This document shows positions 1 to 64,000 of a stretch of DNA of 64,000 nucleotides, in pieces (positions within the stretch are counted from its first letter, which is position 1; every line of letters starts with the position of its first letter). The stretch spans positions 1 to 64,000 of the forward strand of contig JARKQY010000007.1 of NCBI GenBank assembly GCA_029974635.1. Direction: 5' to 3'. Origin of the DNA: Bacillota bacterium (GTDB lineage: Bacteria > Bacillota > UBA4882 > UBA8346). The notes beneath the pieces are model-generated. The model searched no databases. It saw only the letters and a program-made list of their open reading frames with translations, and was not told the origin of the DNA. The position numbers were made by a program, and so were the translations under genes.

Positions 1-18
1 CCTATTTGGCTTTTTCAT
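1..18 (-). CDS. Possible 5' end of the next leftward gene (partial)
   Basis: On the minus strand an ATG AAA AAG start (complement of 16-18) follows an AGGAGG ribosome site (complement of 27-32) at 8 bases, and the frame is open to the window edge. Only six codons (MKKPNR) are visible, so no product can be named. Against this reading, the same frame is also open and protein-like upstream (ENGIEITIDGLQEVP, complement of about 21-66), so the ATG could be an internal methionine of a frame-broken tail of the neighbouring beta-helix gene. Confidence 0.3.
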
Positions 19-96
19 CACTGGAACCTCCTGTAACCCATCTATCGTTATTTCAATACCGTTTTCCGCTTTTGTTTACGTTGATTTTAACTCCGT

Positions 97-2325
97 CTAA
101 TCCGTTTTCCGGTTGTCATGATTCGTTCCGATTGTATTCAAGTGTTCCATCGTAATCATTGTTAAGTCTTGATGATAATAGTCGACGCCGTTTCCGGAGA
201 AGTCGCAGCCAATCATTACCGGACTGCCGCCTTCGTCTTCCTTGACGCCGTATCCGGTATTATTCAGGAAGCTGCAATCACTTATGGTGGGATTAGCCTC
301 GTATACCTGGACTCCGGCAATATTATTGCTGAAGATAGTGTTATTGACTGTTACCACGGCATCATCTAATATGGCCAGCCCGCGCTGGGCCAAACTGATA
401 TTCGCGCCCGTCACAGCGGCTGTTCCGGAGATGATGATTCCCATCCAGCCGGGACTCGGGGTGGTAAAGCTTGCTCCGTTTTCAACGGTAAGGGTTCCTT
501 CAACAATCAAACCGTTAAGGTAGGGGTTGCTCTCCGGCGGCCCGGTGACGGTAACTTTCACTCCGGCGGCGATAGTTAGATGGACGCCCGCAGGTACAAT
601 AACTTGCCCGTATATCGGATGGTCCTCATCCCAAACTTCATTATCCGGTAAAGTTGTGATATATTGCGGGTCGAGTTCGCCGCCGGGGATTATGTTGCGA
701 TACTCGATAGTATCAGTAATTATGGCAGTGTTCCCGACGTTATCGGTTACTTTTACATATACGGTTTTGATCCCGTCATCCGGGCTTAACACCCATGATT
801 TAGCCGTTAAATTTAGTTCAGGGACGGTGAAATTGGTACCGTCATTGCTGAATTCCATAGTAGCCAAGCCACTCCCCGCATCACTTACCGATGATAGATC
901 TAACGTTACATATATACTGCCGGTTATGCCGGCTCCGTTGTTAATTGTAAAGCTGCCGCTAGGCGGTGTGGTATCAAGCGTTATCGTATCGGAAATAGCA
1001 TTCTGGCTGGATGTTTCATTCCCAAGCTTGTCGCTAAACTTGACATATACTCGTCTGGGACCATCCGGCCCTTGCGCCAAAGGCCATCCGCTCTTAGTGA
1101 AGGCGCCTCCCGTACAAGTTTCCGGTTGTGAATAGGTAATATTATCGTTACTAAAAGACACCTTGTCAACCCCGACGCCATTATCGTCCGAAATACCCGA
1201 CAAGTTAAGGTTAACCGTGGCTTTTGAATATATAGCGCCGCCATTAATAACCATCGATCCGCTGGGGGGGGAATTATCAATTGTTAATGGAATACCAGTA
1301 GGAGTAGGAGTTGGCTGTCTTGTTTCATTTTCCCATTGGTCATAACTAACAACTGTTAAGTAATGGTATCCTTCTCCTAAAGTTACCTGTTGCGACGTTT
1401 GGGAGGTGCTATATCCAATGGGAGTTCCCGAATCACGTATTTGATATGTTCGACTGGCCGGCGGATTAGGATTATTGCTCCAACTTAAGTTTACCGGGCT
1501 GGCCGTATATTTAACGCCGCCTACTTCGACCAAATTATTGGAGGTTTGTAGAGTGATGGAGTCGATTGGTTCAGTATCGTCATAACATATATCTACGTAT
1601 GCCGGATAGTCGGTTCGATTACCGTAATAGTCTTGATAGTATCCTCCACTACAGTTAACCGTATATTGCACATTTTTGGCGGCCGTAAAATAGCCCGAAG
1701 TGGCTGATGCGCCACCCGATATGTTAGTGCCGGTCCCTGTAATGGAAAAGTATGGCTGTCCGGTCAAACTCCCGGGATATATTCTGCCGGACCATGCATA
1801 ATGAACCGGAACATTGCGCGGGAATGTGAATTGAGCTGGATCTGGAGAAGTTCTCAAGTACCTGATTAATTTTCCCTGATATGGCAGATATTTGAGTGTA
1901 GCGCTCACAACTCCATAACCGTAGGAGATCGTTCCCCCATAGATTTCCATTGTATATTGACCGGCTTCAGTTAAGGTATATTTTGCAAATCCTTGCCCGT
2001 TAATAGCCCCATATGTTCCGGTACTGAACGTATAGAAGATGTTTGTCGCGCTTGATATATATGTGCCCGTAGATGTTTTTTTAATTTTTACGTAATAGCC
2101 AATCCCCATATAGCTACTTATACTATTACTTCCATACTGAACGTAGACATCTTGCGGGTTAGTTATATTGAAAGTACCGGAAGCGGTAGTTGACGGATAG
2201 GTTGTTGACAAAGGCAAAGTCGATGGCGCAACTGCTTGTACCGCTTCCGCGTTTTCTAAAAAGTCGGGGGCAAAGAATAACAGGCCAAATATACATAATA
2301 CAATCGCCAAAGTAATTTTTTTCAT
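97..2325 (-). CDS. Secreted protein with Ig-like repeats and a C-terminal beta-helix
   Basis: This 742-residue protein begins with a clear signal peptide (residues 1-31: MKK, hydrophobic core, cleavage near AEAVQA), so it should be exported. Residues 30-150 are Ser/Thr/Tyr-rich. Two tandem Ig-like modules of about 100 residues each follow, starting near residues 352 and 452. Both begin with a TPPSGS or SPPSGS motif and contain VSFSND or MEFSND and a V-K-DxxGN ending. Residues 560-730 look like short right-handed beta-helix rungs (GLIVEGTLTVENGA, GIIISGTAAVTGA, NPTISDCSF). A GAGGAGG site lies about 11 bases before the ATG. No catalytic motif was recognised, so a surface or adhesive role is inference. 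The 3' end looks frame-disturbed: another frame reads NNDYDGTLEYN and then GLDGVKINVNK past the stop. Confidence 0.8.
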   Translation of the reverse strand: MKKITLAIVLCIFGLLFFAPDFLENAEAVQAVAPSTLPLSTTYPSTTASGTFNITNPQDVYVQYGSNSISSYMGIGYYVKIKKTSTGTYISSATNIFYTFSTGTYGAINGQGFAKYTLTEAGQYTMEIYGGTISYGYGVVSATLKYLPYQGKLIRYLRTSPDPAQFTFPRNVPVHYAWSGRIYPGSLTGQPYFSITGTGTNISGGASATSGYFTAAKNVQYTVNCSGGYYQDYYGNRTDYPAYVDICYDDTEPIDSITLQTSNNLVEVGGVKYTASPVNLSWSNNPNPPASRTYQIRDSGTPIGYSTSQTSQQVTLGEGYHYLTVVSYDQWENETRQPTPTPTGIPLTIDNSPPSGSMVINGGAIYSKATVNLNLSGISDDNGVGVDKVSFSNDNITYSQPETCTGGAFTKSGWPLAQGPDGPRRVYVKFSDKLGNETSSQNAISDTITLDTTPPSGSFTINNGAGITGSIYVTLDLSSVSDAGSGLATMEFSNDGTNFTVPELNLTAKSWVLSPDDGIKTVYVKVTDNVGNTAIITDTIEYRNIIPGGELDPQYITTLPDNEVWDEDHPIYGQVIVPAGVHLTIAAGVKVTVTGPPESNPYLNGLIVEGTLTVENGASFTTPSPGWMGIIISGTAAVTGANISLAQRGLAILDDAVVTVNNTIFSNNIAGVQVYEANPTISDCSFLNNTGYGVKEDEGGSPVMIGCDFSGNGVDYYHQDLTMITMEHLNTIGTNHDNRKTD

Positions 2326-3149
2326 CTTGCGTACTTCCTCCTCAAATCCTTGATATATACTCCAAAAATCTGCCAGTTTATTTCAGTCACGCAACTATTG
2401 CAAATAACGCGCTTTTTGATACTTCCGGTAACATTTATCGAAAAAATAAACAAACCCGACCTAAATTACCCGGCCGGGTTTACGGTTAAATGTATGGAAT
2501 AAAATTTACTATTCTGGAAAGAATTTTACCAGTTTTTACTTTTCCCTGCAATTTTCCAGTAATAATTTAACAAAATCGTAACAATTATTTTTCTCCGTCT
2601 TTTCCTGAAAACCTTTACAAATCAATGATTATCTCTGTTTTGCTTATTATCATCTCTTGATCTTATATGCGTTCACGGCAAACCAGGAATCCGATATTTT
2701 AAGATACGGGTACACCGATATTCACCACGAAATACACGAAAGCAAACCCTATCAGTAATCTTTTTCGTGTGTTTCGTGGTGAAAAATCTTTTTTTATAAG
2801 GAAAATTTGAGTTTAAGCAGTATTTAATATTATCCTGTAAATCCCATCTAAAAAAACTGGCTGTATATCACTGTGCAGGATAGTCTGAAAAAATTCCGGG
2901 TATTTTAAACATGATTTGACTGTTTAGATACTGTAAATCCCATCTATAAAATGGCAGGATTAATATATTTTGATATTGAATTATTTTACATACAAGCTGT
3001 TAATTGAAGTTATGTGAAACAGATTCCTTTCAGTAAAACAAATAGTATTCACCTTGCTTTTTCACCTTAACTTCTTGGGAAGAAGTGTGCACTTTTTTGT
3101 TTAAAATGGGGTTTATCACTCCTGTTAATTATAAGGTGTTTTATTTAGA
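2326..3149. other. Gene-free stretch between two divergent genes
   Basis: No convincing coding frame was found here. It holds a 21-bp-stem inverted repeat (2721-2783, listed separately) and two direct copies of CTGTAAATCCCATCTA (2835-2850 and 2931-2946). A small palindrome ACTTCTT-GGG-AAGAAGT lies near 3069-3085, just before the next gene. A weak hairpin, AACCCG with CGGGTT, lies near 2452-2482. The promoters of both flanking genes should be here, but no confident -35/-10 pair was seen. Confidence 0.6.
2721..2783. repeat. Long-stem inverted repeat (TTCACCACGAAA type)
   Basis: The left arm 2721-2741 begins TTCACCACGAAA. The right arm 2763-2783 is its reverse complement at 20 of 21 positions, and the one difference is compatible with a G-U pair in RNA. 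The loop is 21 bases and a T-rich run follows. Palindromes starting TTCACCAC(A/G)AA are common dispersed intergenic repeats in many bacterial genomes (general knowledge). It lies in the divergent region rather than after a gene, so a terminator role is doubtful. Confidence 0.65.
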
Positions 3150-3488
3150 ATGGAAAATTTAAATTGGTCCAAATCCGAAAAAACCATTGCCCGGAACGCA
3201 TTTCAAGCTGCTTATCGGCGTGAATGCGCAGCTATCGCCGCCAAGCTCAAACAAATGGCCGGTTTTGTTAAGGAGCCGCCTGATCTTTGGCAGATCCATG
3301 ATTATCTTACAGAAATGAAGGAACAAACCGATATTAAATATGATTACCGGTATTCAGTTTTGATTTCGGTCTTCGCCAATCTGCTGAATGAAGGATGGTT
3401 AAAAGAATCCGACCTTGCAGGATTGCATAAAGACAAGATCGAAGCGATAAATAAACTGGCGCGGCTTCGGCGGGAAATATGGGCATAA
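3150..3488 (+). CDS. Fluorescence Recovery Protein (FRP)-like small helical protein
   Basis: This is a 112-residue soluble, mostly helical protein with no signal peptide. From memory of the family, it lines up over almost its whole length with cyanobacterial FRP (about 109 residues), the helical dimer that detaches the orange carotenoid protein (OCP) from phycobilisomes. Shared blocks are AYRRE (22-26), DLW-x2-HD (45-51), KYD-x-R-x-SV (63-70), VFA-x-LL-x-EG (74-82) and KLARL near the C terminus. W47, H50 and D51 fall where Synechocystis FRP has W50, H53 and D54, residues of its functional region. The position of R60 is a lysine here. Nothing nearby suggests photosynthesis, so OCP is an unlikely partner and the real role is unknown. 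An AAGGTG lies about 12 bases before the ATG. Family membership is likely; function is not. Confidence 0.75.
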   Translation: MENLNWSKSEKTIARNAFQAAYRRECAAIAAKLKQMAGFVKEPPDLWQIHDYLTEMKEQTDIKYDYRYSVLISVFANLLNEGWLKESDLAGLHKDKIEAINKLARLRREIWA

Positions 3489-3607
3489 ACCCGAATTGGG
3501 CAAAAACCGATTATTATTTTTCACACTTCTTCATGGTTTCTTTATTTTTATTTTATGACTGAATAATATAATCAAAATAAATCAAACAAAAACAGGAGGT
3601 ATTCTCA

Positions 3608-4411
3608 ATGAAAAAATGGCTTATCGGTTCAATGATTACAGTTTTAATCGGTTCCGTACCATCCGGCACATATGCGGCGAACCATATCAGCGGCCAATCA
3701 ATAAACTCAAATCAAATGATTCAACAATCCTATCAAGCCAGAGATAACCGGGACCGTGATGAAAGAGAAAGAAAAACCCGCCCGGATGACGACTGGGAAC
3801 GCAGGGAACGCGAACGGAAGGAACGGGAACGGAAGGAGCAAGAACGCAGGAAACAAGAAGAAAGAGAACGGGAACGCAAAGAACAGGAGCAAAAAGAACG
3901 GGAGCGCAGAGAACGGGAACAAAGAGAACTGGAACGCAGGGAAAAGGAACAGCGAGAGCTGGAGTGGCGGGAATGGTCACGCCGGAATAATAAAATCAAT
4001 GATCGTTTGGCCAGGGAACGCTGGGAAAGAGAACAGAGAGAGCGCGAAAATAGCGATGCCCGTTATACCATCCGTCGGACTGCTTCCATTATCACTCTAG
4101 CCCAACGGAACGCCCGGATTAATTTCGTAGGTTTGGCTCTTGTCGTCGCTCATCAGCAAAGAGCTACTGATTTATATAGGGCTGGATTTTACCGGGAAGC
4201 TATATTCCATTCATTACGGGCCCGGAGGCTTGCGATAACTATCATTACTAAAAACAAAGTGGTCTGGCGCGATCCGGTAGTGGATACCCGGGAAGAAAGC
4301 TATTATCGCGTGGCGCCAAGAGATAATGACATAGACCTCCGGATCGATAGAAGCCGGATGGCGAAAGATAATGAAGCAGTTAAAATCATTATTAATATCG
4401 ATATAAACTGA
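3608..4411 (+). CDS. Secreted Arg/Glu-rich helical protein of unknown function
   Basis: The 267-residue product starts with a signal peptide (residues 1-24, cleavage after TYA-A). Residues 45-150 are almost only Arg, Glu, Lys and Gln in short repeats such as RERERKE and REREQRE. This is typical of a rigid single alpha-helix or coiled coil. A compact C-terminal part (about 155-220, TIRRTASIITLAQRNA followed by a helical stretch) is followed by an acidic/basic tail. An AGGAGG site lies 8 bases before the ATG, and a strong terminator follows. The charged repeat makes long antisense frames that are not genes. No family was recognised. A spacer or stalk anchored at the cell surface is a guess. Confidence 0.75.
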   Translation: MKKWLIGSMITVLIGSVPSGTYAANHISGQSINSNQMIQQSYQARDNRDRDERERKTRPDDDWERRERERKERERKEQERRKQEERERERKEQEQKERERREREQRELERREKEQRELEWREWSRRNNKINDRLARERWEREQRERENSDARYTIRRTASIITLAQRNARINFVGLALVVAHQQRATDLYRAGFYREAIFHSLRARRLAITIITKNKVVWRDPVVDTREESYYRVAPRDNDIDLRIDRSRMAKDNEAVKIIINIDIN

Positions 4412-4412
4412 T

Positions 4413-4449
4413 AAAAAACCTCCCCGCGACATCCGCGGGGAGGTTTTTT
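4413..4449 (+). terminator. Rho-independent terminator
   Basis: The hairpin ACCTCCCCGCG with CGCGGGGAGGT has a 4-5 base loop, preceded by six A and followed by six T. It starts 2 bases after the stop of the Arg/Glu-rich gene. The A/T flanks would let it work in both directions. Confidence 0.95.
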
Positions 4450-4614
4450 GTTCCTCCTGGAAATCATTTCAACCTTTTCTTTTATGAGAACGCGGAACCA
4501 AAATCCAATTTTACTGTCTAATAAACTAAAGGCTACTAAAAAGCGATTTGAATCCGTAACCTTTAAATACCTTTTGGAGGTAGCCTATTATTACAATAAG
4601 GAGAGGAAAAATCA

Positions 4615-5376
4615 ATGGTGAATTTGAAAAAAGAAAATCTTCCACTTATCACGACGATTGTTTTCGGTGCTCTGATTTTATTCATGCTTATTACTCAATT
4701 CGTTATTGGCAGCTCAAATGCTGGATACGTTCCGTCTTCTCCCGGCCAAGGAATCATAGTCACCGGCGAGGGTTCGGTTTCAGTGAAGCCGGATATCGCC
4801 CGGGTTACTTTAGGTGTGGAATCACAAGCAGCAATTGCCAAGGATGCCCAGCGGAAAAACTCGGAGGTGATGGCCAAAATCGTCGCCGGTTTGAAAAATT
4901 CAGGCCTGGCGGCCAAAGATATTCAGACCACTGATTTCAGCCTGTTTCCGGTTCATCACTATGATAAAGCAACCGGCCAGGATCGGTTGGTTGGTTACCG
5001 GGCTGTAAATCAAGTAACGGTTACCGTTCGGGATCTGGTCAAACTTGGAGAAGCCATCGATGGTTCCATCGAAGCTGGAGCTACCAATGTTCAAAACATC
5101 TCATTCTCCGTGGAATCACCAGGGAAATGGCGGGCAAAGGCCATCGAAAAAGCGGTTCAACTCGCCCGTTCGAAGGCCGATGCAATGGCCAAAGCTTCCG
5201 GGGTAAAGATTAAAGGAATTCTCTCCGTGAATGAATCCTCTATTAATATCCAACCGTATTTGATGGAGCGTTTCAAACAGGCTGCAGACCTGCAAATGGC
5301 AGCAGTCCAAAACACACCCATTGAACCGGGGAATATCAAAGTAACCGCCAATGTTCAAATGAGTTTTCGGATTTAA
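4615..5376 (+). CDS. SIMPL domain (DUF541, YggE-like) membrane-anchored protein
   Basis: This 253-residue protein has one N-terminal membrane segment (about 12-32) and a SIMPL domain (about 48-252). Typical features are GIIVTGEGSVSVKPDIARVTLGVE at its start, GYRAVNQVTVTVRDL in the middle and the IEPGNIKVTANVQMSF ending. The family forms ring-like oligomers outside the membrane and has been linked to stress resistance, but no reaction is established. An AAGGAGAGG site precedes the ATG. The gene stands alone, closed by a long hairpin downstream. Confidence 0.9.
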   Translation: MVNLKKENLPLITTIVFGALILFMLITQFVIGSSNAGYVPSSPGQGIIVTGEGSVSVKPDIARVTLGVESQAAIAKDAQRKNSEVMAKIVAGLKNSGLAAKDIQTTDFSLFPVHHYDKATGQDRLVGYRAVNQVTVTVRDLVKLGEAIDGSIEAGATNVQNISFSVESPGKWRAKAIEKAVQLARSKADAMAKASGVKIKGILSVNESSINIQPYLMERFKQAADLQMAAVQNTPIEPGNIKVTANVQMSFRI

Positions 5377-5407
5377 GGCGTTTTAAAATATTTCGAATGT
5401 TATTTTC

Positions 5408-5459
5408 AAAAATATACGGAAATAAGCTCATTTTTGAGGGCTTATTTCCGTATATTTTT
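5408..5459 (+). terminator. Long-stem terminator after the SIMPL gene
   Basis: The arms AAAAATATACGGAAATAAGC and its exact reverse complement surround a loop TCATTTTTGAGG. The 20-bp stem ends in a T-rich stretch 31 bases after the stop codon. Confidence 0.85.
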
Positions 5460-5563
5460 ATTATAGAAATTATATTGTGCAAGAAGGTATCCCCTGGAAT
5501 TTGTTGAAGAAGTAGTTCATAATAGTATTTTTATGTAGAGCAAGATGTCAGGGGGGTTCAAAT

Positions 5564-6754
5564 TTGGCTAAGATCAAATTATTATATCTTTTTGTAGTTA
5601 TGATTTTCATATTTCCTTTGTTTATCGGGTGTGGTGGTGGAGCAACTCCTAGTGGTGGAACTTCAAGCCCTACTCCTACAACATTAGCTTCACCAACGCC
5701 TAATCCATCTGTTACACCCAGCCCATCTCCAACAAATATTATGGCAACAGTCACTCCGGCACCGCCATTCGAACCAACTGCCACGTGTTCACCAACACCA
5801 ACAGCGGTACCGACACCAACGCCGACTCCTAGCGGTCCAAGGACGATTTATGTTCCGGGTAATTACGCCACAATTCAAGCGGCCATTAATACCGCCAATG
5901 ATGGTGATACCATTATTGTATCCGCAGGCACCTATATAGAAAACTTAATGATATCAAAACCGATTGTTTTGCGAAGCGCCGATCCAACCCATCCCGAACT
6001 TACCGTTATCAATGCCGGAGCTAATGGTAAAGATGGCATTCGAATCGAAAATGCGGATGTTACTGTAAGAGGTTTTACCATCACCAATGTTGTTGGTAAC
6101 ACTACTAGTTACGGAAAAGCGATCTTTATTTTCGGCGGAGCGGCAACAATCGATGGTAATACCATTGAACTGAATAAAACGGAGAGCGCCGCGATTTATT
6201 TCCAAGATATTAACAATAATGATGACTCGCCTTTAATTATCAATAATATTATCAGAAACAATGAATATTACACTGCAGGGATAAATGGAGGGAGTGGAAT
6301 TTACCTTTCGGGAGGATCTCCTCAGATTAAGAATAATACTATCACGGGAAATAAATCCTCTTATGGTGGGGGGATTCGGGTAAACAACAGTAATGCAATG
6401 ATTGAAGGTAATACGATCTCCGGAAATTATGCTTATGAAGATGGCGGAGGGATTGATGTACACGGCCTCTCTGTGGTTATCAAAAATAACATAATTACCG
6501 GGAATCATGCGGGGGGCGAAGGAGGAGGCATCAATTTATTCCAATCATCGGCTAGGGTCTTCGGAAATACCATTACTCATAATATTGCCGATAATACTTC
6601 CATTAAAGGCGGCGGTATTCTGGTGGGTTATCAGGCATTAATTTTAGACCAATATGGAAATCCTTGGCCCGCCAGCGATCAATCCGGTTTGAACGGTTCT
6701 TATCAAAACAATACATTTTCCGATAATCAACCGAATGATGTTGAATTTTATTAG
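5564..6754 (+). CDS. Lipoprotein with Pro/Thr linker and right-handed beta-helix
   Basis: The 396-residue product has a lipoprotein signal (residues 1-22, lipobox LFIGC, lipidated Cys23). A linker rich in Pro and Thr (about 30-95, repeated PTPTP-like) follows. A parallel beta-helix of the NosD/DUF1565 kind then begins at YVPGNYATIQAAINTANDGD. The rungs show the usual pattern (NNIIRNNEYY, NTITGNKSSYGGG, NTISGNYAYEDGGG, NIITGNHAGGEGGG). This fold often binds or cleaves polysaccharides, but no catalytic residues are evident. The start is TTG, chosen because GGGGGG (5551-5556) sits 7 bases upstream and the signal peptide begins there. It is probably tethered to the outer face of a membrane. Confidence 0.85.
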   Translation: MAKIKLLYLFVVMIFIFPLFIGCGGGATPSGGTSSPTPTTLASPTPNPSVTPSPSPTNIMATVTPAPPFEPTATCSPTPTAVPTPTPTPSGPRTIYVPGNYATIQAAINTANDGDTIIVSAGTYIENLMISKPIVLRSADPTHPELTVINAGANGKDGIRIENADVTVRGFTITNVVGNTTSYGKAIFIFGGAATIDGNTIELNKTESAAIYFQDINNNDDSPLIINNIIRNNEYYTAGINGGSGIYLSGGSPQIKNNTITGNKSSYGGGIRVNNSNAMIEGNTISGNYAYEDGGGIDVHGLSVVIKNNIITGNHAGGEGGGINLFQSSARVFGNTITHNIADNTSIKGGGILVGYQALILDQYGNPWPASDQSGLNGSYQNNTFSDNQPNDVEFY

Positions 6755-6813
6755 CATTTTTAAGGTGTTCGATATTTTAAAAACATAGGCTGCCTAAAGT
6801 TATTACGAATCAA

Positions 6814-6872
6814 AGAAGATATACAATATATAGCGACTACTATAATTATTCTCGAATATTGTATATCTTCTT
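6814..6872 (+). terminator. Hairpin between convergent genes
   Basis: Arms AAGAAGATATACAATAT (6814-6830) and ATATTGTATATCTTCTT (6856-6872) are perfect 17-base complements around a 25-base loop. The hairpin lies between the convergent beta-helix lipoprotein and pgm genes, so it could end transcription from either side. There is no strong T run on the plus strand. Confidence 0.6.
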
Positions 6873-6996
6873 GCTTTAAATGATCTTGATCGAAATATAG
6901 TTCAGTTTAATTTATAATTGTCGATTTGAAATTCTTTTGCGAATACTCTCTTGAATAAAGGATTTCCAGACATTACAATAATTTTTATGTTCTCCG

Positions 6997-8649
6997 TTAT
7001 ATGGTACCCAATCCCAGGTAGAAATCAATCTCTTCCGAAGCCTTACGGGCGTTCTCTATCCCATCCCCGCGCTCTTCCCGGTAATCTTTTATGATATTTT
7101 CGGTACCTGAAGCCCGTTTCAACACCCATATGCCGCCGCTTAACACTACCTTAATCCCATCCCCGACGGCCAGCCGTTCTATCTCCCGCCCTACAATTTT
7201 TTTACCGTTTAATAAGTTCTTCACCCGATCCGGATTTCTCGCCAGTTCGGCCAATTGTTTCTTCTTCTCCGGGGAAGCGGGAGTGTCTTTGCGCTCATAT
7301 TGGTAGGGACCGTATTTTTCAACCAAATCGGCATACAAAGTACCGGTATCCTTGCCGGTCCTGGCCATCGCTTCCATCATCAGCAATATGGCGGCTATGC
7401 CGTCTTTCTCGGTGACCCATACGCTGCCGTCCTTTCGGGGAAATGAGAGCCCGGCGCTTTCCTCGCCGGCCAGCACATATTTGCCTGCAATCAAACCGGC
7501 GACATAATGCTTAAAGCCCACATTGACTTCATATACCGGCCGGCCATAGCTTGAGGCAATCCGGTCGATCATATGAGTGGTTCCAATGGTGCGGCCCACT
7601 CCCATCCCGGCTTTAAAACCCCGGTTAGTGGCCAAATAATCAAATAATACGCATAATACATGATTGGGGTTGAGAATCCCGGTACTGTCCTCCCCGCCAA
7701 AGCGGTCGGCATCGTTATCATTAGCGCCGATGAATGGCACTCCTAGTTTCTCACGGATTCCCTGCACAGCCATCATAACATAATCGGAAGACGGATCTCC
7801 CCTTAGCCTGCCGTCCCAATCGTAAGAACGGTTCGAACAAGCAGGATCCGGGTCCGGCAAGGCAACCTCAATCCGGGTGCCGTAAAACCCGTTTATAGTT
7901 TCATAATAGCCGTTGGCGGACCCTCCCAGAGGTGTAACCGCGAACCGCTCCTTTTTAATCAACTCTACATCCACCACATTGGCAAGATCCTTTACATAGG
8001 GATTAATTAAGTCGATCTCTTCCACCAGGCCGCTCTGAATTGCTTTTTGATATGTAACGCGCCGGACTTCTCCAATGTGCTCCAAATAATAATTGCCCTT
8101 CTCATCGATTGGTTTGGTATTGGTATTTGGACCCCCATCCAATCCGTTGCTTTTATATCCGGCATCCTCGGGCGGATTATGGGAAGCGGTAATAATCACT
8201 CCCTCTACCTTTTCCCCACGGGCTACCCGCGCCAAAATCGCATGCGAAATCACCGGGGTTGGAGTGCTTCTGCTTCCTTTATGAATCAAAACCTTCATCT
8301 CATTGCCGGCAAAGACTTCAACGGCGGTAGATTCGGCCAAATCCGACCCAAAACGGACATCTTTCCCCATAATAACCGGCCCCAACGGTTTATCCTTTAA
8401 GCCGTCCGGTAAGTACGGACCGAAGGTCCCGTTTTCTTTACGGATATCCACCAGCGCTTGCGTCATTGCAGCTACATGGTTATCGGAAAATTCCTTTCCG
8501 GTATGCCCCCGGTGCCCTGATGTCCCGTTTTTGATGGGTTCCAGCCGGCTTCCGGGATGAGTATACCACTCAGTGATTTGTTCTTTGGTGTAAAGATCCT
8601 CCGTCCGGGCTTTTTTTCCCGCGAATGGGTGAATTGCCTGATCAGACAT
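6997..8649 (-). CDS. pgm: Phosphoglucomutase (alpha-D-glucose phosphate specific)
   Basis: The enzyme interconverts glucose 1-phosphate and glucose 6-phosphate, linking central metabolism to glycogen and envelope sugar-nucleotide synthesis in the cytoplasm. The 550-residue length and the N terminus (HPFAGKKARTEDLYT, then IKNGTSGHRG) fit the bacterial Pgm family. The phosphoserine loop TASHNPPEDAG, the metal loop DNDADRFGGED, the sugar-binding GEESAGLSF and the phosphate-binding RASGTENIIKDYRE are all present. The gene is monocistronic. An AGGGAGATATT site precedes the ATG, and the lipoprotein gene converges on it from the left. Confidence 0.96.
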   Translation of the reverse strand: MSDQAIHPFAGKKARTEDLYTKEQITEWYTHPGSRLEPIKNGTSGHRGHTGKEFSDNHVAAMTQALVDIRKENGTFGPYLPDGLKDKPLGPVIMGKDVRFGSDLAESTAVEVFAGNEMKVLIHKGSRSTPTPVISHAILARVARGEKVEGVIITASHNPPEDAGYKSNGLDGGPNTNTKPIDEKGNYYLEHIGEVRRVTYQKAIQSGLVEEIDLINPYVKDLANVVDVELIKKERFAVTPLGGSANGYYETINGFYGTRIEVALPDPDPACSNRSYDWDGRLRGDPSSDYVMMAVQGIREKLGVPFIGANDNDADRFGGEDSTGILNPNHVLCVLFDYLATNRGFKAGMGVGRTIGTTHMIDRIASSYGRPVYEVNVGFKHYVAGLIAGKYVLAGEESAGLSFPRKDGSVWVTEKDGIAAILLMMEAMARTGKDTGTLYADLVEKYGPYQYERKDTPASPEKKKQLAELARNPDRVKNLLNGKKIVGREIERLAVGDGIKVVLSGGIWVLKRASGTENIIKDYREERGDGIENARKASEEIDFYLGLGTI

Positions 8650-8794
8650 AAGTAATATCTCCCTTTGTGATTCAAATCAATAATTATTCCTGACAGAACC
8701 GGTTTAAAAAATAAAATAAAAACCAAAATGCCGTGAAAAGGAATTCTATATAAACAATATTTTTCCTGCCCGGGATTTTTTAAAATTGGGGGTG

Positions 8795-8987
8795 ATGAAA
8801 AACTTATTCGTTACTCGACTGTCGCCGTGAAAAAAGTTGATCAACCAACGAATAAGTATGCAAAATATGCTGTGAAAGATGAGTTAGTTACAGTTAAGGT
8901 GTCATATTCATACCAGCTCCACCATATATTTAGATTGCATCTTTGGTTGCACTGGAGATGCAATTTCTATAAAAGGTGGCGACATAT
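8795..8987 (+). promoter_or_regulatory. Structured leader before the glycosyltransferase gene
   Basis: An 11-bp inverted repeat ACTTATTCGTT (8802-8812) / AACGAATAAGT (8847-8857) encloses the palindrome GTTGATCAAC (8836-8845). A second hairpin ATTGCATC (8934-8941) / GATGCAAT (8957-8964) ends just before the ribosome site. CCACC (8919-8923) is complementary to the GGTGG of the ribosome site (8975-8979). A weak 11-codon frame starts at 8795. No known riboswitch consensus was recognised. A folded 5' untranslated region that controls translation is inference. Confidence 0.4.
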
Positions 8988-10331
8988 ATGCCGAATCCGT
9001 TATCTAATCAAAACATGGAAATAAAAAGGACAACCCGTCGTCCGTTTTATTGGCCGGTTAGATATCGTTTTGTTTTAGCCCTGGGTTTCGCGTTTATTTG
9101 GATGACCTTTTGCTCTTGGATAAGCTTTCCGTGGGTAAAAGATCTGGCAAGCCAAATCGGATTCTATCCTGCTTGGTATATAGTCATTTTTGTAGCACTT
9201 GTTCCGGGTTTTTTAAATATGTTTCTGTTATTTAGCATTATCATGGACAAGCCGCCAAAACTGATACTGACGCGTGATTACCCGCCAATTACCATACTCA
9301 CAGCCGCTTATAACGAGGAAGCTTCCATTGCGGAAACCTTAAAATCCATACAACAACAGGACTATCCGGCGGAAATCGACATCATTGTTATTGATGATGG
9401 TTCGGTGGATCGAACCCGTGAAATTATCTCCATGCTTACCCTGCCAAACCTCAGGTTGATTGCGGCAAATCACGGTGGAAAATCGGCGGCTCTCAACTTG
9501 GGATTAGAACAAGTCGCAACTCAATATGTAATTACAATTGATGCTGATACACATTTACATCCTCAAGCATTAACCCGTATTGTCTCCCGGATTACCCAAG
9601 CTCCGGAATCAACAGCAGCCATAGCCGGAACTATTATGGTAAAAAATTCAAGAGATTCGCTGATTACCCGTTTGCAAGATTGGGATTATGCCTTGGCAAT
9701 TACCTCCGTCAAACGCCAACAAGCATTGTATCAGGGAACTTTAGTTGCCCAAGGCGCCTTTAGCATTTATAAAACCGCGGCTTTGCGTTTGGTTAACGGT
9801 TGGTCTCAAACCGTTGGGGAAGACATCGTTCTTACCTGGTCTTTATTGCAAAAAGGCTATCGGACCGGGTTTGAACCCACAGCTTTGGCATTTACGGAGG
9901 TTCCGAAAGACTTACGGCGTTTTGCCCGTCAACGGAAACGATGGGCGCGCGGAATGATTGAAAGCTTCAAGATCAATTTTCGGATTTTATTTGAAAAATA
10001 CCGGATGGTAACTTTTTTGATCTTTTTAGATCTTCTTTTCCCAGTTCTCGATTTTACGTTTTCTTTTATTTTCTTACCAGGGATTATGCTGGCTTTTGGC
10101 GGTAATTTCATCCTGGCCGGTCCCATGACCTTATCCATTTTACCGCTGACTTTTTTAATCAGTGCGGTAATGTACCGCCATTTAAAAAATGTATTTGGTT
10201 TATTCAACCTGAAAATCCGCCGCAACCGTCTGGGGTTTGTCCTATATCTTTTAATATATCAGGTTTTATTGTCCCCAGTGAGTCTTTGGGGTTATACCGA
10301 AGAGTTTTTCGGGAAATTAAAACGCTGGTAA
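8988..10331 (+). CDS. Membrane processive glycosyltransferase, family 2
   Basis: The 447-residue protein has two N-terminal membrane segments (about 25-45 and 55-80), a GT2 catalytic domain and three to four C-terminal membrane segments. Catalytic features are AYNEEASIAETL, VIDDGSVDRT (first Asp pair), IDADTH (DxD), GEDI and QRKRW, the QxxRW motif of processive synthases. The layout matches PgaC/IcaA and cellulose- or hyaluronan-synthase relatives, so it probably makes a beta-linked exopolysaccharide. The polymer cannot be told. The ATG at 8988 is preferred because AAAGGTGG lies 8 bases upstream; the GTG at 8976 is inside that site. No partner deacetylase or c-di-GMP gene is adjacent. Confidence 0.88.
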   Translation: MPNPLSNQNMEIKRTTRRPFYWPVRYRFVLALGFAFIWMTFCSWISFPWVKDLASQIGFYPAWYIVIFVALVPGFLNMFLLFSIIMDKPPKLILTRDYPPITILTAAYNEEASIAETLKSIQQQDYPAEIDIIVIDDGSVDRTREIISMLTLPNLRLIAANHGGKSAALNLGLEQVATQYVITIDADTHLHPQALTRIVSRITQAPESTAAIAGTIMVKNSRDSLITRLQDWDYALAITSVKRQQALYQGTLVAQGAFSIYKTAALRLVNGWSQTVGEDIVLTWSLLQKGYRTGFEPTALAFTEVPKDLRRFARQRKRWARGMIESFKINFRILFEKYRMVTFLIFLDLLFPVLDFTFSFIFLPGIMLAFGGNFILAGPMTLSILPLTFLISAVMYRHLKNVFGLFNLKIRRNRLGFVLYLLIYQVLLSPVSLWGYTEEFFGKLKRW

Positions 10332-10383
10332 ATTAACTTTTCCGCTGGAAACTTATGAATTCCGGTTAGTTGCGGACTTCAAT

Positions 10384-12291
10384 CTAAACAGTCGCTTTCT
10401 CGGAAGTATAACTTCCGGCGAATTGGCTCTGATAGAGTTCGGCGTAAAAACCTTTCTTTTCAAGTAACTCTTTGTGCGTACCGGTTTCAATAATTTTTCC
10501 CTTATTCATAACCAAGATTAAATCTGCTTCCCGGATGGTCGATAACCGGTGGGCGATTACAAAACTGGTTCTGCCTTTCATAAGTTCTTTCATGGCCCTT
10601 TGGATATAGATTTCAGTCCGGGTGTCGACGCTGCTGGTTGCTTCATCAAGGATCAGAATTGCCGGATCGGCAAGGAACGCCCGGGCAATGGTCAAAAGTT
10701 GTTTTTCACCCTGGGAAATATTGGAGGCCTCTTCATTCAGCAAGGTGCTGTACCCTTCGGGAAGCGCCCGGATAAAATGGTCGGCATGAGCCGCCTGGGC
10801 TGCCCGGATTATCTGTTGATCCGTAGCGCCCTCACAGCCATAAGCAATATTCTCTTTGATGGTACCGTAAAACAGCCAGGTATCTTGCAGCACCATTCCC
10901 AAAATGGTCCGTAAATCGCCCCGTTTAAAGTCCCGGATATCAATGCCGTCGATAGTAATTCTCCCGCCGCCGATTTCATAGAAACGCATTAATAAGTTAA
11001 CCAAGGTAGTTTTTCCGGCCCCTGTCGGCCCCACAATAGCAATGGTCTCTCCCGGTTTGACTTGAATGCTCATATTCCTAATCAAAGGGACCTCTGTTTT
11101 GTAACTGAATTCAACATGATGGAATTTGACTTCGCCTTGAACCGGCCTCGATTGAACCGCATCAGCCTTGTCGGGGACCTCTTCCCGCTCATCAAGGACT
11201 TCAAAGACCCGTTCCGCCGAAGCTACCGTGGATTGAATAATGTTCATGATATTGGCAGTCTGATTAATGGGCATGGTAAATTGTCGTGAATATTGAATAA
11301 ACGCTTGAACATCGCCAATCTGAATCGTCCCTCGGGCGACCATAATTCCGCCGGCCACACAAATCAATACGTACCCGATATTATTAATAAACGCCATCAT
11401 CGGAAAAATGATACTGGAGATGAACTGTGCTTTCCAACCCTGTTCATATAACCGTTCATTAATTTCGGTAAAGGTTTGGACAGCCTCATCCTCTCGGCCG
11501 AAGGCTTTTACTATTTTATGGCCGGTGTACATCTCCTCCACATGTCCGTTGAGTTCCCCGATAAACTGCTGTTGTCCTTTGAAATATTTTTGCGATCGGG
11601 TGGTAATTATCCGGATGATGATGACGACCAGGGGAAGAGTAATGAGAGTCATTAACGTCAATAATGGACTAATCAATACCATCATAATCAAGATTCCGAC
11701 AATAGTTATGATTGACGTAATAAGCTGAGTAAGGCTTTGTTGTAAAGTGGTGCTGATATTCTCGATATCATTGGTCACCCGGCTCAAGATTTCCCCATGG
11801 GGCCGGGAGTCAAAATACTTTAGCGGCAGGCGGGCCAACTTGTCATTAACATCCCGGCGCATGTCGAAAACGGTCTTTTGAGCCACCCCGGCCATGACAT
11901 ACTGCTGAATAAAGCTGAACACCGAACTGATAATATACAGTATCCCCAAGGTGACCATAATTTGAAAAATATGGTCAAAATCAATTTTTGCGCCGGGTAT
12001 GCCTTTCAATTTCATCATCAGGCCCTTAAATAAGACGGTCGTAGCCTCGCCCATAATCTTCGGACTCCATATCATAAAAGCTGTGCCGAAAACCGCCGTC
12101 AACAACACCACCACAAGTTGGAGTTTGCGGGGTTCCAAATACTTGAGCAACCGTTTCAAAGTGCCCCTGAAATTCTTGGCCTTTTCCACCGGCATGCCCA
12201 GGGGACGGTGGCCGCCGCCAAAAGGTCCCCCGGCCCTTCGTCCGGGCTCCATTGTTACATCGGCCGGCTTATTATCTTTAGGCCTACGCAT
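10384..12291 (-). CDS. ABC exporter half-transporter, catalytic subunit
   Basis: This 635-residue half-transporter has an extended N terminus, six membrane helices (about 55-360) and an ATPase domain. Motifs are Walker A GPTGAGKTT, Walker B ILILDEATSSVD with the catalytic Glu, and AHRLSTI with the switch His. The signature is unusual (ISQGEKQ instead of LSGGQ). The partner gene just upstream has the opposite pattern. In heterodimeric exporters (TM287/288, BmrC/BmrD) this means one good ATP site, made from this subunit's Walker motifs and the partner's signature. Drug or lipid export is likely, but the substrate is unknown. It is the second gene of the pair, 183 bases after the first. That gap holds an imperfect palindrome based on TTCCACCACAGAG (about 12363-12446). 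Confidence 0.93.
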   Translation of the reverse strand: MRRPKDNKPADVTMEPGRRAGGPFGGGHRPLGMPVEKAKNFRGTLKRLLKYLEPRKLQLVVVLLTAVFGTAFMIWSPKIMGEATTVLFKGLMMKLKGIPGAKIDFDHIFQIMVTLGILYIISSVFSFIQQYVMAGVAQKTVFDMRRDVNDKLARLPLKYFDSRPHGEILSRVTNDIENISTTLQQSLTQLITSIITIVGILIMMVLISPLLTLMTLITLPLVVIIIRIITTRSQKYFKGQQQFIGELNGHVEEMYTGHKIVKAFGREDEAVQTFTEINERLYEQGWKAQFISSIIFPMMAFINNIGYVLICVAGGIMVARGTIQIGDVQAFIQYSRQFTMPINQTANIMNIIQSTVASAERVFEVLDEREEVPDKADAVQSRPVQGEVKFHHVEFSYKTEVPLIRNMSIQVKPGETIAIVGPTGAGKTTLVNLLMRFYEIGGGRITIDGIDIRDFKRGDLRTILGMVLQDTWLFYGTIKENIAYGCEGATDQQIIRAAQAAHADHFIRALPEGYSTLLNEEASNISQGEKQLLTIARAFLADPAILILDEATSSVDTRTEIYIQRAMKELMKGRTSFVIAHRLSTIREADLILVMNKGKIIETGTHKELLEKKGFYAELYQSQFAGSYTSEKATV

Positions 12292-12474
12292 GATAATTCC
12301 TCCTAAAATTGCGGTAAATCCCTTACCCTCGCTCGCCGGGTAATCGAAGGATGCAAAACCTATTCCACCACAGAGTTCATGGAGAACACGGAAAATTTCA
12401 AACCGCTCTCGTTTTTAAAATAATGATCAGTGTCCTCTGTAGTGAAGACTAAGCATTTTCAACATTCACTATAC

Positions 12475-14202
12475 TTACGCTATCTCAGTCTCTGAAAGTT
12501 GCGAGGCGACGATTTCCCGGTATATCTCACAGGTTGCGAGCAGTTCCTTATGTTTGCCGATCCCCGCGATTTTTCCGTCATCCAGCACAATAATCCGGTC
12601 CGCATCCATTATCGTACTAACTCTTTGAGTGACGATGAATACAGTGGCATCAGCGATTTCCGTTTTAAGGGCCGCCCGTAATTGGGCATCGGTTTTAAAA
12701 TCCAGCGCCGCGAAACTGTCATCAAAGATAAAAATCTCCGGTTTCCGGATCAGTGCCCGGGCGATGGAAAGGCGTTGTCTCTGGCCACCGGAGACATTAG
12801 CGCCCCCTTGAGCAATCTCTGACCGGAATCCCCCCTCCATAACGCTGATAAATTCGGTGGCCTGAGCGATTTCCGCGGCGCGCCGAATCTCTTCCCCGGA
12901 TGCGTCTTCCTTGCCATACCGGATATTATCCTCAATGGTACCGCTGAACAAAACCGCTTTCTGGGGCACGAATCCGATTTTGGCGCGTAGATCTTTCTGG
13001 GCCATCTGACGGATATCCACTCCGTCCACCAGAATAATACCGCTATCGACATCATAAAAACGGGGTATTAAGCTGATCAGCGTCGATTTTCCCGAACCGG
13101 TGCCGCCGATAATCGCGGTGATCTCACCGGGCTTGGCCGTAAACGTTATATTGCTCAAAGCCGGCTGTTCCGCGCCGGGATAACTGAAGGTCACTTCCTT
13201 GAATTCCACCAAACCTTTCCGCTGCTCAGGCCGCACCATCAATTCCGCATCTTTAATCTCAGGGACCATGGCTAAAACCTCGTTGATCCGGGTTGCCGAA
13301 GCCGAGGCGCGGGGCAGCAAGACGAACATCATTGAAACCATAATTAATGAGAACAATATTTGCATTACGTATTGCAGAAAGGCCATCAAATTGCCGACCT
13401 GCATCTCCCCGCGGTCAATCCGGATTCCTCCGAACCAAATAATGGCAATGGTTGTAAAATTCATCATCAGCATCATGACGGGCATTAAAGTAGCCATTAT
13501 CTTATTGACGCGGATGGCCGTATTGGTAAGATCAAGATTTGCCTCATGAAAGCGTTTTTTCTCATGATCGACACGGTTAAAGGCCCGAATCACCCGGATA
13601 CCGGTTAATCCCTCCCGCAGTACCCGGTTTAGTTGGTCCACTTTCATCTGGATCACTTTAAATAACGGAACGCTTTGACTTGAAATAACGAAAATAACTG
13701 CCGCGAGAACCGGAATTATTATCACGATAATCCATGACAATTCCGGGTCCTTGGAGATTGCCATAATGATTCCCCCGATACACATCAAGGGAGCAACCAT
13801 AAATAACCGCAGCATCATGAAGGCGACCGTCTGAATCTGGGTAACATCATTGGTAGTCCGGGTTATTAAGGACGCAGTTCCGATAGAGTCAAACTCATGA
13901 AGTGAAAAGCTTTCCACCCGGGAAAATATCTTGGCGCGTAAAACTTTGCCAAAGCCCATGGCGGTTTGGGATGACAAATATCCGGCCACAATAGCGCAGA
14001 TCGCTCCCCCTGCGGCAACCAGCAGCATTAATAATCCGATTTGTAAAATATAACCGGTATCTCCATTGACAATACCTATATCCACAATATCCGCCATCAA
14101 CGTCGGCATATACAATTCCGAGAGTGTCTGGATAAATGTCAATATAACTACAATTATTACCGGAATTCGATACGGCTTTAAAAACCGGAATAGTTTCATC
14201 AT
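12475..14202 (-). CDS. ABC exporter half-transporter, degenerate-site subunit
   Basis: The 575-residue protein has six membrane helices (about 15-290) and an ATPase domain. Walker A is GGTGSGKST and the signature is canonical VSGGQRQ. Walker B ends FIFDDSFAALD (Asp in place of the catalytic Glu), and the switch region is VTQRVST (Gln for His). It should therefore hydrolyse ATP poorly on its own and act with the downstream half-transporter as an asymmetric heterodimer in the cytoplasmic membrane. Both genes read leftwards. A GGGGGGAG-like site precedes the ATG. Confidence 0.93.
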   Translation of the reverse strand: MMKLFRFLKPYRIPVIIVVILTFIQTLSELYMPTLMADIVDIGIVNGDTGYILQIGLLMLLVAAGGAICAIVAGYLSSQTAMGFGKVLRAKIFSRVESFSLHEFDSIGTASLITRTTNDVTQIQTVAFMMLRLFMVAPLMCIGGIIMAISKDPELSWIIVIIIPVLAAVIFVISSQSVPLFKVIQMKVDQLNRVLREGLTGIRVIRAFNRVDHEKKRFHEANLDLTNTAIRVNKIMATLMPVMMLMMNFTTIAIIWFGGIRIDRGEMQVGNLMAFLQYVMQILFSLIMVSMMFVLLPRASASATRINEVLAMVPEIKDAELMVRPEQRKGLVEFKEVTFSYPGAEQPALSNITFTAKPGEITAIIGGTGSGKSTLISLIPRFYDVDSGIILVDGVDIRQMAQKDLRAKIGFVPQKAVLFSGTIEDNIRYGKEDASGEEIRRAAEIAQATEFISVMEGGFRSEIAQGGANVSGGQRQRLSIARALIRKPEIFIFDDSFAALDFKTDAQLRAALKTEIADATVFIVTQRVSTIMDADRIIVLDDGKIAGIGKHKELLATCEIYREIVASQLSETEIA

Positions 14203-14476
14203 GAATCAAATCTCCCCCCTTCCAGAGAACACTTCAATATAATACAGCCAAATATCTTTATGGATTTCCAATTTGCTATTATTCTATTCTTTATTATTTA
14301 AACCTGCTTGTTCATAATATTTATCTATGCTTGCCCGCCGGAATTCAATGATAAAACTATTTGGAGCTAGAGGCTGATATCGCCGCTCCACCGGCAGGAA
14401 ATCATAACAATTGACAGAATAAGTAATCTTTGACGTATTATCAACTTGACGTCGGAAAGAATCTGAGGTATCACCC

Positions 14477-15442
14477 ATGAAACTACATCCCGAACCTGCC
14501 GGGGATAATAGCCGGAATACCGGTATCTGGTATGCGATTGGCGCATTCTTATTATGGGGAATATTGCCCCTCTACTGGAAAGCGCTAATATCCATTCCCG
14601 CTTTTCAGATCCTGGGACACCGGATCATCTGGTCTTTTGTTTTTGTAGTAATTTTAATCAGCTATTACCGCCGTTGGAACGAATTAAAAACCGTACTTGG
14701 GCAACCGAAAAAAATCCGGGCTGTTATAGCCTGCGCGGTGCTGGTAAGCGTCAACTGGGGAATTTACATATGGGCGGTAAATGACGGCCATATCATTGAT
14801 TCCAGCCTTGGATACTATATCAATCCTTTATTTAGTGTTTGTTTGGGAATGCTGGTTTTACGGGAGCGTTTGAACTTCTGGCAATGGATCTCCTTATTTT
14901 TGGCCGCCGCCGGTGTACTCATCATCACTTTTCAATACCGGAGCATTCCCTGGATTGCGCTTTCCTTGGCCGTATCCTTCGGACTGTATGGCCTGGTGAA
15001 AAAGATGGCCAACATTGAGTCCATTATTAGTCTCACTCTGGAAACAGCAATACTTGCGCCTTTTGCCTTTGCTTACCTGCTTTGGTTAGAGCAAACCGGG
15101 AACGGCGCATTGGGCCATTCCCCCGTCTGGGTTAACTTGCTTTTAATTGGAGCGGGAATCGTTACGGCAATCCCGTTATTATGGTTTGCCAGGGCAACTC
15201 AACGCGTACCCTTAACGATAGTTGGGTTTGTTCAATATCTGACTCCCACAATGATATTATTCTTGGGGCTGTTTATCTATCATGAAAGCTTTACTGTAAT
15301 CCATTTCATAGGTTTCGCCTTCATTTGGTGCGCCTTAGCATTGTTCTCCCTCTCCCAAACAAAACTACTACAAAGGATTCAACCGGTAAAGTTTCGCGAA
15401 AGAGGAGATTTAACTCAAATTCCGGTGAATGAAGAATTGTAA
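14477..15442 (+). CDS. rarD: EamA-family permease, RarD type
   Basis: This is a 321-residue membrane protein with about ten hydrophobic helices and two EamA repeats. Family marks include GIWYAIGAFLLWGILPLYWKAL at the start, SVNWGIYIWAVNDGHIIDSSLGYYINPL, and QYLTPTMILFLGLF near the end. RarD proteins are drug/metabolite-superfamily transporters that were named for chloramphenicol sensitivity, and their substrates are unsure. The gene is monocistronic and ends at a strong hairpin. The C-terminal tail (residues 300-321) is hydrophilic. Confidence 0.93.
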   Translation: MKLHPEPAGDNSRNTGIWYAIGAFLLWGILPLYWKALISIPAFQILGHRIIWSFVFVVILISYYRRWNELKTVLGQPKKIRAVIACAVLVSVNWGIYIWAVNDGHIIDSSLGYYINPLFSVCLGMLVLRERLNFWQWISLFLAAAGVLIITFQYRSIPWIALSLAVSFGLYGLVKKMANIESIISLTLETAILAPFAFAYLLWLEQTGNGALGHSPVWVNLLLIGAGIVTAIPLLWFARATQRVPLTIVGFVQYLTPTMILFLGLFIYHESFTVIHFIGFAFIWCALALFSLSQTKLLQRIQPVKFRERGDLTQIPVNEEL

Positions 15443-15456
15443 AGCCGAATTAAATG

Positions 15457-15505
15457 ATTAACGGGCTGTTTCAAAGGATTTTTCACTTTGAAACAGCCCG
15501 TTAAT
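15457..15505 (+). terminator. Terminator between rarD and hicA
   Basis: ATTAACGGGCTGTTTCAAA (15457-15475) pairs perfectly with TTTGAAACAGCCCGTTAAT (15487-15505) across an 11-base loop. It lies 15 bases after the rarD stop and just past the end of the opposing hicA, so it is likely bidirectional. Confidence 0.85.
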
Positions 15506-15518
15506 TTAAGGGAAACCT

Positions 15519-15747
15519 TCAATTCTCAAGCAGTTCTTTAAAGCCTTCAACTGTTAAGCCCGCTTCTCGAATAATTGCCCGTAATGTTCCCTAGCAACTT
15601 CTTTGTGATCAGGAACGGTTACTCGTCTATATGGATAGTATATTTGTCTTAATACTATATGACTGCCGCGCTGTCGGTCTTCTTCATAGCCAATCTTTTT
15701 TAATGCTTTGACTACTCCACGTCCGAAATTAACGGTAACTCGCTCAA
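15519..15747 (-). pseudogene. hicA: HicA toxin gene, broken by two single-base deletions
   Basis: HicA is a small double-stranded-RNA-binding-fold mRNA interferase held by HicB. The natural start is TTG (complement of 15745-15747), overlapping the hicB stop, with GGAGG 7 bases upstream. That frame reads LSELPLIS, then breaks. One extra G near 15722-15725 would join it to GRGVVKALKKIGYEEDRQRG and on through SHIVLR (active-site His) to VTVPDHKEVA. A second missing base near 15590-15594 would then join to GTLRAIIREAGLT and a final FKELLEN, the standard HicA ending. The repaired product has about 76 residues, the usual HicA length. As sequenced, the toxin is either inactivated or mis-sequenced. 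The longest uninterrupted frame (15554-15796) is an artefact of these shifts. Confidence 0.8.
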
Positions 15748-15956
15748 ACGGATACCTCCACAATCTCTTCCGATATTGATGGAGGAATAGGTTCATTATG
15801 AGCCTCCAGACTTTCTAAATAAACTGCGCTTGCTTCCTTGATATTGATAAGAGCTTCATCGCGCGTTTGCCCTTGAGAAATACAGCCGGGCAAAGACGGT
15901 ACTTCCGCTACATAGACACCATCTTCATCTTGTTCAATTAATACCCGATATTTCAT
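15744..15956 (-). CDS. hicB: HicB-family antitoxin
   Basis: The 70-residue protein is of the short HicB (UPF0150) kind. It starts MKYRVLIEQDEDGVYVAEVPSLPGC and has the typical GQTRDEALINIKEA helix. It would bind and neutralise HicA; no separate DNA-binding C-terminal domain is present. AGGAGATTAAC precedes the ATG. Its stop codon overlaps the proper TTG start of hicA, so the two are translationally coupled. It is intact, while its partner gene is frame-broken. Confidence 0.92.
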   Translation of the reverse strand: MKYRVLIEQDEDGVYVAEVPSLPGCISQGQTRDEALINIKEASAVYLESLEAHNEPIPPSISEEIVEVSV

Positions 15957-16207
15957 GTTAATCTCCTCCCACTATCAATCATACGACTAACTTCTTTTTG
16001 ATAGGTTCATTGCTCAACCCCTACTAATCTTTTCCTAAAATCTATTATACTCTAAAACCGGGATTCAATATAGCATAATCTTTATAGACAACCTCGCGGG
16101 ATCAATCCTTATTTATCGGGCGAATTACAAGTTAAGAAAATACTGTTGATTCTGTTTGCAGTTCTTTTTTAAATTTCTAAAATACTTTTCGTGAGAGTAC
16201 TTGATTT

Positions 16208-16910
16208 TCTTGGCTCCACACTCCCGTGCAGGGAGTGACGCGCTGGATAACCCGAACGACGAGAATGTCTTCATGTTTCAATCCACACTCCCGTGCAGGG
16301 AGTGACTACAACCCCGGCGTTACCAACATTCGTCATTACTGTTTCAATCCACACTCCCGTGCAGGGAGTGACCCGTTCTCAAATTCCCGTTCATTCAAAA
16401 TTCCAAGTTTCAATCCACACTCCCGTGCAGGGAGTGACCGCGGCGTTCATCACCACGGACAATCCTTCAAATGTTTCAATCCACACTCCCGTGCAGGGAG
16501 TGACTCATATAATTGTTGGAGATGGTTGTTATGTTTCTTTGTTTCAATCCACACTCCCGTGCAGGGAGTGACTTCCCGTATCAAATTGAAAGATGGTTCC
16601 GGGGGAGTTTCAATCCACACTCCCGTGCAGGGAGTGACCAACATGACCGAATTCTGTTTTCCCAAACTTTAAGAGTTTCAATCCACACTCCCGTGCAGGG
16701 AGTGACCCTGTATAATAAATAAAATAGCATGGTGCACCGGGTTGTTTCAATCCACACTCCCGTGCAGGGAGTGACCCAGGAATTTCAGGATCGTGGTCGC
16801 GGGCCGCGATATGGTTCAAACCACACTCCCGTGCAGGGAGTGACTCCATAAAATAGTGGACATCAGCGCAAGCAGACTGTTTCAATCCACACTCCCGTGC
16901 AGGGAGTGAC
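16208..16910 (-). CRISPR. CRISPR array, type I-C-like repeat, 11 repeats and 10 spacers
   Basis: The 32-base repeat reads GTTTCAATCCAC at its plus-strand start, then a palindrome CACTCCC-GTGCA-GGGAGTG, ending AC. Repeat starts are 16208, 16275, 16341, 16407, 16473, 16541, 16607, 16675, 16744, 16813 and 16879. Spacers are 34-37 bases. On the minus strand the repeat begins GTCACTCC and ends GGATTGAAAC, the usual orientation of type I-C repeats. Transcription is therefore probably right to left, with the leader right of 16910. The leftmost repeat has lost its 5' (plus-strand) third, as expected for the old trailer end. The repeat at 16813 has two changes (GGTTCAAACC). No cas gene is present in the window. 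Confidence 0.97.
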
Positions 16911-17066
16911 AGTACCTGCCTAAAACTCTTGATTCCCATGGTCTTTTCGATCCATTTCCGCGAACCGTCTTTTTTAAGGAGGTTTAAATATGACATTTTT
17001 TGTCCAGTTTACCGTTAAACCTTTACTCCGTCTGCATCGCGAATCTCCCAGGGAAATCATGTTCAC
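16911..17066 (-). promoter_or_regulatory. Probable CRISPR leader
   Basis: This lies next to the last intact repeat on the side from which the array should be transcribed. It is a moderately AT-rich, non-repeat region. It also holds a 26-codon plus-strand frame (16990-17070) with a good AAGGAGG site (16976-16982) 7 bases ahead of its ATG, and a minus-strand frame entering the array. Neither resembles a cas gene, and neither is called. Confidence 0.45.
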
Positions 17067-17227
17067 TTGAGGTTCGCGCTAAACTATGAACAAGCCTTCG
17101 GGATCATAGATTGCTTTGGCACCCATGTGTTCGATCCGGTCTTTCCAGTTGACGCCCAAGAAATGATATTGATGGCTTTTGCCGGCCTTGCTCCAAGTGA
17201 ATACTCACCTGTAGTTTCGAAGATGCT

Positions 17228-17299
17228 CGTTCCGGGTTTCGTGTTCATCGTTCAACGATTAAGCATGGACCTGAGACTTTGAACCTGAAACCCGGAACG
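17228..17299. repeat. Inverted repeat downstream of fkpA
   Basis: CGTTCCGGGTTTCGTGTTC (17228-17246) pairs with GAACCTGAAACCCGGAACG (17281-17299) at 17 of 19 positions. Further half-matching CGTTCAACGATT / CTGAACGATTG segments flank or fill the loop. It begins 22 bases after the fkpA stop on the minus strand and may act as a processing or termination hairpin. The base composition resembles dispersed intergenic repeats. The rest of 17071-17321 shows no convincing gene. Confidence 0.5.
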
Positions 17300-17321
17300 C
17301 TGAACGATTGACCCAAAACCC

Positions 17322-18056
17322 TTAAGGATTCGGCGTCACAGTCGTCTTCGGTTCGATAGCCAATAACTCCACCTCGAAAACCAGCGTCATGTTCGGCTCG
17401 ATAGTCTGTCCGGCTCCGTTTTCGCCATACGCCAGATTGGCCGGAATAAACAATTGCCATTTGGAACCGGCTTTCATTAGCTGCAATGCTTCGGTCCAGC
17501 CCGGGATAACCTGGGTAACCATGAATTTTGCCGGTTGATTACGTTTATAGGAACTGTCGAACTCCGTGCCGTCAATTAAGGTACCACGGTAATGCACGGT
17601 TACGGTATCGTCTGCGGCGGGTTTCGGTCCGTTTCCCTCAGTTACCACTTTATATTGCAAACCGCTGGACAGTGTTACAATCCCTTCTTTAGTCCCGTTG
17701 GCCGCCAAAAACGCCTCCCCGTCCTTTTTGTTTTGTACCGCCAGTTTGGCAAACTTTTCAGCGCGTTTGGCGGACATCTCTTGTTGATAGACTTCAAAAA
17801 CCGCTTTTATTTCTTCCGGGGTCAACAGGGGTTTGTCGCCTGAGAGACCGTCCGTTAAGCCTTTCATGAATAATTTCATATCAATATCGACCTCTTGCTT
17901 TTTCATTCCGGTTCCAATATCCATTCCAATACTGTAACTTAGTTTTTCCTTTTGAGTTTTTAGAGCAATTTGCTGGGCGACCTTTTTGGCTTCACCAAAA
18001 GAAAACACCGACACAATTAAAACAATACCCAGAATCCATCCAAATTTTTTCAGCAT
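17322..18056 (-). CDS. fkpA: FKBP-type peptidyl-prolyl isomerase, FkpA/Mip-like
   Basis: The 244-residue exported foldase has a signal peptide (1-23, MLKKFGWILGIVLIVSVFSFGEA) without a lipobox. An alpha-helical N-terminal dimerisation domain (about 30-125, SYSIGMDIGTGMKK to GEAFLAANGTKEG) comes next. The C-terminal FKBP domain (about 130-236) has VHYRGTLIDGTEFDSS, QVIPGWTEALQLMKAGSKW, IPANLAYGENG and LVFEVELL. These include the usual binding-pocket residues (Tyr, Asp, Val-Ile, Trp, Tyr). The family catalyses proline isomerisation and assists folding in the periplasm of diderm bacteria. A soluble, non-lipidated version in a Bacillota-like genome is notable. No operon partner. Confidence 0.95.
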   Translation of the reverse strand: MLKKFGWILGIVLIVSVFSFGEAKKVAQQIALKTQKEKLSYSIGMDIGTGMKKQEVDIDMKLFMKGLTDGLSGDKPLLTPEEIKAVFEVYQQEMSAKRAEKFAKLAVQNKKDGEAFLAANGTKEGIVTLSSGLQYKVVTEGNGPKPAADDTVTVHYRGTLIDGTEFDSSYKRNQPAKFMVTQVIPGWTEALQLMKAGSKWQLFIPANLAYGENGAGQTIEPNMTLVFEVELLAIEPKTTVTPNP

Positions 18057-18367
18057 ATTCCACCCCGCCTATTCTTAAATACTCCGCTAAAAGGATTTCA
18101 CCAATTAATAGCGGTTTCAATAAAACTCTTTTCGTTATTTTAGAAATTTTTCCTTCGTAAAAAAAGATATCCAAAAAATTTTTTAGTGTTCTGATAAATT
18201 TCACGGGATTCTCTTAACTAACGGGCGGTTCTGCGTTTTAATAGTAATACAAAAAGGCAATCATGCCGATATCATATTGTAGCGCGGTTACTATTCAAAA
18301 TTATCCTCAAAGTTTGTTTTGTACAAACTTTTTTTGGAATAATTATACAAAAAACCAAGGTGCCCAA

Positions 18368-20131
18368 ATGACAAAAACATCCTCAAAAAAACGGAGCTTT
18401 TCCCGAAAAGTCGGCAATACCCGGGTTGTTCCCATCACTTCCCGGATCATATTTATTTTTACCGTTTCGATATTGGTGGCCAGTTTTGCTTCCAACTATA
18501 TCAACCTGGCTTTTAATCGCGCCGAACTTATGAAAATGATGAAACAGCTCCTGGTGAAGGATCTCAAAGAAATTTACGACTTCAGCAATACCCAATATGA
18601 GTTATACCAATATTCCAAGGGAGATCCCGACGCTTACCAGGCTTCCATGAACATGATTGAGACCAATGCCTTTCGCCAATTTAAAAATAAGAAATCAATC
18701 ACTTTCGGGTTGCGGGTCAATAGCGCAGCCTCCGGGCAAATTGTTTTCCAGGCCGCCAAAATTCCAAAATTAACGGCCTTCCCCGATAAAACCGCACTTC
18801 GCCGCATCAAACAGCAAGAGAATAAAGGAATTCGCGAAGGAACGCTGACCTTCTTTATCGATCGCGAAGAATATTACGGGATTTATAAGTACATTCCCAA
18901 GTGGGGAGTTTACCTGGTGCGGGCCGAAGAGCTTAACGAATTCAGCCAGGGTTCCCGCCGGATCTTCCGGGATATTTCCATTATTATCGGCGTGATTACC
19001 TTTGCCTGCACTTTGATTGGAATCTATATCATCCGGCGTATTACTCGTTTTATTGACGTTATTACTTCCGCTATTATGGAAATGGCACACACGCAGCAAC
19101 TGGAACTTATCCGCCTCGAAGGGGCCTCTAATGATAATATCACTTTTCTGGGAATGTCCTTTAACTCCTTATCCAGCACGATAAACAATCTGCTTTCCAT
19201 CTTCCGGAAATTCGTCAATAAGGATATTGCGGTCCAGGCCTACCAGGAAAAAACCATCCGGCTGGAGGGCACTCAAAAGGAATTAACGATCCTTTTCACC
19301 GATATTAAAGGTTTTACTTATATGACGGAGACCCTGGGTACGGATATTATCAAAATTCTTAATATTCATTACCATCAGGCCATCCGGGAAATCTTTGAGA
19401 ATAACGGCCTCATTGGTTCGATTATCGGCGATGCGTTGCTGGCCGTTTTTGGAGTTTCACTGGGTGATGAAGCAAAACAAAGTCGGCCCACGGGGAATAA
19501 ATCCTATCAGGCTGTTCTGGCGGGCTACGGGATTCAGAAGGCAGCTCAGGCTCTCCGTAAGGAAATGGAGGAACGGCGCGCTGAGATTCTTAATTTTAAG
19601 GGCAAACTCACCGCGGAAGAAGAGCAAGTGTATCAAGCGGTTTTATTGGAGGTTGGCGTAGGTATCGATGGCGGAACCGTATTTTATGGCAATATCGGCT
19701 CATATGAGCGGATGACCAATACGGTAATCGGGGATAATGTTAATGCCGCCTCGCGGTTGGAAGGCCTTACCCGGATCTATAAAGCGCCGGTCATTTGTTC
19801 GGAATACATAAAAAATGACATCGTTCAAAACACACCGGATCATGAAATTTACTTTTTGGAATTGGATACCGTTCAAGTAAAAGGTAAAACCGTCGGGCAG
19901 AAAATATATTGGCCGATTTTACCGGGGGCGTTGCAATCCGATAGTCGTTTGGCTGCTGATTTGAAACACTTTGAGACCGGTCTTGGTTTGTACTATCAAG
20001 GGAAATGGCAAGAAGCCTTTCAAGAGTTCAGTATTTGCAACTTGCCTCCGGCTGAAGAATTTTTAGAAAGAACGCGAAGCGGGCAGCCTCCGCGGGAATG
20101 GAGCGGCACATGGAACATCACCGTGAAATGA
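18368..20131 (+). CDS. Membrane class III adenylate/guanylate cyclase
   Basis: This protein makes a cyclic nucleotide from ATP or GTP at the inner membrane. It is 587 residues, with a membrane helix at about 25-45, an extracytoplasmic sensor region (about 46-195), and a second membrane helix near 200-225 with a HAMP-like stretch. The catalytic domain starts near 305: ILFTDIKGFT carries the first metal Asp, IIGDALLAVFGV the second, and NTVIGDNVNAASRLEG the transition-state Asn/Arg region. An insertion of about 70 residues rich in Lys and Glu sits between them. The C-terminal tail (about 520-587) resembles a TPR helix pair. The ATG at 18368 has AAGGTG 5 bases upstream. A longer start at 18263 would translate through the hairpin AAAGTTTGT/ACAAACTTT (about 18309-18331), so it is rejected. 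It overlaps the next gene. Confidence 0.88.
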   Translation: MTKTSSKKRSFSRKVGNTRVVPITSRIIFIFTVSILVASFASNYINLAFNRAELMKMMKQLLVKDLKEIYDFSNTQYELYQYSKGDPDAYQASMNMIETNAFRQFKNKKSITFGLRVNSAASGQIVFQAAKIPKLTAFPDKTALRRIKQQENKGIREGTLTFFIDREEYYGIYKYIPKWGVYLVRAEELNEFSQGSRRIFRDISIIIGVITFACTLIGIYIIRRITRFIDVITSAIMEMAHTQQLELIRLEGASNDNITFLGMSFNSLSSTINNLLSIFRKFVNKDIAVQAYQEKTIRLEGTQKELTILFTDIKGFTYMTETLGTDIIKILNIHYHQAIREIFENNGLIGSIIGDALLAVFGVSLGDEAKQSRPTGNKSYQAVLAGYGIQKAAQALRKEMEERRAEILNFKGKLTAEEEQVYQAVLLEVGVGIDGGTVFYGNIGSYERMTNTVIGDNVNAASRLEGLTRIYKAPVICSEYIKNDIVQNTPDHEIYFLELDTVQVKGKTVGQKIYWPILPGALQSDSRLAADLKHFETGLGLYYQGKWQEAFQEFSICNLPPAEEFLERTRSGQPPREWSGTWNITVK

Positions 20132-21408
20132 AAAACGAAATCTCCAGTAAAGATTATTTTTTAAAACGCCAGCTGGCGGATTATGAAAAACCCAGTATTT
20201 ATTCGTTGGAGGCTGAATTTGCTAAAACCAGGCGCAATCATGATTACCGGCCGTTTTTAGTCTTTTTCGGTTTTATTGCTTTATTGGGTTTATCTACAAT
20301 GGGTACGGCCCAGTATTTGGAGATAAAATCAAAGCAAGTTGAGATCGACATCTCCGATTTTGAGGATCTCCGTTTAAAAGAGACATTAAGCGCTGCTGCT
20401 GAAATAGGTGATGAACTGAATAAAAAAACGGCGGAACTGGATACTTTAAAAACCTCTTATCAGACTGAGATCGGGAAACTAAAACGGGAAATCACGCGCA
20501 AAAGCAGAATTTCTCCCGAAACCGGCAAAGGATCTCAACCAAGAGATTTATCTAGAGAGCGAAAACGGCTCCAAGAACTGGAGAAGCAATACGAAAAAAA
20601 GATTGCCCAAAAACAATCGGAAATAACCCGTTTACGGAAGGATGCGAAGCTAAGTGATGCGGATATCGAGGAGTACCAGCGTTATTACCAGCTTCAACTG
20701 CGCAAACAAAAAGAATCCTATGAAACCAAAATTAAAGATTTAAAAAAGGTGAGCGCGGAAAATAGCTCAACCTTAAAACAACGCCAAAAAGAGATCTCCA
20801 GCCAACTGAATCAACTCATGAACGTATTTGAGGATGAACAATTAATTGATTTATCAACTCCCCTAGCATCCGGCGGTGACTCTTTAGTTTTAAACCCATA
20901 TCGCAAAGAACTGGGGCAGGAAGACGTATTGAACAGCTCCGCCTTTCGAAGTATCCGCCGGAAAATCGATCAATTGGCCGCCATCCAAAAAAAATTACGG
21001 AATATACCGGAAACCAATCCGGCTTCTCCACCGTTAAAACAAACCCGGGCTTTGACTTTTTCAATTATTAATGACTACGAGAGGCTCTGGAACGCTCTCA
21101 CCGACCGCATTACCCGTAAGAACAATCAAATTAACTTATATCAACATGGTATTTCCTCTTTTTTAAAAGACAGACACGCCACCGGATGTGTACTCGACTC
21201 CAGACAACCCGAGAAAATCACTCTTTATTACCTTCCCAATTGGGATCCGGATTATGAATCCATTGTAGAGCTCTATCGGGAGAAAAAGGAGTATATCGGT
21301 AAATTAAAATTGACGCCATCGGGTTCAAGCATCCAGGTACAAATTTTGGAAGTAGCCAAAGGCAAAAATATCCGGCCTTTGGATTGGTTCCGGTTGCCCG
21401 TTGATTAG
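20110..21408 (+). CDS. Single-pass membrane protein with long coiled coil
   Basis: The 432-residue protein has a cytoplasmic N-terminal segment (1-45), one membrane helix (about 48-70, FLVFFGFIALLGLSTMGTAQYL) and then a long charged coiled coil (about 90-250). A C-terminal region (about 270-432) holds helices and a small beta part (GCVLDSRQPEKITLYYLPNWDPDYE). No family was recognised. It overlaps the cyclase gene by 22 bases, so the pair are probably translated together, and it may be the cyclase's partner. The ATG at 20110 is preferred: GGAG lies 6 bases upstream. The ATG at 20128, overlapping the cyclase TGA, is the alternative. Confidence 0.75.
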   Translation: MEHHREMKNEISSKDYFLKRQLADYEKPSIYSLEAEFAKTRRNHDYRPFLVFFGFIALLGLSTMGTAQYLEIKSKQVEIDISDFEDLRLKETLSAAAEIGDELNKKTAELDTLKTSYQTEIGKLKREITRKSRISPETGKGSQPRDLSRERKRLQELEKQYEKKIAQKQSEITRLRKDAKLSDADIEEYQRYYQLQLRKQKESYETKIKDLKKVSAENSSTLKQRQKEISSQLNQLMNVFEDEQLIDLSTPLASGGDSLVLNPYRKELGQEDVLNSSAFRSIRRKIDQLAAIQKKLRNIPETNPASPPLKQTRALTFSIINDYERLWNALTDRITRKNNQINLYQHGISSFLKDRHATGCVLDSRQPEKITLYYLPNWDPDYESIVELYREKKEYIGKLKLTPSGSSIQVQILEVAKGKNIRPLDWFRLPVD

Positions 21409-21463
21409 TCGGATAAATGTCTTTAATGACTTTAACGCAATCTTATCGCCTGTTTTAAACGGC

Positions 21464-21492
21464 TTGACTCAATTTTGATTTCGCAATATAAT
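21464..21492 (+). promoter_or_regulatory. Sigma-A promoter for ktrB, predicted leaderless
   Basis: TTGACT (21464-21469), a 17-base spacer and TATAAT (21487-21492) form a near-consensus promoter. The ktrB ATG is at 21500, only 7 bases after the -10 box, where transcription should begin. No Shine-Dalgarno sequence lies between. Confidence 0.75.
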
Positions 21493-21499
21493 TATTTTT

Positions 21500-22879
21500 A
21501 TGACCATTCCGAAGTTAATTATCTATTGGTTTTCCGGCTTGGCGAAGAAAAAGCTGACCCCGGCCCGAATTTTGGCAATCGGATTCGGACTCATAATCGC
21601 TTGCGGAACCTTACTTCTTATGCTCCCCATTGCCTCTAAAAACGGACAATCACTTGGATTCTTCGATAGCTTATTTACGGCCACCTCCGCGGTTTGTATC
21701 ACCGGACTGGTGGTAGTCGATACCGGGACTCACTTTACCAGGTTTGGTCAATTTATCATCATTTTATTGGTCCAAATCGGCGGGTTGGGAATTATGACCA
21801 TGTCAACACTCATTGCGCTGATTTTAGGAAAACGAATCGGTCTCCGGGAAAGAATATTAATCCAGGAATCCTTTAACCAGTATAATTTGTCGGGATTAAT
21901 CCGCTTAATCATCAATGTACTGACTGTAACCTTCATGTTTGAATTTCTGGGCGGCCTGATATTAAGCCTGCGGTTTTGGGCCGATTTTTCATTAGATCGG
22001 GCTTTGGCCTTCGGCTTTTTTCATTCCATTTCGTCCTTTTGTAATGCCGGCTTTGATTTATTCGGTCAGGTTTACGGTGAATACTGCAGTATTACTCCCT
22101 ATGTCAATGATTGGGTGGTTAAATTTACAACCGCCGGTTTAGTCATCTCAGGTGGATTAGGGTTCCCGGTTATAAACGAGCTTTTTCAATATTCCAAGAC
22201 GAAAAAACTTTCCCTGCATGCAAAGATGGTAATCCGCATCAGCTTGTTGTTAATTTTGACTGGAACGGTATTGATTTTTTTGGTTGAAATAGCGAATAAA
22301 AATACCATCGGCGGACTCGACCATTCCGGAAAATTCTTGGGCGCATTATTTCAATCTATTACCACGCGATCATCCGGATATAATTCGTTGGATATCTCCC
22401 AAATGAACAACGCATCCTGGTTTATCATGATCATTCTGATGTTTATCGGAGGCTCTCCCAGTTCAACCGGGGGCGGTATTAAAACCACTACGGCCGGTGT
22501 ACTGATAACTGCGGTAATAGCCACCATTCGCGGCAAACAAGATGTTGAAATTTTTGAACGCCGTCTTCCCCAGGACTTGATCAATAAAGCTTTCACCATC
22601 ACCTTTGTCTCTTTAAGCTGGGTTTGTTTTGGAACCCTCATCATGTCGCTGGTGGAACCTTTTAGTTTCATAAAACTCTTTTTTGAAGTTATGTCCGCCT
22701 TTGGAACTGTCGGTCTTTCTACAGGGATTACTAATTCATTAACTGATTTATCACGTTTACTGCTGGTTTTGACCATGTTCATGGGAAGAGTCGGGCCTTT
22801 AACAATCATGCTCGCCATTACCACCTCCGAAAAAACTCAAACCGGAAGATATATAACTGATCGCGTGATGATTGGCTAG
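21500..22879 (+). CDS. ktrB: Potassium uptake channel subunit, TrkH/KtrB family
   Basis: The 459-residue membrane protein of the K+ transporter superfamily has four M1-P-M2 repeats. The selectivity-filter turns are visible as SAVCITGLVVV (P1), SSFCNAGFDLFG (P2), TTRSSGYNSLD (P3) and AFGTVGLSTG (P4). The gating-loop glycines are in FIGGSPSSTGGGIKTTT. It imports K+ (often with Na+) together with the cytoplasmic KtrA ring encoded next. There is no ribosome site, and the promoter places the transcript start at or next to the ATG. Confidence 0.95.
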   Translation: MTIPKLIIYWFSGLAKKKLTPARILAIGFGLIIACGTLLLMLPIASKNGQSLGFFDSLFTATSAVCITGLVVVDTGTHFTRFGQFIIILLVQIGGLGIMTMSTLIALILGKRIGLRERILIQESFNQYNLSGLIRLIINVLTVTFMFEFLGGLILSLRFWADFSLDRALAFGFFHSISSFCNAGFDLFGQVYGEYCSITPYVNDWVVKFTTAGLVISGGLGFPVINELFQYSKTKKLSLHAKMVIRISLLLILTGTVLIFLVEIANKNTIGGLDHSGKFLGALFQSITTRSSGYNSLDISQMNNASWFIMIILMFIGGSPSSTGGGIKTTTAGVLITAVIATIRGKQDVEIFERRLPQDLINKAFTITFVSLSWVCFGTLIMSLVEPFSFIKLFFEVMSAFGTVGLSTGITNSLTDLSRLLLVLTMFMGRVGPLTIMLAITTSEKTQTGRYITDRVMIG

Positions 22880-22926
22880 AAGGAAAGAAGAGTGAGTTCA
22901 TATTTTACTGTAAGGGGCGAAATAAA

Positions 22927-23601
22927 ATGCGTAGGCAATATGCGGTAATCGGACTGGGCCGTTTCGGCACCAGTCTGGCGAGAACCCTATGGAAACTCGG
23001 CCAAGAAGTATTGGCTATTGATACTGATGAAGAACGGCTTCGTTATATAGCGGAAGAAGTAACCCATACACTACAGGCCGACACCTCCGATGTCAACGTC
23101 TTAAAAGGCATTGGCATCGCCAATTTTGATGTCGTCGTCGTCGCCATTGGCGAAAGGAATATGCAGGCTACGGTCTTTACAACTTTGCTGCTAAAGGAAT
23201 TAAACGCCAAATACGTGGTAGTCAAGGCCCTAAACAAAACCGAAGGACGGGTGCTGGAAAAAGTCGGCGCGGACCTGGTGGTCTATCCTGAACGGGAAAT
23301 GGGCAAACGGGTTGCCCACGACTTGGTTGCCTCCAAATCGGCGAATAACATTATCGATTATATTGAATTGCCTGAAAGCTTCCGGATCACCGAGACATTG
23401 GCCATTAAAGACATGATTGGACGAAGTCTGGGGGAGTTAAGCATCCGGGCAACCTATAATGTAAACGTAATCCTGGTTAAAAGGGCTACCGGGGAGGTTT
23501 TATTCTCTCCCGGACCTGATGATGTCATCAATGCGGGAGATCTATTGGTGGTGGCGGGAGAACGGGAAGCGGTCATTAAATTTGAACAAATATGGGATTA
23601 G
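22927..23601 (+). CDS. ktrA: KtrA/TrkA potassium channel regulator (RCK)
   Basis: This 224-residue cytoplasmic regulator has an N-terminal Rossmann RCK_N domain (about 4-125) with nucleotide motif GLGRFGTSLA and the acidic end of strand 2 (AIDTDEERL). The C-terminal RCK_C domain (about 140-224, IKDMIGRSLGELSIR to GDLLVVAGERE) follows. An octameric ring of KtrA binds ATP/ADP and opens KtrB. It lies 47 bases after ktrB on the same strand and closes with a terminator hairpin. Confidence 0.95.
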   Translation: MRRQYAVIGLGRFGTSLARTLWKLGQEVLAIDTDEERLRYIAEEVTHTLQADTSDVNVLKGIGIANFDVVVVAIGERNMQATVFTTLLLKELNAKYVVVKALNKTEGRVLEKVGADLVVYPEREMGKRVAHDLVASKSANNIIDYIELPESFRITETLAIKDMIGRSLGELSIRATYNVNVILVKRATGEVLFSPGPDDVINAGDLLVVAGEREAVIKFEQIWD

Positions 23602-23626
23602 CTTCGTTTTTATATAAAAGAACGAA

Positions 23627-23663
23627 TTAATAAGGAGGTCAACAAACACGGCCTCCTTATTAA
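23627..23663 (+). terminator. Terminator after ktrA
   Basis: TTAATAAGGAGG and CCTCCTTATTAA form a 12-bp stem with a short loop, then a T-containing run, starting 25 bases after the ktrA stop. Confidence 0.75.
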
Positions 23664-23721
23664 CCCGTTTTCATCTGGTAAAACGTCCTCTAAATAGCGT
23701 GCAATATAACTACAGAACGTT

Positions 23722-23783
23722 TTACTAAAGCAGAGCGTCTCCGCCATCTATGAATGAAGCTTATTTACGATACGCTCTACTAG
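23722..23783. repeat. Dispersed palindromic repeat, copy A
   Basis: The left arm TACTAAAGCAGAGCGT and right arm ACGCTCTACTAG surround about 33 bases (CTCCGCCATC to TTTACGAT). It lies between convergent ktrA and the SleB-like gene; its right end touches the latter's stop codon. It shares arms and part of its centre with copies at 24.5 and 26.97 kb. Confidence 0.7.
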
Positions 23784-24391
23784 ATCCCAAATACATGATT
23801 CCCGATACGTTCAACAATCGTACGGGTCCAAACCCAGGAACGCCCTTTAACCTTGGCGGGGTTAAAGAAATATTTCGCTCCGTTGGTCGGATCCCATCCT
23901 TTACAAGCGGCCTCAACCGCTTTGTAGGCTTCATCATGCGGTTGTTTCCAGATTAATCCGTTAGCCACGGATTCAAATTCATGCGGTTTGAAAATATTAG
24001 CGGTAATGGTTTTCGGAAATTTCCCATCCTTTATGCGGTTCAAAATAACCGAAACCACAGCCACCTTTCCTTCGAAAGGCTCTCCACTAGCCTCCGCCGT
24101 GACTAACCTGGCCAGTAACTCGCTTTCCCGTTCATTCAAAGACGATTGAAAAGCTCCGGCTTTCTCCGGAATCACCAGTTTCTCCCCGGCGTAAATCAGA
24201 TTTCCATTCAAACCATTGGCCTGTTTTAATTCTCCTACTGTAGTGTTATTGTTTCTCGCAATGATATATAAAGACTCTCCCCATCGGATATTATGCATTG
24301 CCGTTGCCTGATTTGGAGCTGCCCATACTGGAAAGGCTCCTAGCGCCAACATTACAAATGCAGTTCCGACTATGAGTGCTTTTTTGAACAT
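23780..24391 (-). CDS. LysM plus SleB-type cell-wall hydrolase
   Basis: This 203-residue exported enzyme has a signal peptide (1-24, cleavage after VWA-A) and one LysM peptidoglycan-binding repeat (about 30-76, IRWGESLYIIARNNNTTVGELKQAN). A Hydrolase_2 domain of the SleB/CwlJ family follows (about 92-203). The catalytic Glu is expected in VTAEASGEPFEGKVAV; VILNRI and the final NHVFGI are family marks. These enzymes lyse the spore cortex during germination or remodel the wall, supporting a spore-forming lineage. AAAGGAGG lies 8 bases before the ATG. It is not a clear sleB ortholog because the LysM is N-terminal and no ypeB follows. Confidence 0.9.
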   Translation of the reverse strand: MFKKALIVGTAFVMLALGAFPVWAAPNQATAMHNIRWGESLYIIARNNNTTVGELKQANGLNGNLIYAGEKLVIPEKAGAFQSSLNERESELLARLVTAEASGEPFEGKVAVVSVILNRIKDGKFPKTITANIFKPHEFESVANGLIWKQPHDEAYKAVEAACKGWDPTNGAKYFFNPAKVKGRSWVWTRTIVERIGNHVFGI

Positions 24392-24827
24392 CTTTATTGC
24401 CTCCTTTCAAAAAATAATTAGTATGGCGTTTATCTTTGCTAATATTATTAATAGTTATTTAGCGGACACCATACTAGTACTTTGTCAACCCAAAAACTTC
24501 AAGAAATTGCAATGACAAAGTACTGAAGTAGAGCGTATTTTAAACATCTCAGTTTATAGATTAAGAATTTACGCTCTACTAGCGTTCTGGCTTTAATTGA
24601 ACGTATCTGAGCTGTCTCAATAGATGCTGGTCATCTAAAAACAGGCCGAATTTAGAAATTATTTCTAAATGGTTTGCCTCAAACCGCGTAGGTCATTATA
24701 GCAAAGGAAAACGGCAGGGTCAAAGTATAAATTTTGGTAAGTTTGGAAATGGACTTTTGACTTTTGCCTACCAAGATAGTAAGATATTAAAGATTATAGT
24801 TGAAACTATTCGCCGGAGGTCGGAAGG
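24392..24827. other. Gene-free stretch with repeat copy B
   Basis: This holds the promoter side of the SleB-like gene and the region before the thioesterase gene. It carries the dispersed repeat copy B (24470-24583) and a small palindrome ATTTAGAA/TTTCTAAAT near 24650-24672. No coding frame is credible. Confidence 0.6.
24470..24583. repeat. Dispersed palindromic repeat, copy B with extra outer palindrome
   Basis: The outer pair is AGTACTTTGTCA (about 24474-24485) with its perfect complement TGACAAAGTACT (24513-24524). The latter runs into GAAGTAGAGCGT (24525-24536), which pairs with ACGCTCTACTAG (24571-24582). The left segment TGACAAAGTACTGAAGTAG matches copy C almost base for base, so these are related elements rather than chance hairpins. 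Confidence 0.7.
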
Positions 24828-25256
24828 ATGGAAATTGTAAAAAAAATAATGAACCGGGATCGGTTTTGTACGGAAACGGTTGGAATCGAAATCATTGAAC
24901 TCACACCGGGATTTGCCAAAACAAAGCTGCAGATCCGGGAGTCTCATTTAAACGGATTAGGAATCATCCAGGGAGGAGTTATTTTTACACTGGCCGACTT
25001 TGCACTGGCGGCGGCTTCCAACTCCCACGGGACCGCGGCAGTATTGGTTAATTCAAGTATTTCATATTTTAAGGCAGTTTCCCAAGGGACCTTATTTGCG
25101 GAAGCCAGGGAAGAATCCCTGAATTCAAAACTGGCAACCTATATTATCCGGGTTGCCACTGAAACCAATGAATTAATCGCTCTGATGCAAGCAACGGTTT
25201 ATCGTAAAAAAGAGACTTTAGAATCTATCTTTGGTATGGAGAGCCATTGCGAATAG
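24828..25256 (+). CDS. PaaI-like hotdog-fold thioesterase
   Basis: The 142-residue cytoplasmic protein has the single hotdog domain of the PaaI/4HBT group. Family marks are ESHLNGLGIIQGGVIFTLADFALAAASNS, with the Asn-Gly/Gly-Gly substrate loop and acidic catalytic Asp, and SSISYFKAV. It should hydrolyse an acyl- or phenylacetyl-CoA-like thioester; the substrate is not evident. GGAGGTCGGAAGG precedes the ATG. It stands alone, so pathway context is missing. Confidence 0.9.
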   Translation: MEIVKKIMNRDRFCTETVGIEIIELTPGFAKTKLQIRESHLNGLGIIQGGVIFTLADFALAAASNSHGTAAVLVNSSISYFKAVSQGTLFAEAREESLNSKLATYIIRVATETNELIALMQATVYRKKETLESIFGMESHCE

Positions 25257-25459
25257 AACATTCGCTAAATAACGTTACCGTCAAATTTACCTGACCATTG
25301 GGATATCAGCGTAAAATCATCACATTCACGCCCTCATTAGCTTACAATATCCTGTAACAGAATAACTGCATTCATAATTCCCAAAATTATACAGCTGTTA
25401 AATCTTGCTTAAAAAATCGGCTTTTAAGAAAAATATATGCCTGACAAGAGGTGACAAAA

Positions 25460-25990
25460 ATGCCCTTACCTTATGGCCTGCGGGAAGATACTTTACAATT
25501 GGTAGGTGAAGGCTCTCAAGGTAAAGTATACTTAATTGACCCCCAACGTTGCATTAAAATCTATAAACGGCAAGAGTTTCTCCCGTTAGAGCTGGAAATT
25601 CTTTTGAAAGCCCATAATGAACCTCAATTTCCGCGAGTCTATGAATGGGGTTCCGATTATATGATCCGTGAGTTTATTCCCGGGGTCGGTTTAAAGGAAT
25701 ATTTACGGAAGAATCCTTTAACCGCGGATCTGTCAAGGCAAATTGCAGATTTGTTCCTTGCTTTTGAACGCCTGGGATTTCACCGCCTGGATACCCGGAT
25801 GGCCCATGTAATTATCACCCCTGAAGGCCGGATCAGGGCCATTGACCCCGCCAATGCAATGCGGAAAAGCGGCATCTATCCAAAGAAATTTTTTTCGCAA
25901 CTGGCGAAAATGAAATGCAAAGAAACCTTTTTTAAACATGTGAAAGAGTATAACCCAGCCTTGTATGACCGCTGGTCGCTATATATTTAA
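25460..25990 (+). CDS. Small protein-kinase-like protein (YrzF-like)
   Basis: This is a 176-residue single-domain kinase-fold protein. A glycine loop VGEGSQGKVYLI (about 15-26), a Lys in RCIKIYK, and a catalytic-loop-like segment HRLDTRMAHVII with later AIDPANA (in place of DFG) are visible. The size and motifs resemble the RIO/YrzF-type small Ser/Thr kinases of Bacillota. Substrate and activity are unknown. The ATG at 25460 is chosen over the GTG at 25451 because AGAGGTG, which includes that GTG, is the ribosome site. Confidence 0.75.
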   Translation: MPLPYGLREDTLQLVGEGSQGKVYLIDPQRCIKIYKRQEFLPLELEILLKAHNEPQFPRVYEWGSDYMIREFIPGVGLKEYLRKNPLTADLSRQIADLFLAFERLGFHRLDTRMAHVIITPEGRIRAIDPANAMRKSGIYPKKFFSQLAKMKCKETFFKHVKEYNPALYDRWSLYI

Positions 25991-26069
25991 TCTCGACTCG
26001 TAACGTCCTTGAAGATGTTAAGCGTCCCTGGGGATGTTAAAGTACAATTGAATTTTTCTAGGTCTATTG

Positions 26070-26633
26070 CTAAACCGGTAGCCCTGTTTTTCCGGATAGC
26101 GGCGGGCGTGAAGCCACTTTTCGGAACGGCAATAAAACTAATGCTCTGATTCCCCGGTAGATTCCCCAACCAATCAGCAACCCAATTCCGGCATAAAATA
26201 AAGCTTCGATTGTAGTCGGGACACCTGGTGTAAAGTTATTCCAGGTATTCTGCGCAATCTCAGGATCCATTACCCGCAAAAAGACCCACCAGCGGTTCCA
26301 TGGAGCTGAAACTTCCAAAGCCCGGAAAGCCGTTTCCAGATGCTGCAATCGTTCTACAAAACCGCTAATCAGTTTTCCAGTTGAAACAAATATTTTGTTA
26401 TCCGACGTTATATGAATATTAATGTACTCTTGCAGGCTTAAATTATACGATGCAGCCACATTTTGATACTGGAGAACCGTCCGGCGGGCCTCATCAAGGT
26501 GGCCGCCCAGCCGCTGAATATACTGGGCCAAGTATTGCGGAAATTGAGCGCACCCAATTGCTCCAACCAATGCCACCACCCGATCAAGCAAACCATCCAA
26601 GAAGCGGAGGGGAATCTGAATTAACCTAGACAT
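26070..26633 (-). CDS. DUF2937 membrane protein
   Basis: The 187-residue protein has an N-terminal hydrophobic helix, then FPQYLAQYIQRLGGHLDEA, the hallmark of DUF2937. A helical middle and a C-terminal membrane helix (about 145-165, TIEALFYAGIGLLIGWGIYRGI) follow, with a basic tail. No biochemical role is established for the family. GGGAGG precedes the ATG. The gene is monocistronic, opposite in direction to its neighbours. Confidence 0.85.
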   Translation of the reverse strand: MSRLIQIPLRFLDGLLDRVVALVGAIGCAQFPQYLAQYIQRLGGHLDEARRTVLQYQNVAASYNLSLQEYINIHITSDNKIFVSTGKLISGFVERLQHLETAFRALEVSAPWNRWWVFLRVMDPEIAQNTWNNFTPGVPTTIEALFYAGIGLLIGWGIYRGIRALVLLPFRKVASRPPLSGKTGLPV

Positions 26634-27261
26634 TGAAAAACCTCCCTGAAGTGATAATATCTAGTACCCTGCTTAGAAAATGCTCTTTATTTTCATCCTT
26701 TCGATTGCCCCGGCAAGTGCTGGGGGTTAGGGACTATCTAGAAAATATTCTAGTAAAACAGCCGCCCGTATTTTCTTGCTTCGTTGCCCCCCCTTTAATA
26801 AAGTGAAGCTTTATGTAAAAATCATCCGAAATATTGAAGGAAAAATGCAACCCCTCTCTCCCAAAAGTATCGGTAAAAGCTTGTATATCTTTAATACTGT
26901 CCTTAATTTAAGATCTAGTAATTGGCCATATAAATAACTATCAAATTTCCCATTGACGAATTACTTAAGTAGAGCGTCTTGCCACCATTTCTGAATATAG
27001 TTTATTTACGTGACGCTCTACTAGTATGCGTTCTGTACATAGCTGCACATATTACATTCGAGGAAACACGCAATACTTTGGTAAAATGTTCTTAATTATA
27101 ATTGCTACGTTATTTAGAGAATATTTTACCAGATATGGATATTTTACAATCCAAACTTGAACTTCAAAAAAATGTGAGGACGGTACGAACCGCCGGATTT
27201 CCGCATACATTATCCTGAACTTAAGTCCTACCGGCAATTGTATTAAAAAGGAGATGGTAGC
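26634..27261. other. Gene-free stretch with repeat copy C
   Basis: No coding frame with a ribosome site was found. It holds the dispersed repeat copy C and the unlocated promoters of the divergent DUF2937 and ATPase genes. The remainder shows no recognised element. Confidence 0.6.
26953..27027. repeat. Dispersed palindromic repeat, copy C
   Basis: TTGACGAATTACTTAAGTAG (from 26953) runs into AGAGCGTC and pairs, through GTAGAGCGTC with GACGCTCTAC (27012-27021), around a 33-base centre (TTGCCACCATTTC to TTTATTTACGT). The centre shares GCCA-C-AT--CTGAAT and TTTATTTACG with copy A. It is isolated between divergent genes, so termination is not its only possible job. Confidence 0.7.
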
Positions 27262-28374
27262 GTGAACGGAAAAGTTCGCAATCTTTTCCCCGGCGGCAAT
27301 ACTTCATTGGGCTTTTTCTCATATTACGATAATATTATTGCCCCGGATGCGACCCGTATTTTCATAATTAAAGGCGGGCCGGGAGTTGGTAAAAGCTTTT
27401 TCATGAAAGAGATTGCAAAGGATCTAAATGAGCAAGGCTTCGATGTTGAACTGCATCACTGTTCATCGGATCCCGATTCCCTGGATGGAGTGGTTTTCCC
27501 GCAAATCAGTGTAGCCATCATGGATGGCACCAGTCCGCATGTAGTTGATCCCCGAAATCCGGGCGCAGTGGATGAAATCTTGCATCTCGGTGATTATTGG
27601 GATGAACAGGGCATACGGCGCGGCAAGGAAGAGATTTTAACACTTAACCGGGAGGTCGGTCGGCTTTTTCGCCGCGCATATCAATATTTGAAGGCCGCCA
27701 AAATCATCCATGACGATCAAGAAGAAATCTATACCGAAAGTGTTGATTTTGGCCTTGTCAACGAGATAGCAGCCGATTTATCCGCAGCTGTCTTTGAAGG
27801 CCGCCCGGCCGGCAGAAGTTTAGGGAAGATCCGCAGACTGTTTATCAGCGCCATTACCCCGAAAGGTTTATTAAATTATTTACCCGATTTAACCGACAAA
27901 GTTACTACAGTTTATGCAATTCAAGGACCTCCCGGCACTGGAAAGGCGACAATACTTAACAAACTGGCGGTTGCCGCCCAGGAGCGCGGAATTCATTGCG
28001 AAGCGTTCTACTGTGCGTTCGATCCCCATAAAATCGAGCATTTATTGATTCCGGACCTGGATACAGTAATTACTACCGCTGTGAAACCTCACCGCATCGA
28101 TATCACCAAAGCTACTTCCGTTATTAATACCGGAAAATGCGTGGATTTGGTAAAGACCTCTTCCCGGAGCGCCGTCATTGAAGCGGATCAACGTCTGATG
28201 GAAACCCTTCTGGAACAAGCCATCAAAACCATCGCCCAGGCCAAGTCGGTTCATGATGAAATTGAAACATATTATATTCCCAATATGGACTTTACCGCTA
28301 TCGATAAACTGCGGAACCGCACAATGGAGCGAATTTTAAAATACAGCGGCGAAACAACCATAAGGGCCAAATAA
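27262..28374 (+). CDS. Tandem P-loop ATPase of the PRK06851 type
   Basis: This 370-residue cytoplasmic protein is built as two related halves, each opening with a P-loop: GGPGVGKS (about 39-46) and GPPGTGKA (about 223-230). After each P-loop comes a parallel stretch (HHCSSDPDSLDGVVFPQISV and FYCAFDPHKIEHLLIPDLDT), which shows an internal duplication. The family is widespread in Clostridia-like bacteria with no known function. The start is GTG with AAAAGGAG 10 bases upstream. It is monocistronic. Confidence 0.82.
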   Translation: MNGKVRNLFPGGNTSLGFFSYYDNIIAPDATRIFIIKGGPGVGKSFFMKEIAKDLNEQGFDVELHHCSSDPDSLDGVVFPQISVAIMDGTSPHVVDPRNPGAVDEILHLGDYWDEQGIRRGKEEILTLNREVGRLFRRAYQYLKAAKIIHDDQEEIYTESVDFGLVNEIAADLSAAVFEGRPAGRSLGKIRRLFISAITPKGLLNYLPDLTDKVTTVYAIQGPPGTGKATILNKLAVAAQERGIHCEAFYCAFDPHKIEHLLIPDLDTVITTAVKPHRIDITKATSVINTGKCVDLVKTSSRSAVIEADQRLMETLLEQAIKTIAQAKSVHDEIETYYIPNMDFTAIDKLRNRTMERILKYSGETTIRAK

Positions 28375-28395
28375 GTGATTTTCAACACAGTTGCA

Positions 28396-28412
28396 TTTTC
28401 ATTATGTGAAAA
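28396..28412. promoter_or_regulatory. IclR-type operator candidate before iclR gene 1
   Basis: TTTTCATTATGTGAAAA has 6-base arms TTTTCA/TGAAAA. It lies just upstream of a TTGACT (28419-28424) that could be a -35 box. Similar palindromes sit before gdhA and before the second IclR gene. Confidence 0.5.
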
Positions 28413-28555
28413 GATTCCTTGACTATTGATTTTTATTGTGTTAAGTTGAATGAAGTAAAGAGGTATATAAGTTGTAATAATCTGCTATATATTCCTATTA
28501 TTTAATGTGAATTGTTTGGCTGGAGATAGCCCGATGTATTTGGAAGGTGCCTTTA

Positions 28556-29365
28556 ATGAGTCGTTCGCGGAAGGAAGACGGCGGTCAAACCGTTCAATCG
28601 GTGACCCGGGCATTGATGCTGCTGGAGTTAATGGCAAAAGAGAATAACACGATTTCCCTTTCCGAATTAGCCCGGAAAGTCCATTTAAAAATGGCTACCG
28701 TTCATCGTCTTCTTAATACTCTAATGAGTAGAGGGTTTGTTGAGCAGGATAAAGCAACATTAAGATACCGGCTTGGAATTAAAAATTTCGAGATCGGAAA
28801 TGCCGCTTTAATGATCAATGATCTCCGTTCCATGATCCGGCCGTTTTTAAAACAATTAGCCGAGCGGATTAACGAGACTATCAATTTGGCTGTTTTGGAC
28901 GGGGCTGAAGTGATTTATATCGATCAAATCGAATCGACCAATATCGTAATTGTAAAAATGTTCGCCCGGATAGGAAGCCGGGGCCCGGCTTACTGCACCG
29001 GAACCGGTAAAGTATTACTCGCTGATTTGCCAATTCAGGAATTACGAAAACGGTTATCCCAGATCGAGTTGGTCAAATTTACCGAATATACCATCACCGA
29101 TACCGAAAAGCTCATCGAAAAATTAATCCAAATTAAAAGCGATGGCTATGCCCTGGATTTTTCAGAACGGGATCTCGGGGTTACCTGTGTGGCCGTTCCC
29201 GTTAAAAATTTTGAAGGCAGAGTTCAAGCCGCCATCAGTGTATCCGCTCCGGAGCAACGCATGCTGATGTCCCGGATTGAGCATGAAATATTACCGACAA
29301 TATTGGATATAGCAGGGCAAATCTCCAAACAATTGGGTTATTTGGATACTAAAGTTTTAGGCTGA
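28556..29365 (+). CDS. IclR-family transcriptional regulator 1
   Basis: The 269-residue regulator has an N-terminal winged helix (about 10-70, VTRALMLLELMAKENNTISLSELARKVHL, then the recognition helix MATVHRLLNTLMSRGF). The C-terminal IclR effector domain (about 85-262) has NLAVLDGAEVIYID, CTGTGKVLLA, and ERDLGVTCVAVPV. It probably binds a small organic ligand. The ATG at 28556 has GGAAGG 8 bases ahead; the GTG at 28547 lies at the ribosome site. It is convergent with gdhA. A palindrome before its promoter region suggests self-control. Confidence 0.92.
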   Translation: MSRSRKEDGGQTVQSVTRALMLLELMAKENNTISLSELARKVHLKMATVHRLLNTLMSRGFVEQDKATLRYRLGIKNFEIGNAALMINDLRSMIRPFLKQLAERINETINLAVLDGAEVIYIDQIESTNIVIVKMFARIGSRGPAYCTGTGKVLLADLPIQELRKRLSQIELVKFTEYTITDTEKLIEKLIQIKSDGYALDFSERDLGVTCVAVPVKNFEGRVQAAISVSAPEQRMLMSRIEHEILPTILDIAGQISKQLGYLDTKVLG

Positions 29366-29375
29366 TACGATTATG

Positions 29376-29415
29376 AAAAAGCCGTCCGGAAAATCAATCC
29401 CGGACGGCTTTTTTA
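29376..29415. terminator. Bidirectional terminator between iclR 1 and gdhA
   Basis: AAAAAGCCGTCCGG and CCGGACGGCTTTTTT form a strong hairpin with A run before and T run after, placed between two convergent stops. Confidence 0.95.
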
Positions 29416-29435
29416 CCGGTATAATATTTAATAAT

Positions 29436-30791
<1,356 letters not shown>

Positions 30792-30794
30792 TTA

Positions 30795-30809
30795 TTTCAC
30801 ATTATGAAA
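30795..30809. promoter_or_regulatory. IclR-type operator candidate near gdhA start
   Basis: TTTCACATTATGAAA, arms TTTCA/TGAAA, lies about 25 bases upstream of the gdhA ATG. A further near-repeat, AATTTCATAATT, follows directly. Confidence 0.5.
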
Positions 30810-30973
30810 TTTAATTTCATAATTGGTTTCCCAGATAATTTACCTGATACAATTACAACAAATCATGCGCCTATAATCATTTCTCAACGCATAATGCAGA
30901 TCAGAATCGGCACTCCCATCATTTAAAATATGACAAGCTTTAATTCTATTTATTATAGAAACTTAATCGATGT

Positions 30974-30990
30974 TTTTCACATTGTGAAAA
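30974..30990. promoter_or_regulatory. IclR-type operator candidate upstream of gdhA
   Basis: TTTTCACATTGTGAAAA is a perfect palindrome (8-base arms, one central base). It is the best match of the four related sites and lies about 200 bases upstream of the gdhA ATG. A half-site, CATTTTCAAAC, follows. Confidence 0.55.
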
Positions 30991-31238
30991 TCATTTTCAA
31001 ACTAAAATCAGTTTATAGCATCAATTTCTTGAAGTCAAGCAGATAACTGCATGTTTATTGTATACACGCCAGCCCCTGACGCGAAAATTCGGATATTATT
31101 TGAGTATTAATAGTTCCCCGGAATGAATTGAAAATTTATCGGACCCTAAATACGAATAATGAAACGGAAATAAAAAACGGCCTGAAAAGCGCCGCTACGG
31201 TTTGCATGTTTTCAAGGCTTCTGTTTGGAAAAATACGG

Positions 31239-33872
31239 TCAGGAACGCTTCCGGAGCCAGCAAACTGCTTTTTGCCGGGTAACTTCCGTATGAAGCCGGA
31301 TTTCTTCGTTAAGACAACTGGAATCCACGACCCGGACCACCGGTTGCCATGGTTCCGCATATGGCAAAAACAGGGATAATTGATTGGACTGTTCCTGAAA
31401 GAATTGATGCCGGAAGAGCGTGCCGCTACTGGTTTCATCGAGCATCAGGTAAAAAATTTGATTTTCAATCAAATTTTGAAAAAAATGAGTACCATAGGAT
31501 AGTTCGGGCACAAAACCGCCGGTTTGAAAGGCGATTTCTCCCAATACCGCGAACCGATTGATTTCAGCGAAGGAAACCGGAATACCGAGGCTTGGAATAC
31601 TGGAGCCCCAACGTCCGGGCCCCAGCAAAACGGCGCCGAATCCATCCCGGCTATCGATAAGATAGTTTAATTTCCCAATTAATCTGGCAACCTCATATTT
31701 CTTAGACTGAGTCAAAGCGGCATAATTTTCAGGAACTATATAAACGATACGGTTGACCCGGAGTTCCAAATTTTCACCCATAGTCCGGCCGGAAGTTTTG
31801 AAAATAATCTGATCTTCCGGGATCTTCTTCGGAATGGACACTCTGTTTTCATTGCATTTTACTTGAAAAGGCCGGCATTGCAACAAATTAATCGCAAAGT
31901 TGGATGGCGTCCGGAAATTGCATGTAAATTCTGTATCCACGGGATATCCGTAAGCCGTTTGCAGTGTATGGAGCATGCGGCGCATGACTGCCGGGAAGGA
32001 AGTTTGTTGTAACAAATTATTAAAATCCAAATACCAGTAATCTGCCGGACTGGATCCCTTCATATTTGCGGTTACCTGTTGTTCATAGTCTCTGGTGGCA
32101 AACAGGGACAGTGGAGAAACCATTTTCTGGCTGACGAGATATTGAAAGGCAACACTTTTAAAAGAGTTTTTCTCCAGATCGATTACATCCACATCATGCT
32201 GGGAGTGGGCTTTTTGCTCCTCAAGATTTGCCTCCGGCCGTAATTCTGGTTTATCCAAAGGGACAAACCGGGCGTAATCGTCTTCCAACCTATTCACCGC
32301 CCGGGTTCCAAGCCCCAGGACCAACCGGAGCATTCCGGCGGTTCGATCCATATCCGGCCGCCATACATATAAATTATGTGATAAGGCCACCCCGGCTACG
32401 TCCGGAAAAAAGTAAGCCTGGTGGTGACTGCCGGAAACCCGTTGAACCAGCAATGCCATCTGTTCGTCACTTTGGGCCAGGCCGCGCTGAAGACGGTAAT
32501 TCAGCGCATCTTCATTCATGGTGCTGGCATAAACTTGGCGCACTGCTTCCACAAACCGTTCATAACGTTCCGTCAGACTACCTTGGTTGGCGCAAAAAAC
32601 ACTCTCGTATTTTCCAGCGAAAGCATTCCCGAAACTATCCTCCAACAAACTGCTGGACCGTACGATAATTGGCGATTGACCGAAATATTCAAGCATTTCC
32701 AAGAATTGATCCCGGATTAAACCCGGGAAATCACCATTAGCAATTTTGTCTTTAATTAAAATCGCCGTTGTAAAAAAGTTTTCGGGCTTTTTTTGTTCCA
32801 ACCGCAAATGCCAACAGTCATTTTCTACTAAAAAGGTATAATATACATCGGAGCCAATATAAAAGGAATCGTGGGATTCAAGAACTTTTGACCAGTCGTA
32901 CCCGTGGTCTTTGGCGAGAATAGCCCTGGATAACAACAATCCCACTGTTTTCCCGCCGATAAAACCCGATCCGATCAACCGTGTTTTTATCTGAAGCAGA
33001 TCGGAGACCGTAAAATACCGTCTGGCAATTTCCAGCATTTTAGGATCACGGCCAATTACCACCTTGAGTAGCCGTTCAAATTCTTTTTGCTCTTCAAGAC
33101 GGGCCTCGGGATCACCTTCTCCTGCCCGTTTCACGATCTCAGCAGTTTCAATAAAGAGCCGATCCCAATAATCCAATTTCCGTTCGGTTTTACCTACTTT
33201 ATATTCAAAAGTCGAAAATAATTCGGTTACATCAGCGCTGCTGGTCAAGGGGGAAAAATCAACACCGCCGTTAGTGGAGATATGGGGTAAAAACATGGTG
33301 AGCGAATAGCGTTGCCAGACTTTTAACGGATGAACGCAAAAGTAATCACGCTGAAATACATCCAATAAAATCTGGGTGGTGTCACGGATCCGGGCAATGG
33401 TTTGGTAAGAGTGCCGGTCGCGCAAAATTGCAAAATAAGCGATGGTTTTCAACCTGAATAAATAAGGACATGTTACATAAAAAAAATTCCCTGCCATTAA
33501 ATCGGTTGACCATTCCGCCAATAAATCCGAGAGACAATCAAATACGTAAAAAACTTCTTCACCCTCATTGGTTATGATGTCATGAATAGCGGCGGAAAAT
33601 GTTTCAAAACCAACTCCAGGATCCAGTTTATATTCATAATAGTCTTTATGGTTAATCATTTCGGAATGAGGTGAAACTAAAGGTTCATGCTGTCCAAATC
33701 GCATATAAACGATCCGCTTCCCGCTCTGCAGCGCTTCTTTCATGAAGGCGGACGCAAAAAAGCGATAACTATCAATACTGTCAACCTGCCAAACCACGTT
33801 ATCGCCAAACCGCAAATCGTTTAAAATCCGGTCCAAACTTGGTAAACCGGAAGAAGCGCGGGTATAATTCAT
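31239..33872 (-). CDS. KaiC-like plus PEP/pyruvate-binding domain protein
   Basis: This is an 877-residue cytoplasmic protein. Its N terminus (about 1-210, SGLPSLDRILNDLRFGDNVVWQV) has the layout of a KaiC/RadA RecA fold, but the P-loop is missing: the GxxxxGK segment is replaced by DSIDSYRFF. A linker and helical region follow. The PEP/pyruvate-binding (PPDK_N) domain runs from about 300 to 700 and carries GSGFIGGKTVGLLLSRAIL, SPIIVRSSSLLEDSFGNAFAGKYESV and the later VLGLGTRAV. The swivelling phosphohistidine domain and the C-terminal PEP-utiliser domain are absent, so this is not a PEP synthase. Role unknown; nucleotide- or phosphate-sensing is a guess. The ATG at 33872 follows GGGAGA; longer starts are weaker. 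It lies 91 bases after iclR 2 on the same strand. Confidence 0.8.
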   Translation of the reverse strand: MNYTRASSGLPSLDRILNDLRFGDNVVWQVDSIDSYRFFASAFMKEALQSGKRIVYMRFGQHEPLVSPHSEMINHKDYYEYKLDPGVGFETFSAAIHDIITNEGEEVFYVFDCLSDLLAEWSTDLMAGNFFYVTCPYLFRLKTIAYFAILRDRHSYQTIARIRDTTQILLDVFQRDYFCVHPLKVWQRYSLTMFLPHISTNGGVDFSPLTSSADVTELFSTFEYKVGKTERKLDYWDRLFIETAEIVKRAGEGDPEARLEEQKEFERLLKVVIGRDPKMLEIARRYFTVSDLLQIKTRLIGSGFIGGKTVGLLLSRAILAKDHGYDWSKVLESHDSFYIGSDVYYTFLVENDCWHLRLEQKKPENFFTTAILIKDKIANGDFPGLIRDQFLEMLEYFGQSPIIVRSSSLLEDSFGNAFAGKYESVFCANQGSLTERYERFVEAVRQVYASTMNEDALNYRLQRGLAQSDEQMALLVQRVSGSHHQAYFFPDVAGVALSHNLYVWRPDMDRTAGMLRLVLGLGTRAVNRLEDDYARFVPLDKPELRPEANLEEQKAHSQHDVDVIDLEKNSFKSVAFQYLVSQKMVSPLSLFATRDYEQQVTANMKGSSPADYWYLDFNNLLQQTSFPAVMRRMLHTLQTAYGYPVDTEFTCNFRTPSNFAINLLQCRPFQVKCNENRVSIPKKIPEDQIIFKTSGRTMGENLELRVNRIVYIVPENYAALTQSKKYEVARLIGKLNYLIDSRDGFGAVLLGPGRWGSSIPSLGIPVSFAEINRFAVLGEIAFQTGGFVPELSYGTHFFQNLIENQIFYLMLDETSSGTLFRHQFFQEQSNQLSLFLPYAEPWQPVVRVVDSSCLNEEIRLHTEVTRQKAVCWLRKRS

Positions 33873-33963
33873 CGTATTCTCCCTTGCGGATTTTTGCGTC
33901 GGATGAATCCTTTTCCCTTGGGCGCACAAGTCCTTGAGCATAGCTACGCTATGCTAAGCAATC

Positions 33964-34737
33964 TTATATTCGATGCCCCATGGCCTGTGAAATATGAAAC
34001 GCAGTTCCTTTCAATTGTTCCAGCAGCTTAAACTCCCGTTCCCTAAGATTCGCATTACTTTGCTGATAAAAGATGCTGATAGCACCGGCGCAATGATTGA
34101 CATGGTTGTATACCGGGACACTAATTTCATGGATCGTTTCGTTAAACCCGCTAATTCCAATGAAATACTGCTGTAAACGTAATTTGTGCAATTCAGCAAG
34201 GAACTCTTGGGAACTATTGATCAGGTGATCCTGAAAATATTGGTTGATAATGGACGTTAATTCTTCTTGTTCCAGATTAGCCAGTAAAATTTTCCCTGCG
34301 CTGGTTTGACAAGCGGATACTCCCATACCGGTTTGAATACTAATATGAATAGGTCCCGCCGTTTTAATGCCATCCGTATAGATTACATTTTGATTTGCCA
34401 AAATCGCCAGATAAACCGACTCATTACAATCTGGTACCAATGCATTAAGGTATGGCAAAGCGATTTCCCGCAAGTCAATACGCTGCAATACAGTATTCCC
34501 AATTAAAAAGGCTTTTAAACCCAGTCGGTAGTTGCCGGTACCCTTTTCCCGTTCGACGAAACCGCTTCGGCACAAAGTATTCAACAGCCGATAAGTGGTA
34601 CTTAAATTAAGTTGCACCAGTTTCCCTATCTGGGTAAGGGGAAGCGAGGCGCTTTGTTTCGCCATGACTTCAAGGATCATTAAGGAGCGCTCCACGGTTT
34701 GAACTCTTATTTCTCGTTTAGCAGTATTGGCTCTCAT
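33964..34737 (-). CDS. IclR-family transcriptional regulator 2
   Basis: The 257-residue protein has the same two-domain plan as the first IclR: winged helix (QTVERSLMILEVMAKQSASLPLTQIGKLVQ, then STTYRLLNTLCRSGF) and effector domain (SVYLAILANQNVIYTDG, QTSAGKILLANL, ISGFNETIHEISVPV). The two are diverged paralogs. The ATG at 34737 is chosen because GGAGGG lies 5 bases upstream; the first possible start, 78 bases earlier, has no ribosome site. An 18-base palindrome sits just upstream. It may share a transcript with the KaiC-like/PEP-binding gene downstream. Confidence 0.9.
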   Translation of the reverse strand: MRANTAKREIRVQTVERSLMILEVMAKQSASLPLTQIGKLVQLNLSTTYRLLNTLCRSGFVEREKGTGNYRLGLKAFLIGNTVLQRIDLREIALPYLNALVPDCNESVYLAILANQNVIYTDGIKTAGPIHISIQTGMGVSACQTSAGKILLANLEQEELTSIINQYFQDHLINSSQEFLAELHKLRLQQYFIGISGFNETIHEISVPVYNHVNHCAGAISIFYQQSNANLREREFKLLEQLKGTAFHISQAMGHRI

Positions 34738-34755
34738 CGGCACCCTCCAGGAAGC

Positions 34756-34773
34756 TTTTTCAAAAATGAAAAA
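34756..34773. promoter_or_regulatory. IclR-type operator candidate before iclR gene 2
   Basis: TTTTTCAAAAATGAAAAA has perfect 7-base arms (TTTTTCA/TGAAAAA) and a 4-base centre. It lies about 19 bases upstream of the chosen ATG, right where a repressor would block the gene's own transcription or translation. Confidence 0.5.
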
Positions 34774-35050
34774 TCCATTTCTTATATTAAAATTGTATGC
34801 GTTTGGGATGTTCATGTCAAGAATAATTCATCATAATTTACAAACCTAACACAAACTTATCCGCTAGAATCGTTTTGACTTTGGAAAACAAGACCAGGGT
34901 CCAAAAAAATTAACAAAACCGGAATAATAAATGTTAAGATCAAAGAAAAAGCGCTGTGCTAAAATTTATGACATTGCATATAGATATTGGATTTAAAAGT
35001 AATTCGGAGTATGCTAAAATTACTTAAGAAAATTATTTTGGGGGAAAATC

Positions 35051-35851
35051 ATGAGGCCGTTTTTAAAATGGGCCGGAGGAAAATATCGTTTGATTGAGCG
35101 CATCAAAGAGAAGCTCCCACCTGGCAAGCGCCTTTTAGAGCCCTTCGCCGGTAGTTGCGCCTTATCCCTAAACACCGATTACGATTCCTACTGGCTGAAT
35201 GATATCAATGCCGACTTGATTAATCTATATAAAACCCTGCAAAAAGACGGACCCTCCTTCATCGCTTTTTGCCGGACATTCTTTAAAGATACCAATAATA
35301 CTCCCGAAAAATTTTATGAATTACGCCAACAGTTTAATACGGAAAAAGATATTTATTCCAAAGCGGCCTTGTTTCTATATTTGAACCGCCACGGTTACAA
35401 TGGGCTTTGCCGGTATAATTCCAGTGGAGAATTTAATGTGCCCTTTGGGCAGTATAAAAAACCTTATTTTCCCGAAAACGAAATGCTATATTTTGCTCAG
35501 AAATTCAGAGACGCTAAATTTAGTTGCATGGATTTTCAACAAATGATGGAGTCGGCCGGAGCGGGTGATCTCATTTATTGCGATCCGCCGTATGTGCCGT
35601 TGAATGAAACCTCGAATTTTACCACCTATAGTACCGGAGGTTTCAGTGTAGTTTCGCAAAAAAGATTGGCCAAAACAGCTGCATTATTAGCTAGCAAGGG
35701 GATCACCACGGTTATTTCAAACCACTACAGCGATTTTATCAGCGAAATTTATTCAACCGCCGAAATTATTAAATTCGATGTACAGCGCTTCATTAGTTGT
35801 AATGGCAATAACCGTAATGCGGTTGCCGAAGTATTAGCAGTATTTGGCTGA
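35051..35851 (+). CDS. dam: DNA adenine methylase (Dam/DpnII type), orphan
   Basis: The 266-residue D12-class N6-adenine methyltransferase has MRPFLKWAGGKYRL and LLEPFAGSCALSLN (AdoMet loop). The target-recognition part LNRHGYNGLCRYNSSGEFN is typical of GATC-specific Dam/DpnIIA enzymes, and the catalytic motif is CDPPYVPL. GGGGG lies 6 bases before the ATG. No restriction endonuclease gene is beside it, so roles in mismatch repair, replication timing or phage defence are open. It is convergent with hup across a double terminator. Confidence 0.93.
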   Translation: MRPFLKWAGGKYRLIERIKEKLPPGKRLLEPFAGSCALSLNTDYDSYWLNDINADLINLYKTLQKDGPSFIAFCRTFFKDTNNTPEKFYELRQQFNTEKDIYSKAALFLYLNRHGYNGLCRYNSSGEFNVPFGQYKKPYFPENEMLYFAQKFRDAKFSCMDFQQMMESAGAGDLIYCDPPYVPLNETSNFTTYSTGGFSVVSQKRLAKTAALLASKGITTVISNHYSDFISEIYSTAEIIKFDVQRFISCNGNNRNAVAEVLAVFG

Positions 35852-35878
35852 AAATTGGCAACATTACTAAATATAAAA

Positions 35879-35906
35879 GCCGGTCCCGAAAAAGACCGGC
35901 CAAAAA
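35879..35906 (+). terminator. Terminator after dam
   Basis: GCCGGTC and GACCGGC form a compact hairpin with an A-rich loop, 28 bases after the dam stop. An A run follows rather than T, so it suits the minus strand at least as well. Confidence 0.6.
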
Positions 35907-35920
35907 AGTGTAAATGTATA

Positions 35921-35957
35921 AAAGCCCGTCCGCAAGTCCAAGGACGGGCTTGTTTTT
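35921..35957. terminator. Terminator between dam and hup
   Basis: AAGCCCGTCC and GGACGGGCTT make a 10-bp stem, flanked by T run on the right and A/T run on the left. It directly abuts the hup stop and can serve both converging genes. Confidence 0.9.
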
Positions 35958-36236
35958 TTATTTCTTGCCTACTGCATCTTTCAAAGCTTTACCGGCTTTG
36001 AATACCGGAACTTTACGGGCCGGAATATTGATTTCCTTACCGCTCTGAGGATTACGACCCTTACGGGCTGCCCGTTTCCGGACCTCGAAGCTACCGAAAC
36101 CAACTAATTGAACCTTGTCCCCTTTGGCCAAAGCGCCGCTGATGGCTCCAATCACTGCATCGATTGCTTTGTCGGAATCCTTCTTGGTCAACTTGGTATC
36201 CTTAGCCACTTTGTCGATTAATTCTGCTTTCGTCAA
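35958..36236 (-). CDS. hup: HU-family DNA-binding protein
   Basis: The 92-residue histone-like dimeric protein compacts and bends DNA. The N-terminal helices ([25 protein letters not shown]) and the DNA-clasping arm ([35 protein letters not shown]) match HU along the full length. An AAGGAGGCG site precedes the ATG. It is monocistronic and probably abundant. Confidence 0.97.
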
Positions 36237-36737
36237 TACAAACGCCTCCTTATTTTTTTATGATTTTTTGGTAATATTTACATTTAATAGACTAAAGTCT
36301 TCTACATAACTATTCGGTAGATTTTCACGATTCTTTACGGTTTTTCAGTATTCAGCGGGGAATTTGTGCTTTTATGATTTTAAAAAAATCTTCAATCCTC
36401 ATAAATTAAGCAATAATTATTCTAATCAATTATGGACCGGCGATTGCAATTGATATTTATTCGATGTTACCCTCCGAAATCCTTTCGTTATAGTTTGAAT
36501 TTTAACTTTTATTGCGCTTTACAATGAGTGATACTTTATTCGAAACCCCACCTTAAATTATCACAATGAATTCCAATAAATTATTTCTTTGCATTCTCTT
36601 AAATTCCTCCCCCCCTAAAAAAAATAAAAAACCTCCCGGTTTTTTATTTACCGTGAGGAATTTTTCATTCTTCCCCTCTTAATTCCCGCTTCCAGAACAA
36701 TTGTAAACCAGATAAATGCAAATGGTTTGAAAAACCT
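36237..36737. other. Gene-free, AT-rich region upstream of hup
   Basis: This region holds the hup promoter zone and the terminator of the MEMO/AMMECR1 gene. No coding frame is credible and no other structure stood out. Confidence 0.6.
36627..36660 (-). terminator. Terminator of the MEMO/AMMECR1 gene
   Basis: On the minus strand CCTCACGGT pairs with ACCGGGAGG (8 of 9), and is followed by a run of T interrupted by A. It lies about 80 bases past the stop. Confidence 0.7.
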
Positions 36738-38222
36738 TTATTCTCTTTCTCCGAAAACCTGGGCTGAAAAACGAAATAACTCGGTTTGCGGGCTTTTATA
36801 TGCATCCCGGGTCAGGCCGGCTTTCAATCCCAGTTGTTCCAGGTAGGTAATCTTATCCCAATTCCATTCCAGCGGAACTTGGGGTAAAAATACTCCCGAA
36901 TGAAAACCGTTTTGCAGCACTAACCCGTCTCTGCCAACTTGAATCTCTTCAAGATTATTTATTTTTTCCAACGGTGTCATTACTGAGATTTCAATCTCAA
37001 TATCCTCAAGTTCCGCAGCGGTCACTTTGGGGAAACGGGGGTCACGGGCGGCGGCATTTTGGGCGTTTTCAATCACCCCCTGGTATAATGGCCTAATTCC
37101 AACAATATTCCCAATACAGCCCCGTAAATCACCATCTTTGGTTAAAGTCACAAAAACGCCCAGCTTCTGGCGGAGCGACGCGGTTAATTTGAACCGGTCC
37201 AGTTTTGAATCGGGGAAATCGCAAACTCCTTTGCCAATATGGTCCTCCAAGGCAAACCTGGCCAGTTCGAGCAGTGTTTCCTCCTCTTCGGAATTCAGAT
37301 ACTTTTTATCAATTACCGGAACTGTTGAACCCAAAACTCCCAGGGCAACAGCGGCGTAACTTACCGAATTTTTCCAGTCTGCCGTAAGATCACCGCTGGT
37401 ATAGTAATCCAAAACTTGAACATTGCCCGGCCATTTGTTAATTTCAAATATCTTTAGCAGCAACAGAATCGGATAATGACCGCAAACCGTGGCCCCGGTT
37501 TCTGCAATATAAGCGGCAAATTGTTCCGGGCTTTTCCGGGCGATACAATTCAGCGCTCCTTCATCCAGCTTGTATATACCGGTCCGGGTGTCACCGTCAA
37601 ATGCCGGGGTATAATTAAAATGCGAACCATAATGGGTAAAATCCGAACTCACAATAATTATAGTATGCGGATCAACAATCGCCGAGATGGCCTGCGCGGT
37701 GGATTCCAAATCTGCTGTATCCAATTCGCCGACGATAATTGGAACCAATTGAGCCTGGGGCAAAACTCTTTGCAAAAAAGGGATTTGCACTTCGTCGCTA
37801 TGTTCTCTGGTAGAAGCAATCGGGTTTTGTTGATAAGGAAATTTCTCCTGCCGCAGCTTTTCAATGGCCTTCTGATCAACCGGATATACGCCCAACGGAG
37901 TTTTGTAGGGATTTGCATTGATTACCACGCCTTGAATGTATACATAATGGCTGGTAGCCAACAAAATGACCCGCTGGATATCCGCCGCTTTAATCTCTTG
38001 AAAGGTTTTATAAGCGCTGGCCGCTGCGGGTCCGCTAAATTGATATCCGGCATGAGGTACAATTAGCGCCCGCGGCATCTGGCTGATTTTGACCTCAGCT
38101 TGGGAAAGCAACTTATCCAGTTCATGCTCTAATTCTTTAGCGGCTCCGGGATAAAAACGGCCCGCTTGAGCCGGTTCACGCAGGATCTGATTTTTATCTT
38201 CCGTATGGTCATTCGTATTCAT
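36738..38222 (-). CDS. Fused MEMO1-family and AMMECR1-family protein
   Basis: The 494-residue protein joins two parts of the so-called AmmeMemoRadiSam system. Residues 10-290 are the MEMO domain (system protein B): PHAGYQFSGPAAASAY, SSDFTHYGSHF and CGHYPI hold the metal or active-site His/Asp/Cys set. Residues 312-490 are the AMMECR1 domain (protein A), with the hallmark LRGCIGNI and ARDPRFP. The third member, a radical-SAM enzyme, is not in the window. The function of the system is not settled; radical-dependent modification has been proposed. AGGAGATCATA precedes the ATG. It is monocistronic. Confidence 0.93.
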   Translation of the reverse strand: MNTNDHTEDKNQILREPAQAGRFYPGAAKELEHELDKLLSQAEVKISQMPRALIVPHAGYQFSGPAAASAYKTFQEIKAADIQRVILLATSHYVYIQGVVINANPYKTPLGVYPVDQKAIEKLRQEKFPYQQNPIASTREHSDEVQIPFLQRVLPQAQLVPIIVGELDTADLESTAQAISAIVDPHTIIIVSSDFTHYGSHFNYTPAFDGDTRTGIYKLDEGALNCIARKSPEQFAAYIAETGATVCGHYPILLLLKIFEINKWPGNVQVLDYYTSGDLTADWKNSVSYAAVALGVLGSTVPVIDKKYLNSEEEETLLELARFALEDHIGKGVCDFPDSKLDRFKLTASLRQKLGVFVTLTKDGDLRGCIGNIVGIRPLYQGVIENAQNAAARDPRFPKVTAAELEDIEIEISVMTPLEKINNLEEIQVGRDGLVLQNGFHSGVFLPQVPLEWNWDKITYLEQLGLKAGLTRDAYKSPQTELFRFSAQVFGERE

Positions 38223-38561
38223 TATGATCTCCTATAATAAATTTTGGCATTTTGAAAGCTTTTTATACGCTTTGGGAATATTTAAATCCGGTCTAATTAG
38301 CAACCATGTTATACATTGATCATAATTATTTATGAAAATTCCGTCAAGGTGATTATTATTTTTTTCATACCAAAAAAGATAGCTTTTGAATTACAAGTTA
38401 GTGAAATTGACTAAGGTCTTCCCCTTTGCCAATTGAAGTAAGTCAAAATCGAAAAATATTTAAAACTCCCAGTAAAATTCTTTATTTTTATTAGGGTATT
38501 AACAATTTATGATATTAGTGGAACTGTTAAGTCAATTTTATCAATGGGCTTGGTGATGATA
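38223..38561. other. Upstream region of the chemoreceptor gene
   Basis: This AT-rich spacer between divergent genes has no credible coding frame. No sigma-28-type flagellar promoter (TAAA-N15-GCCGATAA) was recognised. Confidence 0.5.
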
Positions 38562-40301
38562 ATGTTCAAATTTATAAAGAAAATTCGGGGTTTGGCTAAA
38601 CATTCTCCCTTGTCCAAACTGAAGGTCTTTTATCAAATATTAATCATCATCGTCATCATGGTTGTTTTCTTGGGAATACAGGGGTATGCCGATATTCAGG
38701 TCATGAATACCTTACAAGAGACTACCCAGGTAATCTATAATGAAACCGCCAATAAATTGAATGAAATTTCCCAATTAAAGCTGGATCTTGAGCAATTGCG
38801 GATTTATTACATCGAAACAGCCGCTAAATTAGACGATTCAGATCCCGATATCTCCCCGAGCATGGATCAACTTAATAAAGTAAAGCTAAAAGTCGGCTAT
38901 ATAGCTGGGCTTAATAACAGCGGTAAAAAAATAATCTATGAAAATATCGAAACGATCCGGGTTTTATTAACTCAACCCATCAACACCGATAATTATGGGC
39001 AATTAACCACTGCTCTTATGGGAATCAAGATATACATCGATAATGCTTACAGTGAAGTCTTCACTTCAGCGCTCAAAACCATATCACATAATGAAACTTT
39101 TTCGGCCAGATCGCAGCGGAACACCGTTCTTTTAATGATTATCGGCGCTTCCTTTTCGGTAATTATGGGTTTAATCATCGTGAATGCCATATCCGCACCG
39201 TTAAAAACCATGGAATCCGCCGCAAATTCATTGGCAGTTGGTGATTTGTCACACGATATCGACACAACCGGAGGCCATGAGGTTAAGCGGGCCATTGAAT
39301 GTTTGAACAAAGCCATAGCCGGACTGCGCGAACTTGTACAGGAAGTCAACCATTATTCTACTACTTTATTTACCGACAGCAACGAAATGAAAAGAGCCGC
39401 ATCCGAATCCAGTATATCCGCTCAACAAATTGCAATGTCAATGGAAGAGTTGGCCAGAGCATCTTCGGAGCAATCCCATCAAATAACTGAGTCCGTAAAA
39501 GTCATTGAGTATTTATCGGAGTTAGTAACCAAAGTTTCAAATGATACCGCCAATCTCACCATCTCCTCGGAGCGGATTGCTCAATCAGCCCAGATTGGTC
39601 AGAGGGTTACCAGCAATGTCGCCACCGAAATTCATGAACTTTATCAAACCATAACCAATGTATCCCATGTTATTAACGACTTAAATAAAACCTCAGCGGA
39701 GATTAATGAAATCACAACATTAATTGAGGCAATCGCCGAGCAAACCTCCCTGCTCGCCCTCAACGCCTCCATCGAAGCAGCCCGCGCCAAGGAACACGGT
39801 AAAGGATTCGGGGTAGTCGCGGCTGAAACCGGAAAATTAGCCGATCAATCAAGAAAAGCGGCGGTATTAATCGAGGATATGATCGAGCAGATGAAAAACA
39901 GCATGGGAGAAGCTGTTAAAATTATGGTTCAAAGCATCAAGCGGGTTGAATTGGGTAAAGATTTGGTTAATGAGGCCACTGATACTTTTGAAAAGATCTT
40001 TTATGAGTTAAATAGCAATCTGGCTGAGATTGAGGCGGTCGCTAGATCGGCTCAACAAATGGCCAGAAGCAATCAAACCGTTATTGATGCGATTTCAATG
40101 ATTGCCGCTATCAGTGAACAAAGCTTGGCAAGTACTGAAGAAGTTTCGGCAACCGCCGAAGAACAAAGCGCTTCCATGCAAGAATTAACTGCTTTAGCGG
40201 ATAACCTGGCTCAAATTGCCGAAAATTTACGGCAATCGGTGGCCAGATTTACGCTGGAAAAAGGGACTTCCGACATCACCGCTGATCGGGGCACCCGGTA
40301 A
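38562..40301 (+). CDS. Methyl-accepting chemotaxis protein
   Basis: The 579-residue receptor has an N-terminal membrane helix (about 22-44), a helical extracytoplasmic sensor of four-helix-bundle type (about 45-190), a second membrane helix (about 192-214), and HAMP (about 215-270). A cytoplasmic signalling coiled coil follows, whose hairpin tip reads [30 protein letters not shown], the conserved CheA/CheW contact. Methylation helices flank it. The ATG at 38562 has GGTG 7 bases upstream; two earlier in-frame ATGs lack a site. No CheA/CheW is in the window; the nearest chemotaxis partner is cheX at 46.8 kb. Confidence 0.94.
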
Positions 40302-40398
40302 AGCTAAAATAAAACTCCAATAAATTTTTCTCCTGATAAAGGAAAACACGATAAAATGGCGAACACCTCTTTATTCTTTATATAAAAAGGTGATATTG

Positions 40399-41463
40399 AT
40401 GGATATTGGTCTGGTTGGCCTTTCCGGTTCCGGTAAAACAACTTTATTTAATCTATTAATCGAAGGTCAAGCCGAGTCTGCAGCGAAAATGGCCGCAAAC
40501 TTAGGAATGGCCAGGGTGCCCGATAAGCGGATTGACTTTTTATCAAATATGTATAAACCGAAAAAAACAACCTTCGCGCAAATGAAACTGATAGATCTGC
40601 CGGGACTGCTGCCCGGCGGGCAAGGCGGCGCTATTTTTTTGGCTTCGGTCCGCAATGTGGATGCTTTGGTTCAGGTAGTCCGGGCTTTTGAGGACCCGAT
40701 GGTACCGCATCCATCTGGCAGCATTGATCCGGCCCGGGATCTGGATCTATTGCATACGGAACTGCTTTTGGCCGATCTGGAATTGGTGGAGAAACGGATT
40801 GAACGGTTGGAGAGCAGTAAAAAGCAGAAGGAAAACGAGCAGGAAGAGTTGGAACTGCTCAAAAAATGCCGGGATATTTTAGAGGGGGAAGGCCGGTTGG
40901 AGACCCTGGAGATCTCCCCGGAACAGGCTGAGTTTGTCAACGGCTACGGCTTTTTGACCCAGAAACCGATGCTGATTGAGGTCAATCTTGATGAAAACCA
41001 ATGGCGCAGTCAGAAATACCCGGGCCAGGAAAAATTGGAGAAATTCAGCAAGGACCATGGCGTACCCTTGTTGACGGTTTGCGCTAAAACCGAGATGGAG
41101 ATTGGTATGTTACCGCCGGAAGAACGCCAGGAGTTTTTGATGGATCTGGGGGTCGCCGAGAGCGGTATCGACCGATTGGCCAGGGCTATCTACGCTCATT
41201 TAAAGCTGATTTCCTTCTTTACCGTGGGCGAGGATGAGGTACGGGCTTGGACTATTGAAAAAGGAACCAGCGCCAAACGGGCCGCCGGAAAGATCCACTC
41301 CGACATCGAACGCGGCTTCATCCGGGCTGAAGTGGTGAAGTATCAATATTTGCACGATCTGGGTTCCATGGCCAAGATCAAGGAAAAAGGCCTCGGCCAG
41401 TTGGAAGGGAAAGAATACATTTTTCAGGACGGAGATATTGTCAATTTCAGGTTTAACGTATAA
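40399..41463 (+). CDS. ychF: YchF/OLA1-type ATPase
   Basis: This 354-residue Obg-family P-loop protein (family about 363) has the G1 motif GLVGLSGSGKTTL and G3 DLPGLLPGGQGG. A coiled-coil insertion (about 118-165, EKRIERLESSKKQKENEQEELELLKK) and a C-terminal TGS domain (about 272-354, FFTVGEDEVRAWTIEKGTSAKRAAG to YIFQDGDIVNFRF) are clear. The family prefers ATP over GTP and associates with the ribosome. The expected FLNVGP-type switch II differs. The ATG at 40399 follows AAAAGG by 8 bases; the GTG at 40390 is part of that site. It lies about 90 bases after the chemoreceptor. Confidence 0.92.
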   Translation: MDIGLVGLSGSGKTTLFNLLIEGQAESAAKMAANLGMARVPDKRIDFLSNMYKPKKTTFAQMKLIDLPGLLPGGQGGAIFLASVRNVDALVQVVRAFEDPMVPHPSGSIDPARDLDLLHTELLLADLELVEKRIERLESSKKQKENEQEELELLKKCRDILEGEGRLETLEISPEQAEFVNGYGFLTQKPMLIEVNLDENQWRSQKYPGQEKLEKFSKDHGVPLLTVCAKTEMEIGMLPPEERQEFLMDLGVAESGIDRLARAIYAHLKLISFFTVGEDEVRAWTIEKGTSAKRAAGKIHSDIERGFIRAEVVKYQYLHDLGSMAKIKEKGLGQLEGKEYIFQDGDIVNFRFNV

Positions 41464-41485
41464 TGACGGAAATCAACCGGCGTTT

Positions 41486-42472
41486 TCAGCGTGAATATTC
41501 CGCCGCCAGCCGGATCGCCTCTTCCATGCTTATGGAACTGGCAACTCCTTTTCCGGCAATGTCAAATGCGGTCCCGTGATCTACCGAAGTCCTCAAAAAC
41601 GGCATTCCAATGGTAAGCGAAATGGTCCGCTCAAAATCCACCGTTTTAGTGGCAATATGACCTTGGTCATGATAAAGCGATAATACGGCATCATATTTTC
41701 CTTTTAAAGCTTGTGCAAACACCGAATCTGCAGGAACCGGACCCGTTACATTCAATCCCATCCCCCGGACGGCCTGAATGGCCGGTTCCACTTCTCTGAC
41801 TTCCTCATCCCCAAATAAACCATGTTCCCCGTTATGAGGGTTTAAACCCGCAACGGCCAACAAGCCGTTTTTGATACCAAGACGGCCTAATGCGTCCAAA
41901 CAGCGCTGAATATAGTCCACCAGTCTATCCTTAACAACCAAGTCGCATGCCTTGCGCAGCGAAACATGGCGGGTAAGGAAAAACACCCGCATATTACGTA
42001 CTTGAAACATAGTCAGCGGGTCGGCCGTATTGGTAAGGCTTGCTAACATTTCGGTGTGGCCGATAAAATCCACCTTCGCGGCCTTGATAGCCTCCTTATT
42101 GATAGGTGTTGTGGCAATGGCGGCAACCGAACCGGATTTCGCCAGCTCCGTGGCTTTGATGATGAACTGGTAAGCGGCATTCCCCGCCGCGGCTTGTACT
42201 TCACCATAACAAATTTGATCAGCTGCTATCCCGTCCAGGGAAATCAAATCGACAATTCCGGTCTGGTATTTGCCCGCTCCCGGTTCTTGAATAACATTAA
42301 ATTGTGACCCCGAACGGATAATTGTTTCAATCCGCTTTAATATTGAAAGATTTCCGATAACAAGGGGCTTACAAATCCGGTATAATTCATCATTCTGCAG
42401 CGCCTTAACTACAACTTCCGGTCCAATTCCGGCAGGATCCCCCATGGGAATACCAATAACTGGTCGAAACAT
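41486..42472 (-). CDS. pdxA: 4-hydroxythreonine-4-phosphate dehydrogenase family (PdxA)
   Basis: The 328-residue NAD-dependent oxidative decarboxylase starts [21 protein letters not shown]. Three metal-binding His lie in [22 protein letters not shown] and [12 protein letters not shown]. In PLP synthesis it acts on 4-phosphohydroxy-L-threonine. Relatives (PdxA2) act on 4-phospho-D-threonate or -erythronate, and no pdxJ or threonate kinase is adjacent to decide which. It is monocistronic and convergent with ychF. Confidence 0.92.
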
Positions 42473-42667
42473 CCAATCCTCTCCCTGCTAAAAATAGAGT
42501 TCCATTTTTCGAAAACACCATTATAAAAAACAGTTCGTAGATATTTTAACCCCTGACACGGTGAGTATCAACAAATTTTTAACAATCCGCCCGAATAAAA
42601 ATCAATTTGCGATTATTTCAACAATAAATGCTTATAATTTGATAAAATGAGTCGGAGATGACAAATC

Positions 42668-43741
42668 ATGAGCAACACTAGAACGTCGGCCACTCAAAGA
42701 ACAGATTTTGCCGCGAAACTCCTGGCTTGGTACCAAAGATGGGCCCGGCCTCTTCCTTGGCGGGATACCAATGATCCTTATGCCATTTGGGTTTCGGAAG
42801 CCATGCTGCAACAGACCCGGGTGGAAACGGTCATACCTTTTTATCATCGCTTCTTAAACCGTTTCCCTACTATCCAGGATTTAGCTGCGGCCCCCGAAGA
42901 AGCAGTCTTGAAATCATGGGAAGGATTGGGTTATTATCGCCGCGCCCGTCTTTTACAACAAGGGGCCCGGGATGTATTAACCCGTTTTAATGGAAAATTA
43001 CCGGCTGATCCGGATTTATTGAAATCGATTCCCGGGATAGGTCCTTACATGGCCGGTGCTTTGGCGAGTATTGCCTTTAATATTCCTATCCCCGCAATAG
43101 ACGGAAATGTAATCCGGGTTGTCACCCGTATTTTGACGTGGGAAGAAGAAGCCCGTACTGCCCGTTCCCTTCAAGTTATTCACCACTGGATAATGGAACA
43201 ATTTCCTACCGACGCGGCCCGGGAATTTACCCAAAGTCTGATGGAATTAGGCGCTCTGATTTGTTTGCCCAAAAAACCCCGCTGCCTTCATTGCCCGGTA
43301 CAGTCAAATTGCCAGGCAGCCGGCAACGTGCCGGAACGATACCCTACAAAAAAGATTGCCAGGGAGATACCTTCGGAACGCAGGATCATTCTCCGGATTC
43401 AGTGGAATGAAAAACATCTTTTAGTACGACGGCCTGAAACCGGTTTATTGGCGGGACTCTGGGAGTATCCAAACATAGCGGCGAAACTCAATGAAGATGC
43501 TCTTACCCTGGGGGCCCGTTGGACACACGACCAACTTGGCCGGATATTGGAATTCCGGTTTATCTCAACAATGACTCAGGTCTTTACACACCGGCGTTGG
43601 GATTTGGAAATATATGCGGCGGAATGGAAAGAAAATCAAGCGCCCCGTACTCCCCCAAACAGTGACTGGTTTTTGCAGACGGAAGAGGCCGCCCTTCCCC
43701 GGGTTGCATTTGTACGGCGATTACAATCCGAAACCAAATAA
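42668..43741 (+). CDS. mutY: A/G-specific adenine glycosylase
   Basis: This 357-residue base-excision repair enzyme removes adenine opposite 8-oxoguanine. The HhH-GPD domain (about 10-215) contains the catalytic Glu in WVSEAMLQQTRV, a helix-hairpin-helix LKSIPGIGPYMAGA and the catalytic Asp in IPAIDGNVIRV. The [4Fe-4S] cluster cysteines follow as C-x6-C-x2-C-x5-C (CLPKKPRCLHCPVQSNC, about 198-214). The C-terminal NUDIX-like 8-oxoG recognition domain (about 235-357) is present. The start is chosen by the family-like N terminus. A TATAAT-like box lies about 25 bases upstream of the first codons. Confidence 0.95.
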   Translation: MSNTRTSATQRTDFAAKLLAWYQRWARPLPWRDTNDPYAIWVSEAMLQQTRVETVIPFYHRFLNRFPTIQDLAAAPEEAVLKSWEGLGYYRRARLLQQGARDVLTRFNGKLPADPDLLKSIPGIGPYMAGALASIAFNIPIPAIDGNVIRVVTRILTWEEEARTARSLQVIHHWIMEQFPTDAAREFTQSLMELGALICLPKKPRCLHCPVQSNCQAAGNVPERYPTKKIAREIPSERRIILRIQWNEKHLLVRRPETGLLAGLWEYPNIAAKLNEDALTLGARWTHDQLGRILEFRFISTMTQVFTHRRWDLEIYAAEWKENQAPRTPPNSDWFLQTEEAALPRVAFVRRLQSETK

Positions 43742-43872
43742 TTTAATTAAAATTCATTTTTACGGAACTTTAAATAAAAATATTCGGTCGCGCACAAAAA
43801 ACTCTTTCAAAAATTTCCAAAGAATAATAAAATATACTTATCCATCGTCCGGTTTGTAAGGAGGATCGTCTG

Positions 43873-45216
43873 ATGTTTTTGATAGCGTCAATCATCCTGG
43901 TATCTATTGCAATACTGGTTGTGATACTCAACCCCAAAGAAGAAATCAATCTCTGGGCGGGCGCATGCATATTCGTAAATGGAATCGTTTTTTCCCTGGA
44001 CCATTTCATGTTCTATGAGTACAAGATAATATATTTCATCTTATATCCATATACCATATTAATGTTTAGCGTTAGTTATACGGGACTGTATATGGTACCA
44101 GAAAGATTAAAACGCCGATTTGCCGGAATCGCCCTAATTCCCGTGGCCATAATACATGCAATTTATACGATTCATCCGGATTTTCGCATTATTCTTCCCT
44201 ATTTCCCTTACTGGATCTTATGTTTCTTTACTGCCAATGCCTTGTTGTTATATTCTTATATAACCACACGCAGCCCGGAGATCAAGCGGAATCGGTTACT
44301 AACTTGTGTAATCGTAGTCCCAATTACAACCATCGATTTGTCTTACAATTTTTATCACGGGATCACCCAAAAATATATCCCGAATTTTGAATTTTTTACG
44401 GTAATAACTTTTAGTATCATTTTTACCTTTATCCTTTTTAAATATGATATTCTGGGCGCTTCCCTTAAATTGGAAAAGTCTCGGCTTAATAGTACGATTC
44501 AGGCTATGTCCTCGGGAACGGCCTTTTTAAACCATACGATAAAAAATGAGATTCAGAATATTTGGATGTATATGAATAAGATTGAGTCCGGGCTTTCTAA
44601 AAATCAAGCTTTACAAGATAATTTTTATTTCATACGGAACTCCACCAATCATCTGATGTCAATGGTATCCCGAATCCAGGAACAAATGCAACAAATTGTG
44701 CTGCAGGAGGCTCCCACCCGCTTAATTGACATTGTCGAGCAGTCCATAAACCTTATAACTCCTTCTCTACAAGCAAAAAATATTACCATTGTCAGAGAAT
44801 ATGCTCTTGACGTTACCCTGTTATGCGACCCGATTCATATCTGTGAAGTTCTATGCAATATCTTAAAGAATGCCATTGAAGCCATGAATCCCGGGGGAGC
44901 AATTACCATTCAAATCAGCCGGACCAATAAATGGCTTGTTTTAGCCATTCAGGATAACGGGGCTGGGATTCCCAAAGAGAACTTAGCTAGGGTATTCGAC
45001 CCTTTTTTTTCGACCAAAAACCAACGCGTAAATTATGGTCTGGGTTTGTCTTATTGTTATAATGTAATGCAACAACATGGGGGCCTGATTGATATTTATA
45101 GTGAAGAAGGAAAGGGAACAACAGTATTTCTCAACTTTAGGCAAAAAAAATCACTGCATTTAAATTCGGTAAAAAACTCGAAATCGGTTCCAATTCGAAT
45201 GATCGAACCCCGGTAA
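43873..45216 (+). CDS. Membrane histidine kinase (7TM-type sensor), paralog 1
   Basis: The 447-residue protein has about seven N-terminal hydrophobic helices (1-195), then a kinase core. The phosphoacceptor candidate is His in LNHTIKNEIQNI (about 218-229). ATP-binding boxes are N (NILKNAIEAM), G1 (DNGAGIP), F (FDPFFSTKN) and G2 (GLGLSY). The H box is not the classical HExxxP type. GTAAGGAGG lies upstream of the ATG. It forms a tandem pair with the next gene, six bases or so after its stop. No response regulator is adjacent, so targets are unknown. Confidence 0.9.
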   Translation: MFLIASIILVSIAILVVILNPKEEINLWAGACIFVNGIVFSLDHFMFYEYKIIYFILYPYTILMFSVSYTGLYMVPERLKRRFAGIALIPVAIIHAIYTIHPDFRIILPYFPYWILCFFTANALLLYSYITTRSPEIKRNRLLTCVIVVPITTIDLSYNFYHGITQKYIPNFEFFTVITFSIIFTFILFKYDILGASLKLEKSRLNSTIQAMSSGTAFLNHTIKNEIQNIWMYMNKIESGLSKNQALQDNFYFIRNSTNHLMSMVSRIQEQMQQIVLQEAPTRLIDIVEQSINLITPSLQAKNITIVREYALDVTLLCDPIHICEVLCNILKNAIEAMNPGGAITIQISRTNKWLVLAIQDNGAGIPKENLARVFDPFFSTKNQRVNYGLGLSYCYNVMQQHGGLIDIYSEEGKGTTVFLNFRQKKSLHLNSVKNSKSVPIRMIEPR

Positions 45217-45264
45217 ATATACATGTTTTTCATTATACACCTTTTTATCAGGGGGGTAATCTGG

Positions 45265-46635
45265 GTGCAAGCTATAGCAATTTCGCTATTGTGGATAATT
45301 GCTTTAATAACATTAATGATTAACCCAAAAAACAATGCCAATCGTTGGGGTAGTGGTTGCATTTTCCTAAGCGGATTGACTTTTTTATTGGAACAATTCC
45401 ATTGGCATGAGTACCAAATCCTCATCACCATACTCTATCCCTATTCACTTTTAATGTTTAGCATGAGTTTTACGGGATTATGTTCGGGTCCGCCGTATGT
45501 AACAAAATATTGGAGGTGGATCTTTCTTCTTCCCCCGCTTTTTTTATTGTTACTCTATTACTTTGTTCAAATTGGCTACTTTAATTTTCCCTTATTCCCA
45601 TACTGGATACTTTATATCATAGTTGCCGACTTCCTGTTGATTTATTCCTATATAGCTACGAAAAACCTTGAAATCAAACAAGAAAGATTAAAAATATCCT
45701 TTATCGTCTTGCCGGTCACTATTTTTCAACTCGGCTACGCCATATATGCCGAGATTACCCATAATAGCATCTTTGCTTTAAATTTATACAACTGTTTATT
45801 GTTTGTTATTCTTTTTGGCATCATATTGATAAAGCATGGATTATTAGGCAGCCGGTTAAGATTGGAAAGGCTCCGGCTGACCAGGGCGATGCGAGCGCTG
45901 AATTCCGGAACATACTTTATAAACCATATCATGAAAAATGAGCTGCTAAACATGGCGATCTGTCTTGAAAATATTGAAGGCCTCACGAAAAACTCCACCC
46001 AAGATTTGAGAGAGAACCTCCAGTTTATCCGCAACTCGATTAACTGTATGCTGGCAATGGCAACTAGAATCAGCGGACCAATCCGCGAGATATCCTTAAA
46101 CGAAACTCCAACCCGGCTAATCGGTATTATTGAACAATCATTAAACCGGACAGCTGCTATGCTCCAATCGAAAAATATTACTGTTACGAAAGAATACTTA
46201 GCCGATACGGTTCTAATTTGCGATCCGGTCCATCTACAAGAGGTTTTTTTTAATAGTATTAAAAACGCAATCGAAGCCATGGATGAAAACGGTAATTTAG
46301 CCATTAGAACCGACCGGGATACTCAATGGCTTATTGTAACCATCAACGATACCGGAGTTGGTATTTCCGCAGCAAATCTGGCCCGGATATTCGATCCGTT
46401 TTTTTCCACCAAAAATTGTGGGGAAAATTTAGGCCTGGGATTGTCCTATTGTTATCAAGTAATGCAAAAGCATGACGGACTAATCAACGTTCATAGCAAG
46501 ACCAATAAGGGCACCACAGTATTTCTGAATTTTAGCGCCTCCAAAATAAGCGTTCCATGTACAGACGAGAACTATTCAGATCAATTCCGGTCAATGAAGA
46601 ACTCATTAATCCGGATTCTCGATTGCAAACCATAA
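45265..46635 (+). CDS. Membrane histidine kinase (7TM-type sensor), paralog 2
   Basis: This 456-residue protein is homologous to the upstream kinase over its full length (membrane region, His in FINHIMKNELLNM, NSIKNAIEAM, NDTGVGI, FDPFFSTKN, GLGLSYCYQVMQ). The GTG at 45265 is preferred over the ATG at 45223. GGGGGG lies 8 bases upstream, and from this start the distance to the shared NPK motif equals that in the paralog (19 residues). Recent gene duplication with drift is likely. Confidence 0.88.
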   Translation: MQAIAISLLWIIALITLMINPKNNANRWGSGCIFLSGLTFLLEQFHWHEYQILITILYPYSLLMFSMSFTGLCSGPPYVTKYWRWIFLLPPLFLLLLYYFVQIGYFNFPLFPYWILYIIVADFLLIYSYIATKNLEIKQERLKISFIVLPVTIFQLGYAIYAEITHNSIFALNLYNCLLFVILFGIILIKHGLLGSRLRLERLRLTRAMRALNSGTYFINHIMKNELLNMAICLENIEGLTKNSTQDLRENLQFIRNSINCMLAMATRISGPIREISLNETPTRLIGIIEQSLNRTAAMLQSKNITVTKEYLADTVLICDPVHLQEVFFNSIKNAIEAMDENGNLAIRTDRDTQWLIVTINDTGVGISAANLARIFDPFFSTKNCGENLGLGLSYCYQVMQKHDGLINVHSKTNKGTTVFLNFSASKISVPCTDENYSDQFRSMKNSLIRILDCKP

Positions 46636-46846
46636 CAATAATTTATCTTGCCAAAATTACGATAATGGTTATTAAGTTGGGTGATCATACCGATATTGTT
46701 TATAAAGATGTTCATTTGGCTGTAAGCCATTTTTTCGTATAAAATTTGGATGATCGCTTACGTTTGATGATAACTCTCCCTTTTTCATTTATTGTAAAAA
46801 TCACATCCATATTGATGGACACCAGATTAGAGGGGGTATACGAAAT

Positions 46847-47293
46847 ATGGAAATCAAAAAAGCGTTAATCGATGGTATTCGAGAAGTATTATTTCAATTT
46901 GGCATGAATCCCCTTTATATCGGCGAGAGCGAAGAAGAGTACTTGGCTTCGGTGAGCCCGGTCAATATCCTGGTTGGATTAAATGCCGGTTTACGCGGCA
47001 ATATCATACTGGGTTTAGACCAGGTGACCGCCACCAGAATTGTTTCCGCTATGATGAACGGCGCCCAAGTCAATACGCTTGATCATATGGCGAAAAGCGC
47101 TCTGGCGGAATTCACCAATATGGTCATGGGTTCCGCCGTTTCCAAAATAACCGCCGTTTCCCACATCGATTATTCTCCCCCCACCGTAGTGACTGGCAAG
47201 AAACTTCATCTGGTTATCAGCCGGCTAAAATCGCATAAGCTCACCTTTGAACTGGATGAGGATTTTTATGATCTATCGTTTTGTATTGAGTAA
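46847..47293 (+). CDS. cheX: CheX-type chemotaxis phosphatase
   Basis: The 148-residue CheC/CheX-family protein should remove phosphate from CheY-P or a similar receiver. The conserved helix ALAEFTNMVMGSA carries the catalytic Glu and Asn (E-x2-N). The single active helix fits CheX rather than CheC. GGGGGTA precedes the ATG. It follows the two histidine kinases by about 210 bases, so it may tune their output or that of the chemoreceptor pathway; inference. Confidence 0.88.
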   Translation: MEIKKALIDGIREVLFQFGMNPLYIGESEEEYLASVSPVNILVGLNAGLRGNIILGLDQVTATRIVSAMMNGAQVNTLDHMAKSALAEFTNMVMGSAVSKITAVSHIDYSPPTVVTGKKLHLVISRLKSHKLTFELDEDFYDLSFCIE

Positions 47294-47389
47294 AGCACTC
47301 TTATTTCCTTCTAACCGTATACTCTCATTATTCGTCAACCTCCGAAGCGTATGAGTTTATATTTTAAAAAGCTTTTCGGAAGTATTATC

Positions 47390-47410
47390 AAACCTGCCAT
47401 TAGCAGGTTT
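47390..47410 (+). terminator. Small terminator after cheX
   Basis: AAACCTGC and GCAGGTTT surround a 5-base loop and are followed by a pyrimidine-rich CTTTCTCTTT. It lies about 97 bases after the cheX stop. Confidence 0.65.
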
Positions 47411-47597
47411 CTTTCTCTTTATGTAACATTATTGATGATTGTTTCTATATTTCATCTTGACTTAATTTATTTTATGAAAAAGATGGTTTTATTTACCGGC
47501 TGGATTTGCTAAAATGAGTCTATGAACTATGGCTATTATCTCAAAGATCAAATATGCTTAAATGGCAATAAAAATAAACAAAACCGGGGTAGAAGCG

Positions 47598-48656
47598 ATG
47601 CAAAAGACAGCACCTGCTTTCATCGATGCCGTAAAATGGGAAAATGATCGGCTGATCATTCTGGAACAGACCAAACTCCCCTTGGAAACTTCTTATGAAG
47701 AACTTACCAACGTCCACCAAGTATGGGATGCGATTTATCATTTGAAGGTTCGCGGAGCGCCGGCGATTGGAATCGCTGCCGGATACGGTCTTTATCTCTC
47801 CGTCATGAACTTTGAAACTGAAGATTTTAATCAGTTTTGGAACGAGTTTCAAAAGCACTCCGACTATCTTGCCTCATCCCGGCCAACGGCGGTCAACCTT
47901 TTTGGGACTCTGGAACGAATGAAACGGCTGGTCCTGGCAGCTCAAGGAAAAACCGTCAGCCAAACCAAACAGCTGATTTTAGAAGAAGCCCACCGTGTTA
48001 AGACGGAGAATTGCGATATCTGCCAGGGAATCGCCGAATATGGCCTGCAGTTCATCAAGGACGGGATGGGCATTCTAACCCATTGCAATGCTGGTTCCAT
48101 TGCCACGGCCTCACGCTACGGCACCGCCTTGGGACCCATTTATCTGGCCCATGAGAAAGGTATGAAGATCAAAGTATATGCTGACGAAACCCGGCCTTTG
48201 AATCAGGGATCGCGATTAACCTCCTGGGAACTGCAAGAAGCGGGCATTGATGTTACTTTAATCTGTGATAATATGGCCGCCATGGTCATGGCCGAAGGAA
48301 AGGTTCAAGCGGTCTTCGTCGGCTGTGACCGGGTTGCCCGAAACGGCGATTTTGCCAATAAAATCGGGACCTACGGCGTGGCCATATTGGCTAAAGAACA
48401 TCATATTCCCTTTTACGTCGCTGCTCCTTCTTCCACAATTGATATGGCCACCGCCTCCGGTAAGGAAATCACCATCGAACAGCGAAAAGCGGAGGAGATC
48501 ACCTGTGGCTACGGCAAACGCACCGCTCCGGAAGGCATAAAAGTATACAACCCGGCCTTTGATGTCACGCCGGCTAGATATGTGACTGCAATTATCACTG
48601 AAAAAGGCAACCTTTACCCGCCCTATGAGACCGGGTTAACCAAACTCTTCGGCTAA
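47598..48656 (+). CDS. mtnA: Methylthioribose-1-phosphate isomerase
   Basis: The enzyme converts 5-methylthioribose 1-phosphate to 5-methylthioribulose 1-phosphate in methionine salvage. Its 352 residues, together with AVKWENDRLIILEQ, VRGAPAIGIAAGYG, the catalytic Cys in ILTHCNAGSIATA and the catalytic Asp in LICDNMAAMVMA, fit MtnA. The ATG at 47598 is preferred on family fit; the ATG at 47562 adds 12 residues without a ribosome site. A RuBisCO-like gene follows on the same strand, which points to the next pathway step. Confidence 0.95.
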   Translation: MQKTAPAFIDAVKWENDRLIILEQTKLPLETSYEELTNVHQVWDAIYHLKVRGAPAIGIAAGYGLYLSVMNFETEDFNQFWNEFQKHSDYLASSRPTAVNLFGTLERMKRLVLAAQGKTVSQTKQLILEEAHRVKTENCDICQGIAEYGLQFIKDGMGILTHCNAGSIATASRYGTALGPIYLAHEKGMKIKVYADETRPLNQGSRLTSWELQEAGIDVTLICDNMAAMVMAEGKVQAVFVGCDRVARNGDFANKIGTYGVAILAKEHHIPFYVAAPSSTIDMATASGKEITIEQRKAEEITCGYGKRTAPEGIKVYNPAFDVTPARYVTAIITEKGNLYPPYETGLTKLFG

Positions 48657-48673
48657 TGAGCAGAAACCAAAAA

Positions 48674-48765
48674 ATGAATTTTGACAGGATTTATAGGATT
48701 CATAGGATTATTAAGTCCTGATCGATTTTAATCCTATAAATCCCGTTAATCCCGTCTAAAAATGC
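48674..48765. repeat. Imperfect inverted repeat between mtnA and the RuBisCO-like gene
   Basis: GACAGGATTTATAGGATT (about 48680-48697) is complementary, with mismatches, to AATCCTATAAATCCCGTTAAT (about 48729-48749). TAATCC/AAATCCC motifs recur at 2835 and 2931. This suggests a dispersed AT-rich repeat family. Confidence 0.5.
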
Positions 48766-48859
48766 TCTTTGACCAGCTTGAGCGGCATTTATTTCGTTTT
48801 TCTTCCATTTTGACAAAACTTTGGAGTTAAGGGTTCAAAACCCGGTGGAGGCGTTATAT

Positions 48860-50002
48860 ATGGAATATCCTTCCATTATCAAGTTGTCTGGTGAAAGAAT
48901 TATAATAGACTACTGTCTCAACGGCAGTTGCGATGAAGCCAAATCCATGGCGCGCAATATCTGCCTTGAGCAAACCGTCGAATTTCCCGAAGAATTTATT
49001 CCTGAAGGGGTTATTCGGGATCAAATCGTCGGAAAGCTTGAATCGTTAGAATCCATCTCCCCCCGGCGCTTCCTCGCCAAAATCAGTTATGCGGTGGAGT
49101 GTAGCGGTTCCGAGTTAACCCAACTGCTCAATTTGGTCTTCGGAAATAGCAGTATCAAACCAGGCATCCGGGTTGAGCGTCTGGAATTACCCGGTAGCCT
49201 TTACCGGTTGTTTCACGGCCCCCGTTTTGGCCGGAAAGGTTTACGCGACTTGCTGGGCATACCGGAACGTCCCTTACTATGCACTGCGTTAAAGCCAATG
49301 GGATTATCCCCCCGGCAGTTGGCTGATTTGGCATATCAATTTGCCTTGGCCGGAATTGATATGATTAAAGATGATCATGGATTAGCCGATCAACCTTTTG
49401 CTCCCTTCCGGGAACGGGTGGAGCTTTGTGCTGCGGCTGTTTCCAAAGCCAACCAGGAAACCGGCAGAAAATGCATTTATATACCCAATATCACCAGTCC
49501 TGCCCATCTGATAATGAATCGAGCGCGCTATGCCAAGCAAGCAGGCGCAGGCGGCCTTCTGATCTCGCCAGGACTGGTGGGAATGGATATCATACGGGAA
49601 CTAGCCGAAGATGACGGATTGGCATTGCCAATTATCAGCCATCCGGCCTTCCAGGGCAGTTTTGTCATTCATCCGGATCACGGAATATCCCACTTCGCTC
49701 TCTTTGGACAGTTAGTACGCCTTGCGGGAGCCGATGCTACCATCTTTCCCAATTATGGCGGCAGGTTCTCCTTCAGCCGAGATGAATGCCAGAATATTGT
49801 CGCCGGGACCACCGTCGCCATGGGACCTTTAAAACCCATTTTCCCCGCCCCGGGAGGCGGTATGAATCTACAGCGCATCCCGGACATGTTGGAAGTATAC
49901 CAGCGTGATGTTATCTTTTTAATCGGCGGGGGTCTGCATCAACATGGTCCTGATTTGATTGAAAACTGCAGGTACTTTTTACATATGGTTTCCGGGCTTT
50001 AA
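48860..50002 (+). CDS. RuBisCO-like protein (form IV)
   Basis: The 380-residue protein has the RuBisCO large-subunit fold but is not a carboxylase. The RuBisCO base is kept in TALKPMGLSP, and the KDDE metal site reads IKDDHGLADQ. Loop 6 is replaced by NYGGRFSFSRDE, and GGGLHQHGPDLIENC ends the barrel. The KDDHGLADQ form resembles RuBisCO-like proteins that act on methylthioribulose 1-phosphate (MTA-isoprenoid shunt of Rhodospirillum rubrum), not classical MtnW. This assignment is from memory. Its neighbour mtnA makes that very substrate. The ATG at 48860 follows GGTGGAGG by 9 bases; the TTG at 48821 and GTG at 48845 are weaker. Confidence 0.9.
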   Translation: MEYPSIIKLSGERIIIDYCLNGSCDEAKSMARNICLEQTVEFPEEFIPEGVIRDQIVGKLESLESISPRRFLAKISYAVECSGSELTQLLNLVFGNSSIKPGIRVERLELPGSLYRLFHGPRFGRKGLRDLLGIPERPLLCTALKPMGLSPRQLADLAYQFALAGIDMIKDDHGLADQPFAPFRERVELCAAAVSKANQETGRKCIYIPNITSPAHLIMNRARYAKQAGAGGLLISPGLVGMDIIRELAEDDGLALPIISHPAFQGSFVIHPDHGISHFALFGQLVRLAGADATIFPNYGGRFSFSRDECQNIVAGTTVAMGPLKPIFPAPGGGMNLQRIPDMLEVYQRDVIFLIGGGLHQHGPDLIENCRYFLHMVSGL

Positions 50003-50044
50003 ACTTGAATTTGGCAAGGGGCGTTACGAACCAGTTAAAGATAG

Positions 50045-51397
50045 CTACATCTTTTGATCAGGATGCTCTTGCTGATTACTACTAAGCTCAATCTTGTACC
50101 AATCAACTTTTCTTGACAGATACATCACCGCCGCCAGTATGATAAACAGCCCGATACTTCCCAGCAGTAACGCATAGTCCTGATTTTGGAGAAGTACATA
50201 TAAAAATCCATACAATGAAACTAAAGAACCGGCTGTGGTCATCACCAGTATCTTGTTATCCAAGGCGTTTTTGACGTAATAAGTTATTAACCCGATAATA
50301 CTTACACTGGCGATTCCGTATGCCAGTTCGAAATAAAGGTGCTCTGACAAAGACAGCAACAATACATAAAATATACACAGAGCGAATCCGATTAGCAAAT
50401 ACTGAATCGGGTGGATTCTTTTTTTATTAAAAACTTCAACCAAGAAAAAGAGCAAAAAGGTTAAACCGACGAACATAATCAGATATTTGACGGAACGTAT
50501 CGTTTTGGTATATTCATCCACCGTGGAAATCAGCTTGACCCCGAATTTGGACGGGAAGATATTCCCGGTGTTAATATCACCAACCCATTGTTGTGGAAAG
50601 TTACGGTTTAGATCAAGCACCTTCCAGTTCGCTGTAAACCCTTGTTTGGTAATCCGCCTTTTTTCCGGGAGAAAAGCACCGTCAAAACTGGGTTGAGCCC
50701 AGGTTGAACTTAATTGTGCCGATGTCTGTCTCCCCAGCGGCAAGAGATTAAACTCTTCACTACCGTTCAAATTGAGTTTCAAGGCAAATTTATAGTTAGC
50801 ATTAAAATCATTAGCCCGTAGCGGTATTTTGACACTCACCCCGGAATTGAAGAAGTTGTTGCCTTTTTTGATACCCGGTTCAAATAGAATATGGCGATCT
50901 TCCCAATACAGCCGGATATTCTCTTTGATGCCCCTCATATCGGGAATATAAACCGATATAAACGCATCGTTCCATCTGACTTTTTGCGGTATCAAATTTA
51001 AATTGGCAGCTTCATGAAAGGAAAAGCTCCCCTGTAAATCCAGAACAGTGTTATATAGTATTGCTTTATATATACCCCGATACCTTATTTGCGGTTTTAT
51101 ATCCCCCTTAACCTCCAGCATATCGGGTAAGATTTGTAAATATTCAATGGTTGATTGGATCTTTCCTTGATCATCTTTCCGGTTTTCTTCGTAAGGGATA
51201 GTAATAACCGGGCCACCTACGGTCTGGGCTTGCGCCCATTTGGATGTAACCTCTGCGATGGCCTCTTTTTTACGGTTTTCTCTTTCATTAACTAATGCAG
51301 CTATCATTGCCGAAGGTATCATGAGCAATATAATTAAAAATCCGATGATAAACAACCGCAGACTGATTGAATTTCGGTTGAACAGCTTTTCCATCAT
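50045..51397 (-). CDS. creD: CreD-family inner membrane protein
   Basis: The 450-residue protein has an N-terminal membrane helix (about 12-36), a long extracytoplasmic beta-rich region (about 40-300, with the typical GGPVITIPY near the start), and five or six C-terminal helices. CreD is linked to envelope stress and antibiotic response in proteobacteria; the molecular role is unknown. It is the last gene of a leftward ECF-sigma operon. AAAGGAG lies 6 bases before the chosen ATG (51397). Confidence 0.9.
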   Translation of the reverse strand: MMEKLFNRNSISLRLFIIGFLIILLMIPSAMIAALVNERENRKKEAIAEVTSKWAQAQTVGGPVITIPYEENRKDDQGKIQSTIEYLQILPDMLEVKGDIKPQIRYRGIYKAILYNTVLDLQGSFSFHEAANLNLIPQKVRWNDAFISVYIPDMRGIKENIRLYWEDRHILFEPGIKKGNNFFNSGVSVKIPLRANDFNANYKFALKLNLNGSEEFNLLPLGRQTSAQLSSTWAQPSFDGAFLPEKRRITKQGFTANWKVLDLNRNFPQQWVGDINTGNIFPSKFGVKLISTVDEYTKTIRSVKYLIMFVGLTFLLFFLVEVFNKKRIHPIQYLLIGFALCIFYVLLLSLSEHLYFELAYGIASVSIIGLITYYVKNALDNKILVMTTAGSLVSLYGFLYVLLQNQDYALLLGSIGLFIILAAVMYLSRKVDWYKIELSSNQQEHPDQKM

Positions 51398-51457
51398 TAC
51401 CACTCCTTTGAATTTGAGCTAATTTCCAAAATCTACGTTTGCAATATTTTACTCCTG

Positions 51458-52051
51458 TTATATAAAGGGTATTTTCAACCATCCCAGACTAAAGATTCCA
51501 GCCCAATAAATACCGATAAAGAACGCCAATATGAACATAGCGGCAATAATCTGCCCGAGATTCAAGTTGCCTGCCAAACGCAAGGTTATTGCCAAAAACA
51601 GAAGCTTCCAGAGAAACATTAACTGCAATAGCGTCCATAAAACCATTATCAATACCGGCAGCTGCAAAACGCTTGCGAACCAGGGAACCCGGGCCAGGCC
51701 ACGCAGCATAATATCTATCAAAAAATATGCCAAAGTCGGCAAATAACTGTACCCCCACGTCGCAAAGAAAGAGCGCAACCGAATATCGCGTTCCAAAATA
51801 CGGCAGACCAGGAAGATTATAATGACTGCCGCCGGATAAGTCAATAACGGCACAATTAAACTAAAGATATGGCGATAATCCGAGGTTAAAAACGGCCCCC
51901 CTCTCACTATCCACCAGCCGCTGTATGTTAATAAAAAGCCCACGGCAAAAAAAATAGTTGCCGGGATTGGGTTGCCTTTACGAATTGCCTCTTCAAAAAA
52001 AGCATAGGGATGCGCGACAAGCCCCCAGGCATTTTTTAACCCACACCGCAT
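51458..52051 (-). CDS. Yip1-domain membrane protein
   Basis: The 197-residue protein has a short hydrophilic N terminus containing AWGLVAHPYAFFEEAIRKGNP, a typical bacterial Yip1 start. Five hydrophobic helices follow. The substrate or role of bacterial Yip1 proteins is unknown. The ATG at 52051 is preferred because GGGAGGG lies 7 bases upstream; the ATG 15 bases earlier precedes that site. It sits between the small membrane protein and creD in one operon. Confidence 0.85.
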   Translation of the reverse strand: MRCGLKNAWGLVAHPYAFFEEAIRKGNPIPATIFFAVGFLLTYSGWWIVRGGPFLTSDYRHIFSLIVPLLTYPAAVIIIFLVCRILERDIRLRSFFATWGYSYLPTLAYFLIDIMLRGLARVPWFASVLQLPVLIMVLWTLLQLMFLWKLLFLAITLRLAGNLNLGQIIAAMFILAFFIGIYWAGIFSLGWLKIPFI

Positions 52052-52135
52052 TGTTTTCCCTCCCATTAGTTAATAGTAATTGGTTATTCGTTCGCTTGAA
52101 TCATCCCGGTCGCTTATTTTTACATCCAGAATTCA

Positions 52136-52441
52136 CTATCGGGTAAAAAATTGGAACAAATTGAACCGGAAAAGAATTCCCTGCAATAATAAGGTCAGAA
52201 CCATTGAAACGGGAACCAGAAGCCTCCAGGGGCGGTGTTTCAAACGAATGATTATCCATTGATAAATAATAACCGATAGCGGCATCTCCAGCAGATGATG
52301 CTCCAGCCGGTCGGCTTCATGATGCGCCGCAGTTATCATTTGGGAAACAATCCGGTCCCGGCAAGCATTTACAGCCTCCTGTTCTTCCCGGCGAATCTCT
52401 TTGGTGCGCTCAAACAATTCTTGCAATGACTTTTCATCCAT
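52136..52441 (-). CDS. Small single-pass membrane protein, possible anti-sigma factor
   Basis: This 101-residue protein has a charged cytoplasmic N terminus (1-70, rich in Glu/Arg, with HHEADRLEHHLLEM) and a C-terminal membrane helix (about 73-92). There is no HCC zinc anti-sigma motif. It starts 3 bases after the ECF sigma stop, with GGAGGTG at the end of that gene as its ribosome site, so the two are translated together. The pattern (ECF sigma, then a single-pass protein) suggests the sigma's regulator. Inference only. Confidence 0.7.
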   Translation of the reverse strand: MDEKSLQELFERTKEIRREEQEAVNACRDRIVSQMITAAHHEADRLEHHLLEMPLSVIIYQWIIIRLKHRPWRLLVPVSMVLTLLLQGILFRFNLFQFFTR

Positions 52442-52444
52442 TAT

Positions 52445-53026
52445 CTACACCTCCATCTCCGGCGCCAATCGCCGGTATTCTTTGGCAAAAGCTTGGCGGG
52501 CCCTGCCCAGAATCGATTCCACGGCTTTTTCGCTTCGCCGCAACCGAAAAGCAATCTCCCGGGTTGAAAATCCGGCAATATACTTCTCCTCCAAAACTTG
52601 CCGGTATTCTTGATTTAGATGCAGCAAAACCTGCCGGATTAGCAAATTGGTATCCAGATCTTTTTCGGCCGAATCGGCCACCGGAACCGCTTCATCCAGC
52701 GGTATAGCTTTCTTATTTCCGCAACGCCGGTAATGATCCGCGATTTTAAAACCGGCAATCCGGCAAAGCCATGTAAAAACCTGACTCTGTCCTTTAAATC
52801 TCATAATGGCAGTAACTGCCGCCGTCATAGTCTCTGCTAGAATATCCTCAATATCAGCCGGTTCTCCTACCCGGCGACGGATGAACGCATACAACCCCGC
52901 GGCAAAACGCTGATAAAATTCTTCCATGGCAGTCTCATTACCGTGCTGAATCTCGCGGACCAACGCTGGATCATCCAATGCCCGTACATGTGGCGTGCTT
53001 GATGCGCAGACAGTAATATTATTCAT
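52445..53026 (-). CDS. ECF-type RNA polymerase sigma factor
   Basis: The 193-residue sigma-70 family protein has region 2 (about 25-90, EEFYQRFAAGLYAFIRRRVGEPADIEDILAETM) and region 4 (about 120-180, LNQEYRQVLEEKYIAGFSTREIAFRLRRSEKAVESILGRARQAF). It directs transcription under an unknown signal. The ATG at 53026 is chosen because AAAGGAGG lies 11 bases upstream; a longer start at 53086 is weaker. It heads an operon with the small membrane protein, the Yip1 protein and creD. Confidence 0.92.
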   Translation of the reverse strand: MNNITVCASSTPHVRALDDPALVREIQHGNETAMEEFYQRFAAGLYAFIRRRVGEPADIEDILAETMTAAVTAIMRFKGQSQVFTWLCRIAGFKIADHYRRCGNKKAIPLDEAVPVADSAEKDLDTNLLIRQVLLHLNQEYRQVLEEKYIAGFSTREIAFRLRRSEKAVESILGRARQAFAKEYRRLAPEMEV

Positions 53027-53201
53027 CCGCCGAACTGCCTCCTTTGATTGTTTTGTCGGATGGAACTCAGCAAATCCTTCGCTCAATAAAATTTGTTTAT
53101 CTGAACATATATTAACTATAATTTTCTCAAATTACCAAGTTAATTAATCGCTTATCTTTAAAACCTCTCTTTTCATTGCCAATATCCTTTATCGTCATAT
53201 A

Positions 53202-53230
53202 TTGACATTATAACTATTTTCCATTAGTAT
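53202..53230 (+). promoter_or_regulatory. Promoter of the thiamine-uptake operon
   Basis: TTGACA (53202-53207), a 17-base spacer and TAGTAT (53225-53230) form a strong sigma-A-type promoter. Transcription would begin near 53237, just before the TPP riboswitch. Confidence 0.75.
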
Positions 53231-53252
53231 GAAGATATCATTTCTATTACTG

Positions 53253-53340
53253 GAATTGGGGAGCTGGATGAAACCGGCTGAGAGGGAACTGATTGGTTCC
53301 GACCCGCGAACCTGATCTGGGTAATGCCAGCGGAGGAAGA
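53253..53340 (+). promoter_or_regulatory. TPP riboswitch (THI element)
   Basis: The conserved blocks are all present in order: GGGGAGC, the pyrimidine-sensing GCTGAGAGGG (53277-53286), GACCC, GAACCTGATCTGGGTAATGCCAGCGGAGGAA (53308-53338, only the consensus quoted in parts here). Thiamine pyrophosphate binding would shut off the genes downstream. Confidence 0.97.
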
Positions 53341-53369
53341 GGATTATCTCAAAGTTCTTTTTGGTAATG

Positions 53370-53405
53370 CCCTTTATCGGTTCGAATGATAAAGGGTTTA
53401 TTTAT
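53370..53405 (+). terminator. Riboswitch expression-platform terminator
   Basis: CCCTTTATC (53370-53378) pairs with GATAAAGGG (53388-53396) and is followed by TTTATTTAT. It lies between the TPP aptamer and the first gene, so it is the likely ligand-formed terminator. Confidence 0.7.
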
Positions 53406-53422
53406 ATTGGAGGAGGAAAAGA

Positions 53423-53713
53423 ATGGCCGCCATTAATCTCAGTTTACAAGTCATACCCAAAGTCCCGGACGAAAGAACTTATGAGGTGGTCGATAAAGTT
53501 ATTGCCCATATCGCCTCCTCCGGGGTCAAATACGAAGTGGGTCCGATGGAGACCACCATGGAGGGTGAACTGGATCAACTGCTTGTCATTGTGAAAGAGG
53601 CTCAGGAGATCTGTGTCCGGGCAGGAGCTACCCGGATACTCTCGGTTGTTAAAATTGATTATAAGCCGGAAGGTGTAACCATTGCCGAAAAAATCGGTAA
53701 ATATCGCCAATAA
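53423..53713 (+). CDS. Thiamine-binding protein, MTH1187/YkoF-like
   Basis: The 96-residue cytoplasmic protein has the PF01910 thiamine-binding fold (LSLQVIPKVPDERTYEVVDKVIAHI, VGPMETTMEGELDQLLVIVKEAQ, RILSVVKIDYK). AGGAGG lies just before the ATG. As the first gene behind the TPP riboswitch it probably binds thiamine or its pyrimidine part and assists the transporter. Its end overlaps the permease gene by 32 bases. Confidence 0.92.
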   Translation: MAAINLSLQVIPKVPDERTYEVVDKVIAHIASSGVKYEVGPMETTMEGELDQLLVIVKEAQEICVRAGATRILSVVKIDYKPEGVTIAEKIGKYRQ

Positions 53714-54488
53714 ATTGGTCCCTTGGCTGTTTTTAATTCTGATTGGATTGTTATGGCAATTAGTAGTTGACCGGGGCTTGATTCAACGGTTCATATTGCC
53801 GTCTCCCTGGGATATCCTGGCAACTTTACTAAGGATTTTCCCGGAAATAAAGGTTCATTTAATGACCACTATCCGTGAAGCCTTGCTTGGACTTTTTATT
53901 GCGGTGATACTTTCCTTGACACTGGCTCTTTTAATGGATAGTTTTCCATTGATGAAAAAGGCGGTTTATCCGGTTTTAATCGTTTCCCAGACTATCCCCG
54001 CCATCGTCTTGGCTCCGCTATTTGCGCTATGGTTCGGTTTCGGTGAACTTCCGAAAATAATTATCGTTGTGTTGGTTTGCTTTTTTCCGGTTGTTATCAG
54101 CCTAATGGATGGTTTGAATTCGGTGGATCCGGACATGATTAACCTGTTCCGCTCCATGGGCGCGGGACAATGGCATCTTTTCCGCCATTTAAAACTGGCG
54201 GCATCCATGACTAACTTCTTTTCCGGTTTACGGATCGCGGCCACCTACAGTATAATGGGAGCGGTTATCGCCGAGTGGCTCGGCGGCATAACCGGCCTAG
54301 GGGTTTATATGATCCGGGTCAAACATTCATATGCCCTGGATAAAGTATTTGCAGTAATTTTAATTATTGTCGCGTTAAGTATGCTAATTTTTAAAGGAAT
54401 TGCATGGTCGGAAAATTTATTGATGCCGTGGCGCCGCCTATTAAATAAAAATCAATCGGAGGTAAATAGCAATGGCCAAACTAAATAA
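53682..54488 (+). CDS. thiX: ABC permease for thiamine precursor (ThiX-like)
   Basis: The 268-residue membrane protein has six hydrophobic helices and the EAA loop of ABC importers, seen in FRSMGAGQWHLFRHLKLAASMTNFFSGL. It belongs to the taurine/nitrate/NMT1 type of permeases. The start is TTG, supported by GGAAGG about 8 bases upstream and by overlap with the preceding gene. With the two following genes it should import a hydroxymethylpyrimidine-type precursor, as in ThiXYZ; the exact ligand is inferred. Confidence 0.88.
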   Translation: MPKKSVNIANKLVPWLFLILIGLLWQLVVDRGLIQRFILPSPWDILATLLRIFPEIKVHLMTTIREALLGLFIAVILSLTLALLMDSFPLMKKAVYPVLIVSQTIPAIVLAPLFALWFGFGELPKIIIVVLVCFFPVVISLMDGLNSVDPDMINLFRSMGAGQWHLFRHLKLAASMTNFFSGLRIAATYSIMGAVIAEWLGGITGLGVYMIRVKHSYALDKVFAVILIIVALSMLIFKGIAWSENLLMPWRRLLNKNQSEVNSNGQTK

Positions 54489-55461
54489 GTCTTTTTTAGT
54501 AATTATCCTGATAACCACAGTTATCTGGAGTAATGGAATTCTGGCAAAACCGTCCGGGACGAAAATAAGTATCCTGCTTGACTGGGTGCCAAATACCAAT
54601 CATACTGGTCTTTATGTGGCTAAAGAATTAGGATATTACCGGCACGAAGGGATCGAGGCACATATCCTCCAGCCGTCGGAAAGCGATAGCGCTGCTCTGG
54701 TGGCTGCTAATAAAGCCGATTTCGGTATCAGTTACCAGGAACAAGTAACTTATGCCCGGACCGCCAATTTTTCCCTTCCAGTCAAGGCAATCGCTGCAAT
54801 TATTCAGCATAACACCTCGGGCTTCGCGGCGCCTCTCGGCAAAGGAATCAAATCTCCCGCGGACTTTGTCGGCAAAACATATGGCGGCTGGGGTTCACCC
54901 ATGGAAGAAGCGGTGTTGAAAGGGTTGATGCAAAAATACCGGGTTGATTTCGCCAAACTGCGGATGGTGAATATCGGAGCCGCTGATTTCTTTGCCAGCG
55001 TTGGAAAGGATGTTGATTTTTCATGGATATACTACGGCTGGGACGGAGTCGCCGCTCAACTGCGTAATTTTCCCATTACTTTCATCAAGCTCCGTGATGT
55101 AGACCCACGCTTGGATTATTATACACCAGTAATCATCGCCAATGAAAACTTGATACGAAAAAATCCCGCATTAATTAAAAAATTTATGAAAGCTACCTCT
55201 TCAGGTTACGTTTTCGCCATACATAATCCGGAGAAAGCAGCCCAAATCCTCACCAAATACGCGCCGGAAATCGATAAAAAGCTAGCGGTAGCCAGCCAAA
55301 AATATCTGGCGGGAGAATACCAAGCCGAAGCGCCCCGCTGGGGAGAAATGAGACTAGCTGTTTGGCAGAATTACAGCAATTGGATGTTCGAGAATGGATT
55401 ATTAAAAAAGCGCCTGGATGCGAAAGAGGCTTTTAGCAATGAATTTTTGCCCGCAAAATAA
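54472..55461 (+). CDS. thiY: NMT1/THI5-like binding protein (ThiY-like)
   Basis: The 329-residue periplasmic-type binding protein has a signal peptide (1-25, cleavage after ILA-K) and no lipobox Cys, then the NMT1/THI5 domain (LLDWVPNTNHTGLYVAKELGYY, ISYQEQVTYAR, GWGSPMEEAVLKGLM). ThiY proteins bind formylaminopyrimidine or related pyrimidine precursors. GGAGG is 9 bases upstream. It overlaps the permease gene by 17 bases. The missing lipid anchor is unusual for a monoderm. Confidence 0.9.
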   Translation: MAKLNKSFLVIILITTVIWSNGILAKPSGTKISILLDWVPNTNHTGLYVAKELGYYRHEGIEAHILQPSESDSAALVAANKADFGISYQEQVTYARTANFSLPVKAIAAIIQHNTSGFAAPLGKGIKSPADFVGKTYGGWGSPMEEAVLKGLMQKYRVDFAKLRMVNIGAADFFASVGKDVDFSWIYYGWDGVAAQLRNFPITFIKLRDVDPRLDYYTPVIIANENLIRKNPALIKKFMKATSSGYVFAIHNPEKAAQILTKYAPEIDKKLAVASQKYLAGEYQAEAPRWGEMRLAVWQNYSNWMFENGLLKKRLDAKEAFSNEFLPAK

Positions 55462-56194
55462 AATAAAACTGGCAGTAAACAATATCAAAAAAACCTTTGA
55501 AGATACTCCGGTCATTAAGAATGTGTCAATGGAGTTGCATGAAGGAGAGTTCGTTTCGTTAATCGGCTTGAGCGGCAGCGGGAAAAGTACGATTTTTAAC
55601 ATTATCGCGGGTCTGTTGTTACCGGATGAAGGGTCCGTCATCATCGACGGCGAGGAGTTCACCGGTAAAACAGGACGGGTCAGCTATATGTATCAAAAGG
55701 ATTTGCTGCTCCCCTGGAAAAATATTATTGACAATGCAAGTCTGCCGTTGGTGATTAAAGGCTACCGGAAAAAAGACGCCCGGCAAGAAGTGTCCGGATA
55801 TTTTCCAACATTCGGTCTGGCTGGCTTTGAGCATAAATATCCTTTTCAACTATCGGGCGGAATGCGCCAGCGGGCGGCCCTGATGCGTACCTTCTTTTTT
55901 TCCAAGGATATCATGCTGCTGGATGAACCTTTTGGAGGGCTGGATGCCATTACCCGGAGCCGGATGCAGGATTGGCTCCTTGAAGTATTGCCCGCCCTGA
56001 ACTCTTCCGTCTTATTCATCACCCATGATATTGAGGAGGCTATTCTATTATCGGACCGGATCTATATCCTGACCGATCGTCCAGCACGGGTTAAAGAGGA
56101 ACTCCGGGTCCCGCTCCCTAAAGCCCGGACTCGGGAAATAACCACCACCGGGGAATTCAACGAGATCAAAAAATATATTTTTAGTATCTTGTAG
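55439..56194 (+). CDS. thiZ: ABC ATPase for thiamine precursor (ThiZ-like)
   Basis: The 251-residue nucleotide-binding subunit has Walker A GLSGSGKST, Q-loop YQKDLLLPW, signature LSGGMRQR, Walker B IMLLDEPFGGLD and His switch FITHDIEEA. It energises the importer. The ATG at 55439 is preferred because AAGAGG lies 9 bases upstream; an ATG at 55418 is also possible. It overlaps the ThiY gene in a different frame and is the last gene of the riboswitch-controlled operon. Confidence 0.93.
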   Translation: MNFCPQNKIKLAVNNIKKTFEDTPVIKNVSMELHEGEFVSLIGLSGSGKSTIFNIIAGLLLPDEGSVIIDGEEFTGKTGRVSYMYQKDLLLPWKNIIDNASLPLVIKGYRKKDARQEVSGYFPTFGLAGFEHKYPFQLSGGMRQRAALMRTFFFSKDIMLLDEPFGGLDAITRSRMQDWLLEVLPALNSSVLFITHDIEEAILLSDRIYILTDRPARVKEELRVPLPKARTREITTTGEFNEIKKYIFSIL

Positions 56195-56717
56195 TCTTAA
56201 ACAAGCGCGTCGCGATGGTCCTTTTAATGTCAATAATATTTTGTTGCTCTTCCATGATAAACGCCATTCCCGCGACATACAAAGCCATTCCGGTATGACA
56301 AACACTTGATAATATCTGTGCGAACTTGATATAAGCCGGTGATATTTTGATGTTTTATTTATTTTTTTGTTGAAATTAGCATCCCCATTATCAAATGGTC
56401 CAGATTGATTAAAAATATTACATTCTTATTCTTTTCTTTATTATTATGAGTCAATCAAATATGATATAATTCTTTAAAAAACACGACGATTTATTTTCCG
56501 CCAATTTCCTGCAATTTTCGTTATTAATCGACAAAACCAGGCAAAGTAAGTTAATTCTTAATATTTACATATATATTTCATTGTGTTATAATCGTTTAAA
56601 ACATCACCTTTTTTGTAAAAATAATGGAAATATCACTACTGTTTGTAAAATTTTATTTGCTCGATATTTTTTAGCCAGATCTGGAAAACTATATCATGGA
56701 AATAATAGTTTAAGGTT
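56195..56717. other. Gene-free stretch before the cluster at the right end
   Basis: A minus-strand frame of about 35 codons (complement of about 56196-56300) has no ribosome site and is not called. No terminator of the thiamine operon was seen. A promoter for the next operon is at 56564-56592. The rest is AT-rich without visible structure. Confidence 0.55.
56564..56592 (+). promoter_or_regulatory. Promoter for the right-end gene cluster
   Basis: TTTACA (56564-56569), a 17-base spacer and TATAAT (56587-56592), with TG two bases further upstream, give a good sigma-A-type promoter. The 5' leader would be about 120 bases. Confidence 0.65.
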
Positions 56718-57425
56718 ATGATCAAAATGCGAACGAAGCCTAAAAATAAAAAGGGATTTTTAATTGTTTGCGAGGGGGTCAGCGGCTCCGGAAAAACGGA
56801 GATCGTTGGTCAAATTTTTGATTTTCTCGTGAAAAAAAATTACCCGTGCTTCCTGTTTGAGTGGAATTCCAATCATCTGGTACGAAAGTTAATTCTTAAA
56901 TTGAACAAAAATCGTCTTTTAAATTCCACAATCTATAGTATTATCCAATGGACCGGTTTTATTTTTGATTATCTTTTTAAAATTATTCCCCGTCTTCGGT
57001 CAAATATTATTGTGATCGCCGACCGGTATATTTATACGGGATTGACCCGGGATGCTACAAACGGCTCCCCTAACTGGTTTGGTTGGTTGATACATCATAC
57101 GGTTCGAAAACCTGATTTCCTTGTATTTCAGGATACGGACCTTGAATTATGTTATGAGCGTATTAAAATTCGTGGCAAGAAACTGTTTCATCCCAATCAA
57201 GTCATATTAAATAACAAGCTTTTGAAAAATAAGGATTTATACTACTTACGGAAAATCCGCCGGGAATACCTGAAGTTGTTTTCGAATCCAACGGTAATGG
57301 GCTACATAAAGTTTGTTTTTGCAAAAGAGCATAATTCGGATACCTTGCTAAAGATAGAAACTTTATTAAAACAAAAACTCAATGAGAATTATTTACCAAG
57401 TTCTCTTACTGAAAAAGTGGTCTAG
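56718..57425 (+). CDS. Thymidylate-kinase-like P-loop kinase
   Basis: This is a 235-residue P-loop nucleotide or metabolite kinase: Walker A EGVSGSGKTE (about 19-28) and DRYIYTGLTRDAT, the dTMP-kinase DRY motif. It has a Lys/Arg-rich region (RIKIRGKKLFHPNQ) where the LID lies. It is longer and more basic than housekeeping Tmk, so it may phosphorylate a special substrate of the cluster. It leads the operon, overlapping the next gene's upstream region. AAGG precedes the ATG closely. Confidence 0.8.
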   Translation: MIKMRTKPKNKKGFLIVCEGVSGSGKTEIVGQIFDFLVKKNYPCFLFEWNSNHLVRKLILKLNKNRLLNSTIYSIIQWTGFIFDYLFKIIPRLRSNIIVIADRYIYTGLTRDATNGSPNWFGWLIHHTVRKPDFLVFQDTDLELCYERIKIRGKKLFHPNQVILNNKLLKNKDLYYLRKIRREYLKLFSNPTVMGYIKFVFAKEHNSDTLLKIETLLKQKLNENYLPSSLTEKVV

Positions 57426-57456
57426 AGGTATAGATTCTTTGAGTGAGGGTGGTTCT

Positions 57457-58413
57457 TTGCGAATTGCGGCGATTGAGATCGGAACGAATTCCACCAAATT
57501 TCTCAATGTTGCTGTAAAAGGTGGCTCTTATGAGGTCATCGAAAAAAGCAGTATTGTAAACCGGTTGAGTTCGGGAATGTATCTCCAGGGTCACCTTTCA
57601 ACCGAAAATGTGGAAAATACCGTTCAAATTATCGGAGATTATATCCATAAAACTGTAAAAACCGGTTCGAAACTGATATCCATTTTCTCCACCAGTGTTT
57701 TACGGGATGCAGGCCGTGACAACTTATTGGTGAAAAGAATCAAAGACCTTTATAATGTGACTATTGAGATTATTAGTGGTGAACAAGAGGCATATCTGGC
57801 TTTTAAAGGCTGTCACAGCCTGTTGAACAGCGGACGGGACGGTGCCGCAGTTCTCGATATCGGCGGCGGAAGTACTGAATTAACCGTCGGCAATGAAATA
57901 GAGATCAAGCAGCGTTTCAGCTTAAATATCGGGGCAGTCCGGTTAACGGAGATGTTTCTCCGGAGCGATCCGGTTTCCGCGATGGAACTGAATGAAATGA
58001 AGCTATTCCTCCGGCAGCATCTTGCTGACAATTTAAACATTTCCGGTTTAAATGGTTTGGTGGGAGTTGGCGGAACAATTAAAACATTGGGTACCATATC
58101 TGCCGGTATCGATTATCACCGGGAGGCGGAGATAAATGGTTTGTCTCTCGCCCAGAAGCAAGTCGAAAAGATCTGTCAAAACTTGATAGCCCAAAAACTT
58201 GATGAACGGCGAACCGTTACCGGTCTGAATCCCAAGAGAGCCGATGTAATTGTTGCAGGTGTTACCATTCTTTTGGAGATAATGGAGTATTTGGATGCCG
58301 TTGAAATAATCATTAGTTCTAAAGGTGTCATCGAAGGGTTCATTGAGGAATTTATATCAAAAAATATTATTATTGATGCAGCCGCATGGAAAGAGGGTAT
58401 TAAGCGTGTTTAG
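57457..58413 (+). CDS. Ppx/GppA-family phosphatase, short form
   Basis: The 318-residue sugar-kinase-fold phosphatase has MRIAAIEIGTNSTKFL and DIGGGSTELTVGN, the two phosphate loops, with STSVLRDAGRD and the catalytic Glu in ISGEQEAYLAFKG. It lacks the C-terminal HD domain of full GppA. The family cleaves polyphosphate or pppGpp. The TTG start at 57457 gives the family N terminus and has GAGGG 7 bases upstream; a TTG at 57439 is the alternative. It overlaps the next gene by 8 bases, so they are co-translated. Confidence 0.85.
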   Translation: MRIAAIEIGTNSTKFLNVAVKGGSYEVIEKSSIVNRLSSGMYLQGHLSTENVENTVQIIGDYIHKTVKTGSKLISIFSTSVLRDAGRDNLLVKRIKDLYNVTIEIISGEQEAYLAFKGCHSLLNSGRDGAAVLDIGGGSTELTVGNEIEIKQRFSLNIGAVRLTEMFLRSDPVSAMELNEMKLFLRQHLADNLNISGLNGLVGVGGTIKTLGTISAGIDYHREAEINGLSLAQKQVEKICQNLIAQKLDERRTVTGLNPKRADVIVAGVTILLEIMEYLDAVEIIISSKGVIEGFIEEFISKNIIIDAAAWKEGIKRV

Positions 58414-59197
58414 GGCCTATCTTGAATTTGCTAAAAAGTCATTTATGAACAACCTGGTATACCGGCTCGATTTCTTTGTTGGAATAATCAACACCCTGAT
58501 TATGATCTTTGTCAATATCGCCATTTGGAAGGCCATATACGAAGAAGAACAAGTACTGGGGGGAGTTCAGTTCCGGGTTTTAATCACTTATATCATTCTG
58601 GCCTTTTTAATGCAATGTATTTATACCATGGAAGAATATATTATCGAATCCAAAGTCAGAACCGGTTTTATATCTTCCGACCTGATCAAACCCATCGATT
58701 TCAGATTGTATCTATTCTCTTACAATTTGGGAACTTTGGGATTCCGGATGATATTTCAATTACTGCCGATGTTGGTCATGGCTGTCTTTTTATTCAAACT
58801 GCTACCTCCCTTTTCAATATCCATGACATTTTATTTTTTCATCAGCGCGGCCTTGGGTTTCCTGGTCTTATATAATTTAAATTTCCTGGCCTGGATAAGC
58901 TCTTTCTGGTTTTATTGGACATTTAGCCTCGTCACTATTAAGGACGCCGCTATCATGATTCTATCCGGGGCGCTGCTTCCTTTATGGTTCATGCCGCAAT
59001 GGATGGTGGATTTCATAAAATACACCCCCTTCGACTCCATCTATTACACGCCCATTTCAATTTATCTTGGCCAGATGCCCGCCAATGAAATCACCATGAA
59101 TCTGCTGCGCCAAGTGTTATGGGTCGTAATTTTGTTTGGAATCGGGCATGTATTGTGGCGAACCGCCACCCGGCGGCTGGTAGTCCAAGGAGGTTAA
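58406..59197 (+). CDS. ABC-2 exporter permease 1
   Basis: This 263-residue membrane protein has six hydrophobic helices and belongs to the uncharacterised ABC-2 permeases of the COG4587/DUF990 type (family assignment from memory). The start is GTG (58406), overlapping the Ppx stop; GAGGG lies about 10 bases upstream. It pairs with the next gene and the ATPase at 61.9 kb. Export of a polar or lipid-like product is typical of this class. Confidence 0.85.
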   Translation: MFRAYLEFAKKSFMNNLVYRLDFFVGIINTLIMIFVNIAIWKAIYEEEQVLGGVQFRVLITYIILAFLMQCIYTMEEYIIESKVRTGFISSDLIKPIDFRLYLFSYNLGTLGFRMIFQLLPMLVMAVFLFKLLPPFSISMTFYFFISAALGFLVLYNLNFLAWISSFWFYWTFSLVTIKDAAIMILSGALLPLWFMPQWMVDFIKYTPFDSIYYTPISIYLGQMPANEITMNLLRQVLWVVILFGIGHVLWRTATRRLVVQGG

Positions 59198-59199
59198 CG

Positions 59200-60030
59200 A
59201 TGGAAAAGCATAATATTCTGGAATTAATTCAATTGTTCTTTAAATATGCGAAGATCGGCGTCAAAACAACGTTGGAATATAAATTCGACCGGATTTTTAT
59301 TACCATCGCCATTTTTTGCCGGGAAATGATCAGTATCACCATTATGTATTTGATATTGTTACGGTTTGTCCGTATCAAAGGCTGGGAACTTAACGAGATG
59401 CTATTCCTTTATAGTTTTTTATTCCTGTCATACAGCCTGTTTGTCTTTTTGTTTACCGGCATCAGAGACTTTGAAGATATGGTGTATTGGGGGCAGTTTG
59501 ACCGGATTTTACTCCGGCCGGTGGGCTTAATGTTTCAGATTGTTGCTTCCCGGGTGGACTTCCCGGCAACATTGGGACATGGCATTGTGGGGATCATTTT
59601 ATTCATAAACACCGCATTTTCCGTGGGAATCGACTGGAATCTCCAAAACACCGCCTATTTTATCTCTGCCCTTATCGGAGGGGCCATCATCCAGGCTTCG
59701 ATATTTATGGTTTCTTCCTGTTTCAGTTTCTGGGCGATAAAAACCATGAACTTGCGTAACATGATCTTTTTTAACGCCAGAAGATTTGCGGGGTACCCCA
59801 TTAGTTTCTACCCCTCCTTTATTCAAAAATTGCTCGTTTATATCATTCCCTTCGCGTTTGTAAATTATTTTCCAGCCCAGTATTTCTTACGAAAACCTGA
59901 CTTGGCTGGATTTTGGAATGGCTATTTATATTTAACCCCCTTAGTGGGAGCAGCCTTGTTTACTTTGGTCTATTTATTCTGGAAAAAAGGGTTGAAACAC
60001 TACGTGAGCACCGGCAATTCAATGTACTGA
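59200..60030 (+). CDS. ABC-2 exporter permease 2
   Basis: The 276-residue six-helix permease is of the COG3694-like type, partner of permease 1. AAGGAGG lies 4-5 bases ahead of the ATG at 59200, within the end of the previous gene. Segments IRDFEDMVYWGQFDRILLRPVG and YFPAQYFLRKP resemble the family. Export of the cluster's product is inferred. Confidence 0.87.
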   Translation: MEKHNILELIQLFFKYAKIGVKTTLEYKFDRIFITIAIFCREMISITIMYLILLRFVRIKGWELNEMLFLYSFLFLSYSLFVFLFTGIRDFEDMVYWGQFDRILLRPVGLMFQIVASRVDFPATLGHGIVGIILFINTAFSVGIDWNLQNTAYFISALIGGAIIQASIFMVSSCFSFWAIKTMNLRNMIFFNARRFAGYPISFYPSFIQKLLVYIIPFAFVNYFPAQYFLRKPDLAGFWNGYLYLTPLVGAALFTLVYLFWKKGLKHYVSTGNSMY

Positions 60031-60135
60031 TTGCTAGTTATCATTGACAACATGGATGATCCCCATCTGTTATAGTTCAAATCAATAATTGGCTCTTACA
60101 GAGTCTATTTAATCATTAAAAAGGGAGTTGTTTGT

Positions 60136-60408
60136 ATGCAGAGGCAAGAAATTGAAATGAAGGTATGTGAAAGTATCAAGGGAATCAGCCAATTCGGAGC
60201 TGAGGAAGGAATCGGATTGGAAAAGGACCTGCGGGAGAATTACGGAATTGATTCCATCGCTTTAGTAACCCTCCTGGTTGAGTTGGAAGGCTCATTCGGA
60301 ATCACTTTCGACAGCAGTATGTTAACTTATGATAATTTTTCCACCGCCGGAGCTATAGCGGAATATATTTCTAAACAGTTGGAGGCTGCCACCAATGCCC
60401 CGGTTTGA
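60136..60408 (+). CDS. Acyl carrier protein 1
   Basis: The 90-residue phosphopantetheine carrier carries the attachment Ser40 in YGIDSIALVTLLVELE. Acidic helices and the FGITFDSSMLTYDNFSTAGAIAEYI ending are typical. It overlaps the next gene by 14 bases. In BtrH-like systems such carriers hold the acyl or aminoacyl group. GGGAG precedes the ATG. Confidence 0.92.
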   Translation: MQRQEIEMKVCESIKGISQFGAEEGIGLEKDLRENYGIDSIALVTLLVELEGSFGITFDSSMLTYDNFSTAGAIAEYISKQLEAATNAPV

Positions 60409-61543
60409 GGCCGCGCCCAAAGGTTCCGTATTAAACGTGCCGCGTTATTTTGAACCATTTGTCAATGATTGCTTTCATAACGCGTATGCCACTGTATTAT
60501 TACATATGGGATTAGACCCTCATATTATACTGGCGGATTACTTATCATTTCTATATGATCCCCAAACCGAATATATCGGGGTAAACTATTTCCACCGTTA
60601 TTCAACCTCCGTGGAATTTACGGAAGAAGAGTTGAATACATCGTTGGAATTTGTATATCAGCCAGGGACCAAGGTATTTGAACCATCCAGTTTTACTCAG
60701 ACGAACTTACGTTACCAAGATAAAGTACAAATCAATATGTATATTCATGAAGATCAGGAAGTAGCCACTTCCCGGTTGAAGGAGTTAATTTCCGATCGAC
60801 AACCGGTAATTGCGGTGGTTGATTTGTACCATATGCCTTATCACCGGGCGTATCAAAAAGAACACGGCTTACATTGCGTGGTTATTACCGGGTATGATGA
60901 AGCGGAAGGCTGTTACGAACTCTTTGATAGATACACTTTATCCAGCAGCGATTTTGATGGAAAGCTCCCCATGAATGAGGTTCATGCCGGCCGCAGCTCC
61001 AATAACCCGGTGAGTAATCCCATGGCTGGGGATTTCCAACGCCCCATCCGTAATTTATGGATGGAAATTAATGTTGCGCCCCAATTTCAAATCACCGAAG
61101 CGAAGATCAGGTCCATTCTGGCCGAGAGTTGCCGGCGGATGTATGGTGAAACGAAAATACTCGGTCATGATTGCGGCTTTTCAAGATTGGAAGCCCTGCG
61201 CGGCCGGTTGCAATCAAAAAAAGCAACTTCTCTGGATGACTATCACTTATATTTATATAAAACTTATTACAACATGTTTTTTAAGTATATTGCCCGGAGC
61301 CGGCAGCGCTTCAAGGCGTTTATCAACAAAGTTCAAGATTATTTGCCGGAGAATCTGATAGCTGAAAGCTCTCAGTTGCTGACCGATTCCGCGAAGCATT
61401 GGGATATTGCTGCGAATGTATCGCTAAAATTGGGAATCGCCAAAAAAATTGAATTAATCGATGACCTGGATCGTCACTTGCAATCGATTAGTAATGTTGA
61501 ACGTCAGGCAATCGATAAATTCTATGCTTTTTGCGGTAAATAA
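60395..61543 (+). CDS. BtrH-like (butirosin H N-terminal domain) acyltransferase
   Basis: The 382-residue protein is a papain-like-fold transferase. The catalytic set is Cys26 (NDCFHNAYATVLLHMG), His160 (EHGLHCVVITGYDE) and Asp178 (ELFDRYTLS). Residues 1-210 form the BtrH_N domain; 220-382 are helical and match the usual C-terminal partner domain of this family (DUF4872-like; from memory). BtrH moves an acyl group from a carrier protein onto an aminoglycoside. Being sandwiched between two carrier proteins, this one should transfer a carrier-bound acyl group to an unknown acceptor. GGAGG is about 9 bases upstream. Confidence 0.88.
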   Translation: MPRFEAAPKGSVLNVPRYFEPFVNDCFHNAYATVLLHMGLDPHIILADYLSFLYDPQTEYIGVNYFHRYSTSVEFTEEELNTSLEFVYQPGTKVFEPSSFTQTNLRYQDKVQINMYIHEDQEVATSRLKELISDRQPVIAVVDLYHMPYHRAYQKEHGLHCVVITGYDEAEGCYELFDRYTLSSSDFDGKLPMNEVHAGRSSNNPVSNPMAGDFQRPIRNLWMEINVAPQFQITEAKIRSILAESCRRMYGETKILGHDCGFSRLEALRGRLQSKKATSLDDYHLYLYKTYYNMFFKYIARSRQRFKAFINKVQDYLPENLIAESSQLLTDSAKHWDIAANVSLKLGIAKKIELIDDLDRHLQSISNVERQAIDKFYAFCGK

Positions 61544-61584
61544 TTATTGACAAATAATTATTAAGAATCCGGAGGTTTATTGGG

Positions 61585-61851
61585 ATGGAAATAAAGGATA
61601 AAATTTTGGAGAGTATTGCCATGGTATTGCGAATCAATACGGAAACCGTGGCCAATCATGGCGCCGATTTGCCATTGAACCTGATTGGTATGGATTCCAT
61701 CAACTGTATTGATATAGTGGTAGCGGTTGAAAATGAATTTAATATCAATTTTAATGATGATGAGTTATTAATGGATAATATCAATACTGTCAATAAATTA
61801 TGTAATTCGGTGGCTCAAAAATTGGGACTGGAACAAGCATTTGCAGTATAA
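61585..61851 (+). CDS. Acyl carrier protein 2
   Basis: This 88-residue carrier has the phosphopantetheine Ser38 in GMDSINCIDIVVAVENEF and the acidic IDI helix, ending in VAQKLGLEQ. It is diverged from the first carrier, so the two may hold different acyl groups or serve different steps. GGAGG lies upstream. It lies 41 bases after the BtrH-like gene. Confidence 0.92.
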   Translation: MEIKDKILESIAMVLRINTETVANHGADLPLNLIGMDSINCIDIVVAVENEFNINFNDDELLMDNINTVNKLCNSVAQKLGLEQAFAV

Positions 61852-61880
61852 ATTCCTGCCGGGGCAAAGGGGGAGCAGTT

Positions 61881-62930
61881 GTGGCCTTAATTGAAGTTAC
61901 CAATCTAGTCAAGGATTATAAGATCAGTGTAAAGAAAAAAGGGTTGTTGGGTGCTGTAAGCAGTCTGTTTATACCCGAGTACACTTATAAACGGGCGGTT
62001 GATGCTATTGATTTTGCTATTGATTCCGGCGAGGCCGTGGGTTTTATCGGTCCCAACGGCGCCGGAAAATCAACCACCGTCAAAATGCTGACCGGCATTT
62101 TAGTGCCGACTGCAGGCGCGATTCGGGTAAGCGGTTTGTGTCCATATAAGGACCGTAAGAAAAATGCCGCCAATATCGGAGTGGTATTCGGGCAACGCAC
62201 TCAACTATGGTGGGATCTGCCTGCAAGTGATACTTTCGATCTTCTAAAATATATCTATAAGATCCCGGATGATGTTTATCGGCGCAATATGGAACTTTTC
62301 AATGACTTGCTGGGCTTGCAGGATTTCTTTGCGACCCCGGTGCGGCAACTCAGTCTCGGCCAGCGGATGCGGGCCGATATTGCGGCGTCGCTAGTCCATG
62401 ATCCCAATATCGTATTATTCGACGAACCTACCATCGGATTGGATGTTATCGCCAAGGAAAACATCCGTGAATTTATTAATTATATCAATAAAGAAAAGGA
62501 CACCACCATATTATTCACCACTCATGATATGGTGGATATTGAAAAAACTTGCCGGAGAATGCTGATTATCGATAAGGGCGTGATCATTTACGACGGATCG
62601 GTAGCGGAAATTAAACACCGGTTCGGCAAAACCCGGACTTTAGTGGTGGAGTTCAGCGAAAAATACAGTAGCATTCATCTGCCCCCCGGAGTTGAAGTGG
62701 TGAATGAGCAAGAGCATAAAAAGTGGCTCCGGTTTAGCAAAGATGAAGTACAGGTTTCAAATTTAATCGCCAAACTGACTCAGGATTATAATATTATCGA
62801 TCTCACCGTTCAGGAACCTGAGATTGAGGGAATTATCCGGGAGATCTACCAAAAGGGAATCGATTTTGATAAAGAAAATGAAAAGCAGCTATCCGGTATT
62901 GAAGTTGCTTCCGGGTTAAGTACTGATTAA
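61881..62930 (+). CDS. ABC-2 exporter ATPase
   Basis: The 349-residue ATPase has Walker A GPNGAGKSTT, Q-loop VFGQRTQLWWDLP, signature LSLGQRMRAD, Walker B IVLFDEPTIGLD and His switch FTTHDMVD. An N-terminal insertion KKGLLGAVSSLFIPEYTYK marks the COG4586-like exporter class that goes with COG4587/3694 permeases. The GTG start follows GGGGGAG. It completes the exporter with the two permeases upstream. Confidence 0.93.
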   Translation: MALIEVTNLVKDYKISVKKKGLLGAVSSLFIPEYTYKRAVDAIDFAIDSGEAVGFIGPNGAGKSTTVKMLTGILVPTAGAIRVSGLCPYKDRKKNAANIGVVFGQRTQLWWDLPASDTFDLLKYIYKIPDDVYRRNMELFNDLLGLQDFFATPVRQLSLGQRMRADIAASLVHDPNIVLFDEPTIGLDVIAKENIREFINYINKEKDTTILFTTHDMVDIEKTCRRMLIIDKGVIIYDGSVAEIKHRFGKTRTLVVEFSEKYSSIHLPPGVEVVNEQEHKKWLRFSKDEVQVSNLIAKLTQDYNIIDLTVQEPEIEGIIREIYQKGIDFDKENEKQLSGIEVASGLSTD

Positions 62931-63078
62931 ACCTCGTTCCCGCAAGTCAAAACAATTTTCCGCATGCCGCAGAAAAATTGGCCGGATCGGGTTTTCTACA
63001 AAATCCGTCAAGTCCATATTACAAGTAATTTTAAAGGTTACTTGCCGGATTCATGTTAAAATAAGAAGGTGCCCTTTA

Positions 63079-64000
63079 TGACATTTAATGAATATCTGCA
63101 ACATATTTTATCAATAAGTTATTATCCGGTTAGTTTCTCCGGGGATCAACCCGCGGTTCTCAACCGGTGGCTTGTTACCTCCCTGCAACGGGAAAAATGC
63201 GATCTATCAAATATTGAACCATCCCTTAATCAAAACTCGCGGTTGATTCTTCGAACCGAGGTTACCAGTTTGCCCAAACCGGAATTGGAATCCAATTGGC
63301 GTTATTATATTTCGGAAAACAAAGATTCCTTCAACAAGCCGTCTTCCCCGGAAACTATGTTCTCAACCGATGAAGATAAAGTTATCTATGCGTTATGCGG
63401 AGTATATTGTGAAGCCCAACAGGATTCCTTGCTGTTTTTAGGTTCGGTGGTACCGGCCCGAGTCTGGATCAACGGCCGGAACGTCTTTTCAAGTAATATC
63501 GGGCACCTGGTCAGGCCGCATCTTTTTGTATTTCCGCTCCAAAAGGGGATAAATACCATTTTAATCGAAAAACAGTTCTTTGCCGAATACACCGCGTTAA
63601 ATATCGGATCGCAGCATTTCTTGTTTACACTGAAGCCCTGCCGCTATCTGATGAATAACAAATTGAATCATTTTTTTGACAAAGAGCTTTTCTCCGACCT
63701 AAAACAATCCTACACCTTAGTTCCTGAAAAAACATTCTATCATCCCGGGGAAAAAATAAGGTTGTTAGTCTATCCGGGATGGTTTACCGGGGCTGACGAT
63801 AAAATTAAACTTCACATATCAAACGGGCTGGGCGAACCGATTCAGGATATTGATGCCCAAACCTCGGTTCCCGTTGAACTGGACTTGCCTGGGGAAATAA
63901 CAGGGTTGCTTCGGATTAAGGCCGAAAGTATCGCAAATTCCCGAAAAGCATCCGATGTATACATATTTAGCGGTGATTTTGCGCAAGCAAGGGAACAATT
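63079..64000 (+). CDS. Large protein, N-terminal part only, with carbohydrate-binding-like beta domain
   Basis: At least 307 residues are visible and the frame is open at the window edge. AAGAAGGTG lies 7-8 bases before the ATG. There is no signal peptide. The middle (about 105-190) reads like the jelly-roll sugar-binding domain of glycosidases: SVVPARVWINGRNVF, then HLFVFPLQKGINTILIEK. A later Ig-like part (FYHPGEKIRLLVYPGW to LPGEITGLLRIKAE) follows. A catalytic domain of alpha/beta-hydrolase or glycosidase type is expected downstream but cannot be seen. It probably belongs to the same cluster. Confidence 0.7.

Follow-up and report, generated by a model that had tools for sequence, protein, structure and literature searches.

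Proteins related to the cyanobacterial fluorescence recovery protein (FRP), whose known partner is the orange carotenoid protein (OCP), have been described outside the cyanobacteria as FRP-like proteins (FRPLs) that share the FRP dimer fold (Steube et al., 2023; PMC10172135). FRPL genomes lack OCP, HCP, and CTDH, and the function of the family was concluded to be unrelated to OCP and possibly linked to starvation (PMC10172135). The FRPL of Pseudomonas borbori, for which a structure has been solved (8AG8), has a starvation-dependent level and forms polar foci in its host, and a Desulfobacteraceae FRPL speeds the recovery of OCP1 (PMC10172135). FRP contacts OCP through F76, K102, and L106, at least one of which is missing from most FRPLs (PMC10172135); W50 is among its listed dimer-interface residues, and the highly conserved R60 lies on its concave face (PMC6155142). 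The main text of the 2023 study does not mention Firmicutes, Bacillota, or Chloroflexi, and contains the string "archae" solely in the title of a cited reference (PMC10172135). What FRP-like proteins did ancestrally is a question raised in the literature, the cyanobacterial photoprotection system having recruited this regulator from an OCP-less genome.

The window considered here is the first 64,000 nucleotides of contig JARKQY010000007.1 from a Bacillota bacterium. The protein encoded near its start is a divergent additional FRPL and belongs to a family that was already known. A preliminary description of this DNA had proposed an FRP homologue working apart from OCP and had considered that such a case would be new; the first part stands, and the second gives way to the FRPLs of OCP-less genomes published in 2023 (PMC10172135).

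The gene, its product, and the host genome

The features to which the text refers are as follows, residues at the left being those of the window protein and reference positions those of Synechocystis FRP.
3150-3488, + strand: FRPL gene, recognized by its PF18032 match, PDB-sequence matches, and predicted fold
3165-3461, + strand: PF18032 FRP domain, residues 6-104, from the genome-wide profile search
3288-3302, + strand: W47 to D51 (W-Q-I-H-D), equivalents of W50, H53, and D54, from a gap-free alignment
3318-3320, + strand: codon of K57, at the R60 position, from the alignment
3366-3368, + strand: codon of S73, at the F76 position, OCP contact lost, from the alignment and published contacts
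3444-3446, + strand: codon of A99, at the K102 position, OCP contact lost, from the alignment and published contacts

The open reading frame starts with ATG and is an intact, full-length frame of 112 codons. Its product had been said to match FRP along its whole length, and the Pfam search agrees, with all 99 positions of the PF18032 profile covered (E = 9.8e-24) at 84.1 bits against a curated cut-off of 26.6 bits; across the whole host genome this profile finds a single copy, the window gene. Among PDB sequences, phmmer aligned the protein without gaps to Fremyella FRP (5TZ0; 1.1e-23, 86.9 bits), the P. borbori FRPL (8AG8; 4.1e-21, 78.6 bits), and Synechocystis FRP (4JDQ/4JDX; ~1e-18). A single-chain AlphaFold2 model, built from an input alignment of 55 sequences collected in this analysis, reached a mean pLDDT of 94 and has the helical FRP fold: Foldseek returned E-values of 2.6e-8 to FRP and 6.9e-8 to FRPL, the top matches (5TZ0, 8AG8, and 4JDX/4JDQ, seven chains) gave query TM scores of 0.77-0.84, and scores fell sharply below the FRP and FRPL entries. 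Both the profile and the all-helical fold thus place the protein in the superfamily formed by FRP and FRPL. It is probably a homodimer, given this homology and dimer-interface positions (listed in PMC6155142) most of which are hydrophobic, P43 and C26 being among the exceptions.

The host assembly comprises 4.29 Mb in 59 contigs and is 88% complete, so that an OCP-like gene could be missing from it. Within that coverage, no Pfam match was found anywhere in the genome for the OCP N-domain (Carot_N), the NTF2 fold of the OCP/CTDH C-domain, phytoene synthase (SQS_PSY), or phycobiliproteins (Phycobilisome), and the carotenoid and phycobilisome profile searches gave the expected matches in control genomes. 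With neither Carot_N nor NTF2 detected, the host resembles the genomes without OCP, HCP, and CTDH in which FRPLs were described. One 332-residue frame on contig C21 gave two weak SnoaL_2 matches and was considered as an NTF2-fold partner, but SnoaL_2 is common and the match is no evidence for one. Carot_N was missing from all 44 non-cyanobacterial FRPL genomes surveyed, the host included, and present in both cyanobacterial controls, in agreement with what Steube et al. (2023) stated for a smaller set.

The possibility that the contig is a contaminant was also considered; a phosphoglucomutase gene 3.5 kb downstream of the FRPL gene is 77-79% identical to its counterparts in genomes of the same family, and the contig therefore fits the host genome and is not an obvious contaminant.

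Residues of the OCP-contact surface and of the FRPL class

The Trp/His/Asp trio that had been put forward as a retained functional site is present (W47, H50, D51), but it is a weak argument for shared function, because W50 is a dimer-interface residue and His and Asp at positions 53 and 54 vary among FRPLs. Retention of W47 accordingly says "same dimer" and not "same partner". At the OCP contacts, F76, K102, and L106 are replaced by S73, A99, and L103, so that the leucine alone is kept of the three and the set expected of a cyanobacterial OCP regulator is incomplete. The Arg60 likewise expected of such a regulator is Lys (K57), at a position that is Arg in every other row of the alignment except those of P. 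borbori (Gln) and L078 (Gly). With two contact residues lost and Lys at R60, the window protein is predicted not to regulate OCP. Two direct lines of evidence speak for the OCP-independence of the window FRPL: OCP genes were not detected, and contact residues are lost.

Conservation was counted in a dereplicated set of 38 FRPLs. Residues at the OCP-contact positions change freely among them, Phe76 occurring in 16 and Lys102 in five, and eight positions are invariant in all 38, namely W9, E13, K14, A24, W50, L56, F78, and L81 in Synechocystis numbering (W6, E10, K11, A21, W47, L53, F75, and L78 in the window protein). Mostly kept, in window numbering, are S7, A14, R15, E25, D61, V74, L89, G91, K96, and I100. 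The invariance of KYDYRYS/KYDYRYSxL is inflated, since the collection scan demanded that motif; L108, a relative found by profile, carries KYDFRYS. K11 is found in 38/38 FRPLs against 24/39 cyanobacterial sequences, and R15 in 34/38 FRPLs against mainly Gln or Lys in cyanobacteria. K11/R15 is an FRPL-class signature, added by the present analysis; the class difference points to a surface that would be in use among FRPLs and relaxed in FRPs, and it makes the two residues candidates for a partner search by mutation.

Distribution, ancestry, and gene neighbourhoods

Among 149 relatives of the host, FRP was found in the host genome alone, and in the phylum it was found in 4 of 398 genomes, host included. 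A motif scan of GTDB genomes yielded 137 relatives of the protein, of which 80 were kept; these come from Cyanobacteria, Thermodesulfobacteriota, Acidobacteriota, Proteobacteria, Bacillota, Chloroflexota, Ignavibacteriota, Bacteroidota, Planctomycetota, Aminicenantes, KSB1, and, among archaea, six Methanothrix. Contamination is an unlikely source of the Methanothrix sequences, because they cluster in the tree (95/70) and one has a neighbour of the archaeal family DUF2111. A search for plasmid, phage, or viral relatives found none. In one Desulfuromonadales metagenome-assembled genome (L007), a single contig bears two FRPL genes separated by 5 kb (3526-3852 and 8887-9213), and one Acidobacteria genome of the same kind has FRPL on two contigs (L010 and L013). 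In three related Methanothrix genomes, the gene immediately upstream of FRPL, and on its strand, encodes a 314-residue protein with HEAT/PBS-lyase repeats (Pfam scan including the L016 copy); the two genes may form one operon.
L016, 9017-9961; L018, 1311-2255; L019, 7463-8407: Methanothrix gene for the 314-residue protein

In the tree, cyanobacterial FRPs form one clade (37/37 rows, support 100/98), and the window protein lies outside it, as an FRPL should. It groups with FRPLs of Thermodesulfobacteriota (Syntrophales) and Acidobacteriota and one of Proteobacteria (94/85, not starred) on a long end branch (0.46), and the FRPLs of its phylum-mates are grouped elsewhere with high support (99/99). 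A clade uniting it with four phylum-mates is absent from the best tree, but forcing the window protein into their group costs 12.6 log units and is not rejected by the AU test (p-AU 0.09). Composition gives no signal of transfer (gene GC 43.4%, window 43.2%). Horizontal acquisition of the window FRPL is nevertheless likely, on account of the patchy distribution and not of the tree.

These data bear on whether the protein might be a true FRP, recently acquired from cyanobacteria and still able to regulate an OCP-like carotenoid protein. Such an origin would fit the trio, the higher score of cyanobacterial 5TZ0 over the P. borbori FRPL among PDB sequences, and the effect of the Desulfobacteraceae FRPL on OCP1 noted above (PMC10172135). 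It is nonetheless very improbable, since the protein is at most 47% identical to cyanobacterial sequences, against ~57% for Desulfuromonadales/Syntrophales FRPLs, the cyanobacterial clade that excludes the protein is fully supported, F76, K102, and R60 are replaced, and the host genome gave no match for the OCP N-domain, NTF2, or phytoene synthase.

FRPL genes appear to have decayed in some genomes. In the phylum of L022, FRP matches occur in 6/395 genomes, and three of them (L110, L111, and L112) are cut C-terminal halves of FRPL, one with an internal stop (L111): an apparent case of decay. The L111 and L112 remnants (about 1500-2300) run in frame into a protein that we take to be RsmG-like; they were considered as FRP-RsmG fusion proteins, a reading dropped when inspection revealed cut remnants, one of them with a stop. 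That the window copy is itself drifting or functionally degenerate could be argued from these remnants, from its long end branch, from Lys at the near-universal Arg60, and from Ser at position 76. Degeneration is quite improbable, however, for a frame that is intact and full length, keeps the other near-invariant positions, and has a confidently predicted fold, and the P. borbori FRPL, which has Gln at position 60, also does without R60 yet folds, dimerizes, and has been studied by expression in its host (PMC10172135). Ten pairs of close FRPL relatives gave dN/dS (omega) values of 0.10-0.42, the window gene itself being without a close relative; these relatives are under purifying selection, and their genes are thus maintained in hosts without detected OCP.

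The window FRPL is flanked by genes for a beta-helix surface protein (- strand), a secreted charged coiled-coil protein, a SIMPL/DUF541 protein, a NosD-like repeat protein, phosphoglucomutase, and a family-2 glycosyltransferase, none of them light-related. The earlier remark that nothing nearby suggests carotenoid or phycobilisome biology therefore holds for the neighbours and, within 88% completeness, for the genome. The coiled-coil protein (3608-4411, + strand) is extremely Arg/Glu-rich and has no Pfam match; its C-terminal 120 residues recur in same-family genomes at 43-46% identity, with several copies in one. A TPP riboswitch (53247-53355, + strand, 57 bits) is the sole Rfam match within the window. 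When 706 neighbouring ORFs from 46 loci were clustered, no conserved operon partner emerged, neighbours failing to recur across phyla: a diffuse cluster that includes the window's two ABC transporters spans seven loci at scattered distances, and the remaining clusters are small groups, mostly among close relatives. SIMPL (DUF541) occurs at +2 in the window and +1 in L081 and, by phmmer, at no other FRPL locus, and is regarded as a coincidence.

Several loci raise the idea that mobile or toxin-antitoxin-rich islands carry FRPL as an accessory gene with a defence- or toxin-antitoxin-related role. In other hosts, at a distance of up to about two genes from FRPL, lie HicA (L050), HigB (L024), HEPN (L022), TumE (L014), PemK and Phd/ParE (L081, L083), and tyrosine integrase and transposase families, and genes 4-9.5 kb away include at most one such family. 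This role is unlikely: the contrast (near, 6/37 loci; far, 0-1/28; p 0.03-0.13) belongs to an idea that arose after inspection of the data, the toxin-antitoxin families vary from locus to locus, none lies near the window gene, and plasmid, phage, and viral relatives were not found. The excess, weak and post hoc, hints that FRPL moves about as part of variable islands. At an acidobacterial locus (L072), integrase and pRiA4 ORF3 families are among the genes beside FRPL.

Proposed role and comparison with known systems

The reading preferred here, held with reasonable though not full confidence, is that the window protein is an FRPL of an OCP-less host acting as a cytosolic adaptor whose target in the host is a protein different from OCP, with a probable role in the response to stress or starvation. 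A small, all-helical PF18032 protein, probably homodimeric, would have been patchily inherited by a bacterium without OCP, where it would most likely bind its partner in the cytosol. The term adaptor is chosen because the only known activity of the FRP family is partner binding through a conserved surface, as by FRP on OCP, and the stress link is drawn from the starvation-dependent level and polar foci of the P. borbori protein (PMC10172135). The partner would read residues conserved across FRPLs (W6, S7, E10, K11, R15, E25, W47, D61, and K63-S69) and not the variable OCP-contact positions.

A broader and more speculative proposal, which is possible but doubtful, is that FRPLs are an ancient family of dimeric adaptors that transfer has spread through bacteria and methanogenic archaea and that share a single conserved cellular partner, which recognizes an FRPL-wide patch of E10/K11/R15, W47, and K63-S69, a patch that the window FRPL would use without the canonical R60. 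If this were true, identifying the partner would show what the ancestors of FRP did before cyanobacterial photoprotection recruited it. The relatives collected here extend the range of FRPLs to Methanothrix, Bacillota, Chloroflexota, Planctomycetota, KSB1, and Aminicenantes; the window FRPL adds one divergent member to the family and does not establish a new mechanism.

The nearest relatives found are FRPLs of Desulfuromonadales, Syntrophales, and Acidobacteria (L005, L006, and L009-L011; 54-61% identity), which resemble the window protein in that Carot_N is absent from the genomes tested; they differ in keeping R60 and, in most cases, F76, and their gene neighbourhoods are unrelated to that of the window. 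The P. borbori FRPL (8AG8) shares the FRP fold, an OCP-less host, ~39% identity over a gap-free full-length alignment, and an incomplete OCP-contact set, but has F76, Y102, and S106 where the window protein has S73, A99, and L103, carries Gln and not Lys at position 60, and comes from another phylum. With cyanobacterial FRP (Slr1964, 4JDX; Fremyella, 5TZ0) the window protein has in common the fold, W50, H53, the KYD..S motif, and a hydrophobic dimer interface; it differs in belonging to a host without detected OCP, in the loss of two of three OCP contacts and the change of R60 to Lys, and in the FRPL-type K11/R15 that accompanies its position outside the cyanobacterial clade.

Follow-up and report, generated by a model that had tools for sequence, protein, structure and literature searches.

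A gene cluster of about 20 kb, whose first genes lie at the right end of the window (the whole 64,000-nucleotide stretch of Bacillota DNA that was analysed), is reasonably likely to direct NRPS-independent thiotemplated assembly of a small amide that is exported from the cell. This reading is based on gene content, conserved linkage, catalytic residues and the fold of a BtrH-like protein. The initial annotation had recognized a single cluster in which a BtrH-like transferase, predicted to draw on carrier proteins, stands with two such carriers and an exporter of its own, and this prediction from sequence is supported.

Gene content and borders of the cluster

All nine genes named initially (56,718-64,000) were found on the + strand at or near the positions first assigned to them. 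The edge of the window at 64,000 falls inside the cluster, and the contig continues to the cluster end at about 77,319. Past that edge are the two CysHyd paralogues, the first of which spans it, followed by + strand genes with short gaps or overlaps; a gap of 331 bases separates the NTP_transf_5 gene from the last ORF. The apparent lack of loading or adenylation enzymes was thus an edge effect. Extension to the right, as had been proposed, revealed two ligases, one AMP-forming and one of the ATP-grasp type, as well as a BtrK-type decarboxylase. The features are as follows.

56564-56592, + strand: candidate sigma-70 promoter, TTTACA-N17-TATAAT with TG before the second hexamer (11/12 consensus matches)
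56718-57425, + strand: thymidylate-kinase-like P-loop kinase, 235 aa (PF02223, 3.9e-12)
57457-58413, + strand: Ppx/GppA-type phosphatase, short form (PF02541, 4.1e-51)
58406-59197, + strand: ABC-2 permease 1 (PF06182; start set by the ribosome-binding site and a Cohnella homologue)
59200-60030, + strand: ABC-2 permease 2 (PF06182; perfect AGGAGGT upstream)
60136-60408, + strand: ACP1, free carrier protein, predicted phosphopantetheine site Ser40 (PF00550, 3e-11)
60395-61543, + strand: BtrH-like putative papain-fold acyltransferase, Cys26-His160-Asp178 (PF14399, BtrH_N, 5.2e-17)
61585-61851, + strand: ACP2, free carrier protein, predicted phosphopantetheine site Ser38 (PF00550, 2e-9)
61881-62930, + strand: ABC exporter ATPase, partner of both permeases (PF00005, 5e-25)
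63069-64000, true end 65837 on the contig, + strand: CysHyd1, 922 aa (weak esterase matches)
65882-68668, + strand: CysHyd2, paralogue 49% identical to CysHyd1
68661-69971, + strand: BtrK-type PLP decarboxylase (nearest solved relative BtrK)
69975-71357, + strand: ATP-grasp ligase (PreAtp-grasp and PGM1_C domains)
71482-73083, + strand: membrane-anchored 5'-nucleotidase
73099-74640, + strand: AMP-forming acyl ligase, fatty-acyl/feruloyl-CoA synthetase type
74637-75824, + strand: NTP_transf_5 protein
76156-77319, + strand: diverged BtrH-like protein (hhalign probability 98%)

The two permeases matched the ABC2_membrane_6 profile at 1.6e-18 and 1.2e-45. The promoter proposed initially is, with its 11 matching positions, the best promoter-like site of the region, but such sites occur there at chance level overall (21 found vs 21.6 expected). 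Thiamine-like genes on both flanks put the limits of the cluster near 56.6 and 77.3 kb. Relatives that lack the cluster keep thiG-thiH-thiE-thiC, and these flanks together with the cluster-free relatives fit an insertion of the cluster. No clean empty insertion site was found, and a search of plasmids and viral contigs gave no match. The assembly (4.29 Mb) is about 88% complete, so that partners of the cluster may be hidden in its gaps.

The BtrH-like transferase

The BtrH_N profile (PF14399) gave 62.3 and 62.8 bits, against a curated cut-off of 29.7. Cys26, His160 and Asp178, which the initial annotation had picked out as the catalytic set, do not vary across the 15 BtrH proteins that were aligned, including the second copies of Ruminiclostridium. 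An AlphaFold model of the protein (mean pLDDT 90) significantly matched only three solved structures, AziU3, CtaG and CcbD (the last from celesticetin biosynthesis), with a fold E of about 1e-8 to CtaG, while sequence identity to these fold relatives is only 12-17%. The matched proteins belong to carrier-dependent pathways; acyl transfer from a carrier is predicted for the BtrH-like protein. CcbD passes an acyl group from its carrier to its own cysteine and then to an amine, in a ping-pong mechanism with a Cys-His-Glu set (PMC12945683).

The last ORF is a remote relative of BtrH, in whose family the position of the cysteine, aligned by eye, is mostly glycine. Searches with BtrH alone in 399 genomes of the phylum and 10 of the family returned distant BtrH proteins only, and these were not taken as the same system; two of them have PKS and radical-SAM genes as neighbours.

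Carriers and loading enzymes

Both predicted attachment serines, Ser40 in ACP1 and Ser38 in ACP2, lie within conserved DS motifs, and the host genome carries two phosphopantetheinyl transferase genes. No condensation domain, ketosynthase or multidomain adenylation-carrier module was found in the cluster, where there is only the stand-alone AMP ligase and the free carriers. By sequence, the decarboxylase is closer to BtrK (about 1e-105, 357 bits) than to diaminopimelate decarboxylase (175 bits). In butirosin biosynthesis BtrK acts as the L-glutamyl-[ACP] decarboxylase, and carrier-bound decarboxylation has also been proposed for BolN in bolagladin biosynthesis (PMC7756342). The ATP-grasp ligase, with its PreAtp-grasp and PGM1_C domains, is of the peptide-ligase type.

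Cysteine hydrolase-like proteins

CysHyd1 had been described as a large beta-domain protein, which has to be corrected: its N-terminal part is beta-rich, but the 922-residue protein has a central alpha/beta-hydrolase-like domain, and its paralogue lies next to it. Both proteins (about 925 aa each) have this central domain, with the predicted nucleophile motif GSCMA in CysHyd1 and GTCMG in CysHyd2, and neither has an evident signal peptide. Cys492 and a downstream His575 are conserved in four of four sequences, including the Cohnella and Gorillibacterium copies, with Pfam matches below cut-off; an acidic residue at alignment column 546 was read by eye. Relatives of CysHyd in two other genomes (G313 and G082) have apparent signal peptides and the serine motif GSSMGG. 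These secreted serine esterases, whose gene surroundings are unrelated, were rejected as cluster members. For the Cohnella protein AlphaFold gave no usable model (pLDDT 36). A genome-wide scan with both paralogues gave no match, which, given poor peptide patterns, says nothing about absence. CysHyd is missing from most of the related loci described below.

Conservation in other genomes

A scan of 84,980 species with an alignment of two BtrH proteins returned 11 further loci from distant Bacillota, four of them in MAGs. The named hosts are Ruminiclostridium cellobioparum, R. hungatei, R. papyrosolvens, R. sufflavum, Cohnella panacarvi, Gorillibacterium timonense and Chengkuizengella axinellae. 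The C. panacarvi cluster was also the first homologous cluster exposed, by an ATP-grasp search in Paenibacillaceae-like genomes.

The neighbours named initially are indeed conserved together: the exporter, kinase, ACP1 and BtrH, together with the 5'-nucleotidase, form a core found in 10 of the 11 loci, and the BtrK-type enzyme, AMP ligase and NTP_transf_5 protein accompany that core in nine. ATP-grasp is present in most loci with a long enough stretch of contig; in Cohnella it lies just beyond the stretch examined, and in R. sufflavum it is on a different contig. By tblastn, ACP1 was matched in all 11 loci. Eight loci showed a second carrier, as an ACP2-type match of about 50% identity in six and a weaker match in two more. 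In the exporter, the ATPase is 64-72% identical in 10 loci and permeases 1 and 2 are 57-69% and 61-69% identical, respectively, in nine loci each, the tenth being recovered by tblastn. Identities to this cluster are 41-55% for BtrH and 53-61% for the BtrK-type enzyme, ATP-grasp and 5'-nucleotidase, so the linkage has withstood considerable divergence. The grouping of these genes is more than chance, as the same genes are co-located in other genomes.

Gene order here is unlike that of the other loci, yet blocks are retained, namely the ABC permeases, ACP1-BtrH, ACP2-ATPase, BtrK-ATP-grasp and AMP ligase-NTP_transf_5. In Chengkuizengella and one MAG, ACP1, the AMP ligase and the NTP_transf_5 protein are of a different type, which suggests that the acyl part varies.

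The genes around the core also differ between species. Ruminiclostridium has a PF00975 thioesterase and a second BtrH in place of CysHyd, Cohnella has a sulfotransferase and an APS kinase, and one MAG locus includes a luciferase-like monooxygenase. Several loci encode a GT-B-like protein and some contain glycosyltransferases. Since such accessory genes vary between species, the pattern is that of a tailored secondary metabolite. The glycosyltransferases might be read differently, as part of a system that decorates the cell surface, in which the carriers and the transferase would acylate an exported glycan or teichoic-type polymer. A role of this sort is suspected for the exosortase-A genes. 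That set also pairs an ACP with an AMP ligase and a BtrK-type decarboxylase, and its models match the decarboxylase (TIGR03099, 3.4e-110) and the AMP ligase (TIGR03098, 9.6e-70) of this cluster, both below cut-offs. However, the cluster contains neither a polymerase nor a flippase, an exosortase or a set of polymer glycosyltransferases, and tailoring genes that change with the species are as in secondary metabolism. We consider polymer decoration very unlikely and prefer a small exported product.

The two genes at the start of the cluster had been suggested to prepare a phosphorylated acceptor. For the kinase, a role in the cluster is borne out by homologues in 10 of the 11 loci (40-50% identical), but the Ppx phosphatase occurs in only two (L084 and L087) and the conserved phosphatase is instead the 5'-nucleotidase. 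The rarity of Ppx would also suit a housekeeping pair that merely happens to lie upstream of the cluster. This seems quite unlikely, as in those 10 loci the kinase gene lies among the other cluster genes and Ppx, in both loci that have it, directly adjoins the exporter ATPase.

Proposed pathway

We propose closthioamide-like logic for this cluster because it has the same enzyme set. Judging from homology, the AMP ligase would activate a carboxylic acid and load it onto ACP1 (step 1). The ATP-grasp ligase would place an amino acid on ACP2, where the BtrK-type enzyme may strip the alpha-carboxylate to leave a carrier-bound omega-amino acyl thioester, for example beta-alanyl or GABA (step 2). Cys26 of BtrH would then accept the ACP1-bound acyl group, which His160 and Asp178 would help to hand on to an amine, either the one on ACP2 or a free one (step 3). 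The later steps are more tentative. The putative cysteine alpha/beta-hydrolases might release the finished chain from its carrier (step 4), and the kinase and NTP_transf_5 protein might add a phosphate or nucleotide before the product leaves through the three-part ABC exporter and loses its phosphate outside to the anchored 5'-nucleotidase (step 5).

The 10 loci with the kinase are also those with the 5'-nucleotidase. By gene content, an intracellular kinase and an extracellular 5'-nucleotidase would suit phosphate-masked export. With a membrane-anchored 5'-nucleotidase as the conserved phosphatase, masking of the product up to export seems a more likely role for the phosphate than preparation of an acceptor. 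In its fullest form the proposal becomes doubtful: an amide natural product masked by phosphate or nucleotide may be built by a CtaG-like transferase and a pair of free carriers, exported masked and activated outside by a dedicated anchored 5'-nucleotidase, and one branch may have turned large proteins of secreted serine-esterase descent into cytoplasmic cysteine acyltransferases that act on carrier thioesters.

If Ser-to-Cys proteins of esterase origin do act on carriers, they would constitute a novel type of chain-transfer enzyme. The fixed pairing of kinase and anchored 5'-nucleotidase predicts a masking scheme that is testable, and clusters of this type form a conserved family in Ruminiclostridium and relatives in the Paenibacillaceae, including several cultured strains. 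We found no description of the cluster family and no product in the literature searched, and an earlier bioinformatic listing may exist. Automated genome mining missed NRPS-independent thiotemplated pathways until closthioamide (PMC8222398), and searches baited with closthioamide enzymes have already revealed unexplored pathways of this kind (PMC8868522). In view of those searches and of a possible earlier listing, we do not claim the cluster as a new kind of pathway.

Comparison with known systems

Clusters with two ATP-grasp genes in Paenibacillaceae-like genomes (L060-L066 and related loci) share the BtrK-type decarboxylase, an ACP2-like carrier and the exporter family. Their ATP-grasp comes from a neighbouring clade, some have a CysHyd-like or diverged BtrH-like protein, and the block of BtrH, AMP ligase, NTP_transf_5, kinase and 5'-nucleotidase was absent within the 20 kb read.

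Among the fold relatives of the BtrH-like protein, AziU3 of azinomycin biosynthesis is the best match to the model, at only 16-17% sequence identity; its pathway is that of aziridine formation. CcbD and LmbD of the lincosamides are carrier-dependent amide synthases resembling cysteine proteases, with the same fold. They differ in joining a proline-type acyl group to a thiooctose and in having Cys-His-Glu rather than Cys-His-Asp, and the rest of their cluster is unrelated.

The butirosin genes btrI/J/K/H offer another parallel, with a carrier, an ATP-grasp ligase (both likened by type), a BtrK-type decarboxylase and a BtrH_N acyltransferase. The cluster might then be a butirosin-type side-chain module, consisting of ATP-grasp, the BtrK-type enzyme, one ACP and BtrH, that puts an omega-amino acyl group on a glycoside, aminosugar or nucleoside made elsewhere, with the other carrier and the AMP ligase performing a second, separate acylation. 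BtrK is by far the closest solved relative of the decarboxylase, aminosugar acceptors are used by CcbD and by BtrH itself (PMC10318531), and the kinase, the NTP_transf_5 protein and the GT-B-like protein of several loci could serve a sugar or nucleoside acceptor. Yet the carrier fixed beside BtrH, along with the AMP ligase, is ACP1, not ACP2. Unlike butirosin, this cluster has two carriers and an AMP ligase, and its ORFs include no 2-deoxystreptamine aminoglycoside genes, no BtrO-like or BtrG-like gene, and no monooxygenase or gamma-glutamyl cyclotransferase. A side-chain module of this type is therefore unlikely, and we retain amide assembly on the two carriers as the preferred reading.

In the closthioamide pathway (cta) of Ruminiclostridium cellulolyticum, two carriers are predicted to receive their groups from an ATP-grasp enzyme and from one resembling acyl-CoA synthetases; beta-alanine may come from a decarboxylase, and CtaG would link the loaded groups (PMC6772006). 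Here, among the ORFs from 56,718 to 77,319, there is no CtaC-type (AANH) thioamide synthetase and no gene for chorismate-derived HBA. R. papyrosolvens loci with other BtrH genes, one of them with an AANH-like gene, were also considered, and none was identified as closthioamide. This cluster has instead the BtrK-type decarboxylase, the putative cysteine alpha/beta-hydrolases, the kinase, the NTP_transf_5 protein and the anchored 5'-nucleotidase. With CtaC and the aminoglycoside genes absent, it belongs neither with closthioamide nor with butirosin clusters. What it shares with closthioamide are two free carriers, ATP-grasp, an AMP ligase, a decarboxylase, a transferase of the CtaG fold and the lack of NRPS modules. 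By analogy, it probably makes and exports a small molecule, using enzymes that resemble those of carrier-based assembly of the antibiotics closthioamide and butirosin.

Thiamine-related genes border the BtrH/carrier cluster

Thiamine-related genes are found at both borders of the BtrH/carrier cluster:

Left flank, window 53423-56194: Thiamine_BP protein and ABC transporter genes
Right flank, contig 77515-83331 (locus L003:1515-7331): thiG/thiH/thiE/thiC/thiF-like genes

In relatives, the thiG-thiC block is present and the cluster is absent, which is consistent with insertion of the cluster, although no clean empty site was found.

Elsewhere in the window, 47562-50002 reads by eye as a gene for a methylthioribose-1-phosphate isomerase-like enzyme and, after it, one for a RuBisCO-like protein, which suggests a methionine-salvage pair. 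Two similar membrane histidine-kinase-like proteins of 447 and 470 aa, encoded in tandem at 43873-46635, are probably a duplication.

Loci with related genes in other genomes

Two genomes from the family to which the window belongs have BtrH-family proteins with PKS and radical-SAM genes beside them (loci L008:9505-18306 and L009). In Ruminiclostridium papyrosolvens (L089:1871-8861), carriers, AMP ligases and two BtrH-like proteins lie beside an AANH-like gene that is CtaC-like by motif; this may be another NRPS-independent thiotemplated cluster.

A related ATP-grasp is encoded in 69 of the 201 genomes of the Paenibacillaceae-like family. Recurring clusters in Paenibacillaceae-like genomes (loci L060-L066 and L072) combine one or two ATP-grasps with a BtrK-type decarboxylase, ACPs and an ABC2_membrane_6 exporter of the same family as that in the window's BtrH/carrier cluster.
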